This document shows, in pieces, positions 1 to 64,000 of a stretch of DNA of 64,000 bases. A program made the position numbers and the translations under genes. This stretch comes from Burkholderiales bacterium. GTDB taxonomy: Bacteria > Pseudomonadota > Gammaproteobacteria > Burkholderiales > Burkholderiaceae_E. The notes beneath the pieces are model-generated. The model had not been told where the DNA came from, searched no databases, and saw only the letters and a program-made list of their open reading frames with translations. The first letter of the stretch is position 1, and every line of letters starts with the position of its first letter. The stretch lies in assembly GCA_026399875.1 (NCBI GenBank), contig JAPLQF010000011.1, positions 1-64,000 on the forward strand, in the 5' to 3' direction.

Positions 1-2
1 CG

Positions 3-752
3 CTGGGCTGCGACCGCATCGAGATGGACGCCTGGGGCGTCGACGTGCTGATCGCCGGTTCGCAAAAGGGCCTGATGCTGCCACCCGGAATGGCGTTCGT
101 GTTCTTCAACGATCGTGCCGACCGTGCGCGCGGCAGGGCCGATTGTGTCACCGGCCACTTCGACTGGCGCCCGCGAGCCAACCCGCCCACGCCCTCGCAG
201 CGGTTCAACGGTACCGCGCCGACGCACCATCTGTATGGCCTGCGCGAATCGCTCGACATGATCGTCCACGAGGAAGGCATCGAGGCCGTGTGGGCTCGGC
301 ACGCGAGGCTCGCACGCGCCGTCTGGGCGGCATTCGAAACGTGGGAACGTCCCGGCGGTGTCCGCCTGAACGTGCGCGATCGCGAACACCGCAGTCATGC
401 GGTCACCGCGCTCGAACTGCCCGGCTACGGCACAAGGCTGCGCGAGTGGACCGCACATCATGCTGGACTGACGCTTGGCATCGGGATCGGCATGGCGCCG
501 CCCGACTCGCCGCGATGGCACGACTTCTTCCGTGTCGGCCACATGGGCCATCTGAGCGCGCACTCGCTACTGGGAACGCTGGGCTGCCTTGCAGGCGGGC
601 GATGTTTCGAGCGTCCTAGCTCTTCTTTCGGTCTGAGCTGGCTTTCAGAATACGAAAAATCGCTTCGCTTTCGCTCTGACGCGCAGTGTCAACTTGTTGA
701 TCGACAGCGGCACGACCCACGATTTCGCGCACGACATCGCGCCGGACTGTGA
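3..752 (+). CDS. Class V (serine-glyoxylate type) aminotransferase, 3' part
   Basis: The 5' end lies outside the window; the frame is open from base 3. The product resembles PLP-dependent class V aminotransferases (alanine/serine-glyoxylate type). It has the PLP lysine in GSQKGLMLPPG, and later the family motifs FNGTAPTHHLYGLRESL and FRVGHMGHL followed by LGTLG. After LGTLG (about base 588) family similarity stops and the frame continues through an Arg-rich tail to 752, overlapping the next gene on the other strand. A +1 shift there would read CLQAGDVSSVLALLSV and stop at 636, a more family-like ending, so a frameshift or sequencing indel is suspected. Substrate cannot be told. Confidence 0.75.
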   Translation: MGCDRIEMDAWGVDVLIAGSQKGLMLPPGMAFVFFNDRADRARGRADCVTGHFDWRPRANPPTPSQRFNGTAPTHHLYGLRESLDMIVHEEGIEAVWARHARLARAVWAAFETWERPGGVRLNVRDREHRSHAVTALELPGYGTRLREWTAHHAGLTLGIGIGMAPPDSPRWHDFFRVGHMGHLSAHSLLGTLGCLAGGRCFERPSSSFGLSWLSEYEKSLRFRSDAQCQLVDRQRHDPRFRARHRAGL

Positions 753-1230
753 CCGGCTCCAGGTCGGCTCCGAAGGCGCGCCGGAAATCGAAGGCCTGCG
801 GGCTTGGCCCCTGGTCGTGCAGTTGTTCCAGGCGCTCGCGGGCTTCATACCAATCGGGGATGTGGTCGTCCGCGACCCACCAGGCGGTGTAGCTTGGCCA
901 CTCCGGCTTGACGAACCACTCGAGCCGATGACGAAGTGCCTCGCCGTGCACACCGGAATAGGCAAAGGCGTTGACCGATTCGAGTGTGCGCCACAGCGAA
1001 AGCGTGGCGACCACACCGTCGTGCAGCAAGGGATCGAAGAATCTGGGATGGACCAGGTCTCCCCAGGTGTGCGTGAGCGTGACCGGGTCTCTCATGGAAC
1101 GTGCGACGAAACCCTCGAAGCGGTCCGCAGCGCCGAAGGTATCGGGCAATCGGTCGAAAAAGCCTTGAACCTGTGGATCGCCAGGCGGTGCACGAAAAAT
1201 GGCAAAGGTGTTGAACGCGACGAGAGGCAT
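616..1230 (-). CDS. DUF3291 domain protein
   Basis: A 204-aa soluble protein resembling the DUF3291 family, which belongs to the dimeric alpha/beta-barrel superfamily. Recognisable parts are an N-terminal strand with a FRAPPGDPQVQGF segment, then TLSLWRTLESVNAFAY, HRLEWFVKPEWPSYTAWWV and a GPSPQAFDFR block. These match the family's order and spacing. The C-terminal 40 or so residues are longer than usual and run into the convergent aminotransferase gene. No signal peptide or membrane segment. The family has no firmly assigned function, and the neighbours do not suggest one. Confidence 0.75.
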   Translation of the reverse strand: MPLVAFNTFAIFRAPPGDPQVQGFFDRLPDTFGAADRFEGFVARSMRDPVTLTHTWGDLVHPRFFDPLLHDGVVATLSLWRTLESVNAFAYSGVHGEALRHRLEWFVKPEWPSYTAWWVADDHIPDWYEARERLEQLHDQGPSPQAFDFRRAFGADLEPVTVRRDVVREIVGRAAVDQQVDTARQSESEAIFRILKASSDRKKS

Positions 1231-1353
1231 GGGTGCCTTCCTGAAGACTGGGGCGCAGCGCCCGTCTTACACGCCATCGAAGCGGGCTCCTCGTGGACGG
1301 TACGGTCCACCGACGAGCCGGTAAACAGGACTTCAGTCCCGCCCCCCGGGAAT

Positions 1354-2415
1354 TCAGAAGCCCATGTCCCGGGTACGCGCGACAGCACGGGCCCGGCTGT
1401 CAATACCGAGTTTTCTGTAAAGCACCGAGAGCGCGTTGCGCACCGTCTTGTTGGCAACACCGCGCGTTGCAGCGATCTGGGCGTTGTCGAGCCCCTGAGC
1501 GACCAGGCGGGCGAGGTCGCGCTCGCGCGGCGTGAGCAGGTCTCGATCGGTGGAATCGATGACAAACTCGACCACCGCTTCGCAGAACCTGGCGAACGCC
1601 GGCTCATGCCCCAGCGGCACGTGATTGCCGGAATTCAGCGCCTCGAATCGCGCGCCCGGAATCACGGCTGCGGTATCGCGCCCAAGCGCCACCGGCGTGA
1701 CCCGATCGCGGTCGCAGTGCAGTACCAGCGTCGGGGCGACCACTTTGGGAGCAAGTGCGCGCGCATCTAATGCAGCCCGACCTTTCAATATCGCGACAGC
1801 ACGCGTTGCGTCGCAGCTGCGACGCTGCTGCTCGTTCATCCCGCTTCGCACTTCGGGCGTGGCCTCAGGCAGGAAGCGGCTGCTGAAGAACGCCAGTACC
1901 TCATGGTCGTCTCGCCCCCACCCGGTTTCGATCAGGCGCCATTGAGCCTGCAGGTACCCGAGATCCTCCGGGGTGGTGCTTCGGTGCAGAGCACCCATCA
2001 TGGATCCCCCGAGCAATACAAGATGCGAAACACGCTCTGGATATCTTGCGGCAAAGGCGATGGCAACCGGCGTGCCGCCGCTGACGCCAAGCAGCGCAAC
2101 CTTACGCTCGCCGGTCGCCGAGATCACCGCCTCCAGCTCCTCCATCCATGCATCGAGGGTTTGAGGCTGATCATCCGCATCTGACAAGCCGCAGCCGCGC
2201 TCGTCGTATCGCACCAGCCGGAACGAATGACTCAGTCGCTCGACCCACGGACCCCAAAGCGGTGATTGAAGATCGTACTCGACGTTTGTCAGCCAGTGCG
2301 CAACCCGAACCAGCATTGGCGCATCGGGGCGGCCGGTGCATGTCCATGCGATGCGGGCACCGGACAAAACCCTGGCGAATCGAAATGACTGGTGAGGCTT
2401 GAAAGTAGTTCGCAT
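1354..2415 (-). CDS. Alpha/beta hydrolase fused to a LuxR-type HTH domain
   Basis: A 353-aa two-domain protein. Residues about 20-280 are an alpha/beta hydrolase fold with RYDERGCGLSD, nucleophile elbow GVSGG (Ser112), an acid-containing strand (HCDRDRVTP) and a C-terminal SGNHVPL histidine, so the catalytic triad looks complete. Residues about 293-350 are a LuxR/FixJ-type helix-turn-helix starting LLTPRERDLARLVAQG and containing NKTVRNALSVLYRKLG. The architecture suggests a one-component regulator whose hydrolase domain binds or cleaves a small ligand; that role is inferred. The start is the first ATG; no strong ribosome binding site is seen. Confidence 0.85.
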   Translation of the reverse strand: MRTTFKPHQSFRFARVLSGARIAWTCTGRPDAPMLVRVAHWLTNVEYDLQSPLWGPWVERLSHSFRLVRYDERGCGLSDADDQPQTLDAWMEELEAVISATGERKVALLGVSGGTPVAIAFAARYPERVSHLVLLGGSMMGALHRSTTPEDLGYLQAQWRLIETGWGRDDHEVLAFFSSRFLPEATPEVRSGMNEQQRRSCDATRAVAILKGRAALDARALAPKVVAPTLVLHCDRDRVTPVALGRDTAAVIPGARFEALNSGNHVPLGHEPAFARFCEAVVEFVIDSTDRDLLTPRERDLARLVAQGLDNAQIAATRGVANKTVRNALSVLYRKLGIDSRARAVARTRDMGF

Positions 2416-2493
2416 AGGCGTGACGCGGGTTGAGCGGTGTCTCTAACGCCAAGCGGAATCCCTCCGCTGCCTGGGCCAAGGATAATTTTGCCT

Positions 2494-2530
2494 CGAAAAA
2501 AGCCCAGGTCCGAAGGGCCAGGGCTTTCCG
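2494..2530 (-). terminator. Rho-independent terminator after the PEP-CTERM gene
   Basis: On the minus strand a stem AAAGCCC/GGGCTTT (2521-2527 pairing with 2499-2505) encloses a loop containing CTTCGG and runs into six T residues. It lies about 110 bp past the stop of the PEP-CTERM gene and fits an intrinsic terminator for it. Confidence 0.8.
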
Positions 2531-2541
2531 GGAATCAAATC

Positions 2542-2580
2542 AGCCGAATCAAGCAGCCGAATCAAGCAGCCGAATCAAGC
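2542..2580. repeat. Three perfect 13-bp tandem repeats
   Basis: Three head-to-tail copies of agccgaatcaagc occupy 2542-2554, 2555-2567 and 2568-2580. They lie between the PEP-CTERM stop codon and its terminator, so they would be transcribed in that gene's 3' untranslated region. Confidence 0.95.
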
Positions 2581-2637
2581 GCCCGCATTCACCAAGGTCA
2601 TCCTAAGTTGCACACGCGGATGCAGGCGATGCCTGGG

Positions 2638-3591
2638 TCAATCACGGCCTGCAACAAGGCAGGGCGCAGGCGGCAGTCCATCGCGGGACGTCTTGCGACG
2701 GCGGACGACGCCCAGCCCCATCATGGCCAACGCAACCAGGGTGAGCGAACCCGGCTCGGGGACGCTCGATGGCGGCTGCGTCAAAGCGTCGAACACAACT
2801 TCGTTATTACCGAGACCATTCATCGCAATCCGCACCTTACTGTCGAACATGCCAATGCCGGTGAAAGCGGCATTCCGGCCGAACGGATTTTCCACTCCGT
2901 ACAACTTCTGCATGGCATCGAGATCGAACAGCATCTGGTAAGAATCCGCCTGGGCAAAGGCGCGGAAAGGCCAGTCGTAGCTGACGCCGCTACCGATGCC
3001 GCCGACGATTTGCTGCGCGTTGTAGGGTCCACCGTAAGATGTGCCTTTACCCACCTGTTCGGTCAATGTGCCGCCCCGCCACCCATTGGCGCCTTCAAAC
3101 TGAACCGTGAAATCCTTGTTTTCCGACCAGGAAGTAAAGCTGACATTGCCATCGGCGCCAGGAACGGTCGTGGCAGGCTTGTAGCTGTCTGAATCCAGAT
3201 CGAAGCGAACTGTCGGCGTAAAACCGGCGATGGATCCGCCACTGATCACACGCACACCGATGCCAAGCATCCTGGCGCCGTTGGCAAATGCTCCCATCGA
3301 ATACGTGCCGGTACCGAAACCGGTTGCGCCGCCGGTCGGGCCACCGCCGACGGCGCCGCTGCCGGCGACAGAATTGTTGTCGAACGAGAAGGCCGTCGTG
3401 TAGACCTCATAGAGGGCGGTGTCCGAGCCCCCGCCGTAGACGCCGAGCTGGTTCGACTTGCCCTGGCTGGTCCAACCGCCCCAGGACGTGCCGCCGTTGA
3501 TGTCGACCGGGGCGGCAATCGCCGCGCTGGCGGCCGCCATGGCGAGAAGGCCGCCAGCAATTGCGGACCTGAGTGAGATTTGACGAGTCAT
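2638..3591 (-). CDS. PEP-CTERM sorting-domain secreted protein
   Basis: A 317-aa secreted protein. The start at 3591 is chosen because GGAGATCGGAA precedes it and a normal Sec signal peptide follows (MTRQISLRSAIAGGLLAMAAASAAIAAP); an upstream in-frame ATG at 3654 would add a non-signal extension. The mature part is Gly/Ser/Thr-rich with aromatic residues and no recognised enzyme motif. The C-terminus is a textbook PEP-CTERM signal: VPEPGSLTLVALAMMGLG, a hydrophobic helix, then RRRK, followed by an unusual 16-residue tail. Such proteins are sorted by exosortase and are often linked to exopolysaccharide; no exosortase gene is in this window. It is followed by a strong terminator. Confidence 0.88.
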   Translation of the reverse strand: MTRQISLRSAIAGGLLAMAAASAAIAAPVDINGGTSWGGWTSQGKSNQLGVYGGGSDTALYEVYTTAFSFDNNSVAGSGAVGGGPTGGATGFGTGTYSMGAFANGARMLGIGVRVISGGSIAGFTPTVRFDLDSDSYKPATTVPGADGNVSFTSWSENKDFTVQFEGANGWRGGTLTEQVGKGTSYGGPYNAQQIVGGIGSGVSYDWPFRAFAQADSYQMLFDLDAMQKLYGVENPFGRNAAFTGIGMFDSKVRIAMNGLGNNEVVFDALTQPPSSVPEPGSLTLVALAMMGLGVVRRRKTSRDGLPPAPCLVAGRD

Positions 3592-3919
3592 TTCCGATCT
3601 CCGAATGGTCTGTCTCTGAGTTGTTCCTGCCGGCAGAAGTCGACGCAACGACATCCGACCGTGGAGATTGAGTCTGACGCAATATACATGCCACCCCCCG
3701 AAAAGCCGCTCTGGGCTTTAACGAGCAAAAAAATTGTTTTTATTTGAGGCGATAACTGTAAAAAAATCCGACGTGACTTTTATCACGGACTCGCGGGTGA
3801 TGCGTCCGTGCCGACAAGGCAAAAGGAATGGTCAAGGAGTGCACCTCTGGCCTCCCGAACCATCAGGCGTTAGTCTTGACCTGATGCTGCGCGATGACGC
3901 AGCTCTCAGGGAGACTGCA
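3592..3919. other. Divergent intergenic region, AT-rich
   Basis: A 328-bp gap between the divergent PEP-CTERM and TauD genes with no credible gene. It contains A/T-rich runs around 3727-3767 that stand out from the GC-rich surroundings, and a CRP/FNR-like palindrome at 3772-3787. Promoters for both genes are expected here, but no clear -35/-10 pair could be assigned. Confidence 0.6.
3772..3787. promoter_or_regulatory. Candidate CRP/FNR-family operator
   Basis: The sequence cgtgacttttatcacg is a perfect 5-bp inverted repeat with a 6-bp spacer. Its core GTGA-N6-TCAC matches the CRP-family half-site spacing. It lies about 130 bp upstream of the TauD start and 180 bp upstream of the PEP-CTERM start. 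Binding is inferred from pattern only. Confidence 0.4.
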
Positions 3920-4765
3920 ATGAAACGATTCGATGTGGCCGATCGGCCAATTGCCGGCTATGAAACCATCGGGGTGACCCGGCTCACGCCCACCATCGGC
4001 GCAACCCTCGACGGCATCGATCTGTCGCGCCCGATCAGCCAGCAGCAGCTCAGCGAGGTCAAGCGTGCGCTCGCCGAGCATCTGGTCATCTTCTTTCGCG
4101 ATCAGAAAATAAGCGTCGAGCAGCACAAGGCGTTCGGGCGCTGCTTCGGCGAGCTGCATGTCCACCCGGTCTATGGCATGAAGGCCCATCCCGAGGTGCT
4201 AGAGATCAAGGCCGACGAAAACTCCAAGGGCGTGGCCGGCGAGGTCTGGCATACCGATGTGTCCTGCGATGCCAAGCCGCCGATGGCCTCGATCCTCTAC
4301 ATGCACGAAGTGCCGGCCAATGGCGGCGGCGACACCCTCTTTGCAAATATGTATGCCGCCTGGGAGACGCTCTCGGAGCCGGTGCGCAAGATGCTTGACG
4401 GCCTGCGCGCGGTGCACGACGGCGGCTATACCTACGGCGTGCGTCAAAAACAGGGCGCTGGCGAGTATCCGGTGTCGAGCCATCCGATCGGGCGCACCCA
4501 TCCGGTCACCGGCCGCAAGGCGCTGTATGTGAACAGCGGATTCACCACGCGCATCGAGGGCCTGCGTCGTTCCGAGAGCGACGCCATCCTGCAGATGCTG
4601 TTCCGGCATATCGAACTCGATGACTTCAAATGCCGCTTTCACTGGGCACCGGGCTCGATTGCCTTCTGGGATAACCGCTGCGCGCAGCATCTGGCGGTCT
4701 GGGACTACTTCCCGCATCGGCGCTACGGGCATCGCGTGACAATTGCCGGCGACACACCGGTCTGA
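3920..4765 (+). CDS. TauD/TfdA family Fe(II)/2-oxoglutarate dioxygenase
   Basis: A 281-aa cytosolic dioxygenase. The start at 3920 follows a GGGAGA ribosome binding site; an upstream open frame back to 3734 has no family similarity. Iron ligands are His111 and Asp113 in WHTDVSC and distal His257 in NRCAQH, with Arg268 placed 11 residues later for the 2-oxoglutarate carboxylate. The spacing is that of TauD. Early motifs GATLDGIDLS and VIFFRDQ also fit. The enzyme would oxidatively cleave or hydroxylate a small substrate with O2 and 2-oxoglutarate; the substrate is unknown because no sulfonate or aryloxyacid genes adjoin. It is the first of three family members in the window. Confidence 0.9.
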   Translation: MKRFDVADRPIAGYETIGVTRLTPTIGATLDGIDLSRPISQQQLSEVKRALAEHLVIFFRDQKISVEQHKAFGRCFGELHVHPVYGMKAHPEVLEIKADENSKGVAGEVWHTDVSCDAKPPMASILYMHEVPANGGGDTLFANMYAAWETLSEPVRKMLDGLRAVHDGGYTYGVRQKQGAGEYPVSSHPIGRTHPVTGRKALYVNSGFTTRIEGLRRSESDAILQMLFRHIELDDFKCRFHWAPGSIAFWDNRCAQHLAVWDYFPHRRYGHRVTIAGDTPV

Positions 4766-4805
4766 GGAGATAAGATCCTGATCCTCCTCCTGGCATGAGA
4801 CCGCC

Positions 4806-5780
4806 ATGAAAGCAGCCCGTCGATCGTTTTTGCTCGGTACCGCCTCGGCCGTGGTGTTTGCCAACTGCGTTCCCGGCGCTCGCGGCCTGCAGGCGCAGGA
4901 GCTGCCCTATCAGTCGATCAACCTCGACTGGACCGACAGTGCCCGAGGCCGGTCGGTGCCGGCGCGGCTCTATCTGCCGAAAGCCGCCACCGCCGAGCAG
5001 CCGGTGCCGCTGATCATCTTCTCGCATGGGCTGGGCGGCTCTCGCAACGGCTACACCTATCTCGGCACGCACTGGGCCAGCCAGGGTTTTGCCAGCCTGC
5101 ACCTGCAGCATGTCGGCAGCGACCGCAGCCTGTGGAGCAGCGGCAGTCCGTTTGCGCTGGCCTCGCGCCTGCAGGACGCGGCCAACGACGCCGAAGCCAT
5201 CGACCGCGTCCATGACCTGCGATTTGCGCTCGACCGTGTGCTCAGCAGCGAACTCGGTTCACGCCTCGATGGCCGGCGCGTCGTCGCCGCGGGTCATTCC
5301 TATGGCGCCAACACCTCGCTGATCGCCGCAGGCGCCACCGTTTCGCGCAATGGCGGCACGATCGCGCTGCGCGAGCCGCGGCTGAGTGCCGCGATCCTGA
5401 TCTCGGCGCCGCCCTTTTACGGCGAAACATCAATGCGCCAGATCCTTGCGCCGGTGCAGATTCCGAGCCTGCACATCACCGCCACCGAAGACATCATCCG
5501 CGTGCCCGGCTACTACAGCGGCGCCGAGGACCGGCTCGCGGTTTTCGAGGCGGTCGGTGGCAGCCGAAAGATGCTGGCGGTATTCACCGGCGGCTCGCAC
5601 AGCATGTTCACCGACCGCACGAGTCCGGGTGGCGATCTGCTCAATGCGCAGGTCAAGACCGCGACCCGCGAACTCACCAGCGCATTTCTGAATCGCGTGC
5701 TCGGCGGCGACGACAGTGGTCTGCGCGACTGGCCGCAGCGCTATGCCACGATCGTGTCGCGCTTTATCGGCACGGTCTGA
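4806..5780 (+). CDS. Exported alpha/beta hydrolase (chlorophyllase/PAF-acetylhydrolase-like)
   Basis: A 324-aa protein with an N-terminal ARRSFLLG twin-arginine-like motif and a short hydrophobic stretch, so Tat export is likely. The body is an alpha/beta hydrolase: IIFSHGLGGSRNGY supplies the oxyanion region, GHSYG places the nucleophile at Ser165, and GGSHSMF near the C-terminus supplies the histidine. The overall pattern is that of predicted dienelactone-hydrolase-like or PAF-acetylhydrolase-like enzymes. It starts 40 bp after the dioxygenase stop on the same strand and may be co-transcribed. Substrate unknown, probably an ester. Confidence 0.82.
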   Translation: MKAARRSFLLGTASAVVFANCVPGARGLQAQELPYQSINLDWTDSARGRSVPARLYLPKAATAEQPVPLIIFSHGLGGSRNGYTYLGTHWASQGFASLHLQHVGSDRSLWSSGSPFALASRLQDAANDAEAIDRVHDLRFALDRVLSSELGSRLDGRRVVAAGHSYGANTSLIAAGATVSRNGGTIALREPRLSAAILISAPPFYGETSMRQILAPVQIPSLHITATEDIIRVPGYYSGAEDRLAVFEAVGGSRKMLAVFTGGSHSMFTDRTSPGGDLLNAQVKTATRELTSAFLNRVLGGDDSGLRDWPQRYATIVSRFIGTV

Positions 5781-5844
5781 ATCCGCGTCGGGCGAGGCGA
5801 TCAACCCGGGCGAACTCCTCCGCCCCGCTGTCCCTCGGGTCGGC

Positions 5845-6651
5845 TCAGCGACCCTCGAATTTTGCCGGGCGCTTTTCCATGAAGGACGCCATGCCTTCCT
5901 TGAAATCGCGCGTCTGAAAGAGCGGCAGCAACTGCAGATAGACATGGTGCACATGGTCATCGAAGTTTTCGCTGGCCGACATGCGCATCATCCGTTTGGC
6001 CGCCTGCACCGCCAGCGGCGCATTGGCCGCGATCTCGACCGCCAGCGCCTGCGCGGCCGCCAGGCACTCGTCGGCCGGCACCACATGCGAAACCAGCCCG
6101 AGCTCGAGGCACTGCGCCGCACTGAGGGTGCGGCCGGTGAAGATCAGCTCGGTGGCTTTCGACCAGCCGATCAGGCGCGGCAGGATCCAGGTGCCGCCCG
6201 ACTCAGGCACGACACCGCGCACGGTGAACGACGGCGCCATCTTCGATTCGCTCGCCATGATGCGGATATCGCAGCCAAGCGCGAGGTCCATGCCGTAGCC
6301 GGCGCTCGAGCCGTTGTGCGCGCAGATGGTCGGCTTGTCGATGTGGTGCAGCACGATCGGGGGCGCTTCACGCAGATCGAGGGTCGCATTCATCGTGCCC
6401 TCGCCGATGCCGCTGCCACCGCGCAGATCAAGCCCGGCGCAGAAAAAGCGCCCCGAGCCGGTGATCAGGATGACGCGCACCTCATTGTCGGTATTGGCCT
6501 GAACCAGACAGCGGCTGATCGCAGCGAGCATCGGCCGCGTGATGGTGTTCTGGCGATCGGGCCGATTGAGCTGGATGGTGGCGATATGGTCTGCGACCGA
6601 ATACAGCACCTCGTCGGTCTGGGTGGTGAGGTCAGTGCCAGCAGTGCTCAT
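5845..6651 (-). CDS. Enoyl-CoA hydratase/isomerase family protein
   Basis: A 268-aa crotonase-fold protein. The start at 6651 is preceded by CAGGAGACAACGCG; a longer frame upstream is antisense to the next gene. Crotonase features are FFCAGLDLRGG and NGSSAGYGMDLALGCDIR, which form the oxyanion hole. Asp122 sits where crotonase has Glu144, and Glu150 (GVVPESGGTW) where it has Glu164. It may hydrate or isomerise an acyl-CoA. It lies 19 bp after an aminotransferase and downstream of an acyl-CoA dehydrogenase on the same strand, suggesting amino-acid or fatty-acid catabolism. Confidence 0.88.
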   Translation of the reverse strand: MSTAGTDLTTQTDEVLYSVADHIATIQLNRPDRQNTITRPMLAAISRCLVQANTDNEVRVILITGSGRFFCAGLDLRGGSGIGEGTMNATLDLREAPPIVLHHIDKPTICAHNGSSAGYGMDLALGCDIRIMASESKMAPSFTVRGVVPESGGTWILPRLIGWSKATELIFTGRTLSAAQCLELGLVSHVVPADECLAAAQALAVEIAANAPLAVQAAKRMMRMSASENFDDHVHHVYLQLLPLFQTRDFKEGMASFMEKRPAKFEGR

Positions 6652-6670
6652 CGCGTTGTCTCCTGAGGCT

Positions 6671-7942
6671 TCATGTTGATCCGAGCTTTGCAACCGCGCG
6701 CCCGATGCGCGCCACACCCTCTTCGATCTGGGCAGGGCTCGGTGTGGCAAAGGCCAGGCGCAAGGTGCGAAAGTCGGGCTGATCGCCGTAATAGATGTCG
6801 CCCGGCACGAAGGTGACCTTCTCCTCGAGTGCCAGCGGCAGCATGTCGCGGGTGCTGAAGTCGCCTTCGAGCCGGCCCCACATGAACATGCCGCCCTGCG
6901 GAATATTGAAGGCCACCCGACCGGCCAGATGCCGGCCGATGGCATCACGCATCGCCCCCGCGCGCGCGCGGTAGGCACCCGCAATCACCGGCAGGTGCGC
7001 AGTGAGCCGGCCAGCGGCGAGATAGCGGTGCACGGTCATCTGGGTGAAGCCCGGATTGGAGATGTCATCGAGCTGCTTGGCCAGCATGGCCGCACGACGC
7101 AGCGCGGGCGGCGCGGTCAGCCAGGCCACACGCAGGCCGGGCGCGATCACCTTCGAGAAGCTGCCAAGATGCACCACCCAGTCGCGCGAACCCGGCACCC
7201 GGTCGACCAGGGCGGCCACATGCGGCACCGGCTCGCCCTCGAAGCGCAGCTGGCCATAAGGGTCGTCTTCGACAATCACGAATCGGTATTCAAGCGCCAG
7301 GGCCAGCAGCTTCAGGCGCCGCTCGATCGGCATGGTCGCGCCACTCGGGTTGGCAAAGGTAGGCACCACATAGAGCAACTTGGGGCGCGGCACCGCAGGA
7401 TCGCGAAGCAGGCTTTCGAGCTCATCCACATCAAGGCCCTGCGCATCGACGCCAACGGTAATCGTCTTCACGCCGGCCACCTTCAGCACCCGCAGCGGAC
7501 CGGTGTAGGTGGGCCGCTCGACCATCGCAGCATCGCCCGGCGCAAGCAGGGTGCGCACCAGCAGATCGAAGCCCTGCTGCGAGCCACCGGTGACCAGCAC
7601 GTCATCCGGCTTGACCGAGGTGCCGCAGGTCGACATCCATTCGCAGATCGACTCGCGCAGCGCCGGCAGGCCCTCGGTCGGACCGTATTGCAGACAGGCC
7701 ACCGGCGCATCGGTGAGTGCGGCATGGGCTGCGTCGCGAATGCCGTCGCGATCGAAGAGCTCGGGGCCGGGATAGCCGCCGGCCAGCGAAATCATGCCGG
7801 GCACCGACATCATGCGCGAGAGCTCGCGCACCAGCGATTCACCAATGTTCAGGTAGGCCGGGTTGATGCGCGGGCCGATGTCGGCAGCAGGCCGGGATGC
7901 AGGTGCCGGGGGCGCCGAGGATGCTGGGGGCTGAGTGGTCAT
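6671..7942 (-). CDS. PLP-dependent aminotransferase, class I/II (2-aminoadipate type)
   Basis: A 423-aa fold-type I aminotransferase of the LysN/2-aminoadipate and aromatic-aminotransferase group. Visible motifs are SLAGGYPGPELF near the start, QYGPTEGLPALR, TGGSQQGFDLL, TFANPSGATM, EDDPYGQLRFEG and the PLP lysine in LGSFSKVIAPGLRVAW. The C-terminal GGMFMWGRL and FVPGDIYYG also fit. The first 20 residues are Pro/Ala-rich and of low complexity. No GntR DNA-binding domain is fused, so it is an enzyme rather than a MocR regulator. It sits 19 bp before the enoyl-CoA hydratase gene. Confidence 0.9.
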   Translation of the reverse strand: MTTQPPASSAPPAPASRPAADIGPRINPAYLNIGESLVRELSRMMSVPGMISLAGGYPGPELFDRDGIRDAAHAALTDAPVACLQYGPTEGLPALRESICEWMSTCGTSVKPDDVLVTGGSQQGFDLLVRTLLAPGDAAMVERPTYTGPLRVLKVAGVKTITVGVDAQGLDVDELESLLRDPAVPRPKLLYVVPTFANPSGATMPIERRLKLLALALEYRFVIVEDDPYGQLRFEGEPVPHVAALVDRVPGSRDWVVHLGSFSKVIAPGLRVAWLTAPPALRRAAMLAKQLDDISNPGFTQMTVHRYLAAGRLTAHLPVIAGAYRARAGAMRDAIGRHLAGRVAFNIPQGGMFMWGRLEGDFSTRDMLPLALEEKVTFVPGDIYYGDQPDFRTLRLAFATPSPAQIEEGVARIGRAVAKLGST

Positions 7943-8003
7943 TGGCGTCGGGTTGTCATGGCAAAAAGTTCACTGGCATCTCGGCACTATATCGGGCCGC
8001 CTT

Positions 8004-8873
8004 CTAGCTGGCGGTAACGCGGCGCGCACGCTCTCGCTCGATCAGATACAGACCCGCTGCCAGCAGCAGCGCAATGCCCAGCCAACCCAGGGCATTGGGT
8101 ACATCCCCCCAGACCAGCCAGCCCAGGACCAGCGCGCACAGCAGGCCGACATAACGAAACGGTGCCACCACCGAGAGGTCGCCACTGCGGGTGCTGGCGA
8201 TGATCATCAGATAGCCGGCCGACAGAAACACCGATGCGCCGGCGAGCATGCCGAGCTCGAATGCGCCCGGTGTCTGCCAGCCCTGAAAAACCGACAGCCC
8301 GCCTGCCATCAACGTCACCGCCACCGCGGTGGTCAGGGTGATCGCCAGTGACGCAATGCCCGGGGCAATGCGCCGCGTGGCCAGATCGCGCACCGCGTGC
8401 AGGAAGGTTGCCAGCAGGCACAGCAGCGAGAAGGCATTGAAGCCCTCCGAGCGCGGCTGGATCACCATCAGCACGCCGACAAAGCCGGCCCCGATCGCCA
8501 GACCCCGGCGTGCATCAATACGCTCACCGAGCAGCAGCACCGCAAAAAGCGCAATGAAGAGCGGCGAGGCCATGTTGATCGCGGTGGCATTGGCGATCGG
8601 CAGATGAAAGAGCGACACCAGATAGAAGATCGAGGCGATGCCATCGATCGCGGCCCGCACCATCACCGCGGGCTGGGCGAGTTCAGCCCTGCGCATCGGC
8701 GTGCCGCTGATCCGTGCAATCGCCAGGATCAGCACGGTGGCCATCAGTCCTCGCAGAAAAATCAGCTGCGCTGCAGGCAGCGCCTGACTCACGATCTTGA
8801 CCAGCATGTCATTGACGACGAAGCAGGCCATTGCACCGGCCATCAGCCGGATGCCGCGCAGATTGGCGTGCAA
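8004..8873 (-). CDS. EamA (drug/metabolite transporter) family permease
   Basis: About 289 aa with roughly ten hydrophobic segments in two repeated EamA halves: ACFVVNDMLVK in the first and ALVLGWLVWGDVPNALGW in the second. It is an inner-membrane exporter of unknown metabolite. The start is uncertain. ATG at 8843 would begin inside the first membrane helix, whereas TTG at 8873 adds HANLRGIRL, a segment family members normally have, so TTG is preferred. It follows the acyl-CoA dehydrogenase by 31 bp. Confidence 0.82.
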   Translation of the reverse strand: MHANLRGIRLMAGAMACFVVNDMLVKIVSQALPAAQLIFLRGLMATVLILAIARISGTPMRRAELAQPAVMVRAAIDGIASIFYLVSLFHLPIANATAINMASPLFIALFAVLLLGERIDARRGLAIGAGFVGVLMVIQPRSEGFNAFSLLCLLATFLHAVRDLATRRIAPGIASLAITLTTAVAVTLMAGGLSVFQGWQTPGAFELGMLAGASVFLSAGYLMIIASTRSGDLSVVAPFRYVGLLCALVLGWLVWGDVPNALGWLGIALLLAAGLYLIERERARRVTAS

Positions 8874-8904
8874 CTCAGTCGCGTGCAGATCAGTGACGTG
8901 CAGC

Positions 8905-10065
8905 TCAGCCCGCAGCTGCGGCAGACCGGCGCACGCCGGCCGCGATCCGATCGAGCATGACTTCGGTCGAGCCATCGACGAAGTTGGACACGCGCGCGCC
9001 CACCTGATGACGGCCGAAGGGATGCACCTCGCGCAGGCCCTCGGCGCCCATTGCCTGGGCGAGCGCCGCGATCTGACGATCGGCCATGCGGGTCGACAGG
9101 AGCTTGGCCTGCGCCGCCTCGATCTGGGCATCGAGCCCGTCATCGATGCGCGACGCCGCATGCGCCACCATCAGCCGGCAGGCGGCAAGTTCGGCCGAGG
9201 CTTCGGCCAGACGCCAGCCCCATCCTTGGTGCGCCGCCAGCGGCTCGCCGAAGGTGGTGCGACGCTCGCCGTACTCGGCAGCGATGCGCAGCGCCTCGCC
9301 GACCATACCGCAAGCCATCGCAGCGATGTAGGTGCGCGCGCCGTTGATCGAGGTCATCGCCGATTTGAAGGCCAGCCCGGGCGGCTGCAGCATTTCGTTG
9401 TCGGCAGCCAGATAGCCGTCGAGCGTGAACCCGCCGGCACCGATGGTGTGCTGGCCAGCCAGATCAAAACCGGTCTCATGGATGAAACCGGCCTGCCGGG
9501 CATCGACCACGAAGCCGGCAATCCCACGCGGACCCGCGCCGGCCTCGGTCTGGGCAAAGAGGATCACGACGTCGGCGATGGGTGCGTTCACGATCCAGGC
9601 CTTGCGTCCGCTGATGCGCCAGCCGCCATCAACCTTGGTGGCCAGGGTCTTGATGGCACCGAAGTCGGATCCGGCATGCGGCTCGGTCAGCGCGGTGCAG
9701 CCGATCAGCTTGCCGGCGATCAGGCCCGGCACATAGCGGGCGGCGACCTCGGGCACGGCATCGCGCAGCAGCTTGAACGAGACGTTCTGGGTATTGATCA
9801 GCGACATCGCAAAACCGAAGTCGGCGGCGGCCAGTCGCTCGGTGACCTTGACCTTCATCGAAAACGGCAGCCCCAGCCCGCCATGTTCGCGCGGCGCCTC
9901 GATACCGCACAGGCCAAAGGCGGCGGCCTGATCGATCGCCTCGCGTCCGACGCGCCGTTCGCGCTCCCAGACGATGGCGCCGGGCGCCACCACCTCGCGG
10001 GCAAAGGCACTGACGCGCTCGAGCAGCGCGGCCTGGTCAATCGGGTCTTTGAGAGCGTGGTTCAT
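8905..10065 (-). CDS. Acyl-CoA dehydrogenase family protein
   Basis: A 386-aa flavoprotein of the acyl-CoA dehydrogenase family. It has the FAD/substrate loop CTALTEPHAGSDFGAIKT, WRISGRKAWIVNA, AEYGERRTTFGEPLAAHQ and the C-terminal block from MGAEGLREVHPFGRH to VDGSTEVML. It would oxidise a CoA thioester and pass electrons to ETF. It heads a minus-strand group with EamA, an aminotransferase and a hydratase, and is divergent from a dioxygenase–thioesterase–CoA ligase group. A shared catabolic route is inferred; substrate chain type cannot be told. Confidence 0.9.
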   Translation of the reverse strand: MNHALKDPIDQAALLERVSAFAREVVAPGAIVWERERRVGREAIDQAAAFGLCGIEAPREHGGLGLPFSMKVKVTERLAAADFGFAMSLINTQNVSFKLLRDAVPEVAARYVPGLIAGKLIGCTALTEPHAGSDFGAIKTLATKVDGGWRISGRKAWIVNAPIADVVILFAQTEAGAGPRGIAGFVVDARQAGFIHETGFDLAGQHTIGAGGFTLDGYLAADNEMLQPPGLAFKSAMTSINGARTYIAAMACGMVGEALRIAAEYGERRTTFGEPLAAHQGWGWRLAEASAELAACRLMVAHAASRIDDGLDAQIEAAQAKLLSTRMADRQIAALAQAMGAEGLREVHPFGRHQVGARVSNFVDGSTEVMLDRIAAGVRRSAAAAG

Positions 10066-10209
10066 GGTCTGGGCAATGAGATCGGTGGCAATCGATCGAT
10101 GTTACGCGAGGCGTGACGGGACTGCTCCACGTCCAGACGGATTCCGAGATAAGCTCGCAGCGATGGCCCGCGACCGCAGACGGCGCCACACCCGAATGCA
10201 GGAGACACC

Positions 10210-11112
10210 ATGCCGATTACCCTGTCTGCCATGACGCCGGGCTTTGCCGCCGAAGTTGGCGATATCGACCTGGTCCAGCCGCTCTCGCCTGCCGATGAAC
10301 AGGCGATTCGGGCCGCCTTTACCGAGTACGGTGTGCTGATCTTCACCGCCCAGAGCCTCACGGCTCAGCAGCATCTCGACTTCGCGAAAATCTTCGGTCC
10401 GCTCGAGCGCAGTGTGGCCTCGATCATGCCGGGGCAGGCGCTGCGGGTGCGCGAGGAGATCGCCGACATCGCCAACCTGACCCCTGATGGCAAGGTCTGG
10501 GACAAGGACAATCGCCTGCGACAGTTTCAGCTCGGCAACCGGCTGTGGCACACCGACAGCTCCTTCAAACAACCGACCGGCTACACCTCGATGCTCTACT
10601 GCCGCTCGGTCGCGCCGGTCGGCGGACATACCGAATTCGCCGACCTGCGCGCCGCATACGATGCGCTCGATACCGCTACGCTCGACAAGATCGACGGTCT
10701 GATTGCCGAGCACTCGCTGCTCTATTCGCGCGCACGGCTCGGCTTTACCGACTTCTCGGAGCCCGAGCGCATTGCCTTTGCACCGCAGGCGCGCCCGCTG
10801 GTGCGCACCCTGTCCGATTCGGGCAGGCGCTCACTGTATCTGGCCTCGCATATCGGCCGCATCCGCGGCATGGACGATTCGGCTGCGCAGGCGCTCCTCG
10901 CCCAGCTGATTGCGCATGCCACCGAGCGGCGCTTTACCTACCTGCATCGCTGGCGGGTCGGCGATCTGGTGCTCTGGGACAACCGCTGCACCATGCATCG
11001 CGGCACGCCCTTTGACGACACCCGCTTTGCGCGCGACATGCAGCGCGCCACCACCTCCGACCGCCCGGACGTGTTCGCGCACGAGCTGGCTGCCGCCGCG
11101 AAGGTGGCCTGA
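10210..11112 (+). CDS. TauD/TfdA family dioxygenase (2,4-D dioxygenase-like)
   Basis: A 300-aa Fe(II)/2-oxoglutarate dioxygenase, starting after a GGAGA site. Ligands are His114 and Asp116 in LWHTDSSFK and His263 in LWDNRCTMH, followed by an Arg-rich FARDMQRATT segment for 2-oxoglutarate. Sequence style is closer to TfdA/alpha-ketoglutarate-dependent 2,4-D dioxygenase relatives than to TauD. It leads a plus-strand group with a hot-dog thioesterase 13 bp downstream and an acyl-CoA ligase, so it may hydroxylate an acid that is then activated to CoA. That coupling is inference. Confidence 0.9.
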   Translation: MPITLSAMTPGFAAEVGDIDLVQPLSPADEQAIRAAFTEYGVLIFTAQSLTAQQHLDFAKIFGPLERSVASIMPGQALRVREEIADIANLTPDGKVWDKDNRLRQFQLGNRLWHTDSSFKQPTGYTSMLYCRSVAPVGGHTEFADLRAAYDALDTATLDKIDGLIAEHSLLYSRARLGFTDFSEPERIAFAPQARPLVRTLSDSGRRSLYLASHIGRIRGMDDSAAQALLAQLIAHATERRFTYLHRWRVGDLVLWDNRCTMHRGTPFDDTRFARDMQRATTSDRPDVFAHELAAAAKVA

Positions 11113-11124
11113 GGGCTGACAAAG

Positions 11125-11583
11125 ATGACCGCACCCCTGCAGAGCCATGAATTGCGCATCGAGGTCACCGACAGCGACCTGCCCGATGACCGCTTCTCGA
11201 ACCATGTCAACAACGCGCGCTATTTCGCCTTCATCAACCGGGCCTTCCATGGATGGTATGTGGCGATGGGCATCCGCGACCGCACCCAGCCCTTTGCCGC
11301 GGTCATGGCCAGCACGACCTATGATTTTTTGCGCGAGGTGAATCCGCCGGGCGCGGTGCTGTGCCGCATCCGGGTCGACAAGGTCGGTCGCAGCAGCATG
11401 GAACACACCGTCGAGATCTGGGATGTCGGCGCGCAGACCGAGCCGCTGCTGGCCGGACGCGGACGCGTTCGCCATGTCTGGATCGAGCGGGCAGTGAGGC
11501 AATCGAGACCCTGGCCGGCTGAACTGCTCGCCCTGTGCTGGGATGGCACACCCCTGGGTACACAGCCAGTCAACAACGATTAA
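11125..11583 (+). CDS. Hot-dog fold acyl-CoA thioesterase
   Basis: A 152-aa protein of the 4-hydroxybenzoyl-CoA thioesterase/YbgC type. It begins with a strand, then DSDLPDDRFSNHVNNARYFAFINRA, where the helix after HVNNARY carries the usual active-site region. TTYDFLREVNPPGAVLCRIRV and RSSMEHTVEIWD follow. It would hydrolyse an acyl-CoA thioester in the cytosol. It lies between the dioxygenase (13 bp) and the ligase (21 bp) and is likely in the same operon. Substrate is unknown. Confidence 0.85.
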   Translation: MTAPLQSHELRIEVTDSDLPDDRFSNHVNNARYFAFINRAFHGWYVAMGIRDRTQPFAAVMASTTYDFLREVNPPGAVLCRIRVDKVGRSSMEHTVEIWDVGAQTEPLLAGRGRVRHVWIERAVRQSRPWPAELLALCWDGTPLGTQPVNND

Positions 11584-11603
11584 CCGCAACAGGAGACCCG
11601 ACG

Positions 11604-13163
11604 ATGTACCTCACCCAAGCCCTTCACCGTGCGGTCCAGCAGCATCCCGAGCGCACCGCAGTGCGCTTTGGCGAGCGCAGCCGGACTTTCAGAGAATTTG
11701 CCGATCGTGTCGCGCGCCTTGCAGGCGGGCTGCAGTCGCTCGGCATCAAGGCCGGCGATCGGGTCGCCATGCTCTCTCTCAATTCCGACCGCTACCTCGA
11801 ATACCAGATGGCCGTGCCCTGGGCCGGCGGTGTGCTCAACCCCTGCAACACACGGTGGTCGGCCGCCGAGATTGTCTATTCGCTCGACGATTCCGGATCG
11901 ACCCTGCTGCTGGTCGACGAGAACTTTCGCCCGATGATCGAGGGGCTGCGCCGCGATGCCAAGACCCTGCGCGAGGTGATCTATTGCGGCGATGCGCAGG
12001 CACCTGCCGGCACCCATGATTACGAGGCGCTGATTGCCGCCTCGGCGCCGGTCCCGGATGCAGTCAGGCGCGGCGACGATCTGGCCGGCATCTTCTACAC
12101 CGGCGGCACGACCGGCTTTCCCAAGGGCGTGATGCTCAGCCACACCAATCTGTGCAGCTCGGGTCTGGCGATGCGCGCCGATGGCCTGGCCACGCCCAAC
12201 GGCACCTATCTGCATGCCGCGCCGATGTTCCATCTGGCCGACATGGGCGTGGCGATGCCGCACTGGATCGAAGGCAATTCGCATTCGATCGTGCCGGGCT
12301 TCAACCCGGAAGGCGTGCTCGACATCATGGCCCGCGACCGGGTCACCCATGTGCTGCTGGTGCCGACCATGATCCAGATGATGGTCGACCATCCGGCAAT
12401 GAAACAGCCGCGCGATCTGAGTGCGCTGCACACCATCGCCTATGGCGCCTCACCGATGTCGGAAGCGGTGATCGAGCGGGCCATGGCGGCGCTGCCAGGG
12501 GTGGGCTTCATGCAGGCCTACGGCATGACCGAGCTCTCGCCGCTGGCGACCATCAACCCGGCCTGGGCGCATACCGCCGAGGGCCGCAAATTCGGCAAGC
12601 TGCGGGCCGCCGGCCGGGCGAGCTTTTGCTGCGAGGTGCGCATCGTCGACACCGAGGGGCGCGAGGTGCCGCGCGGCACGGTGGGCGAAGTGATCGTGCG
12701 GGGTCCGAATGTGATGCAGGGCTACTGGAACAAGCCTGAGCAGACCGCAGCCGCCCTCAAAAACGGCTGGATGCATACCGGTGATGGCGCCTATATGGAC
12801 GAGGACGGCTTCATCTTCATCGCCGATCGTCTGAAGGACATGATCATCAGCGGCGGCGAGAACATCTATTCGGCCGAAGTCGAAAATGCGCTGGCGCAGC
12901 ACCCGTCGATTGCGGCCTGTGCAGTGATCGGCATTCCAAGCGAGCAGTGGGGCGAGTCGGTGCATGCGGTGGTGGTGCGCAAGCCCGGGCAGGACCCCAC
13001 ACCCGAGGCGCTGATTGCGCACTGCAAATCATTGATCGCCGGCTACAAGTGCCCGCGCAGCATCGATTTCGTGGAGGCCCTGCCTTTGTCAGGCGCGGGC
13101 AAGGTCCTCAAGACCGCGCTGCGCGAGCCGTTCTGGAAAGGGCGCACGCGCAACGTGGCCTGA
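11604..13163 (+). CDS. Long-chain/medium-chain acyl-CoA ligase (AMP-forming)
   Basis: A 519-aa adenylate-forming ligase; the start at 11604 follows AGGAGA. Signature motifs are GIFYTGGTTGFPKGVMLSH (P-loop), QAYGMTELSP, TGDGAYMDEDGF, IADRLKDMIISGGENIY, and the A10 lysine in LPLSGAGKVLK. It would activate a carboxylic acid to its CoA ester with ATP. It is last in the dioxygenase–thioesterase–ligase group, and the following toxin-antitoxin genes are convergent with it (10 bp gap). Chain length or aryl specificity cannot be read from the sequence. Confidence 0.92.
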   Translation: MYLTQALHRAVQQHPERTAVRFGERSRTFREFADRVARLAGGLQSLGIKAGDRVAMLSLNSDRYLEYQMAVPWAGGVLNPCNTRWSAAEIVYSLDDSGSTLLLVDENFRPMIEGLRRDAKTLREVIYCGDAQAPAGTHDYEALIAASAPVPDAVRRGDDLAGIFYTGGTTGFPKGVMLSHTNLCSSGLAMRADGLATPNGTYLHAAPMFHLADMGVAMPHWIEGNSHSIVPGFNPEGVLDIMARDRVTHVLLVPTMIQMMVDHPAMKQPRDLSALHTIAYGASPMSEAVIERAMAALPGVGFMQAYGMTELSPLATINPAWAHTAEGRKFGKLRAAGRASFCCEVRIVDTEGREVPRGTVGEVIVRGPNVMQGYWNKPEQTAAALKNGWMHTGDGAYMDEDGFIFIADRLKDMIISGGENIYSAEVENALAQHPSIAACAVIGIPSEQWGESVHAVVVRKPGQDPTPEALIAHCKSLIAGYKCPRSIDFVEALPLSGAGKVLKTALREPFWKGRTRNVA

Positions 13164-13172
13164 GGGATTAGG

Positions 13173-13472
13173 TCAGGCGGGAAGAAGCGCGCAGCGAGGA
13201 ATCCGTGCAAGTTCATCCTGCATGGCCTCGCGCGCCAGCGCCGTGTCGTAGCTGGCCTGCCCGCGCAACCACCAACCGTCACTGAGGCCGAAATAGCGGC
13301 AAAGCCTGAGGTCTGTATCGGCAGTGACCGCGCGCTTGCCGGCGACGATGTCACCGATCCGTTGCGGCGGAACCCCGATATCCTTCGCAAGGCGATATTT
13401 CGTGAGGCCCAGAGGCTTCAGGAATTCTTCTTCGAGCATCTCGCCGGGCGAGACGGGCAGGACGGTACGCAT
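13173..13472 (-). CDS. higA: HigA-family antitoxin
   Basis: A 99-aa XRE-family helix-turn-helix protein. It has the HigA opening SPGEMLEEEFLKPLGLT, an HTH from KYRLAKDIGVPPQRIGDIVAGKR, and the family's DTDLRLCRYFGLSDGWWL block. As the antitoxin it would bind and neutralise HigB and repress their shared promoter. It follows higB by 12 bp, the toxin-first order typical of higBA. Confidence 0.93.
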   Translation of the reverse strand: MRTVLPVSPGEMLEEEFLKPLGLTKYRLAKDIGVPPQRIGDIVAGKRAVTADTDLRLCRYFGLSDGWWLRGQASYDTALAREAMQDELARIPRCALLPA

Positions 13473-13484
13473 GGCTGAACTCCT

Positions 13485-13766
13485 TCAGTGATAGTCGACA
13501 ATCTCGACTTCGGCGGCACCATCTGCCGTCCAGATGAAGCACAGACGCCATTGTTCGTTGATGCGAATGCTGTGCTGGCCCTGCCGATTATTCTTGAGCG
13601 ATTCGAGTCGGTTCCCGGGCGGGATTTTCAGATCATCAAGCACCGCCGACCAGTCGAGTTGCGAAAGTTTGCGAAGCGCGACTCGCTCGATGTTCACCCA
13701 GCGACGCACCCTGCGCCCCTCGAAAAGGGCCCTGGTGTCTTTGCACTTGAAGCTTTTGATCGCCAC
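13485..13766 (-). CDS. higB: HigB-family toxin (RelE superfamily)
   Basis: A 93-aa RelE/HigB-like mRNA endonuclease toxin. The start codon is GTG. Family landmarks are IKSFKCKDTRALFEG, ALRKLSQLDWS, LKIPPGNRLESLK, and the C-terminal SIRINEQWRLCFIWTADGAAEVEIVDYH that carries the catalytic Arg/His region. It would cleave ribosome-bound mRNA when HigA is lost. The promoter directly upstream contains a palindrome expected to be the HigA operator. Confidence 0.93.
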   Translation of the reverse strand: MAIKSFKCKDTRALFEGRRVRRWVNIERVALRKLSQLDWSAVLDDLKIPPGNRLESLKNNRQGQHSIRINEQWRLCFIWTADGAAEVEIVDYH

Positions 13767-13770
13767 GGGT

Positions 13771-13800
13771 CGATATTAACGTGATGCGTTAATATGTCAA
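13771..13800 (-). promoter_or_regulatory. higBA promoter with embedded palindromic operator
   Basis: A perfect 9-bp inverted repeat with 5-bp spacer (atattaacg at 13773-13781, cgttaatat at 13787-13795) is overlapped on the minus strand by TTGACA (13800-13795) and TAATAT (13778-13773) spaced 16 bp. Repressor binding would block polymerase directly. The predicted transcript start falls at or next to the higB GTG, suggesting a leaderless or near-leaderless mRNA. Confidence 0.75.
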
Positions 13801-13924
13801 GCTCGAGCCAGGTATATCGTGTGCCGCCGCTGCGTCGCAACCACCAGGCTTCAAATACGATCGACAGCAGGAACACTGGCGCGAGCGCCAGCAAAATCAG
13901 GCCAGGGGCAAAGCCAAGACTCAT
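13790..13924 (-). pseudogene. Sterol desaturase family N-terminal remnant
   Basis: The minus-strand frame begins with ATG after AAAAGGGCG and encodes a membrane N-terminus: MSLGFAPGLILLALAPVFLL, then SIVFEAWWLRRSGGTRYTW. This resembles the first helix and EAWxLRR segment of sterol desaturase/fatty acid hydroxylase proteins. Similarity ends exactly where the higBA promoter begins (about 13800). The frame then runs antisense-free through the higB start region to 13694 without His-box motifs. No C-terminal part is present before the acyl-CoA ligase. It is read as a truncated gene; a short true membrane peptide is an alternative. Confidence 0.55.
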
Positions 13925-13965
13925 CGCCCTTTTCTCATCGCCATTCCTGACTCGTCAGGGCAGCC

Positions 13966-14580
13966 TCAGACCCCCACCACGCCGCGACCATCACCGCGCG
14001 CATCGCCTTCCAGATGCAGGCTGCATCCGATCAGCTGCGCGGTGTGGGGCGGCTCGGCCAGCAGGATCGACACCGAGGTGTTCTCGAGTTTTTCGGGCAC
14101 ATCCAGCCCCTCGGGCAGATGCACATGGGCGGCCAGGAATTCACGGATGAAAAGGCCGTGCGAGACCACCGCCAGATCGCCGCCCACCTGCTCGCGCATA
14201 GCGAGGATCCAGCTGTAAGCCTGCGCGATGCGAGCGCGGAACTGGGCCATCGATTCACCGTTGGGCGGGCCGCGATCATCATGGATCGGGTCATAGCCGA
14301 GGTCGTCGAACCGGCTTCCGCGCAGGTCGCCAAAATTGCGTTCGCCAAGCAGCGGCGACTCGATGACCGGCAGACCGGTGGCCTTGGCGATCGCCTCTGC
14401 AGTCTGCCGCGCGCGGGCCATGTCGCTACTGAGGATCGCCTTGGGGGGTGCGGCAGCAAAACGACGGCCAACCGCCCGAGCCTGCTCCAGCCCTCGCTCG
14501 CCAAGCGGCGTATCGGGGAATTGCAGGACGCGAGCGGCATTCAGCGCCGTCTCGCCGTGTCTTACCAGGATGATCGTCAT
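13966..14580 (-). CDS. Histidine phosphatase family protein (phosphoglycerate mutase-like)
   Basis: A 204-aa protein with the phosphohistidine motif ILVRHGETALNAARVLQ at the N-terminus, RARQTAEAIA, a GERNFGDLRG motif carrying the catalytic acid, and the second histidine in AVVSHGLFIREFLA. It is a cytosolic phosphatase or mutase; the substrate could be a sugar phosphate or small phosphoester. The start at 14580 places RHGE at the usual position; a longer upstream frame is Arg-rich and non-homologous. It is divergent from the NIPSNAP gene. Confidence 0.88.
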   Translation of the reverse strand: MTIILVRHGETALNAARVLQFPDTPLGERGLEQARAVGRRFAAAPPKAILSSDMARARQTAEAIAKATGLPVIESPLLGERNFGDLRGSRFDDLGYDPIHDDRGPPNGESMAQFRARIAQAYSWILAMREQVGGDLAVVSHGLFIREFLAAHVHLPEGLDVPEKLENTSVSILLAEPPHTAQLIGCSLHLEGDARGDGRGVVGV

Positions 14581-14672
14581 GAGCGTTTCGGCCGGTGGAT
14601 GAAGCGTTGGTCGGAGACGGCAAGGCAAGGCTACACTGCCCGCAGACACCTCACCACCGGGAGACACGCACC

Positions 14673-14990
14673 ATGGCAATTTTCGAACTTCGCACCTATG
14701 ACGTCGTCGTCGGCAAGATGGCCGATGTCGTCGAGCTCTACAAGACTCAGGGCTGGCCGGCCGTGGCCAAGCATCCGCCAAGGCTGGTGGGCTATTTCAC
14801 AGGCGATATCGGCGCCATCAACCAGTTGGTGCATCTGTGGAAATTCAACGATGACGCCGACCGTCGTGCTTTCTGGGCAGGCCTGTTTTCAGACCCTGAA
14901 TTCATGGCCTTTGCCAAGCAGCTGCGCCCTCTGCTGAAACATCAGGAAAACAAGCTGATGATGTCGGCGCCCTGGGGGCCGACGCCCTGA
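14673..14990 (+). CDS. NIPSNAP family protein
   Basis: A 105-aa single NIPSNAP domain (dimeric alpha/beta barrel): IFELRTYDVVVGKMADVVELY, GYFTGDIGAINQLVHLWKF and DADRRAFWAGLFSDPEF match the family, and the C-terminus EN-KLMM-APW also fits. The start at 14673 follows a GGGAGACACGCACC leader. Function is poorly defined; relatives occur near catabolic genes in Burkholderiales. It is a stand-alone transcription unit, divergent from the phosphatase. Confidence 0.85.
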   Translation: MAIFELRTYDVVVGKMADVVELYKTQGWPAVAKHPPRLVGYFTGDIGAINQLVHLWKFNDDADRRAFWAGLFSDPEFMAFAKQLRPLLKHQENKLMMSAPWGPTP

Positions 14991-15065
14991 GGTTCTCAGG
15001 TTCTGACGTTCTGATGACATGACCGCCTAACACGGCTGCGTCGGCAGCGGCGCTGCGCGATCCGC

Positions 15066-15905
15066 TCAATCGCGCTCGCGCCGATCGCCTGAGTTCCCGG
15101 GCTTACCGGAGGTCACCGCCTCACCCGCCTCACCCGACTTGGCCGCCTCGCGCCCGCCCGAGCGGCCGTGCTCGGGCTCCTCGCTCGCACTGCGATGACA
15201 AGTCACGCAGTTCTTGAAGTCGGTGATGCCTTCCTTGCGGTGCTTGCGCTCGATATTCGAGACGGTGTGCTCGTGGCAGCCGTAGCAGGTATAGCGGCTG
15301 AACACATTGCCGAGATGGCAGGTGGCGCACGGGGCGTTGTGGTCACGATCGAGCAGAAAATATTTTTCATGCGCGAAGGTGGCCGGCGTCCAGGCCGGCG
15401 GCCGGTGGCATTGCGCGCAGGCGGTGTTCAGGCCGCGATGCAGGTCATTGACCGGTGCCTGATGGCAGCTCTCGCAGCGCTCGCGAATCGCCGGGCGCAG
15501 CAGCTCGTGCGAGAAGGGTTTGACGCCCCGCTCGCCAACCAGCCTCGGGCTGCTGTGATCGCTGTGGCAAGCCATGCAGTCCTGCTCGATCAGCTCCTGA
15601 TGAAACGACAGCGTTGTGGTGCCGGCAATCGCTTTGCCGGTGGTGGTACGCAGGCCGATGTCGGCCACCGCATGACAGCTCACACAGCGCTGGGCCGACA
15701 CGCCGCGCAGGGGTGCATGACAGGCGAAGCAGTCGGTCGACAGGCCGGCATGGGCCGGCATCAGCGCGCCGGGGCTGATCATCAGTCGCGGATTGATGAA
15801 GGCGAGCGCGACCACGCCGATGAGCGCCACCGAGATCAATGCCAGAAGCCAGCGGCGGCGCAGGATCGCCAGCCACCCCCTGATCCGCAGCCACAGGGCA
15901 CTCAC
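15066..15905 (-). CDS. Membrane-anchored octaheme-type multiheme cytochrome c
   Basis: A 279-aa protein with one N-terminal membrane anchor (LLALISVALIGVVALAF) and eight CxxCH heme sites: CFACH, CVSCH, CMACH, CESCH, CAQCH, CATCH, CYGCH and CVTCH. The C-terminal 40 residues are charged, Gly/Glu-rich and heme-free. The start is GTG at 15905, overlapping the upstream stop by GTGA. It would carry electrons in the periplasm, receiving them from or giving them to the cytochrome b encoded just upstream. It resembles class III/cytochrome c3-like tetraheme repeats; terminal acceptor unknown. Confidence 0.85.
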   Translation of the reverse strand: MSALWLRIRGWLAILRRRWLLALISVALIGVVALAFINPRLMISPGALMPAHAGLSTDCFACHAPLRGVSAQRCVSCHAVADIGLRTTTGKAIAGTTTLSFHQELIEQDCMACHSDHSSPRLVGERGVKPFSHELLRPAIRERCESCHQAPVNDLHRGLNTACAQCHRPPAWTPATFAHEKYFLLDRDHNAPCATCHLGNVFSRYTCYGCHEHTVSNIERKHRKEGITDFKNCVTCHRSASEEPEHGRSGGREAAKSGEAGEAVTSGKPGNSGDRRERD

Positions 15906-16489
15906 TTCCAGCCCCAGAACACACTGATGCTGATGATGTGCGCAAGCGCCAGCACGCCGAAGGCAAGCGTGATCGGACGATGCAGGGCCCGCCAACGCTT
16001 GACGGTATCGACGGTCAGGCTGTCCCAGTAGAGCCGCTCATCGAGCGCCTCGTCTGACAGGCCCTCACTGCGCAGACGCTCGCGCGCCGCATCGAGCCGG
16101 CTGCGCGCGCGGCGCAGCAGATACTTGCCGGTCAGGCCGCTGGCAACATTGATCAGCATCGCGCCGACCGCCAGCCAGCCAAGCAGCGCATTGAAGTGAA
16201 TGCCGGCATGGACCAGCACCAGCAGCGAGCCGAACCAGGCCATGCGTTCGTGAGTGCGCAACAGGGTCACCGGATTGCCGGCGGTGATCAGCTTGCGCTT
16301 TCGCAGCGAATAGCCGAAGGACCCGATGATGATGAGCGTGCCGGCAATGCCGAGGTAGCGGCCTATCCACACCACATCGAGCAGATGAAGCACTGCGTCG
16401 ATCAGCAGGGTGCCGGCGGCCAGTGCCGCCAGGCTCGCATAGAAAGGCAGGACTTCGCGGCTGATCAGCTGGGCCGAGGCCGGTCTCAT
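15902..16489 (-). CDS. Membrane cytochrome b/ferric-reductase-like subunit
   Basis: About 195 aa with five or six hydrophobic helices: LPFYASLAALAAGTLLI, YLGIAGTLIIIGSFGYSL, ERMAWFGSLLVLVHAGIHF, LLGWLAVGAMLINVASGL and ITLAFGVLALAHIISISVFW. Paired histidines in the third and last helices and in RTHERM and RALHRP look like bis-His heme b ligands. The start at 16489 is chosen because the 37 residues upstream look non-membranous and atypical; GTG at 16600 is an alternative. The gene overlaps the multiheme cytochrome by four bases, so the two probably form one quinol- or NADH-linked electron-transfer unit. Confidence 0.75.
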   Translation of the reverse strand: MRPASAQLISREVLPFYASLAALAAGTLLIDAVLHLLDVVWIGRYLGIAGTLIIIGSFGYSLRKRKLITAGNPVTLLRTHERMAWFGSLLVLVHAGIHFNALLGWLAVGAMLINVASGLTGKYLLRRARSRLDAARERLRSEGLSDEALDERLYWDSLTVDTVKRWRALHRPITLAFGVLALAHIISISVFWGWK

Positions 16490-16618
16490 GCCGGGGTCTG
16501 GCGGGGTGGCGCAGCCGAAGGCGTTGAAAACGAGTCGGTCGAAAACATTGAGGGCATTCGACGAGTCTCGGCGATACATCGGCGCTCGGCATTGATACAC
16601 CTCAAGTTGAGCCCTAAT

Positions 16619-16650
16619 GAGCCTCCTCGAACGGTCCGGCTCCTTTTTTT
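16619..16650 (+). terminator. Terminator-like hairpin with T-run
   Basis: A short stem gagcc/ggctc (16619-16623 and 16638-16642) is followed by a run of T residues to 16650. No plus-strand gene ends just before it, so it may be a leftover of lost DNA or fortuitous. Confidence 0.35.
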
Positions 16651-16808
16651 AGAGGTCGATAGTGAGATTCGTGAGCTTCACGAAGGACCGCAGAGCGTCT
16701 CATCAAGCGAATCGAAACAAACAGCCTGCACACTCCGTCAAAAGAAAAGATCAGCGCGTCTCGCACGGGCAGATGAAGCTCCCGCAAATAGAAGACAGGA
16801 ATGCAATA

Positions 16809-16916
16809 TCAGCCCCCTTCGCGACATTGAATTGAGAACTGCGAGAATCCTTGGTTGAGTCCGCCAGGGCCTGCGAAGAGGTCTACGATAGGGATTACTC
16901 TTGCAATTGAAGTCAT
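16809..16916 (-). pseudogene. N-terminal fragment of a cytosine-5 DNA methyltransferase
   Basis: From an ATG at 16916 the minus strand reads MTSIARVIPIVDLFAGPGGL then NQGFSQF, which is the S-adenosylmethionine motif I region of C5-cytosine methyltransferases (PIVDLFAGPGGLGEGF type). About 27 residues are recognisable; the frame then leaves the family and stops at 16809. The catalytic PCQ motif and target-recognition region are absent from all frames downstream. The codons are AT-richer than neighbours. It is read as a relic of a restriction-modification system. Confidence 0.65.
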
Positions 16917-17097
16917 TTGAGGCAGTGGGTGCCGTGAAAGGCCATGGCAGATATCGTTGACCCTGGTATCGCTGCTGCATATTTGTCCACGACTGCTTTT
17001 GGCATCGACACATTCACTGCAAGCTGGCAGCAACCCCCGGAACACGCCAAACATTCCGGGCGGAAAAATTTTCCCAAAATGGTCAAAAGAGGTCTCT

Positions 17098-17478
17098 ATG
17101 AATTTTTCCAAATATGTCGTGGCAACGGGCTTGGTTCTTGTGGGTGCATCTGCCTTTGCTTCGGGTGAGGACACCTACAAAGCGGTCTGCGCCAATTGCC
17201 ACTCCAATACGCTGATCAAATCGCCTCAGATGGGTGACATCGCCAAGTGGGCGCCCTTGATTGCAGAAGGCCAAGTCGTCCTTACAGCCCATGGTTATGT
17301 GGGCGTTCGGGCCATGCCTGCCAAAGGCGGCAAACCAGACTTGACGGTGCAGGCCTTTTCAGACGCCGTGAACTACATGGTCAACAAGTCAGGCGGCAAC
17401 TGGAAAAAGCCAGACGACAACATGCTGAAAAAAATTGAATCTGAAATCGCTAAACGCAAAAAGGCTGTTTCAAAATAG
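17098..17478 (+). CDS. Small periplasmic cytochrome c (c5/c555-like)
   Basis: A 126-aa class I cytochrome. The start at 17098 follows AAAAGAGG and opens a Sec signal peptide (YVVATGLVLVGASAFAS). Heme is bound at CANCH (residues 31-35), with Met73 in RAMPAKGG as the sixth ligand. The C-terminal KKIESEIAKRKKAV is a charged helix. It would shuttle single electrons in the periplasm. Base composition is AT-richer than neighbours, as for the adjoining methyltransferase relic, which hints at acquisition as one block. No terminator is obvious downstream. Confidence 0.88.
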   Translation: MNFSKYVVATGLVLVGASAFASGEDTYKAVCANCHSNTLIKSPQMGDIAKWAPLIAEGQVVLTAHGYVGVRAMPAKGGKPDLTVQAFSDAVNYMVNKSGGNWKKPDDNMLKKIESEIAKRKKAVSK

Positions 17479-17598
17479 TACTTATTGGCAGCATGATCAT
17501 CAGGTGTTCACCGCGACCTGTCCGCAAGTTCAGTGCCACTGATCAGTTGAGCGGATGGCCCTTGTCGCACAGGCGAGGAGCCCCTGCGACGAAGCCGG

Positions 17599-18714
17599 TC
17601 AGACCACCGCAGCGAGCCCATCATCGAGCGGCACGCAGGGCGTGGTACCCGGCACCACGATGCCACCCCGGTCGCCAACCGTGACGCTGCCATAGCGCTG
17701 CGCAAACACCGGCGGCAGCGCTCGCGCACCCGGCACCGCGAGCCATAGCCGCAACAGATGACGGCGCCGAGCGGCGTCCGGCCAGTCGGTAAAGCTGCTG
17801 CGATCGTGCAGCAGATTGTGGTTGTGCACGAACTGCATGTCGCCGGGTGCAAGCCGCATCCTGAAATGCAGCGCCGGGTCATTGGCGAGCGCGTCGAAAA
17901 GATCGAGCGCTTCGACCTTGGCAGCGGTCAGCCTTGGCGCCTGCTCGAAACGCTGGGCACTGTCGATGTACTGGCGCTGATAGAGCGCGGTCAGCGCCTG
18001 GTCATGCCAGCTGAAGACCGGAATATCGAACCAGGGTTTCATGCCAACCGGCACCTCGCCGCGCCGGTCGGTGGCCAGCGGCTCGAAGAGCAGCGCCGCC
18101 AGATCGGGGCGGCGGCGGCGCATCTCGTTGTAGATCGTGGTCGAGCTCACCAGCAGCGAGTCGCCGCCCTGCTGCGCTTCGTTGATACACAACAGCCCGA
18201 CCACATCGCATGAATCGGTATGGAAGGTCTGTCGCTCATGGGTCTGATACAGGCGGACATTGGGGTCGGTGCTGGCCAGCCCGAGATCGCGCACATGACC
18301 AAGCAGATGGCCGGCCGCGTTCTGCGAGCGGGCATTGCCAAGATGCGCACCCAACCCGATGAAGGCCAGCGCCACATCACGCTGCGGCCAGTCCCCGACC
18401 GGCATGCCGGTCAGCAGAAAGAAACCTCGGCCATGCAGGAGCTCGCGGCGCAGCTGAGCGAGGCGGGGGCCGAGCGTGGGCAGATCGAACTCGGCGGCGG
18501 TGAGCGGTGCCGGGCTGCGCTGATTGCCGCCTGCGCCATCACCCTCGTTAGCCCGATCAGCCTGCCGCGCCAGCCAAGCATCGAGTGCGGCCCGGATCTC
18601 GATGCAATCGGCGTCGCTTAGCGCAAGCGTCCAGTCTTTTGGGCTCGCGCTCATCTGCGGGCCATACCAGGCGCAGGGCAGATCCTGCTGCGCCGGCAAC
18701 TCGGCCGGCGTCAT
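17599..18714 (-). CDS. TauD/TfdA-like dioxygenase (large form)
   Basis: A 371-aa Fe(II)/2-oxoglutarate-dependent enzyme of the larger TauD group. Iron ligands are His165 and Asp167 in TFHTDSCDVVGLLC and the histidine in QFVHNHNLLHDR; RRRHLLRLWLAVPG holds the 2-oxoglutarate arginine. The start at 18714 overlaps the amidase stop by ATGA, and the resulting N-terminus (ELPAQQDLPCAWYGPQM) fits relatives. Translational coupling to the amidase suggests the two act on one substrate, perhaps an amide whose acid product is oxidised; that is inference. Confidence 0.88.
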   Translation of the reverse strand: MTPAELPAQQDLPCAWYGPQMSASPKDWTLALSDADCIEIRAALDAWLARQADRANEGDGAGGNQRSPAPLTAAEFDLPTLGPRLAQLRRELLHGRGFFLLTGMPVGDWPQRDVALAFIGLGAHLGNARSQNAAGHLLGHVRDLGLASTDPNVRLYQTHERQTFHTDSCDVVGLLCINEAQQGGDSLLVSSTTIYNEMRRRRPDLAALLFEPLATDRRGEVPVGMKPWFDIPVFSWHDQALTALYQRQYIDSAQRFEQAPRLTAAKVEALDLFDALANDPALHFRMRLAPGDMQFVHNHNLLHDRSSFTDWPDAARRRHLLRLWLAVPGARALPPVFAQRYGSVTVGDRGGIVVPGTTPCVPLDDGLAAVV

Positions 18715-20126
18715 GCCGCGAACACCGGATCGATTGGCGCCACGCTCGGATGCCTTGCCTCGAGCACCTCGGCGGCATCGAGCAGGGTGTCTTCGCGAAA
18801 GCGCGCACCGATGAGCTGCACGCCGATCGGCAAGCCATTGACCGAACCGGCGGGCGCGCAGATCGCCGGCAAGCCCAGCAGCGGCACGCTGAACTGCGGC
18901 ATCTGCGCGGCAATGATGCGGTCCATGCCCTCGAGCGATTCGACATCGAGCCCCCAGGCAAACGGCGGCTCGGCGCTCAGCGGCCCCAGCACCAGCGGAT
19001 AGTCCTGCAGGAAGGCATTCCAGCGGCGAATGAGCGTTGTGCGCCGGGCCAGTGCGCGGAAGTAGCCTTCGGTATCGAGCACCGGTGTGTGCCGGGTCAT
19101 TGCACCGAAGGCGGTCCGGATGCCGGCGTCGCCCAAGCGCTCGACCAGTGGCCCCATCACCAGCCGTGCCTCGTTGTCGGCGATCAGTTGCCACAGCTTC
19201 GCGGCTTCGGCCATGTCGGGTGGCTCGACCGCCTCGATGCGATAGCCGGCATCCGACAGCCAGCGGGCCGCGCGCTCGACCGCGGCCGCTACCGCAGGAT
19301 GCACGGCGACACCCGGGATTGATGCGCTGTAGGCCACTCTGATCGGGCGGGTGAGTGCCGCGCCGTGCAGTGGCGCCGGCACCCAGGCCGGATCACGGAT
19401 GTCGGCCGCAGACATTGCCTGCAGCGCAATCCGCAGATCGCCGACCGTGCGGGCCAGCGGCCCCTGGACCGACATCATCGCCATCGCAGGCGGACGCTCC
19501 TCGGCGGCACTCGGATTGAAATTGGGAATGCGCCCGACCGATGGGCGCAGGCCATAGATGCCGGTGCAATAGGCCGGATAGCGCACCGAGCCGGCGATGT
19601 CGTTGCCATGCGCAATCGGGCCCATGCCCGAGGCCACCGCCGATGACGCACCGCCGCTCGAGCCGCCGGGCGTGTGTTCGCGCGACCAGGGATTGAGCGT
19701 GCGGCCATGCAGGTCGTTGTCGGTGAACCAGCGAAACGAGAAAGCCGGCGTGTTGGTGCGACCGAAGATGACTGCTCCGGCTCGCCGAAGGTTGGCCACG
19801 ACCGGACTGTCGTCGGTCGCAATCGCATCGCGCAGTGCCACGATGCCGTTGGTGGTCGGGCAGCCACGCTGATCGACGTTCACCTTGGTGGTCACCGGCA
19901 CACCGTGCAACACACCCAGCACCTCGCCATTGGCGACCGCCCGATCGGCGGCATCGGCGGCGGCGATTGCGCTGTCGTGCAGGACCTCGACGATCGCATT
20001 GAGCCGCGGATTGACCTCGGCCACGCGCTCCAGACATGACTCGGTCGCCTCGCGGCTCGAAATGCGGTGGGTGCGGATGGCATGGGCCAGGTCGGTGGCG
20101 GACCAGCGCCAGAGCGGTTCGGTCAT
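18711..20126 (-). CDS. Amidase signature family hydrolase
   Basis: A 471-aa amidase. The Ser-cisSer-Lys triad is visible as Lys in GVPVTTKVNVD, the first Ser in the TPGGSSGGASSAVASG loop and the nucleophilic Ser in IAGSVRYPAYCTG. The start at 20126 gives the usual opening WRWSATDLAHAIRTHRISSREA. It would hydrolyse a C-N amide bond in the cytosol. It overlaps the downstream dioxygenase gene and is divergent from a Bug solute receptor, suggesting uptake followed by amide cleavage. Exact substrate unknown. Confidence 0.92.
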   Translation of the reverse strand: MTEPLWRWSATDLAHAIRTHRISSREATESCLERVAEVNPRLNAIVEVLHDSAIAAADAADRAVANGEVLGVLHGVPVTTKVNVDQRGCPTTNGIVALRDAIATDDSPVVANLRRAGAVIFGRTNTPAFSFRWFTDNDLHGRTLNPWSREHTPGGSSGGASSAVASGMGPIAHGNDIAGSVRYPAYCTGIYGLRPSVGRIPNFNPSAAEERPPAMAMMSVQGPLARTVGDLRIALQAMSAADIRDPAWVPAPLHGAALTRPIRVAYSASIPGVAVHPAVAAAVERAARWLSDAGYRIEAVEPPDMAEAAKLWQLIADNEARLVMGPLVERLGDAGIRTAFGAMTRHTPVLDTEGYFRALARRTTLIRRWNAFLQDYPLVLGPLSAEPPFAWGLDVESLEGMDRIIAAQMPQFSVPLLGLPAICAPAGSVNGLPIGVQLIGARFREDTLLDAAEVLEARHPSVAPIDPVFAA

Positions 20127-20304
20127 CGGGTGTCTCCTTTCAGTCTTGCCCGCGAGCATCATTCGCAGCCTACACCGAGGGCGACAGCTCAGCCGTCTCG
20201 TTCGGTCCCATTCCGGCCGCTTCAGGCGATCGCTCATGGCGCTTGCTTTCGAAAATCGGAAAGCAGCCGGTAGACTGCACTCACAATTTCATCCGGAGAC
20301 CTGA

Positions 20305-21282
20305 ATGAACCGTTTCACACGATTGTTGGCAGGCGCAACGTTTGCGCTCGCCTCGCTGACGTCACTCACTCCCGCTTTCGCGCAAACCTGGCCCGATCGG
20401 CCGATCAAACTGGTCGTGCCCTATCCGCCCGGCGGGCAGACCGACATCGTCTCGCGCTATCTGGCCGAAAAACTCAGCCCGGTGCTCGGCCAGCAGGTCA
20501 TCGTCGAAAACAAGGTCGGGGCCAACGGCATCATCGGCATCACCGCCACCAAGCAGTCGCCGCCCGATGGCTACACCTTCGTGTACATCAACTCGTCGAA
20601 CTACTGCATCAACATGTTTGCCTACACGAAGCTGCCGTATTCGCAGGATGACTTCGACACGGTCACGCAACTCGGCGAAGCTGCGCTCGGCATGATTGTC
20701 TCGTCGGCAAGCGGCATCAAGACCCTCGACGAGTACATGGCTTATGTGAAGAAGAATCCGGGCAAGACCACCTTCGGATCCTTCGGCGTGGGCAGCTCGT
20801 CGCACCTTTACGGCGAGATGTTCACCCAGGCCGCCAAGCTCGATACCGTGCATGTCGCCTACAAGGGCGCAGGACCCGCCACCCAGGACATCGTGGCCGG
20901 CATCGCGACCATGGGCGTGCACGATTTTGCGACCACCGGGCCCTTCATTCAGGGCGGTCGGGCCAATCTGCTGGCGGTGACCGGCTCCAAACGCTGGCCG
21001 CTGTATCCGAACACCCCGACCTTTGCCGAGCAGGGCTATCCGGCGCTCGACCTGGTCGGCTGGAACGGCATCGTGACCCCGAAAGGCTCGCCCAAGGCGG
21101 TGGTCGAGCGCATGAGCCAGGAAATCAACAAGATCCTGCAGTCGCCCGAGGGCAAGAAGAAGATCCTCGAGCTCGGCCTGCTGGCCACCGGCACGACGCC
21201 GGCGGGCTTCGCCGAGATCGTGCGCAAGGACACCCCGCGCTGGGGCGAGGTCTTCAAGGCCTCGGGCGTCAAGCCCGAGTAA
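20305..21282 (+). CDS. Bug-family (TctC-type) periplasmic solute receptor
   Basis: A 325-aa tripartite tricarboxylate transporter receptor. A signal peptide ends at TPAFAQTWPDRP. Bug landmarks are KLVVPYPPGGQTDIVSRYLAEKL, VENKVGANGIIGI, DGYTF, GSFGVGSSSHLYGEMF and VAYKGAGPATQDIVAG. Such receptors bind carboxylates or aromatic acids; most Burkholderiales Bug genes, like this one, lack adjacent tctA/tctB membrane genes. Its 3' end overlaps the convergent M81 peptidase gene by 14 bp. Confidence 0.93.
   Translation: MNRFTRLLAGATFALASLTSLTPAFAQTWPDRPIKLVVPYPPGGQTDIVSRYLAEKLSPVLGQQVIVENKVGANGIIGITATKQSPPDGYTFVYINSSNYCINMFAYTKLPYSQDDFDTVTQLGEAALGMIVSSASGIKTLDEYMAYVKKNPGKTTFGSFGVGSSSHLYGEMFTQAAKLDTVHVAYKGAGPATQDIVAGIATMGVHDFATTGPFIQGGRANLLAVTGSKRWPLYPNTPTFAEQGYPALDLVGWNGIVTPKGSPKAVVERMSQEINKILQSPEGKKKILELGLLATGTTPAGFAEIVRKDTPRWGEVFKASGVKPE
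21261..21279. terminator. Perfect hairpin in overlapping gene ends
   Basis: ctcgggc (21261-21267), a five-base loop, then gcccgag (21273-21279) forms a perfect 7-bp stem covering the overlapped ends of the Bug and M81 genes. It could slow or terminate transcription from both sides, but it lacks a U-run. Confidence 0.4.
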
Positions 21283-22774
21283 ACACCGGCCCGAGCGGGC
21301 GCATGCGAATACCTGGGCGCAGCCGCGTCCAGGTAAAATCGACCGGGTCGGCCAGCGCTGGCCCGGGCGAGCGCACGACCAGCACTTCACGGGCGATCGG
21401 CTGAAAGTCGGCCCGAAAATGCACCGAGCTCTTGAGTGCCAGCAGGCGCTGGCGCACCGGCTCGATGCCGACATGGCGGAACATCTCCTGATCGGCCGCC
21501 TGGGTCTTGCGACTCGCCAGGATCACCCGCACGCCGGAGGTCTCTTCGCGCAGCAGCGCCATCGGCCCCAGCGTCATGCGAAAGCCGCGAAACATCGGGC
21601 CGGTGCAGGTAAACACGCCGTCACCCAGCCGCTCGACCGTGAATCGGCCCACCACCGGCACATGACCGGCCACACCCGATATCGCACCGAGAGCGAACTC
21701 GAGCGTGGCACCCTGGCCGGCCTCGTGCGCGCGTGCCGCGCTCGGCGGATCGATCAGCAGGCCGAGCACCGCATCGGGTGGGCGATGCCGGATGAGCGCG
21801 GCGAGCAGGCCGGTGGTATCGCCATTGCCGCCGGCGCCAGGATTGTCCTGGGTATCGGCCAGCACCGTCGGTGAGCCGGGCGCGCCGGTGCGCATCGCGC
21901 GCTGCACGGCTTCGTCGGGCGTGAGCAGCTCGAGTGCGAAATCGGGCTCGGCCGCCGCCACCGCATCGCCGATCTCGTCGAGTGCGGCTTGCGCCACCGC
22001 AGGGCTCGGGCCATAGGCCACCACCGACATGCCGCACTCGGGGAAATCGGCCATCGGGAATCCGGGCGCGAAGTCGACCGACACACCATGACGCCGCTCG
22101 ATGTCGGCGATGCGGCCATACAGACTCTGGCAGGGCTCGATGAAGGTCGACTGCGACGGAATCCCGGTGAGGTAGTCGAACTGCCGGAAGGCCTTGGCCG
22201 GACGCCTGCCCTGCGACAGCATCGCATCGAGCAGCGCCGCAGCCCGCCCGCCGGTCTCGGCCATGTCGACATGGGGATAGGTGCGATAGATGGTCAGCCC
22301 GTCGGACATTGCCACCATCTGCCGCGTGACATTGGCGTGCAGATCGAGGCTGGCCACCACCGGCACCCGCGCACCGACCACCTCGCGCACACGCCGCAAA
22401 ATTTCGCCCTCTCCGTCGTCGACATGCTCGCAGACCATCGCGCCATGCAGATCGAGATAGACACCGTCAATCTGATCCATCGCCTTCAGACGGGCGATCA
22501 GGTCGCCGACGATGGTCTCGAAGGCATGCTGTGTGACCTGCGCCGAGGGCGATGCTGCCGCCCAGGTGAGAGGCACCATGGTGTGGCCGCGCGCGCGCAG
22601 TGCCTCGATGGCGCCCTGCACCGGGATGTTGGCACCGGCCACCGCCTCGAAGAGCGAGGCGCCGCGCTGGATCGTCGGCCAGCCGCCGCCCGCCTCGAAG
22701 GCAGCATAGTCGGCCTTCGACGGCGCGAAGGTATTGGTCTCATGCTGCATTCCGCCGATCGCGATGGTGGCCAC
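21269..22774 (-). CDS. M81 family metallopeptidase (MlrC-like)
   Basis: A 501-aa protein related to microcystinase C. It starts with GTG at 22774 after ACTGGAG, giving ATIAIGGMQHETNTF. Putative zinc-site motifs are HETNTF, YLDLHGAMV and ASLDLHANVT, with HVDMAETGGRAA further on. The C-terminal DUF1485-like part contains DNPGAGGNGDTTGLL. It would cleave small peptides or amides in the cytosol. It is flanked by a Bug receptor, an amidase and a peptide importer, consistent with use of amide- or peptide-linked substrates. Confidence 0.9.
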   Translation of the reverse strand: MATIAIGGMQHETNTFAPSKADYAAFEAGGGWPTIQRGASLFEAVAGANIPVQGAIEALRARGHTMVPLTWAAASPSAQVTQHAFETIVGDLIARLKAMDQIDGVYLDLHGAMVCEHVDDGEGEILRRVREVVGARVPVVASLDLHANVTRQMVAMSDGLTIYRTYPHVDMAETGGRAAALLDAMLSQGRRPAKAFRQFDYLTGIPSQSTFIEPCQSLYGRIADIERRHGVSVDFAPGFPMADFPECGMSVVAYGPSPAVAQAALDEIGDAVAAAEPDFALELLTPDEAVQRAMRTGAPGSPTVLADTQDNPGAGGNGDTTGLLAALIRHRPPDAVLGLLIDPPSAARAHEAGQGATLEFALGAISGVAGHVPVVGRFTVERLGDGVFTCTGPMFRGFRMTLGPMALLREETSGVRVILASRKTQAADQEMFRHVGIEPVRQRLLALKSSVHFRADFQPIAREVLVVRSPGPALADPVDFTWTRLRPGIRMRPLGPVFTRA

Positions 22775-22858
22775 TCGGTGTGCTCCAGTAAGGGGAAAAA
22801 CCATTGTGCTACGCTGAATCGCATCCCCGCAAATGAGGCGTCGCCTCCAACCTGCACC

Positions 22859-24322
22859 ATGGACAACGACGACCTCGCCTATCTCAGTGCCACCGATCTG
22901 CTGGTGGCTTACCGGCGCAAACAGCTGTCGCCGCTCGAGGTGACGCGGGCCACGCTCGATCGCATCGATCGCCTCAATCCGCGTCTCAATGCCTTCGTGC
23001 TGCTCGACCATGAGTCGGCGCTGCGTGATGCCCGCCGCGCTGAAGACCGCTGGCAGCGCGGTGCCCCGATCGGTCCGCTCGATGGCGTGCCGGTCTCGAT
23101 CAAGGACCTGCTGCTCACCCGCGGCTGGCCGACACTGCGTGGCTCGAAGACGGTTGATCCTGAGCAAAGCTGGGATGTCGATGCGCCCTCCACCGCCCGA
23201 CTGCGCGAGGCCGGCGCGGTATTGCTCGGCAAGACCGCCACGCCGGAATTCGGCTGGCGCGGATCGACCGACAGTCCGCTGTCGGGCATCACCCGCAATC
23301 CCTGGAATCTGTCGAAGACCCCCGGCGGATCCTCGGGCGGTGCGGTGGCCGCCATCGCCGCCGGGCTGGGGCCGCTGGCCACCGGCACCGACGGCGGCGG
23401 ATCGATCCGCATCCCGGCTGCCTTTACCGGGACGGTCGGCCTGAAAGCGCACTTCGGACGCGTACCGGCCTGGCCGATGTCGCCGATGGGCACAGTCGCC
23501 CATGTTGGCGGACAGGCCCGCACGGTCGAAGACGCCGCACTCATGCTCGATGTGCTCGCGCAGCCCGACTATCGCGACTTCAGTTCGTTGCCCGCGCCCC
23601 ACGGCAGCTGGCTGGCCGCGCTCAAGGGCGACGCCTCACGCGCCGGACGGCTGCCGCTGGGCACCTCGCTGCGCGGTCTGCGCATCGCCTACAGCCCGCG
23701 CATGGGCTATGTGCCCTTCGTCGACCCCGAGATCGAAGCGGCGGTGGCCGCAGCCGCCAAGGTTTTCGCCGAGCTGGGCGCAAGCGTCGAGGCGGTCGAT
23801 CCGGGCATCCCCGACAGCGCGACGACTTTTGCGGTGCACTGGTTCTCATCGGCCCGCAATCTGCTCTACCGCCTGCCGCCCGAGCAGCTCGCCCGGCTCG
23901 ACCCGGGGCTGCGCGAATCGATCGAATTCGCGGCGCGCTTTTCCGTTGGCGACTTTCTGGACGCCCAGAACCAGCGTGGCGCACTCGCCGTGCAGATGCA
24001 GACTTTTCATCAGGACTGGGACCTGATGCTCACGCCGGCGACGGCGGTGCAGCCCTTTGACGTCGGTCTGGTGATGCCGCCCCTGCCGCCTGGCGTCACC
24101 CCGATCAATGGCGTCGACTGGACCTGGTGGACACCCTTTTCCTACCCCTTCAATCTGACTCAGCAGCCGGCGCTGGTCATGGGCTGCGGCTTTTCGCGCA
24201 CCGGCTTGCCGCTGGCCCTGCAACTGGTGGCACCCAATCACCGCGAGGACCTTTGCCTGCGGGCCGCACGAGCCTACGAAGAGGTCACGCCCTGGGGCGC
24301 GATGCGCCCGACACTTACCTGA
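22859..24322 (+). CDS. Amidase signature family hydrolase (second)
   Basis: A 487-aa amidase, divergent from the M81 gene. The catalytic Lys is in DGVPVSIKDLLL, the Ser pair in TPGGSSGGAVAAIAAG and TDGGGSIRIPAAFTG. The C-terminal QQPALVMGCGFSRTGLPLALQLV is typical. It differs clearly from the other amidase in the window and has the longer form seen in aryl- or fatty-acid amidases. The start at 22859 is the ATG whose product opens with the usual family N-terminus; the open frame upstream is antisense to the M81 gene. Probably co-regulated with the ABC importer downstream. Confidence 0.92.
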   Translation: MDNDDLAYLSATDLLVAYRRKQLSPLEVTRATLDRIDRLNPRLNAFVLLDHESALRDARRAEDRWQRGAPIGPLDGVPVSIKDLLLTRGWPTLRGSKTVDPEQSWDVDAPSTARLREAGAVLLGKTATPEFGWRGSTDSPLSGITRNPWNLSKTPGGSSGGAVAAIAAGLGPLATGTDGGGSIRIPAAFTGTVGLKAHFGRVPAWPMSPMGTVAHVGGQARTVEDAALMLDVLAQPDYRDFSSLPAPHGSWLAALKGDASRAGRLPLGTSLRGLRIAYSPRMGYVPFVDPEIEAAVAAAAKVFAELGASVEAVDPGIPDSATTFAVHWFSSARNLLYRLPPEQLARLDPGLRESIEFAARFSVGDFLDAQNQRGALAVQMQTFHQDWDLMLTPATAVQPFDVGLVMPPLPPGVTPINGVDWTWWTPFSYPFNLTQQPALVMGCGFSRTGLPLALQLVAPNHREDLCLRAARAYEEVTPWGAMRPTLT

Positions 24323-24437
24323 TACGCCAGCCGGTGACGACTCCAACCGGCGGCCAAATGTCTCAGGCAACCCGAAAATCGCCCCTTCACGGTGCGGCAC
24401 AAGTCTTGCGTTGGCTTAAGCGTTGAACTAAGGTCGC

Positions 24438-24459
24438 CCTTCCCGATGCCTTCCCGATG
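24438..24459. repeat. 11-bp tandem duplication upstream of the ABC operon
   Basis: Two adjacent copies of ccttcccgatg with a partial third copy (ccttcc) lie 40-60 bp upstream of the substrate-binding protein start. They may be a small slippage product within the promoter or leader region. Confidence 0.85.
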
Positions 24460-24500
24460 CCTTCCAGACGCACCGGGCACACCCTCTAGGAGCCCCAAAA

Positions 24501-26093
24501 GTGTCCCCAAGCAGCCTTTTCAAGCGCTCGGCAGCCGCCTTTCTGGTCGGTGCCGCTCTGACGGCGGCAGCGCCGGCCTCAGCACAGCAGACCGTCCTGC
24601 GGGTGGTTCCGCACTCCAACCTGGCGGTGCTCGACCCGATCTGGACCACCGCCTACATGAGCCGCAACCACGGCTACATGATCTACGACACCCTCTTCGG
24701 TACCGACGAAAAGGGCGTGATCAAGCCGCAGATGGTCGAGTCCTGGACCGAAAGCCCCGACCACCGCCTGTGGACCTTCAAACTGCGCAAGGGTCTGGAG
24801 TTCCATGACGGCAAGCCGGTGACCCCGGACGACGTGATCGCCTCGCTGCAGCGCTGGGGCAAGCGTGATGCCATGGGCTCGGCCCTCTTCCAGTTCGTGC
24901 AGCGCATGGACTCGCCGGCACCCGACACTTTCCGGATCTTTCTGGGCGAGGCCTGCGGCTTCATGCTCGAGGCCCTCGGCAAGCCGTCTTCGAGCGTGCC
25001 CTTCATCATGCCCAAGCGGGTCGCCGATACCGACGCCTTCAAGCAGATCGAGGAATACGTCGGTTCGGGCCCCTACATCTTCAAGGCTGATGAATTCAAG
25101 CCGGGCGACAAGGCGGTCTACCTCAAGAACACCAAATACGTGCCGCGCAGCGAAGCACCGTCGGGCACCACCGGCGGCAAGCGGGTCTATGTCGATCGGG
25201 TCGAGTGGAACCTCGCCCTGCGTGACACCCAGGCACAGGTCAGCGCCCTGCAAAAAGGCGAAGTCGACATCATCGAAGCACTCGGCTTCGACCACTTCGA
25301 GACCGTCAAGAAAGACGACACCCTGCAGATGCCGAAATACGCGACTTATGGCCTGCAGTACATGGCGCGCTTCAATCACCTGAACAAACCCTTCGATAAT
25401 CCGAAGGTGCGCGAGGCAGCGATTGCCGCCTTCAGCCAGGAAGCGTTCCTTCGCGCCCAGGTCGGTGTCAAGGAACTCTACAAACCCTGCGGCTCGATGT
25501 TCATCTGCAATACGCCTTATGGCAGCACCGCCGGCAGCGACATCCAGATGAAGTCGAACATGAAGAAGGCGCAGGACCTGCTCAAGGCCTCGGGCTACGA
25601 CGGCACCCCGATCGTGCTGATGAAGCCGACCGACCTCGCCTCGATCCAGAAGCTGCCCGACGTCGGTGCCCAGCTGTTGCGTCAGGCCGGCTTCAAGGTC
25701 GACCTGCAGGCCATGGACTGGCAGACCCTGGTCGGACGTCGGGCCAAGAGAGACCCGATCGACAAGGGCGGCTGGCATATGTTCATGACCGCGTGGCAGG
25801 CCTTCGATGTCTGGAGCCCGATCGCCAACCCGACCACCGACACCCGCGGCGAGAAGTCGACCTGGTTCGGCTGGGCGACCGACGACAAGATGGTGGTGTT
25901 GCGCAACCAGTTCATGCGGGCGACCGACGAAGCCGAGAAGAAGAAGCTGGCCGACCAGATGCATGCCCGCATGTATGAGATCGGCACGCACGTGATCCTT
26001 GGCGAGTACAACCAGCCAATGGCCGCGCGCAAGAACATCTCGGGCTTTTTCGTGACCAATGGCAACATCTACTGGAACCTGAAGAAGAACTGA
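24501..26093 (+). CDS. Peptide-type ABC transporter substrate-binding protein (SBP family 5)
   Basis: A 530-aa periplasmic receptor beginning with GTG after AGGAGCCCCAAAA. A signal peptide (FLVGAALTAAAPASAQ) is followed by SBP_bac_5 features: LDPIWTTAYMSRNHGYMIYDTL, VESWTESPDHRLWTFKLRKGLEFHDG split across strands, and GSGPYIFKADEFKPG. The family binds oligopeptides, opines, nickel or glutathione. Its gene overlaps the first permease gene by one base (TGATG), so the four transporter genes form one operon. Confidence 0.93.
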   Translation: MSPSSLFKRSAAAFLVGAALTAAAPASAQQTVLRVVPHSNLAVLDPIWTTAYMSRNHGYMIYDTLFGTDEKGVIKPQMVESWTESPDHRLWTFKLRKGLEFHDGKPVTPDDVIASLQRWGKRDAMGSALFQFVQRMDSPAPDTFRIFLGEACGFMLEALGKPSSSVPFIMPKRVADTDAFKQIEEYVGSGPYIFKADEFKPGDKAVYLKNTKYVPRSEAPSGTTGGKRVYVDRVEWNLALRDTQAQVSALQKGEVDIIEALGFDHFETVKKDDTLQMPKYATYGLQYMARFNHLNKPFDNPKVREAAIAAFSQEAFLRAQVGVKELYKPCGSMFICNTPYGSTAGSDIQMKSNMKKAQDLLKASGYDGTPIVLMKPTDLASIQKLPDVGAQLLRQAGFKVDLQAMDWQTLVGRRAKRDPIDKGGWHMFMTAWQAFDVWSPIANPTTDTRGEKSTWFGWATDDKMVVLRNQFMRATDEAEKKKLADQMHARMYEIGTHVILGEYNQPMAARKNISGFFVTNGNIYWNLKKN

Positions 26094-27034
26094 TGTTTGC
26101 CTTCCTCGCCCGCCGGCTGGCGGCGACGATCCCGGTGCTGGTGGTCGTTGCCGTCCTTGTTTTCCTGATGTTGCGGCTGACCCCCGGTGATCCGGCCGCT
26201 GTGCTGGCGGGAGACGCGGCCAGTCCCGAGCAGATCGCGCAGATCCGCGAGGGGCTTGGCCTCGACAAGTCGATTCCGGAGCAGTTCGTCATCTGGGCCA
26301 ACCGGATGCTGCATGGCGACCTCGGCAGGTCGTATTACTACAAGACCGAGGTCACCACGCTGGTCGCCCAGCGTCTCGAACCCACCCTGTCGCTCACCGT
26401 CGTGACCATCATCGTGGCGGTGCTGGTCGCGGTGCCGCTGGGCGTGCTCGCCGCGTGGCGCTTCGGTGGCTGGCTCGACCGCATGCTGATGGGCTTTTCG
26501 GTGATGGGTTTTTCGGTGCCGGTCTTCGTGCTGGCCTATCTGCTGATCTGGGGCGTGTCGCTCAAGCTCGGATGGCTGCCGGTGCAGGGCTACAAGCGGA
26601 TTGCCGACGGGCTGGGGCCCTGGTTCATCCATCTGATGCTGCCGGCGATCACTCTGTCGGTGGTCTATATCGCGCTGATCGCGCGGGTGACCCGGGCAGC
26701 CGTGCTCGAGACCCTGGGCGAGGACTACATCCGCACCGCGCGGGCCAAGGGTTTGCCCGAATCGAAGGTGCTGATGCGCCATGCACTGGCCAATGCCGCC
26801 GTGCCGATTGCCACCGTGATCGGTATCGGCATCGCGCTGCTGATCGGCGGGGTGGTGGTCACCGAGTCGGTCTATGCCATCCCGGGACTTGGGCGCCTGA
26901 CGGTCGATGCGGTCCTGGCGCGCGACTTCCCGACCATCCAGGGCGTGATCCTGTTCTTTTCCCTGGTCTATGTGGTGATCAACCTGCTGGTCGATCTGTC
27001 TTATGTCTTCTTCGATCCGCGCATCCGGTACTGA
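26093..27034 (+). CDS. Peptide-type ABC transporter permease (DppB-like)
   Basis: A 313-aa inner-membrane permease with six helices. It opens with RRLAATIPVLVVVAVLVFLMLRLTPGDPAA, the DppB/GsiC N-terminal pattern, and has the EAA-type loop TLGEDYIRTARAKGLPESKVLMRHAL that contacts the ATPase. VVVTESVYAIPGLGRL near the end is also typical. It pairs with the next gene to form the translocation channel. Confidence 0.94.
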   Translation: MFAFLARRLAATIPVLVVVAVLVFLMLRLTPGDPAAVLAGDAASPEQIAQIREGLGLDKSIPEQFVIWANRMLHGDLGRSYYYKTEVTTLVAQRLEPTLSLTVVTIIVAVLVAVPLGVLAAWRFGGWLDRMLMGFSVMGFSVPVFVLAYLLIWGVSLKLGWLPVQGYKRIADGLGPWFIHLMLPAITLSVVYIALIARVTRAAVLETLGEDYIRTARAKGLPESKVLMRHALANAAVPIATVIGIGIALLIGGVVVTESVYAIPGLGRLTVDAVLARDFPTIQGVILFFSLVYVVINLLVDLSYVFFDPRIRY

Positions 27035-27035
27035 C

Positions 27036-28007
27036 ATGGCTTTCTCGGCACCCCCTGTTCCGGCTCCCGCATCAGGCACTGCGGCACCCGACTTCGAAGC
27101 CCTGTCGGTCGAGTCGGCGACCGTCGTCGCCCAGCCCTCGCTGTGGCAGCGGGTACGACGCAACGGATCAGTGCGGCTGGGCGGCGCGGCGCTGCTGCTG
27201 CTGGTGGCGATTGCCCTTGCCGCGCCCTGGCTGGGCACGGTCGACCCCTCGCTTTTCGATCCGGCCAGCCGTGATCTGCTGCCGGGCAAGTCGGGGGAGA
27301 TCACCACGCTCGAGGGCGAGACGATCGAGCACACCTTTCGCATGGGCTCCGACAGCTTCGGTCGCGACATCTACAGCCGCGTGGTCTACGGCACCCGGGT
27401 GTCGCTGCTGGTGGGTCTGTTCACCGCGGTGGTCGCGATCACTTTCGGCACCCTGCTGGGCCTGATGGCGGGCTATCTGCGCTGGCTCGACGGCATCCTG
27501 ATGCGGGTGATGGATGGCCTGATGTCGATCCCGGCCATCCTGATCGCGATCGCGCTGGTGGCGATGTGGCGCGGCAGTCTGCTCACCGTGGTGATCGCGA
27601 TTGCGATCCCCGAAATTCCGCGAGTCACGCGGCTGGTGCGGTCGCTGGTGCTGACGATTCGCGAGGAGCCTTATGTCGAGGCGGCGATCTCGCTGGGCAC
27701 GCCCACCTGGAAGATCATGCTTCGTCACATCCTGCCCAATACCGTGGCACCGCTGATCGTGCAGGGCACCTTCATCTGCGCCTCGGGCATCCTGGTCGAG
27801 GCGATCCTGTCGTTTCTCGGCGTGGGCCTGCCGCCCGATATTCCGACCTGGGGCAATGTGATGGCCGAAGGTCGCAGCCAGTTCAATGAATTTCCGCACA
27901 ACATCTTTTTCCCTGGGATCTTTCTCGCGGTCACGGTGCTGGCGGTCAATATTCTGGGTGATGGGCTTCGCGACACGCTCGACCCCAAGATGGCCAAGCG
28001 GGTATGA
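27036..28007 (+). CDS. Peptide-type ABC transporter permease (DppC-like)
   Basis: A 323-aa permease. The first 45 residues are cytosolic and Pro/Ala-rich, then six helices follow. DppC features are HTFRMGSDSFGRDIYSRVVYG, the EAA loop EEPYVEAAISLGTPTWKIMLRHILPN and EAILSFLGVGLPPDIPTWG. The start at 27036 lies just after the preceding stop. Its last codons overlap the ATPase start by ATGA. Confidence 0.94.
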   Translation: MAFSAPPVPAPASGTAAPDFEALSVESATVVAQPSLWQRVRRNGSVRLGGAALLLLVAIALAAPWLGTVDPSLFDPASRDLLPGKSGEITTLEGETIEHTFRMGSDSFGRDIYSRVVYGTRVSLLVGLFTAVVAITFGTLLGLMAGYLRWLDGILMRVMDGLMSIPAILIAIALVAMWRGSLLTVVIAIAIPEIPRVTRLVRSLVLTIREEPYVEAAISLGTPTWKIMLRHILPNTVAPLIVQGTFICASGILVEAILSFLGVGLPPDIPTWGNVMAEGRSQFNEFPHNIFFPGIFLAVTVLAVNILGDGLRDTLDPKMAKRV

Positions 28008-29656
28008 CCATGGCGTTCAAACACGAAGGCAGCGAGCGGGCCGACACGCCTGTCCTCGAAGTCCACGAGCTCACTATCGGCCTGCCCAGCGGCAGCGACC
28101 GGTCATCGGCGGTGCAAAAGGTGTCGTTTTCGGTCGGGCGCGGTGAAATCGTCTGCCTGGTGGGTGAATCGGGCTCCGGCAAATCGGTGATTGCGCAATC
28201 GGTGATGGGGCTTCTGCCCAAGTCGCTGCCGGTGCGCGGCGGGCGCATCCTGCTGCAGGGCGAAGACATCACCCACGCCCCTCAGGCCCGTTTGCGCGAG
28301 CTGCGGGCCACCCGTATGTCGATGATCTTCCAGGAACCGATGACCGCCCTCAACCCGGTCATGACCTGCGGCGATCAGATCGACGAGGTGCTGGCCGAGC
28401 ACACCTCGCTGTCAGCGAGCGAGCGCAGGGCCAATGTCCGCGCAATCATTGGCGAGGTGCTGCTGCCCGATCCCGACCGCATCATCGCGAGTTATCCGCA
28501 CCAGCTGTCGGGCGGCCAGCGCCAGCGCATCGTGATCGCGATGGCGCTGGTGCTCGACCCGGTGCTGCTGATCGCCGATGAGCCGACCACCGCACTCGAT
28601 GTGACCACCCAGGCGCAGATCCTGCGGCTGATCCTCGAGCTGCAGAAGAACCATGGCACCGGCGTGCTCTTCATCACCCACGACTTCGGTGTCGTGGCCG
28701 AGGTGGCCAACCGGGTGGCGGTGCTGCGGCTGGGCGATCTGGTCGAGATCGGACCGCGCGATGACGTGCTCAAGCGCCCGCGCCACGATTACACCCGGAT
28801 GCTGATGAGTGCGGTGCCCAAGCTCGAGGTGGTCGAGCGAGCCGAGGTGCCGGGCGCACCGGTGGTGCTCGAGGTGGCCGGGCTCGACAAGACCTATTTT
28901 TCGAAGCGCTGGCTTGGCGCAGATCGCAGTGTGGTGGCCGCTACCGACGTCAACTTTTCGATCCGGCGCGGCCGCACGCTGGGCATCGTCGGCGAATCGG
29001 GCTCGGGCAAATCGACGGTCGCACGCTGCATCGTGCGTCTGATCGACCCCACCGGCGGCAGTATCCTGCTGTCGGGCGACGACATCGCCACCAAGTCGAG
29101 CAGCGCGCTGCAGGCGGTTCGCAAGCGCGTCCAGATTGTCTTCCAGGATCCCTATCGATCGCTCAACCCGCGGCGCACGGTGGCCGAGGCCATGATCGAA
29201 GGACCGATGAATTTCGGTCTGGGGCGCACCGAAGCCCTGGCACGGGCCCGCAATCTGATCGAGCTGGTCCGCATGCCGGCGAGCTCGCTCGAGCGCTATC
29301 CGCATCAGTTTTCGGGCGGCCAGCGCCAGCGCATCTGCATCGCGCGTGCGCTCGCCATGGAGCCGGAGCTGCTGGTGGCCGACGAGGCGGTCTCGGCGCT
29401 GGACGTCTCGGTGCAGGCCCAGGTGCTCACGCTGCTGGCCGACATCCGCGAGCGGCTGAACCTTGCCATGCTCTTCATCACCCACGATCTGCGGGTGGCG
29501 GCGCAGGTCTGCGATGACGTGGCGGTGATGTCGAAGGGGCGCGTGGTCGAGTGCGGCACGGCCACCCAGGTATTCACCGCGCCGCGCCATGACTACACCC
29601 GAGCGCTGTTCGATGCGGCACCAGGACGCGACTTCGATTTCGGGGTGGCCGCCTGA
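28004..29656 (+). CDS. Fused double-ATPase subunit of the peptide ABC importer (DppD-DppF type)
   Basis: A 550-aa protein with two complete ABC ATPase domains. Domain 1 has Walker [13 protein letters not shown], signature LSGGQRQRI and Walker [13 protein letters not shown]. Domain 2 has [21 protein letters not shown] and [12 protein letters not shown]. Both carry H-loops (ITHDFG and ITHDLR). The fusion replaces the separate DppD and DppF subunits. Transport of a peptide-like substrate is inferred from the operon; the neighbouring amidase and M81 peptidase suggest what happens after uptake. Confidence 0.94.
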
Positions 29657-30445
29657 TCAGGCGTTCGGGTCGCCCGTTGCGCGACGCCGAACACCGACCT
29701 CGCCGCTGATGATCCGCTCGGACGGCGATCCGGCGGCACGTTCGATGATCAGTGCGCCGTCGTCATCAACGCCCAATGCCCGCGCCGGCTCGCGTTGGCC
29801 GTCGGGGCGCAGCAGATCGATCGGATGACCGGCCAGCATGTCAAGGCGTCGCCAGTGTTTCAAAAATGGGGTCAGACCCCGTTTTTCGAATTCGACGAAA
29901 GCCGCGCAGATCGCCGCGCCGAATTCCTGCGCGAGCGGCACTCGCGCCGGCACCGACGCGCCATCGAAGAAGGCGGTCACCGGCTGGCCGAGATCGGCCG
30001 ATGCGGGCGCAGCAGCCAGATTGAGCCCACAGCCGACCACCGTGCGAGTCAGATGACCGATATGCCGGACCTCGACCAGAATGCCGCCGGCCTTGGCCAC
30101 ACCGCCGGGCACCTCGCAGTAGAGGTCGTTGGGCCATTTCAGCAGCGGGCGGGCGCCGTGACCGGCGAGCACCTGCGCGAGCGCGACGCCGACCGCCAGC
30201 GGAAAGCCGAGTTGCAACACGCGGTTTGCGTTGCGTTCGATCGCCACCGAAAACGTGAGCGTCTGCTGTCCGTCGGACAACCACTGACGCCCGTTTCGGC
30301 CCCGACCAGCGAGCTGACGGTCGGCCAGCAGGAGGATCGGCGGCCTCGACGCCTGCTGGTCGGCCGGCGCAAGCAGGGGTCGACGCATCAGCTCGAGACT
30401 GGTCGAATCGATGCTGTCGATGTGCTCGAAATCGGGCGGGGCCAT
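29657..30445 (-). CDS. birA: Biotin–[acetyl-CoA-carboxylase] ligase, monofunctional
   Basis: A 262-aa biotin protein ligase. The biotinyl-AMP loop GRGRNGRQW is at residues 47-55 and KWPND at 103-107; AGGILVE and VVGCGLNL follow. It lacks the N-terminal DNA-binding domain of E. coli BirA, so it should not act as a repressor. It would biotinylate carboxyl-carrier domains, including Lys631 of the large carboxylase at 44.4-49.9 kb. Its stop is directly adjacent to the ABC ATPase stop. A 25-bp palindrome at 29862-29886 is embedded in frame and encodes KRGLTPFL. Confidence 0.92.
   Translation of the reverse strand: MAPPDFEHIDSIDSTSLELMRRPLLAPADQQASRPPILLLADRQLAGRGRNGRQWLSDGQQTLTFSVAIERNANRVLQLGFPLAVGVALAQVLAGHGARPLLKWPNDLYCEVPGGVAKAGGILVEVRHIGHLTRTVVGCGLNLAAAPASADLGQPVTAFFDGASVPARVPLAQEFGAAICAAFVEFEKRGLTPFLKHWRRLDMLAGHPIDLLRPDGQREPARALGVDDDGALIIERAAGSPSERIISGEVGVRRRATGDPNA
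29862..29886. repeat. Palindrome of the GGGGTC-A-GACCCC repeat type inside birA
   Basis: Arms aaaaatggggtc (29862-29873) and gaccccgttttt (29875-29886) flank a single A. They pair over 12 bp with one G·T wobble. The A-rich and T-rich outer parts with a GGGGTC core resemble a dispersed palindromic motif found in many proteobacterial genomes. It lies wholly within the birA coding frame. Confidence 0.85.
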
Positions 30446-30506
30446 CGTAATGTCTCGGATGCCTCAGACAATCTGCAGGCTGCCTGTTTACCATGAGCCA
30501 ACCTGG

Positions 30507-31649
30507 ATGATCGAACCGTCGCCACCCGAACGCCGATCAGACCGCCTGATGCGCGTGCTCGGCGCGGGATTCGTCGCCTCGATTATTGTGGCGACGCTGT
30601 ATCCGCTGAGCGACTGGAAGCTCCACGCCGGCAGCGCCTGGGCCTTCCTGTGGCAGGGCTTGCCGCGCTACTGGACCTGGTTCGACCTGCTGAGCAACCT
30701 GCTCGCCTATCTGCTGCTCGGACTGCTGCTCACCCTCGGCTGGCTCAAGCGGGCGCCGCGTGCCACCGCAGTCGGCGTCGTCGGCCTGTTCTGCGTGGCC
30801 CTGTCATTCGGACTCGAGGCGGCCCAGAGCTTTCTGCCGGGGCGGGTGCCGTCGCTGCTCGACTGGATCGCCAACAGTCTTGGTGCCCTGGTCGGCAGCT
30901 GGATCGGTATTCAGCTCAACCGGTCCGACCGGACCGGTCGTGGTCGGGTCTTGCCGGTCGCCGAGCGCTGGTTCGAGCAGGGACCACCCTTCGGTTGGGT
31001 GCTCCTGCTGCTGTGGATCTCGACGCAACTGGTGCCGCAGCGGCTGCTCTTTGCCACCGGCAATCTGCGCCCGCTGATGCAGGGCTTGATCAACGCCTTC
31101 GAACTGCCCGACCCGCCCGATCTGGCACTGCTGACCGAGGCACTCTGGGGCGACAGCGCGCCGGCAGTCTGGGGCGTGGCGATCGAAGCAGCCGTCGTGG
31201 TCTGTGCGGTCTGCGCCACCGGCTCGATTGCCTTCGCGCTGGTGCGCGGTTCGCGCCGCAGGCTGATCGTGCTGCTGAGCACAGCAGCCGCTGCCTTCGG
31301 ACTGCGCAGCATCGCCATGCAGGGGATCTACGGTTCGAATGAAGCGCTGGCCTGGCTCACGCCGGGTGCACAGGGCGGACTGCTGGTCGGCACGATCGTC
31401 CTGTATGGCCTGGAGACGCTCAGCCCGCGGGCGAGGGCGACGATCGCGCTGACCCTGCTGGCTGTCGGCACGCTGCTGGTGAACCTGGCGCCGCCTGACC
31501 GCTACTTCGAAGACGCGCTTGCCGGTATCAGCGCTGGAAGGCTGGTCAATCTGCAGGGGCTGCTGCGTCTGATCGCGCTCGTCTGGCCGCTGATCGCGCT
31601 CGTCTGGTTCTGGCGACGCGCCGGTGTTCACTCGGGCCGCTCGCTATAA
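30507..31649 (+). CDS. VanZ-like family membrane protein
   Basis: About 380 aa with eight to ten hydrophobic helices. The N-terminal half carries the VanZ pattern: FVASIIVATLYPLSDWK, FDLLSNLLAYLLLGLLL, LEAAQSFLPGRVPSLLDWIANSLGA. The second half is a further set of helices without a known domain. It starts near the divergent birA start; ATG at 30507 is preferred, with Met at 30549 as an alternative because no clear ribosome binding site is visible. Function of VanZ-like proteins outside teicoplanin resistance is unknown. Confidence 0.8.
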   Translation: MIEPSPPERRSDRLMRVLGAGFVASIIVATLYPLSDWKLHAGSAWAFLWQGLPRYWTWFDLLSNLLAYLLLGLLLTLGWLKRAPRATAVGVVGLFCVALSFGLEAAQSFLPGRVPSLLDWIANSLGALVGSWIGIQLNRSDRTGRGRVLPVAERWFEQGPPFGWVLLLLWISTQLVPQRLLFATGNLRPLMQGLINAFELPDPPDLALLTEALWGDSAPAVWGVAIEAAVVVCAVCATGSIAFALVRGSRRRLIVLLSTAAAAFGLRSIAMQGIYGSNEALAWLTPGAQGGLLVGTIVLYGLETLSPRARATIALTLLAVGTLLVNLAPPDRYFEDALAGISAGRLVNLQGLLRLIALVWPLIALVWFWRRAGVHSGRSL

Positions 31650-31678
31650 TCGGCGATTGATCCTGAAGGCAAGCTGCC

Positions 31679-31990
31679 GTGAGCCATTTCGCCAAGCACA
31701 TCTTCTTTTGCCTCAATGAGCGCACAGACGGCCGCGAATGCTGTGCCCACCAGGGCGCCGAAGCACTGCAGGTTCATGCCAAAAAGCGGGTCAAGGAACT
31801 CGGCCTGAGCGGCCCGGGGCAGGTTCGCGTCAACAAGGCAGGCTGCCTCGATCGCTGCGAACACGGCCCGGTCGCGGTCGTCTATCCCGAGGGCGTCTGG
31901 TACACCTTCGTCGACAAACTCGACATCGACGAGATCGTCGAGAAGCATCTGCGCGACGGTGAGCCGGTCGAGCGCCTGCGCATCGACTGA
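31679..31990 (+). CDS. Thioredoxin-like [2Fe-2S] ferredoxin
   Basis: A 103-aa protein starting with GTG. Cysteines at 11, 21, 22, 56 and 60 (FFCLNERTDGRECC and NKAGCLDRCEHGP) match the shethna-type thioredoxin-like ferredoxins. VAVVYPEGVWYTFVD and IDEIVEKHLRDG are conserved C-terminal parts. It would carry electrons to an unidentified partner. It sits 33 bp before a hydrolase gene, an arrangement common in Burkholderiales (established by general familiarity, not tested here). Confidence 0.9.
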   Translation: MSHFAKHIFFCLNERTDGRECCAHQGAEALQVHAKKRVKELGLSGPGQVRVNKAGCLDRCEHGPVAVVYPEGVWYTFVDKLDIDEIVEKHLRDGEPVERLRID

Positions 31991-32023
31991 TCCGACCGAC
32001 CCGACTCGATCAGGCCCTCCCCC

Positions 32024-32674
32024 ATGAACGCCCAAACCAGCGTGATCGGCCTGAACGGCGCTGCCGGGCGCATCGACGTTGCAATCGATCATCCGGCGCA
32101 GGGCGCGGTGCGGGGCATCGCCGTGATCGCGCACCCGCATCCGCTTTATGGCGGCACGCGCGACAACAAGGTCGTCCAGACCATGGCGCGGGCGCTGCTC
32201 GCGCTCGGCTTCGTCTGCTGGCGACCCGATTTCCGCGGCGTTGGCGATTCGGCCGGTGTGCATGACGAGGGCGGCGGCGAAACCGACGACCTGATCGTCG
32301 TTGTCGACGCCGCCCGTGCAGCGCAAGCCGAGGCCCACCCTGAAGCCGATGGTGCCGCGCTGCCCCTGGTACTCGCCGGTTTTTCCTTCGGCACCTTCGT
32401 GCTGTCGCGTGTCGCCGCGCGCCTTGCCGAGGCCGGCAAGCCGGCCTCCCGACTGGTTTTCATCGGCGCGGCCGCCTCGCGCTTCACGATCGAGACGGTA
32501 CCGGCCGACACCCTGGTCATCCACGGCGAGCTCGACGACACCGTGCCGCTGCAGTCGGTCCTCGACTGGGCCCGACCGCAGGACTTGCCGGTCGTGGTCA
32601 TTCCGGGTGCCGATCATTTCTTCCACCATCGATTAACCGGCCTCAAACAGCTGCTGCTGCGCGAGTTGCGATAA
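32024..32674 (+). CDS. Alpha/beta hydrolase (HPHPLYGG family)
   Basis: A 216-aa hydrolase. Family motifs are VIAHPHPLYGGTRDNKVVQTMA, WRPDFRGVGDSAG, nucleophile elbow AGFSFGTFV, IHGELDDTVPL with the acid, and PGADHFFHHRL with the histidine. Related proteins are annotated as small esterases or YfhR-like hydrolases. It is probably co-transcribed with the ferredoxin gene upstream and the small gene 9 bp downstream. Substrate unknown. Confidence 0.87.
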   Translation: MNAQTSVIGLNGAAGRIDVAIDHPAQGAVRGIAVIAHPHPLYGGTRDNKVVQTMARALLALGFVCWRPDFRGVGDSAGVHDEGGGETDDLIVVVDAARAAQAEAHPEADGAALPLVLAGFSFGTFVLSRVAARLAEAGKPASRLVFIGAAASRFTIETVPADTLVIHGELDDTVPLQSVLDWARPQDLPVVVIPGADHFFHHRLTGLKQLLLRELR

Positions 32675-32683
32675 GGGTTGCCA

Positions 32684-33205
32684 ATGGCTGAGCCACTCGA
32701 TCCCCGTCTGGTCTATGCCAGAACCGACGACACCGACGACTCCTCGCCTGCGGTCGCCCGCCTGACGCCGCCGGCGCGACGGCTGCTGCGTCTGATCGAC
32801 GGTCGGCGCGCGCTTGCCCAGCTGCCCAACCATGTCCGCCCGGGCGAACTGCCGGGTCTGCTCGACGAACTCGCGGCTTATGGGCTGATCGTGCTCTCGG
32901 GCATTCTCGAAGAGCTGCCCGCCGGCTGGACCAATGCCCGCGATCCGCGCCTTGACGATTTCAAGCTGCGTGTTCGCGGATCGGTCGAGCGCGAACTCGG
33001 GGCCTCCGGACGCGTGCTTGAAGCGCGACTCCAGGACTGCGTCAACATGACCGTGATGCGAGGAGTGCTGCGTGAAGTGATCGAGCTGGTCCGGATTCGC
33101 GCCAGCGCCGAGGCCGCCGATCGGGTTGCTGCGGCAGCCCAGGCTGCCAACACTGCCTGGGCACTGCGCGAATCCGGCGGTTCGCCCCCACCTTCGCGGG
33201 GCTGA
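32684..33205 (+). CDS. Hypothetical protein with N-terminal winged-helix-like segment
   Basis: A 173-aa soluble protein not recognised by name. Residues about 25-75 (LTPPARRLLRLIDGRRALAQ, then LPGLLDELAAYGLIVL) look like a small helix-turn-helix fold used in several Burkholderiales regulatory-type proteins. The rest is amphipathic helix with an Ala-rich stretch and a Pro-rich end. ATG at 32684 follows AAGGG. It follows the hydrolase by 9 bp. Confidence 0.75.
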   Translation: MAEPLDPRLVYARTDDTDDSSPAVARLTPPARRLLRLIDGRRALAQLPNHVRPGELPGLLDELAAYGLIVLSGILEELPAGWTNARDPRLDDFKLRVRGSVERELGASGRVLEARLQDCVNMTVMRGVLREVIELVRIRASAEAADRVAAAAQAANTAWALRESGGSPPPSRG

Positions 33206-33280
33206 GCCTCCCCCGCCGGTATAATCGGCCGTCCTTCACGACCATGTTTCGCCATTCAAGCGGCGAACGCCTCCCCCGAT

Positions 33281-34552
33281 ATGTTCCACCGCACACCGGT
33301 TCGTGTCGCAACGATTGCGTCGCTTCTTGCGCTCGCGCTTGCTCTGCCGATCGCGGCGCCTGCGGCCGGTGCAGCCAGCAAGGTCGGCTCGAGCAGCAAG
33401 GCCGGGGCGCCCGCCGGCTCGACAAAGCCTGCGCCGGCCGGCGTCCCCGCGACTCAAGGGCTCGGCGCACAGGGTGCTCCGCAGATCGCCGCACGCTCAT
33501 GGCTGCTCATGGATCTCACCACCGGTCAGCTGCTGGCCGCAAGCGACCCCGACATGCGGGTCGAGCCGGCGTCGCTCACCAAGCTGATGACCGCCTATCT
33601 CGCCTTCAATGCGATCCAGGACAAGAAGCTCGCCCTGGACACACGCCCGCCGGTCTCGACCTATGCCTACAAGGCGATCGGCTCGCGGATGTTCGTCGAT
33701 CCGGCCAGCCCGGCCACCATCGACGAACTGCTTCACGGTCTGATCATCCAGTCGGGCAACGACGCGGCGATCATCCTGGCCGAAACGCTCGGCGGCAGCG
33801 AAGAGGGTTTTGTCAAACAGATGAATGCGCAAGCCCAGAACCTGGGCCTCAAGAACACGCGCTTTACCAATGCCTCGGGTCTGCCCGACGCTCAGCACTA
33901 TTCCACCGCCCGCGATCTCGCGACCCTGAGCGCCCGGCTGATCCAGGATCATCCTGATTTCTACAAGCTCTACGCCCAGCGCGATTACACCTACAACGGC
34001 ATCAGGCAGCCCAACCGCAATCGCCTGCTGTTCATCGACCCATCGGTCGACGGCGTAAAAACCGGCCATACCGATGCCGCCGGCTTTTGCCTGATTGCCT
34101 CGAGCCGCCGCGACCAGCCGGGGCTGGGCGTCTCGCGACGGCTGCTGTCGGTGGTGCTCGGCACCGCCTCGGAGTCTGCCCGGGCAATCGAATCGCAGAA
34201 GCTGCTCAATTACGGCTTTTCAGCCTTCGAAATGGTCGAGATCTTTCCAAAGGGCAAGCCGGTCGCTACCTACCGGGTCTGGAAGGGCGCAGTACCGGAG
34301 GTCAAGGCCGGATTCAACGGCAGCATCCTGGTTACCGTGCTGCGGGGTCAGGCTGACCGCGCCAAAGCCGACATCGAACGCACCGAGCCGCTGATTGCGC
34401 CGATCGCCAAGGGCCAGCGCCTGGGCACGCTGCGCGTCAAGCTCGACGACAAGCCGGTCACCGACCACCCGCTGATCGCTCTCGATGCGGTCGAACAGGC
34501 CGGCTTCATCGGCCGCACCTGGGACACCCTTCAACTCTGGTTCAAACGATGA
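33281..34552 (+). CDS. dacC: D-alanyl-D-alanine carboxypeptidase (PBP5/6 type)
   Basis: A 423-aa penicillin-binding protein of family S11. After a signal peptide and a Ser/Ala/Pro-rich linker, the active site shows SLTK (98-101), SGN (158-160) and KTG (260-262). The C-terminal PBP5 beta-domain follows, ending in an amphipathic anchor IGRTWDTLQLWFKR. It removes the terminal D-Ala of peptidoglycan stem peptides in the periplasm. It overlaps the downstream transaminase by ATGA. The paralog letter (dacA or dacC) is by convention only. Confidence 0.93.
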   Translation: MFHRTPVRVATIASLLALALALPIAAPAAGAASKVGSSSKAGAPAGSTKPAPAGVPATQGLGAQGAPQIAARSWLLMDLTTGQLLAASDPDMRVEPASLTKLMTAYLAFNAIQDKKLALDTRPPVSTYAYKAIGSRMFVDPASPATIDELLHGLIIQSGNDAAIILAETLGGSEEGFVKQMNAQAQNLGLKNTRFTNASGLPDAQHYSTARDLATLSARLIQDHPDFYKLYAQRDYTYNGIRQPNRNRLLFIDPSVDGVKTGHTDAAGFCLIASSRRDQPGLGVSRRLLSVVLGTASESARAIESQKLLNYGFSAFEMVEIFPKGKPVATYRVWKGAVPEVKAGFNGSILVTVLRGQADRAKADIERTEPLIAPIAKGQRLGTLRVKLDDKPVTDHPLIALDAVEQAGFIGRTWDTLQLWFKR

Positions 34553-35436
34553 GCGACCAGCAGACCGTCTATCTCAACGGCGAATTCATGCCGATCGAAG
34601 AAGCCCGAGTGCCGGTACTCGATCGCGGCTTCATTTTCGGCGACGGCGTCTATGAAGTGGTGCCGGTCTACCGGCGCCAGCCGTTTCGCTGGCCGCAGCA
34701 TTACGCCCGACTCGAACGCAGCCTGGCTCGTCTGCGCATCGATAACCCCTTCGACGCCGACGGCTGGCGAGGGCTGGTCGAGCAGCTGATCGCCCGCCAT
34801 TCCTGGGATGACCAGTTCGTCTATCTGCAAGTCACCCGTGGTGTTGCCCGACGCGACCATGCCTTTCCGAAGGGCGTCACGCCGACGGTCTTCGGCATGA
34901 GCAGTGCGCTGCCGAAGGTGCCCTCCGAGCAGCTGACCCACGGGGTGAGCGCGGTGTCGCTGCCCGATGAGCGCTGGCTCAACTGCGACATCAAATCCAC
35001 CTCGCTGCTGGGCAATGTGCTGGCGCGCCAGAGTGCGATCGATGCCGGTGCCGTCGAGTGCGTGATGTATCGCGACGGGTTCCTCACCGAGGGGTCGTCG
35101 AGCAATATCTGGGTGGTGCGCGAAGGTCGGGTACTGGCGCCGCCTCGTGACAGGCTGATCCTCGAAGGCATCCGCTACGGTCTGCTGCAGGAACTGTGCG
35201 AGTCACAGGGCCTGCCCTTCGAGATGCGCCCGATTTCGCGTGCCGAAGTCGAGTCGGCCGACGAGCTGATGCTCAGTTCGGCCACCAAGGAGGTGCTGCC
35301 GATCACCCGGCTCGACGGTCGCCCGGTCGGCCGCGGCGAGCCGGGCCCGGTCTTCGCCCGGCTGCACGCCGCCTATCAGCAGGCCAAGGCCCGCTCGGTC
35401 ACCTTGGCCAGCACCGCCGCCGGAGCCTCGCAATGA
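34549..35436 (+). CDS. dat: D-amino acid aminotransferase
   Basis: A 295-aa fold-type IV PLP enzyme. Motifs are YLNGEFMPIEEARVPVLDRG, FGDGVYEV, PLP lysine Lys149 in NCDIKSTSLLGNVLA, EGSSSNIWVV and SSATKEVLPIT. The DRGF…GDGVYEV and RGVARRDHAFP segments separate D-amino acid transaminases from branched-chain ones. It likely interconverts D-Ala and D-Glu for cell wall synthesis, matching its coupling to the carboxypeptidase gene. Confidence 0.92.
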   Translation: MSDQQTVYLNGEFMPIEEARVPVLDRGFIFGDGVYEVVPVYRRQPFRWPQHYARLERSLARLRIDNPFDADGWRGLVEQLIARHSWDDQFVYLQVTRGVARRDHAFPKGVTPTVFGMSSALPKVPSEQLTHGVSAVSLPDERWLNCDIKSTSLLGNVLARQSAIDAGAVECVMYRDGFLTEGSSSNIWVVREGRVLAPPRDRLILEGIRYGLLQELCESQGLPFEMRPISRAEVESADELMLSSATKEVLPITRLDGRPVGRGEPGPVFARLHAAYQQAKARSVTLASTAAGASQ

Positions 35437-35738
35437 CGTCTGCCGACGCGTCGGCACCCAATGACGGCCCGGTCGACCGACTCTCGCAGCTGCTGCAGTT
35501 TCCGGTCGACTTCCCGGTCAAGATCATGGGCGCCCGGGTCGATGAGTTTGCCAATGAGATTGCCGCGGTCATCCTGCGCCATGCGCCCGACTTCGAGGTC
35601 TCGACGCTTGAGCTGCGCAGCTCGAGCAAAGGCAATTACCTCGGGCTGACCGCCACCATCCGTGCCACCTCGCGTGATCAGCTCGATGCGCTCTATCGCG
35701 AGCTGACCTCGCATCCGCTGGTCAAGGTCGTCCTGTAG
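35433..35738 (+). CDS. ybeD: YbeD-family (DUF493) protein
   Basis: A 101-aa ferredoxin-fold domain protein: [37 protein letters not shown] and [14 protein letters not shown] are the conserved blocks of DUF493. It overlaps the transaminase by ATGA and precedes lipB by 20 bp, an order conserved across proteobacteria. Its molecular role is not settled; a regulatory role in lipoylation has been proposed because of the location. Confidence 0.92.
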
Positions 35739-35758
35739 GCAGGCGAGCCAGCTTTTCA

Positions 35759-36397
35759 TTGCCAGCGGCCGTGATCCTCATTCGCCCCTTCAGCGCAGCG
35801 CCCTATCTGCCGACGCTCGAGGCGATGCGCGCCTTGACCGCCACCCGCGATGAGCAGACCCCCGACGAGATCTGGCTGGTCGAGCATCCGCCGGTCTTCA
35901 CGCAGGGGCTTTCCGGAAAACCGGAGCATGTACTTACTCCCGGCGATATCCCCGTCATTTGGACCGAACGCGGCGGGCAGGTCACCTATCACGGCCCGGG
36001 GCAAGTCGTGGCCTACACCCTGATCGACCTGCGCCGGCGCGCGCTCGGCGTGCGCGATCTGGTCTGCCGGCTCGAAGCCGCCGCGATCGATGTCTGTGCC
36101 GCGCATGGGGTGCGCGTCATGCGCAAACCCGGCGCCCCGGGGCTTTACCTGAGCCTGCCCGAGCCCGGCGCCAAGATCGCCTCGCTCGGCCTGAAGGTCA
36201 GCCGGGGCTGCAGCTTTCACGGCATTGCCCTGAACGTCGACATGGATCTGCGCCGGTTTGAGTCGATCAATCCCTGCGGGTATGCTGGACTGGCGGTGAC
36301 CGATCTGGCGCGTGCCGGTCCGGTGCGCCATCCCGATCTCGCCCTCGTCGCCCACGATCTGGGTGCAGCCCTGTCCGATCACCTCCAGCGCTCATGA
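35759..36397 (+). CDS. lipB: Octanoyl-[acyl-carrier-protein]:protein octanoyltransferase
   Basis: A 212-aa LipB. Catalytic Lys146 lies in [10 protein letters not shown] and Cys173 in [23 protein letters not shown] and [13 protein letters not shown] are also diagnostic. It moves octanoate from ACP to E2 and H proteins. The start is taken as TTG at 35759; GTG at 35771 is equally possible. It overlaps lipA by ATGA. Confidence 0.94.
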
Positions 36398-37410
36398 CCG
36401 ATCCTGCCGAACCCGTCAGCCCTGCCGCCCCTGTCACCGCCTTGCCTGCCTACGACCCGTCGGCCAAGCACAAGGGCGCCGGCAAGACCGCCCGCATCCC
36501 GATCAAGGTGGTGCCGGCCGATGAGGTGCTGCGAAAGCCGCCCTGGATCAGAGTGCGAGCCGCCACGTCCACCAGTCGCTTCACCGAGATCAAGCAGATC
36601 CTGCGCGAGCATCGCCTGCACACCGTCTGCGAAGAAGCCTCCTGCCCCAACATCGGCGAGTGCTTCGGCAACGGCACGGCCACCTTCATGATCATGGGCG
36701 ACAAGTGCACGCGGCGCTGCCCCTTCTGCGATGTCGGCCACGGCCGTCCCGACCCGCTTGATGCCGAAGAGCCCGACAATCTCGCCCGCACGATTGCCGC
36801 ATTGCGTCTGTCGTATGTGGTCATCACCTCGGTCGATCGCGACGACCTTCGCGACGGTGGCGCCCAGCATTTCGTCGACTGCATCCGGCAGGTGCGGACG
36901 CAGTCGCCGTCCACCCGGATCGAGGTGCTGGTGCCCGACTTTCGCGGCCGACTCGACCGGGCGCTGGCCATCCTCGAGGCAGCCCCGCCCGATGTCATGA
37001 ACCACAACCTCGAGACCGTGCCGCGGCTCTACAAGGAAGCCCGCCCCGGCTCCGATTACACCCACTCGCTCAAGCTGCTGGCCGACTTCAAACTGCGCGT
37101 GCCGGGCGTGCCGACCAAGTCGGGGCTGATGGTCGGACTGGGTGAAACCGACGACGAGATCGTGCAGACCATGCGCGACATGCGGGCCCATGACATCGAC
37201 ATGATTACCATCGGCCAGTACCTCGCGCCGACCTCGCATCACCTTCCGGTGCGCCGCTATGTGCATCCGGATGTCTTCAGCCAGTTCGAAGCCACAGCGA
37301 AAGAGTTAGGGTTCACTCACGCCGCAGTGGGCGCCATGGTTCGATCTTCCTATCATGCCGATCAGCAGGCCCATGCGGCCGGCGTCGGCGCTGGCGCGCC
37401 AAGGACCTGA
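36394..37410 (+). CDS. lipA: Lipoyl synthase (radical SAM)
   Basis: A 338-aa LipA with both iron-sulfur clusters: auxiliary cluster cysteines 79, 84 and 90 ([12 protein letters not shown]) and radical SAM cysteines 105, 109 and 112 (CTRRCPFC). It inserts sulfur into protein-bound octanoyl groups. The first 45 residues are a Pro/Ala-rich extension. It is the last gene of the dacC–dat–ybeD–lipB–lipA operon. Confidence 0.95.
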
Positions 37411-37561
37411 GCTTTGGCCGTCCTGTCCCCGCCGAACCCCGAGACGAACGCCGATGGCGTGCGATGTTGATGCTCACGACGAAAGACGGTCGAAGCCTGG
37501 ATTTTTTGGCATCGCACTGTCCGTCCTGACAGCCGTGGTTCATGGGGGATGTTCATCGGCC

Positions 37562-37906
37562 TCAGATGAGCGCGCCTCGCGAGTCTGAGGGCGCCTCGTC
37601 GCGTTCATGCAACCCATAGTCGCGCACCACGTTCGCAACTCGCAGCCGGTAGCCAGCAAGCACGTCGCTGCGGCCTTCCTGCTGAGCCTGGCGGTGCATG
37701 CCATGACAACGCCAGGCGCGCACCGAGGCTTCGTCGCGCCAGAAACTCAAAGACAAGAATCGCCCGGGATTGGCGAGGCTCTCGAATCGTTCGACCGAGA
37801 TGAATCCGTCAATGGACATCAATTCGGCTTTCATGGCGGCCGCGAGCTCGAAGTAACGGGAGGCTGCACCCGGCTGCGGCTCGACTTCGAAGATCACCGC
37901 GATCAC
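37562..37906 (-). CDS. Antibiotic biosynthesis monooxygenase (ABM) domain protein
   Basis: A 114-aa dimeric alpha/beta-barrel protein: [57 protein letters not shown] and the C-terminal [10 protein letters not shown] match ABM/YqjZ-like monooxygenases. It would act as a cofactor-less monooxygenase or small-molecule binder. It overlaps the preceding short NIPSNAP-like gene by ATGA, so the two were an operon. Substrate unknown. Confidence 0.85.
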
Positions 37907-38061
37907 GGCATCACCTGCCGCGACAGACCACCAGCCGAGCCGGCCTTCTCCAGATCATCGCCGCAGCGCTGAATGATTCGGCCCCGTGCCTCGGTGAACC
38001 GCTTGAAGGCTTTGCGCTGAAAGGGATCGATCTGGTAACGAATAAAGCAGCTCACGGTCAT
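37903..38061 (-). pseudogene. NIPSNAP family gene with internal deletion
   Basis: Only 52 codons remain. The first 37 or so residues ([22 protein letters not shown], then [11 protein letters not shown], written here in parts) match the opening of a NIPSNAP subfamily usually about 100 residues long. The text then jumps to [15 protein letters not shown] and stops. The stop still overlaps the ABM gene start by ATGA, so an in-frame internal loss is likely. A functional short protein cannot be excluded. Confidence 0.6.
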
Positions 38062-38204
38062 GTTGGACTCTCTGGGTGGATCGGAGTGGCTGGCGTCAAC
38101 GACTCGCCCTACTGGATCAGCCTGCCATTGGCGCTCCGCTTGAGGGGTGAGCAAGCCTGGCCCCTTACTGCGTGCTGGAGCAATCGTGAGCGTGGCAGCC
38201 GCCC

Positions 38205-38237
38205 GAACTTTGATCCTGGCTGGCAGGATCAAAGTTC
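38205..38237. repeat. Perfect 14-bp inverted repeat with 5-bp loop
   Basis: gaactttgatcctg (38205-38218) and caggatcaaagttc (38224-38237) are exact inverse complements around gctgg. It lies between the NIPSNAP remnant (start 38061) and the end of rlpA (38277), both on the minus strand. It could be a factor-dependent terminator, an operator or a mobile-element end; it lacks a U-run. Confidence 0.9.
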
Positions 38238-38276
38238 CTCAACACTGGGTGTCTGACGGGGGGCTGCGCAGCAGGC

Positions 38277-38735
38277 CTAGCGCTTCTTTGCCGGCGCGGT
38301 GCCGACGACCGCCAACTCGGCCTCGATCACGCCCGACTTGAGCATGCCGAGCTTGCGTGCGGCGGCATACGACACGTCACCCACGCGGTCGGGCTGGGTG
38401 GGGCCGCGGTCGTTGACGCGCACGGTGACGCTCTTGCTGTTCTTCGGGTTGGTGAGCTTCACCCGCGTGCCGAAAGGCAGCGTCTTGTGCGCCATGGTCA
38501 GCGCCCCGGGATTGAAGGCTTCGCCACTGGCCGTCTTGCGACCCGCGAACTTTTGCCCGTACCAGGCGATCTTGCCGGATTCGGTCGCACCGGCGCTGGC
38601 AGCAGCACCCGTCTGCGAAGCGGATACAGGCGCAGAAGCCGGTGCCGAGGCGGAAGCGGCTTGAGCCAGAACGCTGGAAGCGCTCAGTGCAAGAAACGCG
38701 GCAGTCAGGCTGCAGCGAAGAAATGCTGAATTCAT
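38277..38735 (-). CDS. rlpA: RlpA-family septal lytic transglycosylase-like lipoprotein/secreted protein
   Basis: A 152-aa secreted protein. A signal peptide (AAFLALSASSVLAQA) is followed by a Ser/Ala/Pro-rich linker and a double-psi beta-barrel: ASWYG-like KIAWYGQKFAGRKTASGE, LTMAHKTLPFGTRVKLTN, and VRVNDRGP with the catalytic Asp. There is no SPOR domain and no lipobox, so it is a minimal RlpA. It would cleave naked glycan strands in the periplasm. Confidence 0.9.
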   Translation of the reverse strand: MNSAFLRCSLTAAFLALSASSVLAQAASASAPASAPVSASQTGAAASAGATESGKIAWYGQKFAGRKTASGEAFNPGALTMAHKTLPFGTRVKLTNPKNSKSVTVRVNDRGPTQPDRVGDVSYAAARKLGMLKSGVIEAELAVVGTAPAKKR

Positions 38736-39005
38736 GCGTAGTGTCCTTGGTTGTAGGTCGAGCGGGATGGCCGTGCAGCAGAGTCTTCAACACTGCGCAA
38801 CGACCGTGCCGGTGCGGATGTTAACTGCCGACCAAACGATGGGGCAAACAGGGTCGGCCGCGCAGGCGATCGAAATCGCGAAGTAGCATCGGCCCGACGG
38901 GTGGCATCGTTTCTGAATCCACCCCTTGCAGAAGTCCACCGCACGATGCTGCCGAGCGCCTGCAGGGCAAAGCGCGGCAGAGCAGGGCACTGAAGGCGCG
39001 GGCGA

Positions 39006-39278
39006 TCAGCGTCGCACTCGTGCGATCACCTCAGCGCAGGCCAGCACAACTGCCAGGATGATCGAGTTGGAGACCAGCCCGGCAACGATGGCGTCAACAG
39101 AACTCGAAGACGGGTTTGGCATGGTGGCAGGAAGCATCACAGCAACAAACACCACACCCAGAACCAGCGGAACGACTCGGCCAGTCACCGCAGCGGTTCG
39201 GCGCATCGTCACCACAAGCGCGACGATCAACCCTATTCGGAACAGGTCGCCTAGCTGCGAGAGCACGAGATCAATCAC
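39006..39278 (-). CDS. Small three-helix membrane protein
   Basis: About 90 aa, starting with GTG at 39278 after AGGAAGAGAG. Three hydrophobic stretches are seen: LFRIGLIVALVVTM, VVPLVLGVVFVAVML and LVSNSIILAVVLACAEVIA. The second and third are separated by a short Pro/Ser loop. No family is recognised. It lies between rlpA and the MHS transporter on the same strand and could be a membrane accessory; function unknown. Confidence 0.6.
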   Translation of the reverse strand: MIDLVLSQLGDLFRIGLIVALVVTMRRTAAVTGRVVPLVLGVVFVAVMLPATMPNPSSSSVDAIVAGLVSNSIILAVVLACAEVIARVRR

Positions 39279-39350
39279 GACAACTCTCTTCCTGATACTC
39301 GACCCGGGCCAAGGCCGCGATGCCACCTCGGCCCGGTAATCGGCACTGAC

Positions 39351-41153
39351 TTATCTGCCGGTATCACCAGCGAAGATGTCCTTCTTGTGTGTACCACCCG
39401 GCACAAAAAGGGTGCCGATGATGACCGTCATGACAGCGATCACGATGGCGTACCACAGGCCCGAATAGATATTGCCGGTCTGTGCTGAAATCGCGAAGGC
39501 AGTTGCCGGCATCAGGCCACCGAACCAGCCGTTGCCGATGTGGTACGGCAGGGACAGGCCAGAGTAGCGGATGCGAGTCGGGAACAGTTCTACCAGCATG
39601 GCGGCGATCGGACCGTAGACCATCGTCACCAGCAGAACCAGGTAGGTCAGGGTGAGGATGATCGTGATCTTCTGCGAGGTAAAGATGTCAAAGAAGTTCT
39701 GAGCCTTGGCAACGGTCGTGTTGTCGGCCGGTACCAGCGGATAGCCGGCCTTCTTGAGCGCAGCGTTCAGGCTGGAGTCGAAGGTGGCTTTGGCCTTCTT
39801 CAACTCATCGCCTGTCAGCTTGCCGGCGTCATACGACGCAATCGACGTTTCACCCACCTTCACCACCGCCGGCGTACCCGGTGCCGCGCCTTCGATGGTG
39901 GTGTAGTTCACTGAAGTCCGTGCCAACTGGGCCTTGGCAATATCGCAGGAGGACGTGAACTTGACCGTGCCGGTTGGGTTGAACTGGAACGAGCAGTCTT
40001 TCTCGTCCACCGTGACCGTCACCGGGGTTTGGTGGGCAGTGTGGAGGGCCGGGTTGGCGGTCTTCGTCAGGAAGTTGAACACCGGCAGGAAGGTGAGGGC
40101 CGCCAGCAGGCAGCCTGTCAGGATGATTGGCTTGCGGCCAATGCGATCTGACAGCGCGCCGAAAAACAGGAAGCCACCGGTGCCCAGAATCAGCGACCAG
40201 GCCACCATCACATTAGCCGTGAAGCTGTCGACCTTGATCACGTTCTGCATGAAGAAAAGCGCGTAGAACTGACCGGTGTACCAGACCACGGCCTGCCCCG
40301 CGACGAGGCCGAGCAGTGCGATAAGCGCGATCTTGCCGTTCTTCCAGTTGCCGAAGGCTTCGCTCAATGGCGCCTTGGAGGTGCGGCCCTCTTCCTTCAT
40401 CTTCTTGAAGGCGGGGCTCTCGTTCATTTGCAGGCGGATGTAGAGCGAGATCGCCAGCAGGAATATTGAGGCGATAAAAGGAATGCGCCAGCCCCAGGCA
40501 TTGAATGCCTTGACCATGGTCGGCTTGCCGTCGGCCATCAGTACCGCGACGCCGTCCTTCATGAGAGGCACGTCGGGGTAGTTGCCGTTGACATAACCCT
40601 GGACCGACAGAATCACGATCAGCGACAGCAACAGGCCCAAGGTGGCGGTGGTCTGGATGAAGGCGGTGAAGTAGCCACGCTGGTTGGCTGGGGCGTGTTC
40701 GGCCACGTAGATGGCGGCACCACCATACTCGCCACCGAGCGCCAGGCCTTGCGCCATGCGCAGCAGGATCAGGATGACCGGAGCGGCAACCCCCCAGCTT
40801 TCGTAGTTAGGCAGTATGCCGACCAGGAAGGTCGACACACCCATGATGACAATAGTCATCAGGAAGGTGTACTTGCGACCGACCAAGTCACCCAGCGAGC
40901 CGAACACAAGAGCGCCGAACGGACGCACGATGAAGCCCGCCGCAAAGGCGAGCAGCGCAAACACGTTACGGGTGTTCTCGGGGAAAGCGGTGAAAAACTG
41001 CGCCCCGATGATGGCGGCAAGAGACCCGTAGAGGTAGAAGTCGTACCACTCGAAAATCGTCCCGGCAGAAGAAGCCGCAATGACTTTTCGTTCTTCGCGG
41101 GTCATCGCACGGGATCGATCGCTGGGATCGGTCATCATATCCGTCGTAGCCAT
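39351..41153 (-). CDS. MHS-family MFS transporter with large periplasmic insert
   Basis: A 600-aa metabolite:H+ symporter (ProP/ShiA/KgtP group). Hallmarks are GTIFEWYDFYLYGSLAAI, GALVFGSLGDLVGRKYTF, RMAQGLALGGEYGGA, ESPAFKKM and GALSDRIGRKPI. Between helices 10 and 11 (residues about 365-490) there is a hydrophilic insert of about 125 residues with Cys387 and Cys403 that could form a disulfide; it makes the protein longer than the roughly 430-550 aa usual in the family. It would import an organic acid or osmolyte; substrate unknown. Confidence 0.9.
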   Translation of the reverse strand: MATTDMMTDPSDRSRAMTREERKVIAASSAGTIFEWYDFYLYGSLAAIIGAQFFTAFPENTRNVFALLAFAAGFIVRPFGALVFGSLGDLVGRKYTFLMTIVIMGVSTFLVGILPNYESWGVAAPVILILLRMAQGLALGGEYGGAAIYVAEHAPANQRGYFTAFIQTTATLGLLLSLIVILSVQGYVNGNYPDVPLMKDGVAVLMADGKPTMVKAFNAWGWRIPFIASIFLLAISLYIRLQMNESPAFKKMKEEGRTSKAPLSEAFGNWKNGKIALIALLGLVAGQAVVWYTGQFYALFFMQNVIKVDSFTANVMVAWSLILGTGGFLFFGALSDRIGRKPIILTGCLLAALTFLPVFNFLTKTANPALHTAHQTPVTVTVDEKDCSFQFNPTGTVKFTSSCDIAKAQLARTSVNYTTIEGAAPGTPAVVKVGETSIASYDAGKLTGDELKKAKATFDSSLNAALKKAGYPLVPADNTTVAKAQNFFDIFTSQKITIILTLTYLVLLVTMVYGPIAAMLVELFPTRIRYSGLSLPYHIGNGWFGGLMPATAFAISAQTGNIYSGLWYAIVIAVMTVIIGTLFVPGGTHKKDIFAGDTGR

Positions 41154-41602
41154 TCAGCTTGCTCCATGTGTGTCACCGGCACTGTGGCCAGGGGTTTCTG
41201 TACCGCATTCGAGCTGCGGACGCTTCTTTTGACTAACTGCTCGGGCCCGGGGCGATGGGTTCTCGCGGAGGGTGGCTGGTCAGAAACATCAAGTTTGCTG
41301 AGGCCGCAGCAGGGCATATCACGATGATTTCCTGCAGCTTTGCCACGAGCCAGATTTTGTACAGCCGTTAATACAAGATCGCTTAGTACAGGCTTAGTAC
41401 AGGCTGCGCTTGCACGATGAGCATGCAAACGCAGACAGTGAAGGTTACCAAAATGTTGCTTGGCACGCCACTCGGCTTGCGCGCGTCATCCTGAACACGG
41501 CGATGAGACCTGAAGCGGACAGATGCAATCGACCGAAGAACGGGCCCCGGTCCAGAGATCGCATCGGAGACCAGGATCCACCGTTATCAGGTTTCGCCCG
41601 GT
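41154..41602. other. Intergenic region upstream of the MHS transporter
   Basis: A 449-bp gap with no credible gene between the MHS transporter start and the VOC gene end. It contains the 11-bp tandem repeat at 41381-41402 and an imperfect dyad with TTGTA and TACAA half-sites (41357-41376) separated by about 10 bases. These could be regulator sites for the transporter; that is only a pattern match. Confidence 0.6.
41381..41402. repeat. 11-bp tandem repeat
   Basis: Two adjacent copies of gcttagtacag sit about 230 bp upstream of the MHS transporter start. Nearby on the left is a TTGTA/TACAA dyad that shares the tac/gta core. Confidence 0.85.
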
Positions 41603-41995
41603 TCAGGCCACGATTGGTGTGCACAGCTCAACCAGGCAACCGTCCGGTGTGCGCAGGTATGAGACCACTTGACCCCAGGGCTTGGTCGATGGGGCAGCAA
41701 GTTCTGTGGCACCGGCCGCGATTGCAGCGGCATGGGCGGCAGCAAGGTTCTCGGTGACCAGGGCGATCTCCATGCCGAGCGGCTGGTGCGAGTCACTCGC
41801 ATGGACGTGGCCGCCTTGAAAGTTGGCGTCTCCGAGCTCATGCGCGGCGAAGGACAGGGTCGTTGCACCAGTCTCAAGCTCCCCGTACGTGCCTGAATCA
41901 TGCAGAAACCGGGTCTTCAGTCCGAAGGCCTTCCCAAAGAACGCGAGCGACTTCGCGACATCTGGAACGTAAAGGATGGTGTAGCCGAGCTTCAT
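41603..41995 (-). CDS. VOC/glyoxalase superfamily protein
   Basis: A 130-aa vicinal-oxygen-chelate fold protein with two beta-alpha-beta halves. KLGYTILYVPDVAKSLAFFGKAFGL opens the first half; MEIALVTENLAAAHAAAIAAGA and GQVVSYLRTPDGCLVELCTP form the second. Possible metal ligands include His and Glu in VELCTP. It is likely a glyoxalase- or bleomycin-resistance-like protein; activity unknown. The start at 41995 fits the family N-terminus; the long open frame beyond it is antisense to the next gene. Confidence 0.85.
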   Translation of the reverse strand: MKLGYTILYVPDVAKSLAFFGKAFGLKTRFLHDSGTYGELETGATTLSFAAHELGDANFQGGHVHASDSHQPLGMEIALVTENLAAAHAAAIAAGATELAAPSTKPWGQVVSYLRTPDGCLVELCTPIVA

Positions 41996-42221
41996 TCTTT
42001 GACGCGTCCAGGTTGTGAGTACGAGTGGAGGATGTTCGTCTTCTGGAGACAGGAGCGCAACTGAGGCTTCATGACTGCCCCCAGCGGGTCTGCGCCGACT
42101 CGGTGCTTCAGTCGCCCTGCCGTCGCACCGACTCGGGCCATGCATCGCTGCATGCCTGCCATGCCCGCACGGGTATGGATCGGCGCCGTCGCAGGGCGGA
42201 CCATGCGTATGTCTGTCATCC

Positions 42222-43418
42222 ATGAAAGCGAAGAACATGAACTCACCGATCCCCCAGCGCCCGGCCTCGCGCCGACGCTTCATCCGCCTGCTCGGCGGCG
42301 GCATGGTGCTCGCAGCCGGCGGCGCGGTGACCGGCTGCTCCACCGCGATGCCCGATGCAGCAGTGCGGCCCTGGCAGAACGCTGATGCCGAAAACGACCC
42401 GCGTCGCTTCATGCTGGCCCATGCGTTGCTCGCGCCAAATCCGCACAACCGACAGCCCTGGATCGCCGACCTCACCGAGCCCGGACGCATCCACCTTGTT
42501 TGCGATGGCACGCGCCTTTTGCCTGAGACCGACCCTTTCGGGCGCCAGGTCCTGGTGGGCTGCGGCGCTTTCATCGAATTGGCCGTGATCGCTGCCGCAC
42601 GGCGCGGGCTGGCGGTATCGGTCGTGAACTTCCCAAGTGGCGTTCCAGCACCCACCGAGCTACCGAAGGGAATTCGCGTTGCAACGCTCACTCTGGGTGC
42701 ACCCGGCAGCGCCACGGCAGACCCGCTGTTTGACCAGATCGTGCGCCGCCGCACCAGCAAAGCAGCCTATGCCAACGACAGGCCCTTGCCTGTCGCCTTG
42801 ACCGCGGCATGGGCCGACACCGCTCGCGCTTTCGGCCTGCGTGCGGGATTCGTGGCCGGTGATGCCGCGATGGCGCCGATCCGCCGCATCACGCGCGAGT
42901 CGTATGAGATCGAGTGCCTCACCCCACGCACCTGGCTGGAGTCGGCGCGGCTGATGCGTATCGGACCGGATCAGATCGCTACCCACCGCGATGGCATCAG
43001 CATCAATGCAGCAATGCCGCGCCTGATGTATGCGGTTGGCATATTCGACCCGATGGAAGTACCCGAGCGTGGTGCCAGTAGCTTGCAGCGCGTGATGGAT
43101 CGCTGGGCGCCGCTCGAGACCGGCAGCGGCTACCTCTGGCTGGCTGGTGGAGACAATGCGCGCACCACGCAGTTGAATTCCGGCCGCGCTTATGTGCGTC
43201 AGCAGCTTCAGGCGACCGCTGCGGGTGTGGACATGCACCCGCTGTCGCAGGCCCTGCAGGAATTCCCGGAAATGCGTTCGTCCTACCAGGCGCTGCATCG
43301 AGAGCTCGGTGTGGACCCTGCAAGCGGGCCGGTGCAGATGATGGCGCGCGCGGGCTATGCCCTGGCGCCTGCAGGGCCCAGCCCGCGGCGCGATCTGGCC
43401 TCGATGCTGCGCACGTGA
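42222..43418 (+). CDS. Tat-exported nitroreductase-like lipoprotein
   Basis: A 398-aa protein. The N-terminus has SRRRFIRLLGGG, a twin-arginine motif, followed by a hydrophobic stretch and VTGCS, a possible lipobox. The body resembles the twin-arginine nitroreductase-like proteins: HALLAPNPHNRQPW (flavin-phosphate-binding opening), QIVRRRTSKAAYA and SGYLWLAGG. A flavin loaded in the cytosol would explain Tat export. It is followed 64 bp later by a LysR gene on the same strand. Reductive substrate unknown. Confidence 0.85.
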   Translation: MKAKNMNSPIPQRPASRRRFIRLLGGGMVLAAGGAVTGCSTAMPDAAVRPWQNADAENDPRRFMLAHALLAPNPHNRQPWIADLTEPGRIHLVCDGTRLLPETDPFGRQVLVGCGAFIELAVIAAARRGLAVSVVNFPSGVPAPTELPKGIRVATLTLGAPGSATADPLFDQIVRRRTSKAAYANDRPLPVALTAAWADTARAFGLRAGFVAGDAAMAPIRRITRESYEIECLTPRTWLESARLMRIGPDQIATHRDGISINAAMPRLMYAVGIFDPMEVPERGASSLQRVMDRWAPLETGSGYLWLAGGDNARTTQLNSGRAYVRQQLQATAAGVDMHPLSQALQEFPEMRSSYQALHRELGVDPASGPVQMMARAGYALAPAGPSPRRDLASMLRT

Positions 43419-43482
43419 AGCAGCCCGGCAAGCCCGCCAGCGCAGGTGATCGCGTGCTGCGGACCTGTGCGAGACTGCTCTC

Positions 43483-44454
43483 ATGCCAGAGCCCAAGCCT
43501 TCGAATCCTGTTGCCACGATCGCCCCGCGGGCTGGGCCGAGTCTGGACGACTGGAACCTGCTGCGGTCGTTCATCGCGGTCTACGAGACCGGCACGCTGA
43601 CCGAAGCTGCCCGCCGTCTGGGCACAACCCAGCCCAGCGTGGGCCGCCATGTGCGAGAACTCGAAGCTTCGCTGGGTGAGGCGCTGTTCGTTCGGCTTCC
43701 CGGCCGGCTCAAGCCGACCGAACAGGCGCATGCGCTGCACGGCGTGGTTGCAGCAATGAGGACCTCGGTCGTCGAGGCCGAGCGGCTGTTTGCCGACGCG
43801 CGCGAGGTGCTGGTGGGTTGTGTGCGTGTGGCCGCGTCGGAGGTGTACGCAACGCATGTGATCGCGCCCATCCTGGCGCGGTTGCTGGTCGAGCAACCCG
43901 AGCTGGAGATCGAACTGTCGGTGTCCAATCATGCCGACAATCTGCTGCGTCGCGATGCCGATATCGCGGTGCGCTTTTTCCGGCCCGAGCAAAACGACGT
44001 GATCGCCACCCATGTCGGCGATACCGAGCTGGGCCTGTTCGCACACGAAGACTATCTCGCGCGCCACGGCGAGCCTGACAGCTTTGACGTGCCCGCACAG
44101 GCTTTCGTGGCCGGATTCGACCGGGAGTCAGTGCCGCTGGGTCCGCTGATGAAGGGCACTGCACCGGACCGGCCAATCCGATTTCGGCTGCGCACCGATG
44201 CCATCCTGGCCCGCTACGCCGCAGTCGAGACCGGGCTGGGTGTTGGGGCCTATCTTGTGGATGTGGCAGCCGAACGCCCAGGCCTGAAGCGCGTTCTGGC
44301 CGGGCAGTTTGGGCAAGCGCAGGAAGTGTGGCTGTGCGCGCATCCCGAACTTCGCCGTTCGGCGTCCATGCGCTTCGTGTGGAGCCATCTCGAAGTGGCG
44401 CTGCGCGCGCGGCTGCATTCAACCGCTGCGGCGCAGCCGATCCCGACCCTCTGA
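43483..44454 (+). CDS. LysR-family transcriptional regulator
   Basis: A 323-aa LTTR. The winged HTH (about residues 20-85) reads WNLLRSFIAVYETGTLTEAA, RRLGTTQPSVGRHVRELEASLG. The effector domain follows, with VRVAASEVYATHVIAPILARL. It has an N-terminal 18-residue extension. Its 3' end overlaps the carboxylase gene (acc) tail to tail by 36 bp, so it could control that operon, or the nitroreductase gene upstream of it; neither is shown. Confidence 0.9.
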   Translation: MPEPKPSNPVATIAPRAGPSLDDWNLLRSFIAVYETGTLTEAARRLGTTQPSVGRHVRELEASLGEALFVRLPGRLKPTEQAHALHGVVAAMRTSVVEAERLFADAREVLVGCVRVAASEVYATHVIAPILARLLVEQPELEIELSVSNHADNLLRRDADIAVRFFRPEQNDVIATHVGDTELGLFAHEDYLARHGEPDSFDVPAQAFVAGFDRESVPLGPLMKGTAPDRPIRFRLRTDAILARYAAVETGLGVGAYLVDVAAERPGLKRVLAGQFGQAQEVWLCAHPELRRSASMRFVWSHLEVALRARLHSTAAAQPIPTL

Positions 44455-47400
44455 TGTCGACGCAGAACCGACCCGATCCTCCTTGAGCGCGCCTTCCAGG
44501 CGCGCGCACAGCGATGGGCGCAGTTCCTGGGCGGTCATGAGGGCATCGAGCGATCCGACATCGAGTGCCCGTGCCACGTTATGCACGGCGTCGAATTCGC
44601 GCGCCACTTCGGTCTGCACTCTTGCCAGGACGTCAGCCAGCACCCGCTCGTAGTCTTCTTCCACTTTGCGACGATCGGCGAGCCTGGCGTCGGCGAGCGC
44701 TTTTTGCGCCGCCCGGACATGCGGATCGGCCTGCGCCCTTTCCCGAACCAGTCGAGTGAACACGACGGCAGCGGCAGCGCCGCCACCGATCACGCTCGCA
44801 TAGCTGCCTTCGAGCGCCACGGCATCGAGACGACTCGAGAGCCGGCGCGAGAACACGACATAGGCACCGCCGTGGTAGCGCGCGACGACGCAGAACAGGA
44901 TCGGCCCGTCGAACTCCACCACCGCTTTGCCGATCTCGGCGCCGTATTCGAGCTGACGCTCGCGCATCGATTCGGGCGAGCCGTCGAAGCCCGACAGGTT
45001 GGCGAGCACGACGACAGGGCACACGCCGTTGGCCGAACGGATCGCCCGCGCCATCTTGCGCGACGAATGCGGGAACAAAGTGCCACTCATCCAGTTTGCC
45101 GGCCCGTCGACCGGACGCGGCCCGCGCCGCGGCAGCGGTTGCGATTCGATGCCGATCAGGCAAACCGGATTCCCGCCGAGCTGCCCATGCATCACGACGG
45201 TGGTTTCACCGCCGGCCAGCCCTTTCCAGCGCTCCAGCGGCGCAGCGTCCTGGTCGAGAACCGCGGTCATCAACTCCCGGATCGCGAACGGCTTCTTGCG
45301 CCCCGGGTTGCCGCTCTCGGAGAAGAGATCCCCGATCGTGGAGAAGCCTCCGGCGCCGACATAATCGCCGCCGGTGACGTCGCGTTCGACAGGGTCGGCG
45401 CTGGGTCGCCGACGCGCCCGTCGCTCGCCCGGCGCGACATAGGTGTACTCGTAGTGACGCAGCAGCAGCTCATAGGCGCTCTTCAGGTCGGGCGCGGTGT
45501 ACTGCGCCTGCCCGTTGCCAGCCATGATCTCGAGCCCGCCGATGGCTTCGTTGGTCTCTGCCGCGACCGATCCGGCGACCTCCAGAGCACGCTTGCCGGT
45601 CAACACCATGTAGCCACGCGGCGTCATGACCAGCGTGCCGCGGCAATGCATCAGCATCGTCGCTTCGGAGTTCCAGTACGACTGTGCGCCGACACAGGGG
45701 CCGTCGACCAGCACGTTGATCACGCCCCCGGCTTCAGTGAACTCGACGATGCGACGCAGCACCGCAGCGGTCCAGTCCAGGTTCTCGGTACCGGAATCGA
45801 ATGCGATCCGGGCACCGCCGGACAGCGCAACCCACTCCACCGGGACGCGCATCTTTTCGGCATGATCGAGCGCGGCGATGATCCGCCGGCACTCGCCCTC
45901 GCCGAGCGAGCCCATGTCCTTGTTGGGGTCGCCCAGCAGCAGCACCCGGCTGAAGCCGTCCGGAAAGCGTTCGGACCAGTTCGTGATCAACCCGACCACC
46001 ACACCGGTCGGGTTGCTGGCCGCAGGACGGCCTCGCACTGATTCCAGCGAATGGCCCTGAGCGTCGAGTTCCAGTTCGTCGAACTGCCCACGCTCGATCC
46101 GGCCGATGTCTTCGCTGGACGTGAGCCAGCTGACCACCTCGTAGGGGTAAGACAGGCGCCGGCGCCGCGCGGCCAGCACCTGCTGCTCGTAGGCCGACAT
46201 CACCGGCACCAGACGCTGGCGCGGCAGCACGACCTCGAGCCTGGGCCCGAGGGCCGTCGCGTCGCGCCACTCGGCGGCCAGCTCGCGCGGCGCCTGCGAG
46301 TCGCCGAGCGTGAAGCGGCCATGCATCGCCACCTTGTGCAGCGCCAGATCGAAGGTCGCCGGTCCGAGCCGGCGGGCCAGCGCGTCGAGTTCGCTGCGCG
46401 CAAGCGCGATCGTCGGGCGCACGAACAGCGAGATCCGATTGAACGCCGGCGGCCGGCCGGTGGCAGCTCGCGAGCCTTCGCGCAGGGCCTGGGCGGCGCT
46501 GAGAAAGACTCTCTCGAAACTGGGAACCCGCAGAAAGTCACCTTCAAGCACCGGATCAAATCGCTCGACCTCGGCCATCGCGATCAGCCTGTCTTCACCG
46601 CTGGCGACTGCGCGCAGCAGCAGCAACCCGGCCGGAGCGGGCAGTCGCTCGAGCTTGAACTGGGAAAACCGGGCGACTTCCTGCGCCACCGGGCGGGCCG
46701 GATGGACATCGCGCAGCATCGTCTGCTCGGCCATCGCCGCGCCAGAGCTCGCCCAACTGCGGATGCGCATTTCGCCACCCTCGACCCACAACGCCGTCCA
46801 CCGCGAACGCTGAATCCGTGCCGCCGCGTCGAAGGCGTCGGCGGCAGGCATGTAGGCCAGCAGCAGATCGGCCTCTTCGTCGGCCGGCAGCGACCCAAGG
46901 ACCTCCGCCAGATCGCAGGGCTCGTTCAGCAACACTCCGACCACCGGGACGCCTGCCGCGGATCGCAGGCGCTGGCAGGGATGGCGCCCGTGCAGCATGA
47001 CGGCGTTTTCCGTCAGGTCACCTGCCTGGGCTTCGTAGATCCGGGCCAGCAACTGCCTCAGAACCGGGGCCGGCTCGCGCCGGCCGGCTGGCCCCACGGA
47101 TTCGCTGACGAGTGCGCCTGCGAGCGCACCGAGCGGCAAGGCCTGCAAGGCGGTCTCGGCGGCGGCTCGGCTTGCGGGCGACACGGCGGCAGCCAGGTCA
47201 TCCCAGCGCAGGTCGGCCTCGATGGCGGCCTTGGCCATGTCTGCCTGCCACTCGGGCAGATCCTGCCAGTAATAGATCAGGTTCCAGGCAGCCGTGGCGA
47301 CCTGGAGGTCGCCGTGCTGCACAGCCTCGCTGGCGAGCTTCTCGAACACCACGCGCTGCTCCATTGCCGACGGCGCAGCTTCGGATTCCAAAGCTTGAGA

Positions 47401-49893
47401 ACGGGCCAGCGCGCGCAAGACAGCGAGGGCCAGTGCGCTCGCGTCTTCCTGCGATCGCCGCGCCTGGAACAGCCGCAACAGCGCATGCGCGACCGTCGGA
47501 TCACCCTCGACCAGCTCATCGATGCCATGCAAGGCGAGGAAACGCCCAAGCCGTCGCCTGAAGCGCTCGGAAAGCTTCTTGTCGTCGAAGCGACGATGGT
47601 GCGCGAACCAGGCGAGCTGGTCCATGCTCGACTCGTTGGCCTCGTTCACCGCATCGTCGAAGGGGCCGCTCTTGAACAACTGCTCCTGCACGACGGCCGC
47701 ACGCATCATCTTCAGCATCCGACCGCGCGGCGGCGAGGGCTCGGCTTCCAGACTTGCCAGCGCCGCGCCCAGTTCTTCCGTCGTGACATCGAATCCCAGC
47801 AGCCGCGCCTCCACCAGGCGCAGCGCATCCAGCGCGGTCTCGCGCCGGGCGGCCAGCCTGAGGCCGGTGCCGACACTCGGCTGGCTCTCGTCACCCTCGT
47901 CGATCTCGATCATCACCTCGCCGGCGGCAACCTGGCTCGACGGTCTGACATGCACCGCACGCACCGTCCCGGACATTGGCGAGTCGATGACGGTTTCCAT
48001 CTTCATCGCCTCGAGCGTCAGGATGCGCACGCCAGCGCTCACCCGGTCGCCCGGCTGGACATGAATCTGCGCCACCGATGCCGGCAGTTCGGCGCGCACG
48101 CGCCCATCCGACACCCGGCGGAAGCGGTGGGCGACGCCCTCGACCTCGACATAGACCTCCGAGGACGTGGCGGCGCGCTGCACGGCATAACGCCTGCCGC
48201 CAAAGTCCAGCAGCAGCGTGCCCTTGCCAGTGGTCTGCGCCCGCACCACCGCCTGCCATTCGCCGCAGTGCATGCGCAGCTCGTGCGGCCCGATTGATCC
48301 CACCTCGACTTCCAGCGGCTGGGTGCCGAGCACGAAGCGGATCTTGACCGGCCCGGGTTCCGGGACCGTGTGAGGAACGACTCGCTGCGCTTCCTCGATG
48401 AAGTTCGCGATATGCCCGCGCCGAAGCTGCAGGTAGTCACCCAGCACGGCGGCCGCAAGCGCCGCCTCGAGATGGCTGCGCGCCTCACTCCCCGGGCGGC
48501 TGGCGACATACCTGTCAAGCCAGCGCGTCGTGACCGGCCCATCGCGAAACACCGAATCGGAGACCAGTTCGAGCAGCAGCGAGCGGTTGGTGAGCCCGGA
48601 GTCGAGAACGATGACGGTGTCGCGAAGGGCTGTTTCGAGGCGCGCCAGCGCAGCCTGGCGCGTCGCGCCGAAGGCAATCACCTTGGCCAGCATCGAATCG
48701 AAGACGGTCGGGACCACATTGTCCTGCACATAGCCTGAATCGACGCGAACGCCGGGCCCCAGCGGCGCCTCGAAGTGAACGAGGCGGCCCGCACGCGGCG
48801 CGAAGCCCTGGTCGGGATCCTCGGCATTGAGCCGCGCCTCGATGGCCGCTCCCCGCGGCACTGGTGGGTGTTCGGCCGGCAACCGTTGCCCGCGGCCGAC
48901 ATCGATCTGCAGGCCGACCAGATCGAGACCGAAGATCTCTTCGGTCACGGTGTGCTCGACCTGGAGCCGGGTGTTCATCTCAAGGAAGTAGAAGGTCTTC
49001 AGATCAGGCAGCAACAGGAACTCGGCCGTGCCGGCGCTGACATAGCCAGAGATGCGTGCGAGGTTTGCACCGGCTTCGCAAAGGGCCTGTTCGACTGCGG
49101 CGCAAAGCCCGGGTGCAGGCGCCTCCTCGAGCACCTTCTGCTGCCGGCGTTGCATCGAACAGTCGCGCGTCCCGAGCGCCCAGACGCCGCCGTGGCCATC
49201 GGCGAGCACTTGCACCTCGACATGGCGGGCATCAGCGACGAAGGCCTCGACGAAGATCGACGGGTCGCCGAACGCGGCCCCGGCCTCGGCCGCGGCGGAA
49301 CGGTAGGCGCCGGCCAGTTCGTCCGCGCTGTCGACACGCCGGATGCCGCGCCCGCCACCGCCGGCAGTGGCCTTGAGCAGGACCGGGTAACCGATCCGTT
49401 CGGCGCAGGCCGCCGCGCCGGCTTCATCGACCGATTCGCGCGACCAGGGACTGACCCGGACGCCGGCCTTCTCGGCCAGACGCTTGGCCGCGATCTTGTC
49501 GCCGAGGGCACGCATGGCGCTGGCCGGTGGACCCAGGAAGACCATGCCATGGGCCTCGCAGGCTTCCTGCAACTCAGGCCGCTCGGACGCGAAACCCCAG
49601 CCCGGCCACAGCGCATCGGCACCGGCTTGACGCGCCAGTGTCACGATCCGCTCGACATCAAGGTAGGCGCTGCGTTGCTTGCCGTCCTCGCCGCGAACCA
49701 TCGGTTCGCCGAGGCAGATCGACGCCGAGGCCATGCGCACGAAGGGCGCCTCTGCGTCGGGATGGGTATACAGGGCAATGACGCTGAGCGGGCGGCCGTG
49801 CTCGCGCGACCAGCTGCGCGCGGCACGAATGAAGCGTACTGCCGCCTCGCCACGGTTGGCCACCGCGACACATGAGAATTCCTTGAACAGCAT
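44419..49893 (-). CDS. Single-chain acetyl-CoA carboxylase (eukaryote-like architecture)
   Basis: An 1824-aa protein combining all carboxylase activities. Residues 1-490: biotin carboxylase with ATP-grasp loop KATAGGGGRGI, EMNTRLQVEHTVTE and NAEDP. About 590-665: carrier domain with biotin site Lys631 in LEAMKMETV. About 680-1190: helical central region without motifs. About 1230-1740: two-part carboxyltransferase (LLLGDPNKDMGSLGEGE, SGGARIAF, GNGQAQYTAPD, then VVMHGQLGGNPVCLIGIES and ANLSGFDG). The order BC-BCCP-central-CT is that of eukaryotic ACC, whereas typical bacteria use four subunits. It should make malonyl-CoA from acetyl-CoA; propionyl-CoA use is possible. It follows mcr by 8 bp. 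Confidence 0.88.
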   Translation of the reverse strand: MLFKEFSCVAVANRGEAAVRFIRAARSWSREHGRPLSVIALYTHPDAEAPFVRMASASICLGEPMVRGEDGKQRSAYLDVERIVTLARQAGADALWPGWGFASERPELQEACEAHGMVFLGPPASAMRALGDKIAAKRLAEKAGVRVSPWSRESVDEAGAAACAERIGYPVLLKATAGGGGRGIRRVDSADELAGAYRSAAAEAGAAFGDPSIFVEAFVADARHVEVQVLADGHGGVWALGTRDCSMQRRQQKVLEEAPAPGLCAAVEQALCEAGANLARISGYVSAGTAEFLLLPDLKTFYFLEMNTRLQVEHTVTEEIFGLDLVGLQIDVGRGQRLPAEHPPVPRGAAIEARLNAEDPDQGFAPRAGRLVHFEAPLGPGVRVDSGYVQDNVVPTVFDSMLAKVIAFGATRQAALARLETALRDTVIVLDSGLTNRSLLLELVSDSVFRDGPVTTRWLDRYVASRPGSEARSHLEAALAAAVLGDYLQLRRGHIANFIEEAQRVVPHTVPEPGPVKIRFVLGTQPLEVEVGSIGPHELRMHCGEWQAVVRAQTTGKGTLLLDFGGRRYAVQRAATSSEVYVEVEGVAHRFRRVSDGRVRAELPASVAQIHVQPGDRVSAGVRILTLEAMKMETVIDSPMSGTVRAVHVRPSSQVAAGEVMIEIDEGDESQPSVGTGLRLAARRETALDALRLVEARLLGFDVTTEELGAALASLEAEPSPPRGRMLKMMRAAVVQEQLFKSGPFDDAVNEANESSMDQLAWFAHHRRFDDKKLSERFRRRLGRFLALHGIDELVEGDPTVAHALLRLFQARRSQEDASALALAVLRALARSQALESEAAPSAMEQRVVFEKLASEAVQHGDLQVATAAWNLIYYWQDLPEWQADMAKAAIEADLRWDDLAAAVSPASRAAAETALQALPLGALAGALVSESVGPAGRREPAPVLRQLLARIYEAQAGDLTENAVMLHGRHPCQRLRSAAGVPVVGVLLNEPCDLAEVLGSLPADEEADLLLAYMPAADAFDAAARIQRSRWTALWVEGGEMRIRSWASSGAAMAEQTMLRDVHPARPVAQEVARFSQFKLERLPAPAGLLLLRAVASGEDRLIAMAEVERFDPVLEGDFLRVPSFERVFLSAAQALREGSRAATGRPPAFNRISLFVRPTIALARSELDALARRLGPATFDLALHKVAMHGRFTLGDSQAPRELAAEWRDATALGPRLEVVLPRQRLVPVMSAYEQQVLAARRRRLSYPYEVVSWLTSSEDIGRIERGQFDELELDAQGHSLESVRGRPAASNPTGVVVGLITNWSERFPDGFSRVLLLGDPNKDMGSLGEGECRRIIAALDHAEKMRVPVEWVALSGGARIAFDSGTENLDWTAAVLRRIVEFTEAGGVINVLVDGPCVGAQSYWNSEATMLMHCRGTLVMTPRGYMVLTGKRALEVAGSVAAETNEAIGGLEIMAGNGQAQYTAPDLKSAYELLLRHYEYTYVAPGERRARRRPSADPVERDVTGGDYVGAGGFSTIGDLFSESGNPGRKKPFAIRELMTAVLDQDAAPLERWKGLAGGETTVVMHGQLGGNPVCLIGIESQPLPRRGPRPVDGPANWMSGTLFPHSSRKMARAIRSANGVCPVVVLANLSGFDGSPESMRERQLEYGAEIGKAVVEFDGPILFCVVARYHGGAYVVFSRRLSSRLDAVALEGSYASVIGGGAAAAVVFTRLVRERAQADPHVRAAQKALADARLADRRKVEEDYERVLADVLARVQTEVAREFDAVHNVARALDVGSLDALMTAQELRPSLCARLEGALKEDRVGSASTSEGRDRLRRSG

Positions 49894-49901
49894 GGGGAGC
49901 C

Positions 49902-52900
49902 CTAGACCGTGATTGCCATGCCCCGATAGATGCGCGATCGATAGCGCGAGTCCTCGGCATCTGGCAGCGGCGCGCCAGCCAGCAGCACCGCGCGGCCGAA
50001 GCGCTTGACCTCTTCCTGGTGCTCGACCGCGTTGCGTGGCTCCTCGCCGCGGGCGCGGCGCGTCAGGTTGATCTGGTTCACCGGCACATCGTGAACCAGA
50101 CGTTCGTTCTCGACCGCCAGCGTGGCGGTAAAGGCGTGCATCGTCGTCTTGATGAAGTTGGCCAGCGCAAAGCTGGCGCCGCTCCTGTCACTGCCGACTG
50201 GCACGTCGGGCGACACCAGCACCAGCTGTGTGCCGTCGATCAGGCTGGCCTTGCGGGCGACACGGAACTGATGCGTCAGGTTGTCCTGCACGAGCTGACG
50301 GAACTCCGCCGGGCTGAGGGCCACGTCATCGGGCACGGCGGCAGTGGGGAACAGTCGGTCGGGCAGCGGCACGAAGGGAGTGCTGACGATGGTGGTGGGG
50401 TAACCGTGCTGGCTCAGCGCAGCGTCGATGCCGCCTTCCAGATCATCGCCGACCACGGCAAAGTGAAGCAGGTCGGGCGGCAGATCGCGCAGCGCAACAC
50501 GCAGCGCCGAGCAGCCTTCGGCACTGCGGCACAGCATGACGACGCGCCCGACCTGGCAGTCGGTGACCAGCTGGCGTGCCGCTTCGGCCAGATACTCCAC
50601 CAGATGTTCGCCGATCAGCCACACCGTGCGACCGCGCATCATGTCCAGGCGTTCGCGCTTGGTGCTGCCGAAAAGTTCGCGCTCGGTGATCGAGCGCTCG
50701 AGGCTGAGCCCGCCCGAAGGCATGAAGGTCTCGCCGCTGACGGCGCGGTCGGCCAGGAAATAGACCGTGGCCAATGCCACCTCGGTCTCGGTCGGCATCT
50801 TGCCCAGGTGCAGCAGCGACAACACCCCGTTGCGCACCTTCGCGGCCTCTTCCTGCACGCTGCGCGGCGGCACATAGGGCTTGTCTGCGGGTGGCAGGCT
50901 GGCAAGCCATCCGGTGCCGACGCGGGTTTGCCATTCGGGCAGCGCGAGGAAGCAGCCGCCCAATCGCAGGCGACCGACCAGTCTTTCGGCGATATCGCCG
51001 TCCATCAGGTAACTGCCCCAGTGGCAATCGTCGCTGCGCTCTTTCTGTACGGCCAGCGCCATTTTGCGAAGTTCGTCGGGCGCGTCGGCGTCCATTGCCA
51101 GCGAGGCCGCGTCGTTGGCAGCCAATCGCGACAACAGGCCTTCGACACCCAGACCGCGGCGCATGGCCTTGACCACCGCGGCGTGCACCGAATTCAGGCG
51201 CTTGTTTTCGAGGATCAGCCGGCCGCGCCGGTCGAACAGCCCGGGGCGGTCGTCGGTGCCCTTGATCCGATCGCCCTCAACCGGGCCCGGCGCGATGGCG
51301 TTGATCTGGACCTCGGGGCCGAGAAAGCGCGCCATGGTCTCGACCATGGCACGCTGACCGGACTTGCTCACCGCGTAGTCGCTGCGGTTCGGGTAGGCCA
51401 CCGCCAGGTACTTTTCTCCGCCGAAGTAGCTCGACACGTTCAGCACATAGCCGCTGCCCTGCTTTTTCATCAGCGGCAACACCTCGTGCATCAGCACATA
51501 GTTGGACACCAGGTTTGCGTCCAGCGTGGCGGTCCATGCGGTCAGGTCCATGTCAACGACCATGTCTTCGGCACCGGAAACACCAGCGTTGTTGATCAGG
51601 TAGTCGATGCGACCGAAGGCTGCGATGGTGGCCTGCACCGCAGGCTTCAGCGTGTGCAGCTTGCCCACATCGACACCGGGCAGGATGCCGACGCGGCTCT
51701 CGGCCTGCGAGTAGCCGATGTCTTCCAGCTCGCCGACGATGCGCGCGCGCACGGCCTGCAGCTCGCTTTCGCGTCGCGCCGCCATCATGACCTTCGCGCC
51801 GCCCAGGGCCAGCAGACGTGCAACCGCCCCACCGATGCCGGCCGAGCCACCGGTGATCAGCGCCACCTTGCCGATGTGCAGGCCGGCGAGGTTCTCGGTG
51901 AAACCCACCGTGGCGCGGCGCGCACCGCTGGCCTCGACAATGCTGGCCGGCAGGTAGAGGTTCACCTGGTGGATGCGCTGTTCCTTGAACAGCAGCCGCG
52001 CGGTGTGGCCGGCGGTGAAGGGCAGATTCTCGGCCTCGGTGTTGTCGTAGCGGATGATCTGGTTGCCCCACTCGGGGAAGCGGCGCCGGCCCAGCTTGAC
52101 ATCGACCTCGCTCTCGTCGCGCCAGACGCGGATCAGCTCTTCCATCGCCGAGCGCAGCAGGTTGGCCCAGGCGTTGGCGCCGCCGTCGCTGCCGTTGGTC
52201 AGGAACACGAAGCGCGGTTCCTGCTGCAGGTCCGTGCGTTCCTTCCAGTACCGGCTGAGCTTGCGCGCCACCGCGATGGCACCGCCCAGTTCATCGTCGA
52301 CAAAGCGTTCCATGTCGCTGTCGCTTGCGTCGCACAGTGAGCCACGGAAGCGGTCGGCGCCATGCGCCGGCATCAGGATGGCGCCGGTGATCGGGCCGCC
52401 ATGGTCTTCGGCCAGGGCCGCGTCCATCGTGGCGGGGTCGGTACGGTCGAACGCGCGCACCTGCACGCGATGGCCGTGGCGCATTTCACTCAGGAGGTCA
52501 CGGGCGACGACGCAGTCGGCCTCGCGCGGCAAGCCGATCACCACATGGGCCCCGACCTCGGCCTGCAAACGCGCGATGGCCAATGCCTCGTCGACCCGAT
52601 CGCCACCCACCAGCAGCACGGTATGGCCGATGGCGTCCACGGTGCGCATCGTCGGCCGGCTGACCCAGGTGCTGCGGCTTTCCTTGGGCACCTGCATGCC
52701 GTGGGTGACCTCGAAGTCGTGGCCGTTGAAGGCCATCGATTCATCACTGCCCAGGAACACGCAGGTGTGGGCGATGTCGGCGGGCACCGGGAAGTCCTTG
52801 GTCGGCGGCTGGCCGTCGAAGGCTCGGTTCAGCGTCATCATGTCGAAGAACTCGTGCGCCGTGCTGCCGGCTTCGGCGCCCTTGAGCTGGTCCATCGTGG

Positions 52901-53570
52901 CGAACACGCTGCGGATGCGCTCACTGCGGATCGGCCCCGGGAAGATCATGTTCACCCGGATGCCGCGTTCACCCAGCTCCTCGGACACCTTGTTCGACAG
53001 CGCATTGAGCGCCGCCTTGGGCACCACATAGGCGGTACGGCCGTAGTACTTGGTGCGCGAGAACACCGTGGAGACATTGATGACCGACGCGCCTTCTTTC
53101 AGGAAAGGCGACGCGGCGCGCAGAATGTTCCACGACACGCCCAGGATGTTGCGCGTCGCCTGACCCAGAGTCTCGGTGTCGGTCGAGCCGGCGGCGCGAA
53201 GTTGCTCCAGCTCTTCGGCGGTCAAGGGCACCTTCTCCAGCGGCTGACGCGGGCCGGCCGAGCCGGCGTTGTTGATCAGGATGTCGATGCGGCCATGGCG
53301 GGCCATCAGGCCGGCCATGCCGGCGCGCACGCTGGCCGGGTCGGCGCCATCCATCACCACCGTGTCGGTCTGCTCGAGCGGCACACCGACATCCTTGACG
53401 GCGGCGTCGCGTGCCGCCAACAGCCGGTCGGCGGTGCGCCCGGACAGCACCACCAGCGCGCCCTCGCGCAGAAAGTGACGCACGATCTCGCTCCCGAGGT
53501 TGCCGGCCGCGCCGGTGATCAGGGCCACCTTGCCGGCCAGGCGGCCCGAGGGTGTCATTGCAGTGCTCAT
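49902..53570 (-). CDS. mcr: Bifunctional malonyl-CoA reductase (two SDR domains)
   Basis: A 1222-aa protein close in length and layout to Chloroflexus Mcr. Domain pair 1: TGAAGNLG (19-26), Ser167 in INVSTVF, Tyr181 and Lys185; it reduces malonate semialdehyde to 3-hydroxypropionate in known Mcr. Domain pair 2: TGGSAGIG (573-580), SSYFGGEK, Tyr732 and Lys736; it reduces malonyl-CoA to the semialdehyde. The C-terminus SRIYRGMAITV matches the end of known Mcr. NADPH is expected. The start at 53570 opens with MSTAMTPSGRLAGK, as in relatives. It lies between pcs (47 bp) and acc (8 bp). Confidence 0.95.
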   Translation of the reverse strand: MSTAMTPSGRLAGKVALITGAAGNLGSEIVRHFLREGALVVLSGRTADRLLAARDAAVKDVGVPLEQTDTVVMDGADPASVRAGMAGLMARHGRIDILINNAGSAGPRQPLEKVPLTAEELEQLRAAGSTDTETLGQATRNILGVSWNILRAASPFLKEGASVINVSTVFSRTKYYGRTAYVVPKAALNALSNKVSEELGERGIRVNMIFPGPIRSERIRSVFATMDQLKGAEAGSTAHEFFDMMTLNRAFDGQPPTKDFPVPADIAHTCVFLGSDESMAFNGHDFEVTHGMQVPKESRSTWVSRPTMRTVDAIGHTVLLVGGDRVDEALAIARLQAEVGAHVVIGLPREADCVVARDLLSEMRHGHRVQVRAFDRTDPATMDAALAEDHGGPITGAILMPAHGADRFRGSLCDASDSDMERFVDDELGGAIAVARKLSRYWKERTDLQQEPRFVFLTNGSDGGANAWANLLRSAMEELIRVWRDESEVDVKLGRRRFPEWGNQIIRYDNTEAENLPFTAGHTARLLFKEQRIHQVNLYLPASIVEASGARRATVGFTENLAGLHIGKVALITGGSAGIGGAVARLLALGGAKVMMAARRESELQAVRARIVGELEDIGYSQAESRVGILPGVDVGKLHTLKPAVQATIAAFGRIDYLINNAGVSGAEDMVVDMDLTAWTATLDANLVSNYVLMHEVLPLMKKQGSGYVLNVSSYFGGEKYLAVAYPNRSDYAVSKSGQRAMVETMARFLGPEVQINAIAPGPVEGDRIKGTDDRPGLFDRRGRLILENKRLNSVHAAVVKAMRRGLGVEGLLSRLAANDAASLAMDADAPDELRKMALAVQKERSDDCHWGSYLMDGDIAERLVGRLRLGGCFLALPEWQTRVGTGWLASLPPADKPYVPPRSVQEEAAKVRNGVLSLLHLGKMPTETEVALATVYFLADRAVSGETFMPSGGLSLERSITERELFGSTKRERLDMMRGRTVWLIGEHLVEYLAEAARQLVTDCQVGRVVMLCRSAEGCSALRVALRDLPPDLLHFAVVGDDLEGGIDAALSQHGYPTTIVSTPFVPLPDRLFPTAAVPDDVALSPAEFRQLVQDNLTHQFRVARKASLIDGTQLVLVSPDVPVGSDRSGASFALANFIKTTMHAFTATLAVENERLVHDVPVNQINLTRRARGEEPRNAVEHQEEVKRFGRAVLLAGAPLPDAEDSRYRSRIYRGMAITV

Positions 53571-53617
53571 CGTCAGTACCTTGGTTTGGTTTTTGAATTT
53601 CTTGACAGGCCGCCGGG

Positions 53618-56600
53618 TCAGGCGCGTTCGCCAGCCGCCCAGGCTTCGAACAGCGCGTCGCGGCCGCGCAGGCCAAGCGCCGGCAGCGCGTGGTTGACGA
53701 CGTAGGTGGCACCCTGGTGCTTGTTGTCCCACATGGACTGGTGCGCGGCCGGCAAATCGCGCCAGGGCACGACGGTGGGCTCCGTGACGTCAAGCAAGCC
53801 GGCGGCCACCATGTCGTTCATGCGCGTCACCTCGTAGGCATTGCACAAGTGCGTGCCCAGGATCGACGCCGACGGCATCAGGATTCGGCGCTGGCGCGTC
53901 CACACCTGCGGCGCATAGAAAGCATATCGGCGGCCGGCCATCTCTTCGCAGTAGACGACACGGCCGGTGAAGGGCTTGACCAGCGACGTGCTGACACCCA
54001 GGGCGTCGTGGCCGGCGCGTTCGAGGATCAGGTCGGGCGCGCCGCGCGGGTTGTCGGGGCTGCGCAACAGCGCACCCACTGCCGCGCCGAAGGGCTTGAG
54101 CGTGCGGTCCTGGAAGTCGCGCACGCCGCTGCGGAAGGTCTCGATATCCTTCTTCGCGTCGGCCAGCCTGGGCATGGTCGCAGGCCAGTCGAAGTTCTCG
54201 CCCTGGCGGCGGCGAATGTCTTCCAGCGACACCACGCCGACCACCGCATCTTCGAAGCCCAGCGACTGCACGAACTCGCGCTGCGCATCGGTGCTGGTGG
54301 CCACCACAGTGCGCGCACCGATCGCGCGCACCGCTTCGATCATCTCCAGTCCGGTGGCGTCGAGCAGCTCGGTGCTGTTCGGCCCGTAGTAGAGCAGCAC
54401 CGCCTCGCCAGCGCGGGCGCCGGCACGTTGCAGCATGGCTTCGGGCGGCGCGCTGCCAGGCTTGCCGCCGAAAGTGAGGTGGTATCCCGACGACGCGCCA
54501 TAAAAGGCCAGCGTGCCGCCCTCGGCCAGCAACTGAAAACTGCGCGCAAACGCGGTCTCGCCGGCATGCGAGACGACATAGTCCGCCAGCCGACCGCCGT
54601 TCTGGCGCCGGTATTCGTCCAGCAATGGCTGTCCTGCAGCTTCCCAGCCGGCAGGATCGTTCTCGGGAACCGGCGTGTACAGACTCTTGAACCGTGGGTC
54701 GGTGCGGTCGAGGGCGCCCACCGCGCCCTGCGTGCCGATGAAGCGCGCCCGCGACTCACTGGACACCCCGCCGGTCACGGCCAGACCGGCCCGGGTGGCG
54801 CTCTTGAGCGCTTCCAGCCCGGTGCCGGTGGCCGCCCCTTCGACGAACAAGGCCTTGCCGGGCGCGATCTTCAGCGTGGTGAACAGGGCCCGCACGATCG
54901 TGCCCAGGTTCAGGATGTAGGAGCCCGCCTGCTCCAGCGTCAGGTCGGCCGGCAGGGGGTGCAGCTGCGGGCTCTGGGTGATCAGGAACTGGGCATGGCT
55001 GCCGGTGCGGGTTTCATAGCCCTGGATCGAGAAGCCCACAAACATCGGGTCGCGACCCGCCAGCGGGCTGAGCAGGTCGGTCTGGCCCGAGTACACCGCA
55101 ACCAGGTCGCCCACCTTCAGACGGCCCTCGCGCTTGGCCTCGCTGCCCAGCGCCGCGACCAGCGCCACACCGCCCGAGCCGGTGACCTGCACGTCCTCTT
55201 CGTGATTGTCGAAGGGCGAGACCGGAATGCCGGTGAGCGCCCAGATGTCGTTGAAGTTGACCTCGGAGGCCAGCATGTAGACCAGCGTCTCATTGGGCAG
55301 TGGCGGCTCCACCGGCACAATGAGCTCGACCTCGCTTTTTCGCGGCTCGCCGAAGCGCGGCTCGCCGGTGGCCGGGTTGCGCGGCACGCCAAATCCGAAC
55401 TGCCACTGCGGAAGCGGTGTCACGCCGGGGTAGAACGGGGCGCCGAGCGGGAGCAGTTCACCCGCCGCCAGCTGCTGATCGATCCACGCCGAATGCTCGG
55501 CGGCCACCTTGACAGCGCCGCGCCGGATGGGCAGCGCCGGGCTCTGTTTGTCCATGAACTGCTCGATGCCGGTCTTGCCGCCTTCAGGGTCGATCACGGC
55601 CTGCGCAAACAGCTCGGCCTCGACCGCCAAACCCTTGTCCAGGCCCTCGGTCCAGCCGGTGCGGATGGCCTGCAATGCGCGGTCACGTGCACCACCGCGG
55701 CCGGCCCATTGCAATTGCGCGTGCACCTGCTGCAGGTGCTCGTCAGCCAGCGCAGCGTCGAGCGACAGCGGCGAGGGTGCATTCCATGCCGTCAGGCTGT
55801 CGTGGCGGTCCTGCAGCGCACGGCCGAGCACGCTGTCTGCGCCACCGCTGCCAGGGCCCGTGCCCAGGAACTCGCGGATGCGCGCATGCGCCGCCGAGAC
55901 CACGTCGGACGAGGCGCCGGCCAGTTCATCGACCACGCCCAGCGACAGCGCCTCATCGCCGCCGACATTGCGCCCACCCAGGATCAGGTCCAGCGCATCG
56001 CGCAGGCCGTCGGCGCCGCGACGGCTGGCCAGCAGGCGCGGCAGCCGCTGCGTGCCGCCATAGCCGGGCAGCAGGCGCAGGCGGATCTCGGGCTGACCGA
56101 AGCGCGCCGTGGGTTCGGCAATGCGGTAGTGGCAGGCCAGCGCAAACTCCATGCCGCCTCCCAGCGCCACGCCCTGGATCGCGGCAATGCAGGGCTTGTT
56201 CATCCGCTCGATCTTGCGAAAGGCCAGGTGCGCGTTGTTCGGCAGCGCGCGCGCCTCATCGATGCTGCGGATATCTTCCAGCAACTGCCTGATGTCGGCC
56301 CCGGCCACGAAGCTGGCGGTGCCCTGCCCGGTGAAGACCACGGCGGCCACGTCGGCGCGCCGCGACAGGTGTTCGACCACCACCGTCAACTCGTCGAGCG
56401 CGCGTTCGTTCAGCGCGTTCACCGGCGGGTTGGTGACAGTGACGGTGGCCACGCGCCGGTTCGCCACCGGCCCCGGCGCCTGGTTGTACTGCACGGTGAA
56501 ATAGCGATAGCGCTCGAACATCTGCTGCTCATCAGCCAGTTGCTGCTTGCGCTTCCATTCGGTGATGACCTTGCGCAGCTCGACGAGCGACTCCGGGTTC

Positions 56601-59206
56601 TTCAGCGTCGAGGCATCGCCCAGATCGGCCTGGGCCTCGTCTTCGACCAGGGCGCGCACCATGCGCCGCACATACTTGCCGCTGCGTGTCTCCGGAAACT
56701 GGGTCACCTCGATGAAGTCGCTGGGCACGGCCACCGCGCCCTTCTCGCTGCGCACCAGATCGGTCAGGCGGCGCTTGTCGTCCTGCGTCAGCTTGCGTCC
56801 GGCAGTGGGCTTGACGAAGGCCAGCGGCGTGAGGCCCTTTTCTCGGTGAGGCGCGCCGACGACGATGACGTTGCCCACCGGGCTGTCGGGGTCGAGCGAC
56901 TTGTGGCGCAGGATGGCGCCTTCGATTTCTTCGGTGCCCATGCGGTGGCCGCTGACGTTGATGACGTCGTCGCTGCGACCATGCAGGCTGAAGCTGTCGT
57001 CGGCATAGCGCACCGCAAAGTCGCCCTGGGTATAGGCCCAGGCACCGCGCCAGCGGGTCCAGTAGGTGGAGACCCAGCGCTGACCGTCACCACGCCAGCC
57101 GGCATTTACACGCAGGCCGCGCGGGCCGGGTTCGACACGAAAGCCGGCGGCGTCGCCCCACACCGTGCGCGCCAGGTACGGGTACGGCGCAGCGATGACG
57201 ATCTCGCCCTTTTCATCCACTGCCGCGGCGCGCCAGGTCACCCCGGCCGCAACGCCCGGGGTGGTGGCATCGCGCGGCTGCGGCACGGTGATGCTGCCTT
57301 GGGCATCGGCGTCCTCGATCCAGACGTCGCCCACGATCCAGGGCAGGGGGTAGGTGTGCGCGTCGGCGTGCAGCGGGAAGTCGGCATTGCCGTAAAAGTG
57401 CGTCCAGACCATGCCGCCGTGTTCGGTGGCCCAATAACTGTTGATGTACTGCGGCGTCATCAGTTCCATGCCGAACTGCTGCACCGCGGGGCTGGTGGGT
57501 TCGGCGCAGAAGGTGGCAACCCGCAGGCTGCTCAGGTCGTACTGCTGCACGTCGCGCACGTTCTGCGCGTCGGCCATGATGGTCTTCAGGAAAGTGACGC
57601 CAGCCTTGAAGATGCGCACTCGGTAGCGTTCGATCATCGACGCGTAGCGCCCGGCGTGCGGGAAGGTCGGCGCGCCTTCGCCCAGGATGCCGGTGCAGCG
57701 TGTGGTCATGGTCGCACTGAGCATGTAACTCTGGCCGGTGATCCACCCGGGGTCGGCAACAACGTAGACGACGTCGCCCGGCTGCGCATCGAAGGCGATC
57801 TTCATGGTGTGCGCCACGCCGGCGGTGTAGCCGCCGTGCACATGCACCACGCCCTTGGGCTTGCCGGTGGAGCCGCTGGTGTAGATGAAGAACAGCGGGA
57901 ACTCAGCGTCAAGCGCGACTGGCGGGACGGCAGCCCAGATGGCGCGCACGAAGTCGGCATCGGGCAGGGCCCGCAGCGCGGCCTCGTCGGCCAAGGCGAA
58001 GCCCGCCTCGCGCGCGGCCCGCAGCAGCGTCTCGGTGGCCGCGTCTGTCAGCTCGTGGCTCCAGCGGTCGCGCTCGGGCCGCCACACCAGGTCGGCCTGC
58101 GCGGTATGGCGCACCACCACCACCGCATCGACCCGCGGCGGCGTGGCCACCAGTGCCTCGGCCACGGCGGTGCGAACGCGCGAGGCCTCGGCCGCATTCA
58201 GCCGGCCGGTGCGGCCGAGGTCGCGCAGCGCCCGGCCGACGCCTCGCATGGCGTCGCTGCGCTGCACCGTCACCTCTCCGGCCAGGGTATCGTCGACTGT
58301 GGCCAGCACCTGCTGCACGTCGGTCTCAGCCAGATTCAGGGTGGCCAGACGCTGGGCGATGGTCAAGCGCACCGTGGCCACCGGCACGTAGTCATCCAGC
58401 GCCGGGTCGGTGTAGGCCGTCTTGAACGGCACGATCTGCGCATTGCGGTAGCCGCCATCCGCGGTGACGACAATGCGTGCGCCGGCGTCGTGGATGCGGT
58501 CGGACAGTGTCTTGTCGCTGAAGCCTCCGAACACCGGCGTGTAGACGATGCCCAGCCGCTTGGCGCCCTCGGTCCAGTACAGTTGCTGCGGAATATTCGG
58601 CAGGTTCAGCGCGATGCGGTCGCCAGCCTTCAGGCCGAGACGCTGCAAAGCAATGGCGCACTTGGCGGTTTCCAGCAGCAGGGTCTTGCGCGAGATGACG
58701 TGTGCGTCCACCGGCGCGCCGCGGCCGCCGTCTTGCGACATGTCCCAGCGGTCGCCTTCGAACAGAAAGGCGGCCTCGGCGCCGAAGCCGGCCAGCACAT
58801 GGCGGTCGACTTCGTTGAAGCAGGCGTTGGTGGCGCCGCCTTCGAACCACTTCCAGTGCGGCGGGTCGTCGGCGTTGAAGGCGCGCTGCCACGGTTCGTA
58901 GCCGGCCCCGAGATCGGCGGTGACCGGGGCGCCGCTGGCGGCGTCCCAGCCGGTCCAGCGGCCGCTGGCATCGTCGAACTGCAGCCAGGCACCGGCCGAG
59001 CCCACGCCCGAGTTTGCGGCAACGCCGGTGACGAACCAATGGATCTGCCGCCGTGCGATATCACCGTGGAAAGCGCCGGGGTCGCTCAGGGCTGCTGCGC
59101 GCTGACGATCCCAGTCGGCGCGGCTTCGCAAGGGGTTCACCTGGGCCGTCGGCACCGACGGGCTGCGCTGAGGGGGATTGGTGGTGTCGTTCATGCCTGG
59201 GGTCAT
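53618..59206 (-). CDS. pcs: Propionyl-CoA synthase (trifunctional)
   Basis: An 1862-aa three-domain protein. Residues about 1-880: acyl-CoA ligase (IYTSGSTGKPKGVVHVHGG, SYWATEHGGM, A10 Lys844 in TRSGKYVRR), expected to activate 3-hydroxypropionate. About 905-1170: enoyl-CoA hydratase with Glu1020 and Glu1040, the crotonase pair, expected to dehydrate 3-hydroxypropionyl-CoA. About 1290-1862: MDR-type NADPH reductase (FVEGAATGTGLEAL), expected to reduce acrylyl-CoA. Length and order match Chloroflexus Pcs. First gene of the pcs–mcr–acc operon. Start ATG at 59206 or 59194. Confidence 0.95.
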   Translation of the reverse strand: MTPGMNDTTNPPQRSPSVPTAQVNPLRSRADWDRQRAAALSDPGAFHGDIARRQIHWFVTGVAANSGVGSAGAWLQFDDASGRWTGWDAASGAPVTADLGAGYEPWQRAFNADDPPHWKWFEGGATNACFNEVDRHVLAGFGAEAAFLFEGDRWDMSQDGGRGAPVDAHVISRKTLLLETAKCAIALQRLGLKAGDRIALNLPNIPQQLYWTEGAKRLGIVYTPVFGGFSDKTLSDRIHDAGARIVVTADGGYRNAQIVPFKTAYTDPALDDYVPVATVRLTIAQRLATLNLAETDVQQVLATVDDTLAGEVTVQRSDAMRGVGRALRDLGRTGRLNAAEASRVRTAVAEALVATPPRVDAVVVVRHTAQADLVWRPERDRWSHELTDAATETLLRAAREAGFALADEAALRALPDADFVRAIWAAVPPVALDAEFPLFFIYTSGSTGKPKGVVHVHGGYTAGVAHTMKIAFDAQPGDVVYVVADPGWITGQSYMLSATMTTRCTGILGEGAPTFPHAGRYASMIERYRVRIFKAGVTFLKTIMADAQNVRDVQQYDLSSLRVATFCAEPTSPAVQQFGMELMTPQYINSYWATEHGGMVWTHFYGNADFPLHADAHTYPLPWIVGDVWIEDADAQGSITVPQPRDATTPGVAAGVTWRAAAVDEKGEIVIAAPYPYLARTVWGDAAGFRVEPGPRGLRVNAGWRGDGQRWVSTYWTRWRGAWAYTQGDFAVRYADDSFSLHGRSDDVINVSGHRMGTEEIEGAILRHKSLDPDSPVGNVIVVGAPHREKGLTPLAFVKPTAGRKLTQDDKRRLTDLVRSEKGAVAVPSDFIEVTQFPETRSGKYVRRMVRALVEDEAQADLGDASTLKNPESLVELRKVITEWKRKQQLADEQQMFERYRYFTVQYNQAPGPVANRRVATVTVTNPPVNALNERALDELTVVVEHLSRRADVAAVVFTGQGTASFVAGADIRQLLEDIRSIDEARALPNNAHLAFRKIERMNKPCIAAIQGVALGGGMEFALACHYRIAEPTARFGQPEIRLRLLPGYGGTQRLPRLLASRRGADGLRDALDLILGGRNVGGDEALSLGVVDELAGASSDVVSAAHARIREFLGTGPGSGGADSVLGRALQDRHDSLTAWNAPSPLSLDAALADEHLQQVHAQLQWAGRGGARDRALQAIRTGWTEGLDKGLAVEAELFAQAVIDPEGGKTGIEQFMDKQSPALPIRRGAVKVAAEHSAWIDQQLAAGELLPLGAPFYPGVTPLPQWQFGFGVPRNPATGEPRFGEPRKSEVELIVPVEPPLPNETLVYMLASEVNFNDIWALTGIPVSPFDNHEEDVQVTGSGGVALVAALGSEAKREGRLKVGDLVAVYSGQTDLLSPLAGRDPMFVGFSIQGYETRTGSHAQFLITQSPQLHPLPADLTLEQAGSYILNLGTIVRALFTTLKIAPGKALFVEGAATGTGLEALKSATRAGLAVTGGVSSESRARFIGTQGAVGALDRTDPRFKSLYTPVPENDPAGWEAAGQPLLDEYRRQNGGRLADYVVSHAGETAFARSFQLLAEGGTLAFYGASSGYHLTFGGKPGSAPPEAMLQRAGARAGEAVLLYYGPNSTELLDATGLEMIEAVRAIGARTVVATSTDAQREFVQSLGFEDAVVGVVSLEDIRRRQGENFDWPATMPRLADAKKDIETFRSGVRDFQDRTLKPFGAAVGALLRSPDNPRGAPDLILERAGHDALGVSTSLVKPFTGRVVYCEEMAGRRYAFYAPQVWTRQRRILMPSASILGTHLCNAYEVTRMNDMVAAGLLDVTEPTVVPWRDLPAAHQSMWDNKHQGATYVVNHALPALGLRGRDALFEAWAAGERA

Positions 59207-59514
59207 AGTCTCGGATTGGTCTGGGTCATTGACTGACTGACGGCAGGCCTTTTTTTGGACGATCCTATCAGCACCGATTCATCGAGATCGCGCACTATGT
59301 CCGGATTTGACACGGCACAGGGTCGTTTCCCGAAACACCGGCGTCGGCGCGGTCCCTGGTGGTGACTAGGCGCAGATCGTCTCGCCGGGATACAGCGGCG
59401 CGCATTGGCGCGCATTGGCGCGCATTGGCGCGCATTGGCGGCACGCATTGGCATTACCCAGGTGGCCTGTCTGCAGATGAAACAGGGCAAGCAGCCCCGC
59501 ATGCGATGCCAGGG
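59207..59514. other. Upstream region of the pcs–mcr–acc operon
   Basis: A 308-bp gap between the pcp stop and the pcs start. It holds the 10-bp tandem repeats (59398-59452), a TGTC-N7-GACA dyad at 59298-59312, and A-rich sequence (on the minus strand) close to the pcs start. The pcs promoter is expected here but no convincing -35/-10 pair was found. Confidence 0.6.
59398..59452. repeat. 10-bp tandem repeats upstream of pcs
   Basis: Four perfect head-to-tail copies of cgcattggcg (59401-59440) are followed by one variant copy (cgcattggca within 59443-59452). The period of about one helix turn means any bound protein would sit on one face of the DNA. They lie 195-245 bp upstream of the pcs start. 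Confidence 0.95.
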
Positions 59515-60165
59515 TCAATCGGTCTGGCCGCCAGGCACATTCAACTCCTCGATGCCCTGCACCAGGGCCTCCACCACCAATGCCAGCCCGCGCACTTGCT
59601 CGGCCAGCGCCAGCGGCGTGCTGCCCGGATGGGCTGCGGCTTGCGCGGGCAGTGGTGGCAGGTGGATGAAGCCGGCCAACACCTGTGGCTGGCGCCGCAA
59701 GGCCTGCATCAGTCCGTAGAAAACCTGATTGCAGACGAAGCTGCCGGCACTCAGTGACAACTCGGCCGGCAGCCCGGCCTGCCGCAGCCGCTGCACCAGC
59801 GCCTTCACCGGCAGCCGGGTGAAGCAGGCCGCCGGGCCGCCGGCCACCACCGGCGTGCCAGCCGGCATCGCGCCGGCGTTGTCGGCGATGCGCGCATCGC
59901 ACAGGTTTACGGCCACCCGCTCCAGGCTGATCGCCGAGCGGTTGCCGGCCAGGCCCAGGCACAGCACCAGTTGCGGGCGGTGGCGGCGGATGGCCTGCCG
60001 CAGCGCCGGCAGGGACTGTGCGAAAACACAGGGCAGTTGCACCGCCGTGATCTGCGCGCCGCCACGCGATTGGCCGTGCAGCACCCGCGCCACCTCCCAC
60101 GACGGGTTGACCGCCTCGCCGCCGAAGGGCTCGAAACCGGTCATCAGGATGCGTTCGATCGCCAT
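59515..60165 (-). CDS. pcp: Pyroglutamyl-peptidase I
   Basis: A 216-aa cysteine peptidase of family C15. It opens with RILMTGFEPFGGEAVNPSW; the triad is Glu82 (LERVAVNL), Cys145 (SAGSFVCNQVFYG) and His168 (AGFIHLPPLP), at the classical positions. It removes N-terminal pyroglutamate from peptides in the cytosol. ATG at 60165 has GGAG seven bases upstream; a second ATG at 60177 within a near-duplicated GGAGCAGCC segment is an alternative. Confidence 0.93.
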   Translation of the reverse strand: MAIERILMTGFEPFGGEAVNPSWEVARVLHGQSRGGAQITAVQLPCVFAQSLPALRQAIRRHRPQLVLCLGLAGNRSAISLERVAVNLCDARIADNAGAMPAGTPVVAGGPAACFTRLPVKALVQRLRQAGLPAELSLSAGSFVCNQVFYGLMQALRRQPQVLAGFIHLPPLPAQAAAHPGSTPLALAEQVRGLALVVEALVQGIEELNVPGGQTD

Positions 60166-60235
60166 CGGCTGCTCCATGGGCTGCTCCAGGGGTTGCGCCA
60201 GCGCAGACGGCGCGAATGGCAGTCGTCGAGCGCTT

Positions 60236-60826
60236 TCAGCCCGCCTGCGCCAGCAGGGTCTTGATATCGGTACGAAGCCGGACAAAATCGGGGCGCCCAA
60301 GCAAGCGCTGCCGGATTCGCCCATCACGCCCGGCCAGCCAGGTGAGCGGCGTGGCCTCGACACCGCCCCAGGCAGCCACCGTCTGACCCATCGGGTCGAG
60401 CGCCACGGGAAACGGCAATCGGCGGCTGGCCGCAAAGTGCAGGACATGGTCGGGGCGGTCGTAGGGCATTGCCACCGCCAGGAGCTCGAAGCCCAGCGGC
60501 TGAAATTCGGTATGCAGACGGATCAGCTCGGGCATTTCAGCCACGCACACCGCGCAACTGGTTGCCCAGAAGTTGACCAGTACCACCCGGTCGCGAAGCT
60601 CGGCGGCGCCGATCCGACGACCATCGATCAGGGTGTAGGTGAGATCCGGAAGGCGCGACGGCCCGCCGAAAAACCGACCCGACTGGCCGCCCGAGAGCCG
60701 ATGCCAGGCCCAGGCGGCGGTACCGGTCGCCGCCAGTCCGAGCGCTGCCCAGGTCAGCCGGCGGCGCGGCGACGCGAGGCGCGGCGACGCGAGGAGCGGA
60801 AAGTGCTTGTCGTCAGGGGTCGACAT
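60236..60826 (-). CDS. TlpA/ResA-like thiol-disulfide protein
   Basis: A 196-aa thioredoxin-fold protein anchored by one N-terminal helix (LTWAALGLAATGTAAWAW). The active site is Cys91-AV-Cys94 in VVLVNFWATSCAVCVAEMPEL, and the cis-proline region is GVEATPLTWLAG. It would act in the periplasm as a reductant, for example for apocytochrome c or other thiols. The N-terminus contains a short duplication (LASPRLASPRRR). It lies between pcp and the M48 peptidase gene on the same strand. Confidence 0.88.
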   Translation of the reverse strand: MSTPDDKHFPLLASPRLASPRRRLTWAALGLAATGTAAWAWHRLSGGQSGRFFGGPSRLPDLTYTLIDGRRIGAAELRDRVVLVNFWATSCAVCVAEMPELIRLHTEFQPLGFELLAVAMPYDRPDHVLHFAASRRLPFPVALDPMGQTVAAWGGVEATPLTWLAGRDGRIRQRLLGRPDFVRLRTDIKTLLAQAG

Positions 60827-60859
60827 ACTGGGTGGGCGCGAAGGCGATCGGCCCCCAGT

Positions 60860-62938
60860 CTAACCGCGCTGAGTGGCTTGGGAGGTGATCTGGGAGGTGA
60901 TCTGGGAGGTGAGCTGGGAGGTGAGCGCCATCGCGCCGGAAGGCACCGCCTCCATCGGGGCGGCAGGGCTGCGCGTCTCAGGCAACGACGGCTTGGACAA
61001 TGCCGGCTCGGGCATCTGCCGCTCGGGCAACTGCGGCGGCGGGCAGTCGATGACCACGCACAGCACACGAAGAAAATCGCGCGGCTCGGTCCCGGCGTCA
61101 CAAGGCAGCATCTCGACCAGATGGCGCACCAGCAAAGGCTTGGCCAGCGGCGGCAGCAGCGACACCTGCGCGACCGCGTGCTCGAGCGCATCCAGCGTGA
61201 GGGCGCCGGACGAGCCGCCGATCGACGCCAGTCCGAGCGCCCGGATCGACGCATTGGCAGCCCGATCGGCTCGCGCCTCGTTCAGGTCGACGCTGGCTGC
61301 CAGCAGCCCGAAGAGCACCCGGATACTGCGGGCGGCGATCGGCTCGAGCGTCACCGAGCGGCCGATCTGCCTGGGGCGCGGCATCAGCCGCACGCGCAGC
61401 AAGGTGAAATAGATCCACTCGCGCAGCGTGACGCGCCCGTCGGCGACCACCACCGCGCGGGCCGTCTCCAGCAGGCTCTGGCGGGCCGAGGGCGACATCA
61501 TGCGCAGGCGCGCCACCGCCAGCTCCAGCAGCGGCCACTGCAACGGCCGCAGGGAGGCGATCGGCAACTCGACCAGCGCCTGGCGCAGTTGGGCATGACG
61601 GGCCGCCGCGCTTGTCCATCCCTCGCCCCAGCGGGGCTCGGGCGCCGCCTGCCCGGGCACCTGCAGCATCGCGATGACCAGTGCGGCCGCACTGCTCGGC
61701 TCGCGGGTCGCCTGAACCAGGCGCATGGTGGCGGTCGGCGGCGGCTGATCAACCTGCACACCGATATCGGCGTGTCCGGAGATCCAGGCCATCCCGGTGG
61801 TTTCAAAGTCGAGCACCGGCAGCGCCGGCTCGCGGCGATCAAGCTCCGGCAACACAAACGGTGCAATCGCGTCCCGATGGCGACCATAGATGCGCCGAAC
61901 ACGCTCACGAAGCGGCGGATGGGTCGCAAACCACTGTCCAGACGGCACAATGCCAACCAGCATCAGATGACTGAGGCTGCGCAGATAGGGATGACGGCCC
62001 AAGGCATCGCGGCGAATCGTGTTCCGGGCAAGCACCGGCGACGCAGTTTCCTCTGTCTGACCGAGATGAGCGTCTTGCGCCTGCGCAGGCAAGCCCCGCC
62101 CAAATCCGGCGATTTTGCGCAACGCGCCACCCAGGCCATCACGACTGCGCGTGAACTCGATCGCCTGCGCGTCGGCAAAAAACTCGCGTTGACGGCCCAC
62201 GCCCGCCTCGACTGCCCTGGCCGCGAGAACTCCCAGGGCGCCGACACCTGCCAGGACGCCGCCCACCAGCGCCATCGGGACGGCGAACACCGCGAGCAGT
62301 CCGTCTGGGCCGGCTTGGGCCGCGCCACGTCGCGCCCGCGCAAGCAGCGAATACCCCAACTGCGCCACCAGATTCAACCCGTAATTGAGCCCGACCAACC
62401 GGGTATTGAGCCGCACATCGCCGTTGACGATATGCGAGACCTCGTGGGCCATCACGCCCTGCAGCTCATCGCGGGTGAGTCGCTCGAGCGCACCACGGCT
62501 GGCAACCACCACTGAGCGATTGCGATCGAGCCCGGCGGCCAGGGCATTGATCGAAGGCTCGTCTTCGAGCACGAAGGCGCGCGGCACGCCGATCCGTGCA
62601 GCGATCGCGAGCTCCTCGAGAAGATTTTGCAGACGACGGTGCAGCGGATCGTTGACCGGATCGACCGGCACGGCCCCCAGACGCCGGGCGATCAGCGCAC
62701 CGTCATCGCGCAGGCGCGCGGTTTCGATCCAGGCGCCGCCCACGATCAGGCCGCTTACGACCAGCGTGTTGGTGAGAAAAAATCCTTTCGGATAGGGCGC
62801 CGCTCCGAACAGCAGTTGCCAGATCAGCGCTGCAGCGGCATTGATACCAATCACCACCGCCAGGCTCGCCAGCGCATGCAGCCAGATCAGCCGACGAGCC
62901 GTGCGATCAGCCTGCGCCTGATGTCGCGCAAAGTTCAT
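60860..62938 (-). CDS. M48 family membrane metallopeptidase (HtpX-like, long form)
   Basis: A 692-aa inner-membrane protease. Zinc site HEVSH at 165-169, with REFFADAQAIEF later as the third-ligand region. Membrane helices lie near residues 17-45, 52-70, and a pair around 215-245. THPPLRERVRRIYG closes the peptidase domain (about residue 350). The extra C-terminal half has a TerB-like helical segment (ARQSLLETARAVVVADGRVTL in part), absent from classical HtpX, and ends in a repeated TSQ tract encoded by 12-bp repeats. It lies next to lemA, a frequent pairing. Confidence 0.9.
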   Translation of the reverse strand: MNFARHQAQADRTARRLIWLHALASLAVVIGINAAAALIWQLLFGAAPYPKGFFLTNTLVVSGLIVGGAWIETARLRDDGALIARRLGAVPVDPVNDPLHRRLQNLLEELAIAARIGVPRAFVLEDEPSINALAAGLDRNRSVVVASRGALERLTRDELQGVMAHEVSHIVNGDVRLNTRLVGLNYGLNLVAQLGYSLLARARRGAAQAGPDGLLAVFAVPMALVGGVLAGVGALGVLAARAVEAGVGRQREFFADAQAIEFTRSRDGLGGALRKIAGFGRGLPAQAQDAHLGQTEETASPVLARNTIRRDALGRHPYLRSLSHLMLVGIVPSGQWFATHPPLRERVRRIYGRHRDAIAPFVLPELDRREPALPVLDFETTGMAWISGHADIGVQVDQPPPTATMRLVQATREPSSAAALVIAMLQVPGQAAPEPRWGEGWTSAAARHAQLRQALVELPIASLRPLQWPLLELAVARLRMMSPSARQSLLETARAVVVADGRVTLREWIYFTLLRVRLMPRPRQIGRSVTLEPIAARSIRVLFGLLAASVDLNEARADRAANASIRALGLASIGGSSGALTLDALEHAVAQVSLLPPLAKPLLVRHLVEMLPCDAGTEPRDFLRVLCVVIDCPPPQLPERQMPEPALSKPSLPETRSPAAPMEAVPSGAMALTSQLTSQITSQITSQATQRG
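60879..60926. repeat. Four 12-bp tandem repeats in the M48 gene end
   Basis: Four in-frame units of tgggaggtgatc/tgggaggtgagc (60879-60890, 60891-60902, 60903-60914, 60915-60926) encode the repeating SQ(I/L)T tail of the peptidase. Two units end in gatc and two in gagc. Confidence 0.95.
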
Positions 62939-63002
62939 GTGCGGCCGACCCTTTTCGAGTCAGCTGCCACTGAACCTTCAGACCGACCCGAAGAAATTCG
63001 CA

Positions 63003-63596
63003 CTACAGCGTGACCGCCACCGGCTGACGCTCGGCATGACTGCGGGTGGCCTGCAGCAACCGTGCAGGACGAAAACCGAAGGCTATCGAAACCATATTCA
63101 CCGGGAATCGTTCGATCGCGGTGTTGTAGTCGGTCACCGCGTCGTTGAACGACTGGCGAGCAAAGCCGATGCGATTTTCGGTGGAGGTGAGCTCTTCGGT
63201 CAGATGGGCCAGCGTGGCGTCGGCCTTCAGATCGGGATGCGCCTCGACCACACCAAACATCCGACTGACCGCGCTGGTGAGGGTCTGCTCGGCGACATCG
63301 AGGCGCCCCATGGCATGCGCATCCGAGGGCTGCAACGCGGCCAGCGCCCGCGCGGCGGTCGCACCCTGCCTGGCGGCGACCACCGACTCGAGGGTCTCGC
63401 GCTCGTGTTTCAGATAGGCGCGGGCCACCTCGACCAGGCCCGGCACCAGATCGTGACGACGCTTCAGTTGAACGTCGATCTGCGAGAAGGCATTGCGAAA
63501 TGCATTGCGCATGCCGACCAGATGGTTATAGGCCAGCATCGCCGCAATGAAGGGCAAGGCACAGATGAGAAGAAAGACCAGCAAACCGGCCGACAT
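63003..63596 (-). CDS. lemA: LemA family protein
   Basis: A 197-aa protein with one N-terminal membrane helix (LLVFLLICALPFIAAMLAY) and a long cytosolic coiled helical domain. Family markers are YNHLVGMRNAFRNAFSQIDVQLKRRHDLVP, TENRIGFARQSFNDAVTDYN and FPVNMVSIAFGF. The start at 63596 follows CTGGAGCCC. Its role is unknown but it commonly accompanies HtpX/M48 peptidases, as here. Confidence 0.92.
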   Translation of the reverse strand: MSAGLLVFLLICALPFIAAMLAYNHLVGMRNAFRNAFSQIDVQLKRRHDLVPGLVEVARAYLKHERETLESVVAARQGATAARALAALQPSDAHAMGRLDVAEQTLTSAVSRMFGVVEAHPDLKADATLAHLTEELTSTENRIGFARQSFNDAVTDYNTAIERFPVNMVSIAFGFRPARLLQATRSHAERQPVAVTL

Positions 63597-63798
63597 GAAG
63601 GGCTCCAGGGGCGCCTGAATGCGCACCGCGAAGCAAGCCTAGCGACTGCCGAAAAACACGCCTTGACGGGCCGATTGACGGTCGCCGATGTCCGAAGCGA
63701 GGCGTCATCAACGCGCCAACCTTCAAAATCGATCACTCTTTTCGCCTGCAACGCGACGACAAGAAAAGCCGTCGCAATCGATAGCGCCCCGATTTGTA

Positions 63799-64000
63799 TC
63801 AGGGGTGTATCGGCCCGGTGGGCACTGGCTTGGGATTGTTGTTGGCCACGATCGCTGCCAGCTGTTCGTCAGTGATGAACTCGAAAAGGGTCACGACACG
63901 GCGCACACCCGAGACCCGGCTGGCGGCAGTGGCATAGGCCGGCGCCTCGCGGGCGGTCACCAGACCCATCAGATAAACAACCCCATTGCTGGTCGTGACT
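63799..64000 (-). CDS. BON-domain periplasmic protein, C-terminal part
   Basis: The gene runs off the right window edge; 66 C-terminal codons are visible on the minus strand. TTSNGVVYLMGLVTAREA, SRVSGVRRVVTLFEFIT and a final IVANNNPKPVPTGP tail match the second BON domain of DolP/YraP-type outer-membrane-associated lipoproteins. The N-terminal signal and first domain are not in view, so assignment to DolP is probable rather than proven. Confidence 0.8.
   Translation of the reverse strand, partial: VTTSNGVVYLMGLVTAREAPAYATAASRVSGVRRVVTLFEFITDEQLAAIVANNNPKPVPTGPIHP

Follow-up and report, generated by a model that had tools for sequence, protein, structure and literature searches.

The window, by which we mean the whole 64,000-nucleotide stretch of DNA analysed here, carries at 29657..30445 on the minus strand the gene for biotin--[acetyl-CoA-carboxylase] ligase, birA, an open reading frame of 262 aa with PF03099, PF02237 and TIGR00121 (birA_ligase, 115.5 bits at a cut-off of 83.1). 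Inside this gene lies a 25-bp palindrome, AAAAATGGGGTCAGACCCCGTTTTT, at 29862..29886 (no strand assigned), in which 11 of the 12 arm positions pair. On the birA strand it reads AAAAACGGGGTCTGACCCCATTTTT, and its codons AAA CGG GGT CTG ACC CCA TTT TT(G) give K-R-G-L-T-P-F-L once the next base is included. An earlier note on this DNA had described a near-perfect 25-bp palindrome in birA read as KRGLTPFL, and the sequence, coordinates, translation and gene name it gave are all correct. The palindrome was followed up by sequence, by whole-genome pattern searches and by a codon alignment with four close species and six further congeners. Its 13-bp core, GGGGTCAGACCCC (29868..29880, likewise unstranded), is identical in birA of all five close species (G000, the genome of this bacterium, and G001-G004).

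The shape of the palindrome is unremarkable in itself: when the window was shuffled 20 times by single bases, nine sites pairing at 11 of 12 arm positions turned up, or about 0.45 for each 64-kb window, and palindromicity alone was therefore discarded as evidence. Two palindromes of this strength, with 12-base arms, are present in the window itself. The second, around 38221, belongs to a near-perfect, terminator-like inverted repeat, AACTTTGATCCTGgctggCAGGATCAAAGTT, at 38207-38237. Recurrence, unlike palindromicity alone, is exceptional for the birA palindrome. We found three copies of GGGGTC(A/T)GACCCC in the G000 genome (4.01 Mb, 46 contigs) and none of the reversed control. The A/T-flanked form AAWYGGGGTCWGACCCCRWTT occurs twice exactly and a third time with one mismatch, where 1.5e-5 exact copies and 9e-4 copies at up to one mismatch are expected; these expectations are flattering because the consensus for the flanks was derived with copies, these included, already in view. 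The reversed control of the flanked pattern gave no match in 11 genomes, even at three mismatches.

All three 13-mer copies in G000 lie inside genes and are read in a common frame, x-R-G-L-T-P. Besides birA, these genes are prpE, for propionate--CoA ligase (L001, TIGR02316), where the palindrome encodes part of ...MLNRGLTPFSS..., and the type II secretion gene gspF (L003, TIGR02120), where the peptide is ...LRDRGLTPISV.... An exact search of viral_contigs for the 21-mer AATCGGGGTCTGACCCCATTT, as a possible phage source, returned no matches.

Native codons at the palindrome sites

BirA proteins of the congeners G001-G004 are 85-93% identical to that of G000, and within these five species the palindrome occupies the same codons in birA (5/5), gspF (5/5) and prpE (4/4, a prpE ortholog not having been found in G004). 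A 22-mer, AATCGGGGTCTGACCCCATTTT, is common to birA of G001 and G004 and to prpE of G000-G003, although the two genes are not homologous. A single source for the birA and prpE copies is well supported. A further BirA, 93% identical to that of the window, comes from CAMCXH010000010.1 (L118), a MAG titled Bordetella parapertussis; as its neighbours are uncultured Burkholderiales MAGs, this title is probably a mislabel.

In congeners outside this clade all three sites align without gaps and with the same spacing: R-[DS]-G-[LV]-x-P-[WF]-[LI] in birA (six of six, a seventh fragment of 58 residues from G008 being left out), D-R-x-L-x-x-F in prpE (six of six) and [ED]-R-G-L-T-P-[IV] in gspF (seven of seven). 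These congeners spell the sites with ordinary GC-rich codons, and their BirA encodes G-L-x-P-(F/W)-L at the codons of the palindrome. The alignments thus indicate that part of the palindrome peptide is native and that its DNA spelling is not. The changes within R-G-L-T-P of gspF are without exception synonymous. The clade has an asparagine in PrpE (AAT, from the flank of the repeat) where each of the six congeners has an aspartate, and in BirA the R-D of the congeners (R-S in one) has become K-R or N-R. These clade-specific residue changes are the ones dictated by the repeat.

No length was added at the target in birA, prpE or gspF (six, six and seven congeners), so that the insertion by which transposition is recognized was not found. 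Unchanged length and the codons of the congeners together argue for replacement rather than insertion. The earlier note had read the palindrome as accommodated without lengthening the protein, which the gapless alignment in all six usable birA homologs from outside the close clade bears out, and had offered conversion of the native codons as one origin. Replacement fits these alignments, and a conversion-like mechanism is what we infer from it. The same note had set against its reading the prospect of birA homologs with the same amino acids in non-palindromic codons and of a genome free of other copies; the homologs do carry a related motif in non-palindromic codons, and other copies exist.

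The degree to which the native sites could have guided the repeat differs among the genes. Congener codons match the 21-mer at 13-15 of 21 positions in gspF, 9-14 in prpE and 8-10 in birA, the last a level that 1 to 12% of background sites also reach. The birA acceptor hardly resembles the 21-mer, which makes DNA homology a weak guide for this gene. The closest relatives of the five-species clade with an empty site have about 55% BirA identity and, as there is no nearer empty-site sister, the replaced codons are deduced from distant congeners.

Half-units and the transposase gene

The 13-mer occurs in 17 of 61 genomes (that of this bacterium and 60 others of the order), in up to 75 copies, with 14 to 75 palindromes each in G009, G038, G057 and G047. 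Its flanked form AWWNGGGGTCWGACCCCNWWT was found in nine of the 61 and accounts for all 14 palindromes of G009. Judged by eye, without formal gene calling, the palindromes of G009 and G038 lie mostly between genes or at gene ends, in agreement with the earlier view of a dispersed type that usually sits between genes. In G047, with 75 copies in the genome, palindromes of the form GGGGTC(A/T)GACCC are arrayed head to tail with a 13-base spacing (L031 at C2:397529, and L102).

Half of the palindrome is also found alone. The half-unit AWYGGGGTCAGA was counted 11 times in G000 (once in the reversed control), between 9 and 11 times per genome in G001-G004, eight times in G007, 14 times in G009 and once in G011, and not at all in G005, G006 and G010; G008 was left out of this count. 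The 11 sites in G000, whose coding status was taken from open reading frames and codon-position G+C and not from a gene caller, comprise the three in-gene palindromes, one site at the transposase gene, four intergenic sites, two in genes and one (L284) probably just upstream of a start. Among the G000 clade, intergenic units are mostly half-units of the type GGGGTCAGATGA, and the compact A/T-flanked palindrome was found in genes only, which speaks against the reading of a dispersed repeat. One intergenic half-unit appears to occupy a single orthologous site in G000-G004 and G011 (L335, L341, L344, L346, L349 and L350, with neighbouring sequence close to cgattgggaggatcaattggcactc), which suggests old, vertically kept copies.

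Several further sites within genes were observed. In G000, a half-unit AATCGGGGTCAGATC at C15:77914-77925 (L334) lies in dnaA (TIGR00362), is read N-R-G-Q-I-S and is either a look-alike or a further in-gene copy; another half-unit (L333) is within the gene of a NAD-binding protein. A variant palindrome, AAAGAGGGTCTGACCCTGTTT, occurs in the type III glutamine synthetase gene of G000 (L285, C18:94506-94526) and of G004 (L289), that at L285 encoding K-E-G-L-T-L-F, close to the K-R-G-L-T-P-F of birA. AAATGGCATCTGACCCCAATT, in an arylsulfatase-like gene of G007 (L295, C42:330-350; PF00884; K-W-H-L-T-P-I), is possibly another in-gene copy, as may be L033 of G060, in what is presumably a Sel1 repeat protein gene.

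G000 has a single Y1_Tnp gene (PF01797), whose best match is the REP-associated tyrosine transposase family NF047646 (REP_Tyr_transpos). Scores against this family fall just below its cut-off of 80 bits in G000 (78.8), G001 (79.4), G002 (76.2) and G003 (78.3), are also below it in G060 (77.8), G057 (67.1) and G038 (63.9), and exceed it in G009 (88.1) and G007 (86.5). The 3' end of the G000 gene is formed by AACCGGGGTCAGATC, with TCTGACCCCGATTATT downstream; AACCGGGGTCAGATC and TCATCTGACCCCGATTATT, in this 3' end and the stretch that follows, are half-units of the palindrome, and a similar arrangement is present at the 3' end of the transposase gene in G001-G003 and G007. We inspected 30 Y1 loci, 23 of them with a usable open reading frame; at ten of the 23, GGGGTCAGA lies no more than 700 bp away (20 sites in total at an expectation of about 0.03 per locus), and 13 have none. 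Copies are on the 3' side only in G000-G003, G007, G009 and G038, and inverted half-units stand on both sides of the Y1 gene in G057 and G060 (L078, L069). Full palindromes lie directly past the only Y1 gene of G009 (two of its 14) and of G038 (one).

Other observations speak against a link to the transposase. G047 has two Y1 genes, and around the one examined no member of its 75 palindromes comes as close as 700 bp; in G004 (770 contigs) half-units are present and no Y1 gene was detected. A tree of the transposases, which did not group those with the half-unit, was uninformative (five changes, a count as low being reached in 25 of 500 shuffles, and a single very long branch). From the proximity of half-units to these genes, we infer that the transposase may be involved in the spread of the palindrome.

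Template switching, chance and selection

Quasi-palindrome correction, in which a polymerase switches template at a native imperfect inverted repeat (e.g. CGCGGCCTGACCCCG) and copies one arm onto the other with no mobile element, is a process described in passages of PMC8604942. It fits gspF exactly: several congeners have the native codons CGC GGC CTG ACC CCG where G001 has CGG GGT CTG ACC CCG, and both changes are in the left arm and complementary to the untouched right arm, which makes this the best rival explanation for gspF. As a general account we consider it unlikely, as it leaves unexplained the A/T-rich flanks and 22-mer common to birA and prpE, the use of rarer codons in the right arm (CCA, TTT and TTG, with a usage of 0.07, 0.26 and 0.08) and the match to the repeat adjacent to the transposase.

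Chance matches and codon drift at proteins that natively contain R-G-L-T-P, with copies causally unlinked to each other and to the transposase, are quite unlikely overall and for birA and prpE already disfavoured. The bare 13-mer GGGGTCNGACCCC is mildly over-represented in G000 (three seen, 1.7 expected from base composition and 0.58 with an A/T centre) and was set aside as weak evidence, a GLTP frame is a tendency of random matches within GC-rich genes, and the sites in dnaA, the NAD-binding protein and glutamine synthetase show that in-gene look-alikes occur; all this speaks for drift. The excess of A/T-flanked copies and their empty reversed control speak against it, and so does codon usage. 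Based on 31 open reading frames of the window (14,936 codons), the DNA strings have, for the amino acids they encode, a probability of 4e-6 to 8e-6 in birA, 1e-4 in prpE and 7e-5 to 5e-4 in gspF, which makes codon drift a poor account of birA and prpE and a possible one of gspF.

The earlier note had also proposed a selected stem in the mRNA. Either DNA strand can form the hairpin (z -2.3 and -3.4), a stem-loop capacity that REP elements also have. The RNA fold of the palindrome exceeds that of shuffled sequence mildly in birA (z -2.19) and not in prpE (-0.85) or gspF (-0.61). Terminator-like matches on the birA strand number one, against 0.6 expected. Third-position conservation at the site is unexceptional, equally conserved windows numbering 21 of 622 in prpE and 89 of 397 in gspF, and excess conservation as a sign of selection was not found in these two genes. 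In birA, the 21-base invariant run at the core is the second longest in the 321 bases compared.

A selected site within genes, be it a regulator operator, a nucleoid or replication site or an intragenic terminator, would accord with the two-strand hairpin, the terminator-like match and a core invariant across five species, yet it is very improbable given that there are only three full sites, every one in a gene, that RNA folding is weak and conservation not above the gene background in prpE and gspF, that flanks differ among species and that the site is absent from G005, G006 and G010. The palindrome is probably carried now as passive coding sequence, and the proposed mRNA stem is not supported.

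Relation to known repeats and proposed origin

The closest known systems are the REP/RAYT (TnpA-REP) REPtrons, which, in passages of PMC2817692 and PMC8266576, share with the repeat studied here a short, hairpin-capable, dispersed palindrome, a copy number varying between relatives and half-units next to a gene for a Y1 HuH tyrosine transposase. The same passages mention perfect-palindrome REPs. Here, in contrast, there is no GT(A/G)G head, there are three palindromes and about eight half-units, and the copies in question are within genes. REP elements are defined by a GT(A/G)G tetranucleotide beside the palindrome (in passages of PMC2817692). By eye, birA, prpE and gspF have none within six bases of the core, and none was seen in excerpts of 25 bases from the half-units next to the transposase gene in G000-G003 and G007; a GTGG about eight bases from the core in gspF is part of that gene's own codons. 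The repeat resembles a REP/REPIN system and may function as one, but because this tetranucleotide is missing we do not file it as REP and call it at most REP-like and RAYT-associated. REP elements also have many dispersed copies, most of them extragenic; G000 has three palindromes, all in genes, and 11 occurrences of AWYGGGGTCAGA, next to the 14 to 75 palindromes of G009, G038, G057 and G047.

REPINs also consist of two inverted half-units and, on losing the sequence between their REPs, become one long palindrome resembling the compact form found here (parts of PMC3116915); here the halves have no spacer and no GTAG, and mobility is putative. Intragenic REPs of the GTAG and CGTC families and Rickettsia RPE, likewise palindromic repeats in the reading frames of named genes, appear in passages of PMC3733652 as insertions or interruptions, whereas here codons are exchanged and the gene keeps its length. 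The coding palindromes treated in parts of PMC6649704, from mitochondria of Nematomorpha, are also perfect inverted repeats encoding conserved protein segments; they are mitochondrial and up to 284 bp long, and not a short repeat shared by unrelated genes and a transposase locus. In-place codon replacement by a REP-type repeat is not described in the passages on intragenic REPs compared. Neither GGGGTCAGACCCC nor GGGGTCTGACCCC was found in the open-access literature, searches there for GGGGTCAGA, TCTGACCCC, GGGTCAGACCC or GGGTCTGACCC gave nothing related among the matches listed, judged by title and start of abstract, and neither GGGGTC nor GACCCC occurs in the main text of PMC3733652 or PMC6006769.

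Taken as a whole, we think it probable that the palindrome in birA represents one copy of a RAYT-associated, REP-like repeat of a non-GTAG kind, which overwrote native codons in the ancestor of the clade. The half-unit of this repeat, an (A/T)-rich flank with GGGGTCAGA, would be the one that marks the surroundings of RAYT genes in this bacterium and its relatives. This repeat would have overwritten about seven to eight codons of birA in place in an ancestor common to five or more species, gene length remaining unchanged, and a sister copy would have done likewise in prpE. gspF was probably overwritten by a third copy; taken alone, this gene could also reflect quasi-palindrome correction or drift. 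Overwriting may have been tolerated because the sense-strand reading x-R-G-L-T-P-F/I resembles what the sites already encoded, and the proteins are apparently unbroken by the replacement of codons.

Mechanisms by which REP-type repeats disseminate are called poorly understood in passages of PMC8266576. Single-stranded repeat DNA processed by RAYT, or recombination with an existing copy, may have supplied a strand that annealed to codons matching it in part and that replication or repair then fixed, in a manner that would be conversion-like as opposed to transposition. A broader and more tentative idea, which we regard as doubtful, is that this transposase-linked repeat spreads by overwriting, its single-stranded DNA annealing to look-alike codons (native R-G-L-T-P-F/I) and exchanging them base for base.

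Codon replacement at constant length points to a conversion-like route instead of insertion. If overwriting is true, a mobile repeat would colonize core genes without insertion, protein motifs would act as its landing sites, and K/N-R in BirA and the change of aspartate to asparagine in PrpE would be its mutational footprint. Such a repeat could rewrite conserved residues of core enzymes, leaving clustered multi-codon changes of the kind usually taken for ordinary divergence.
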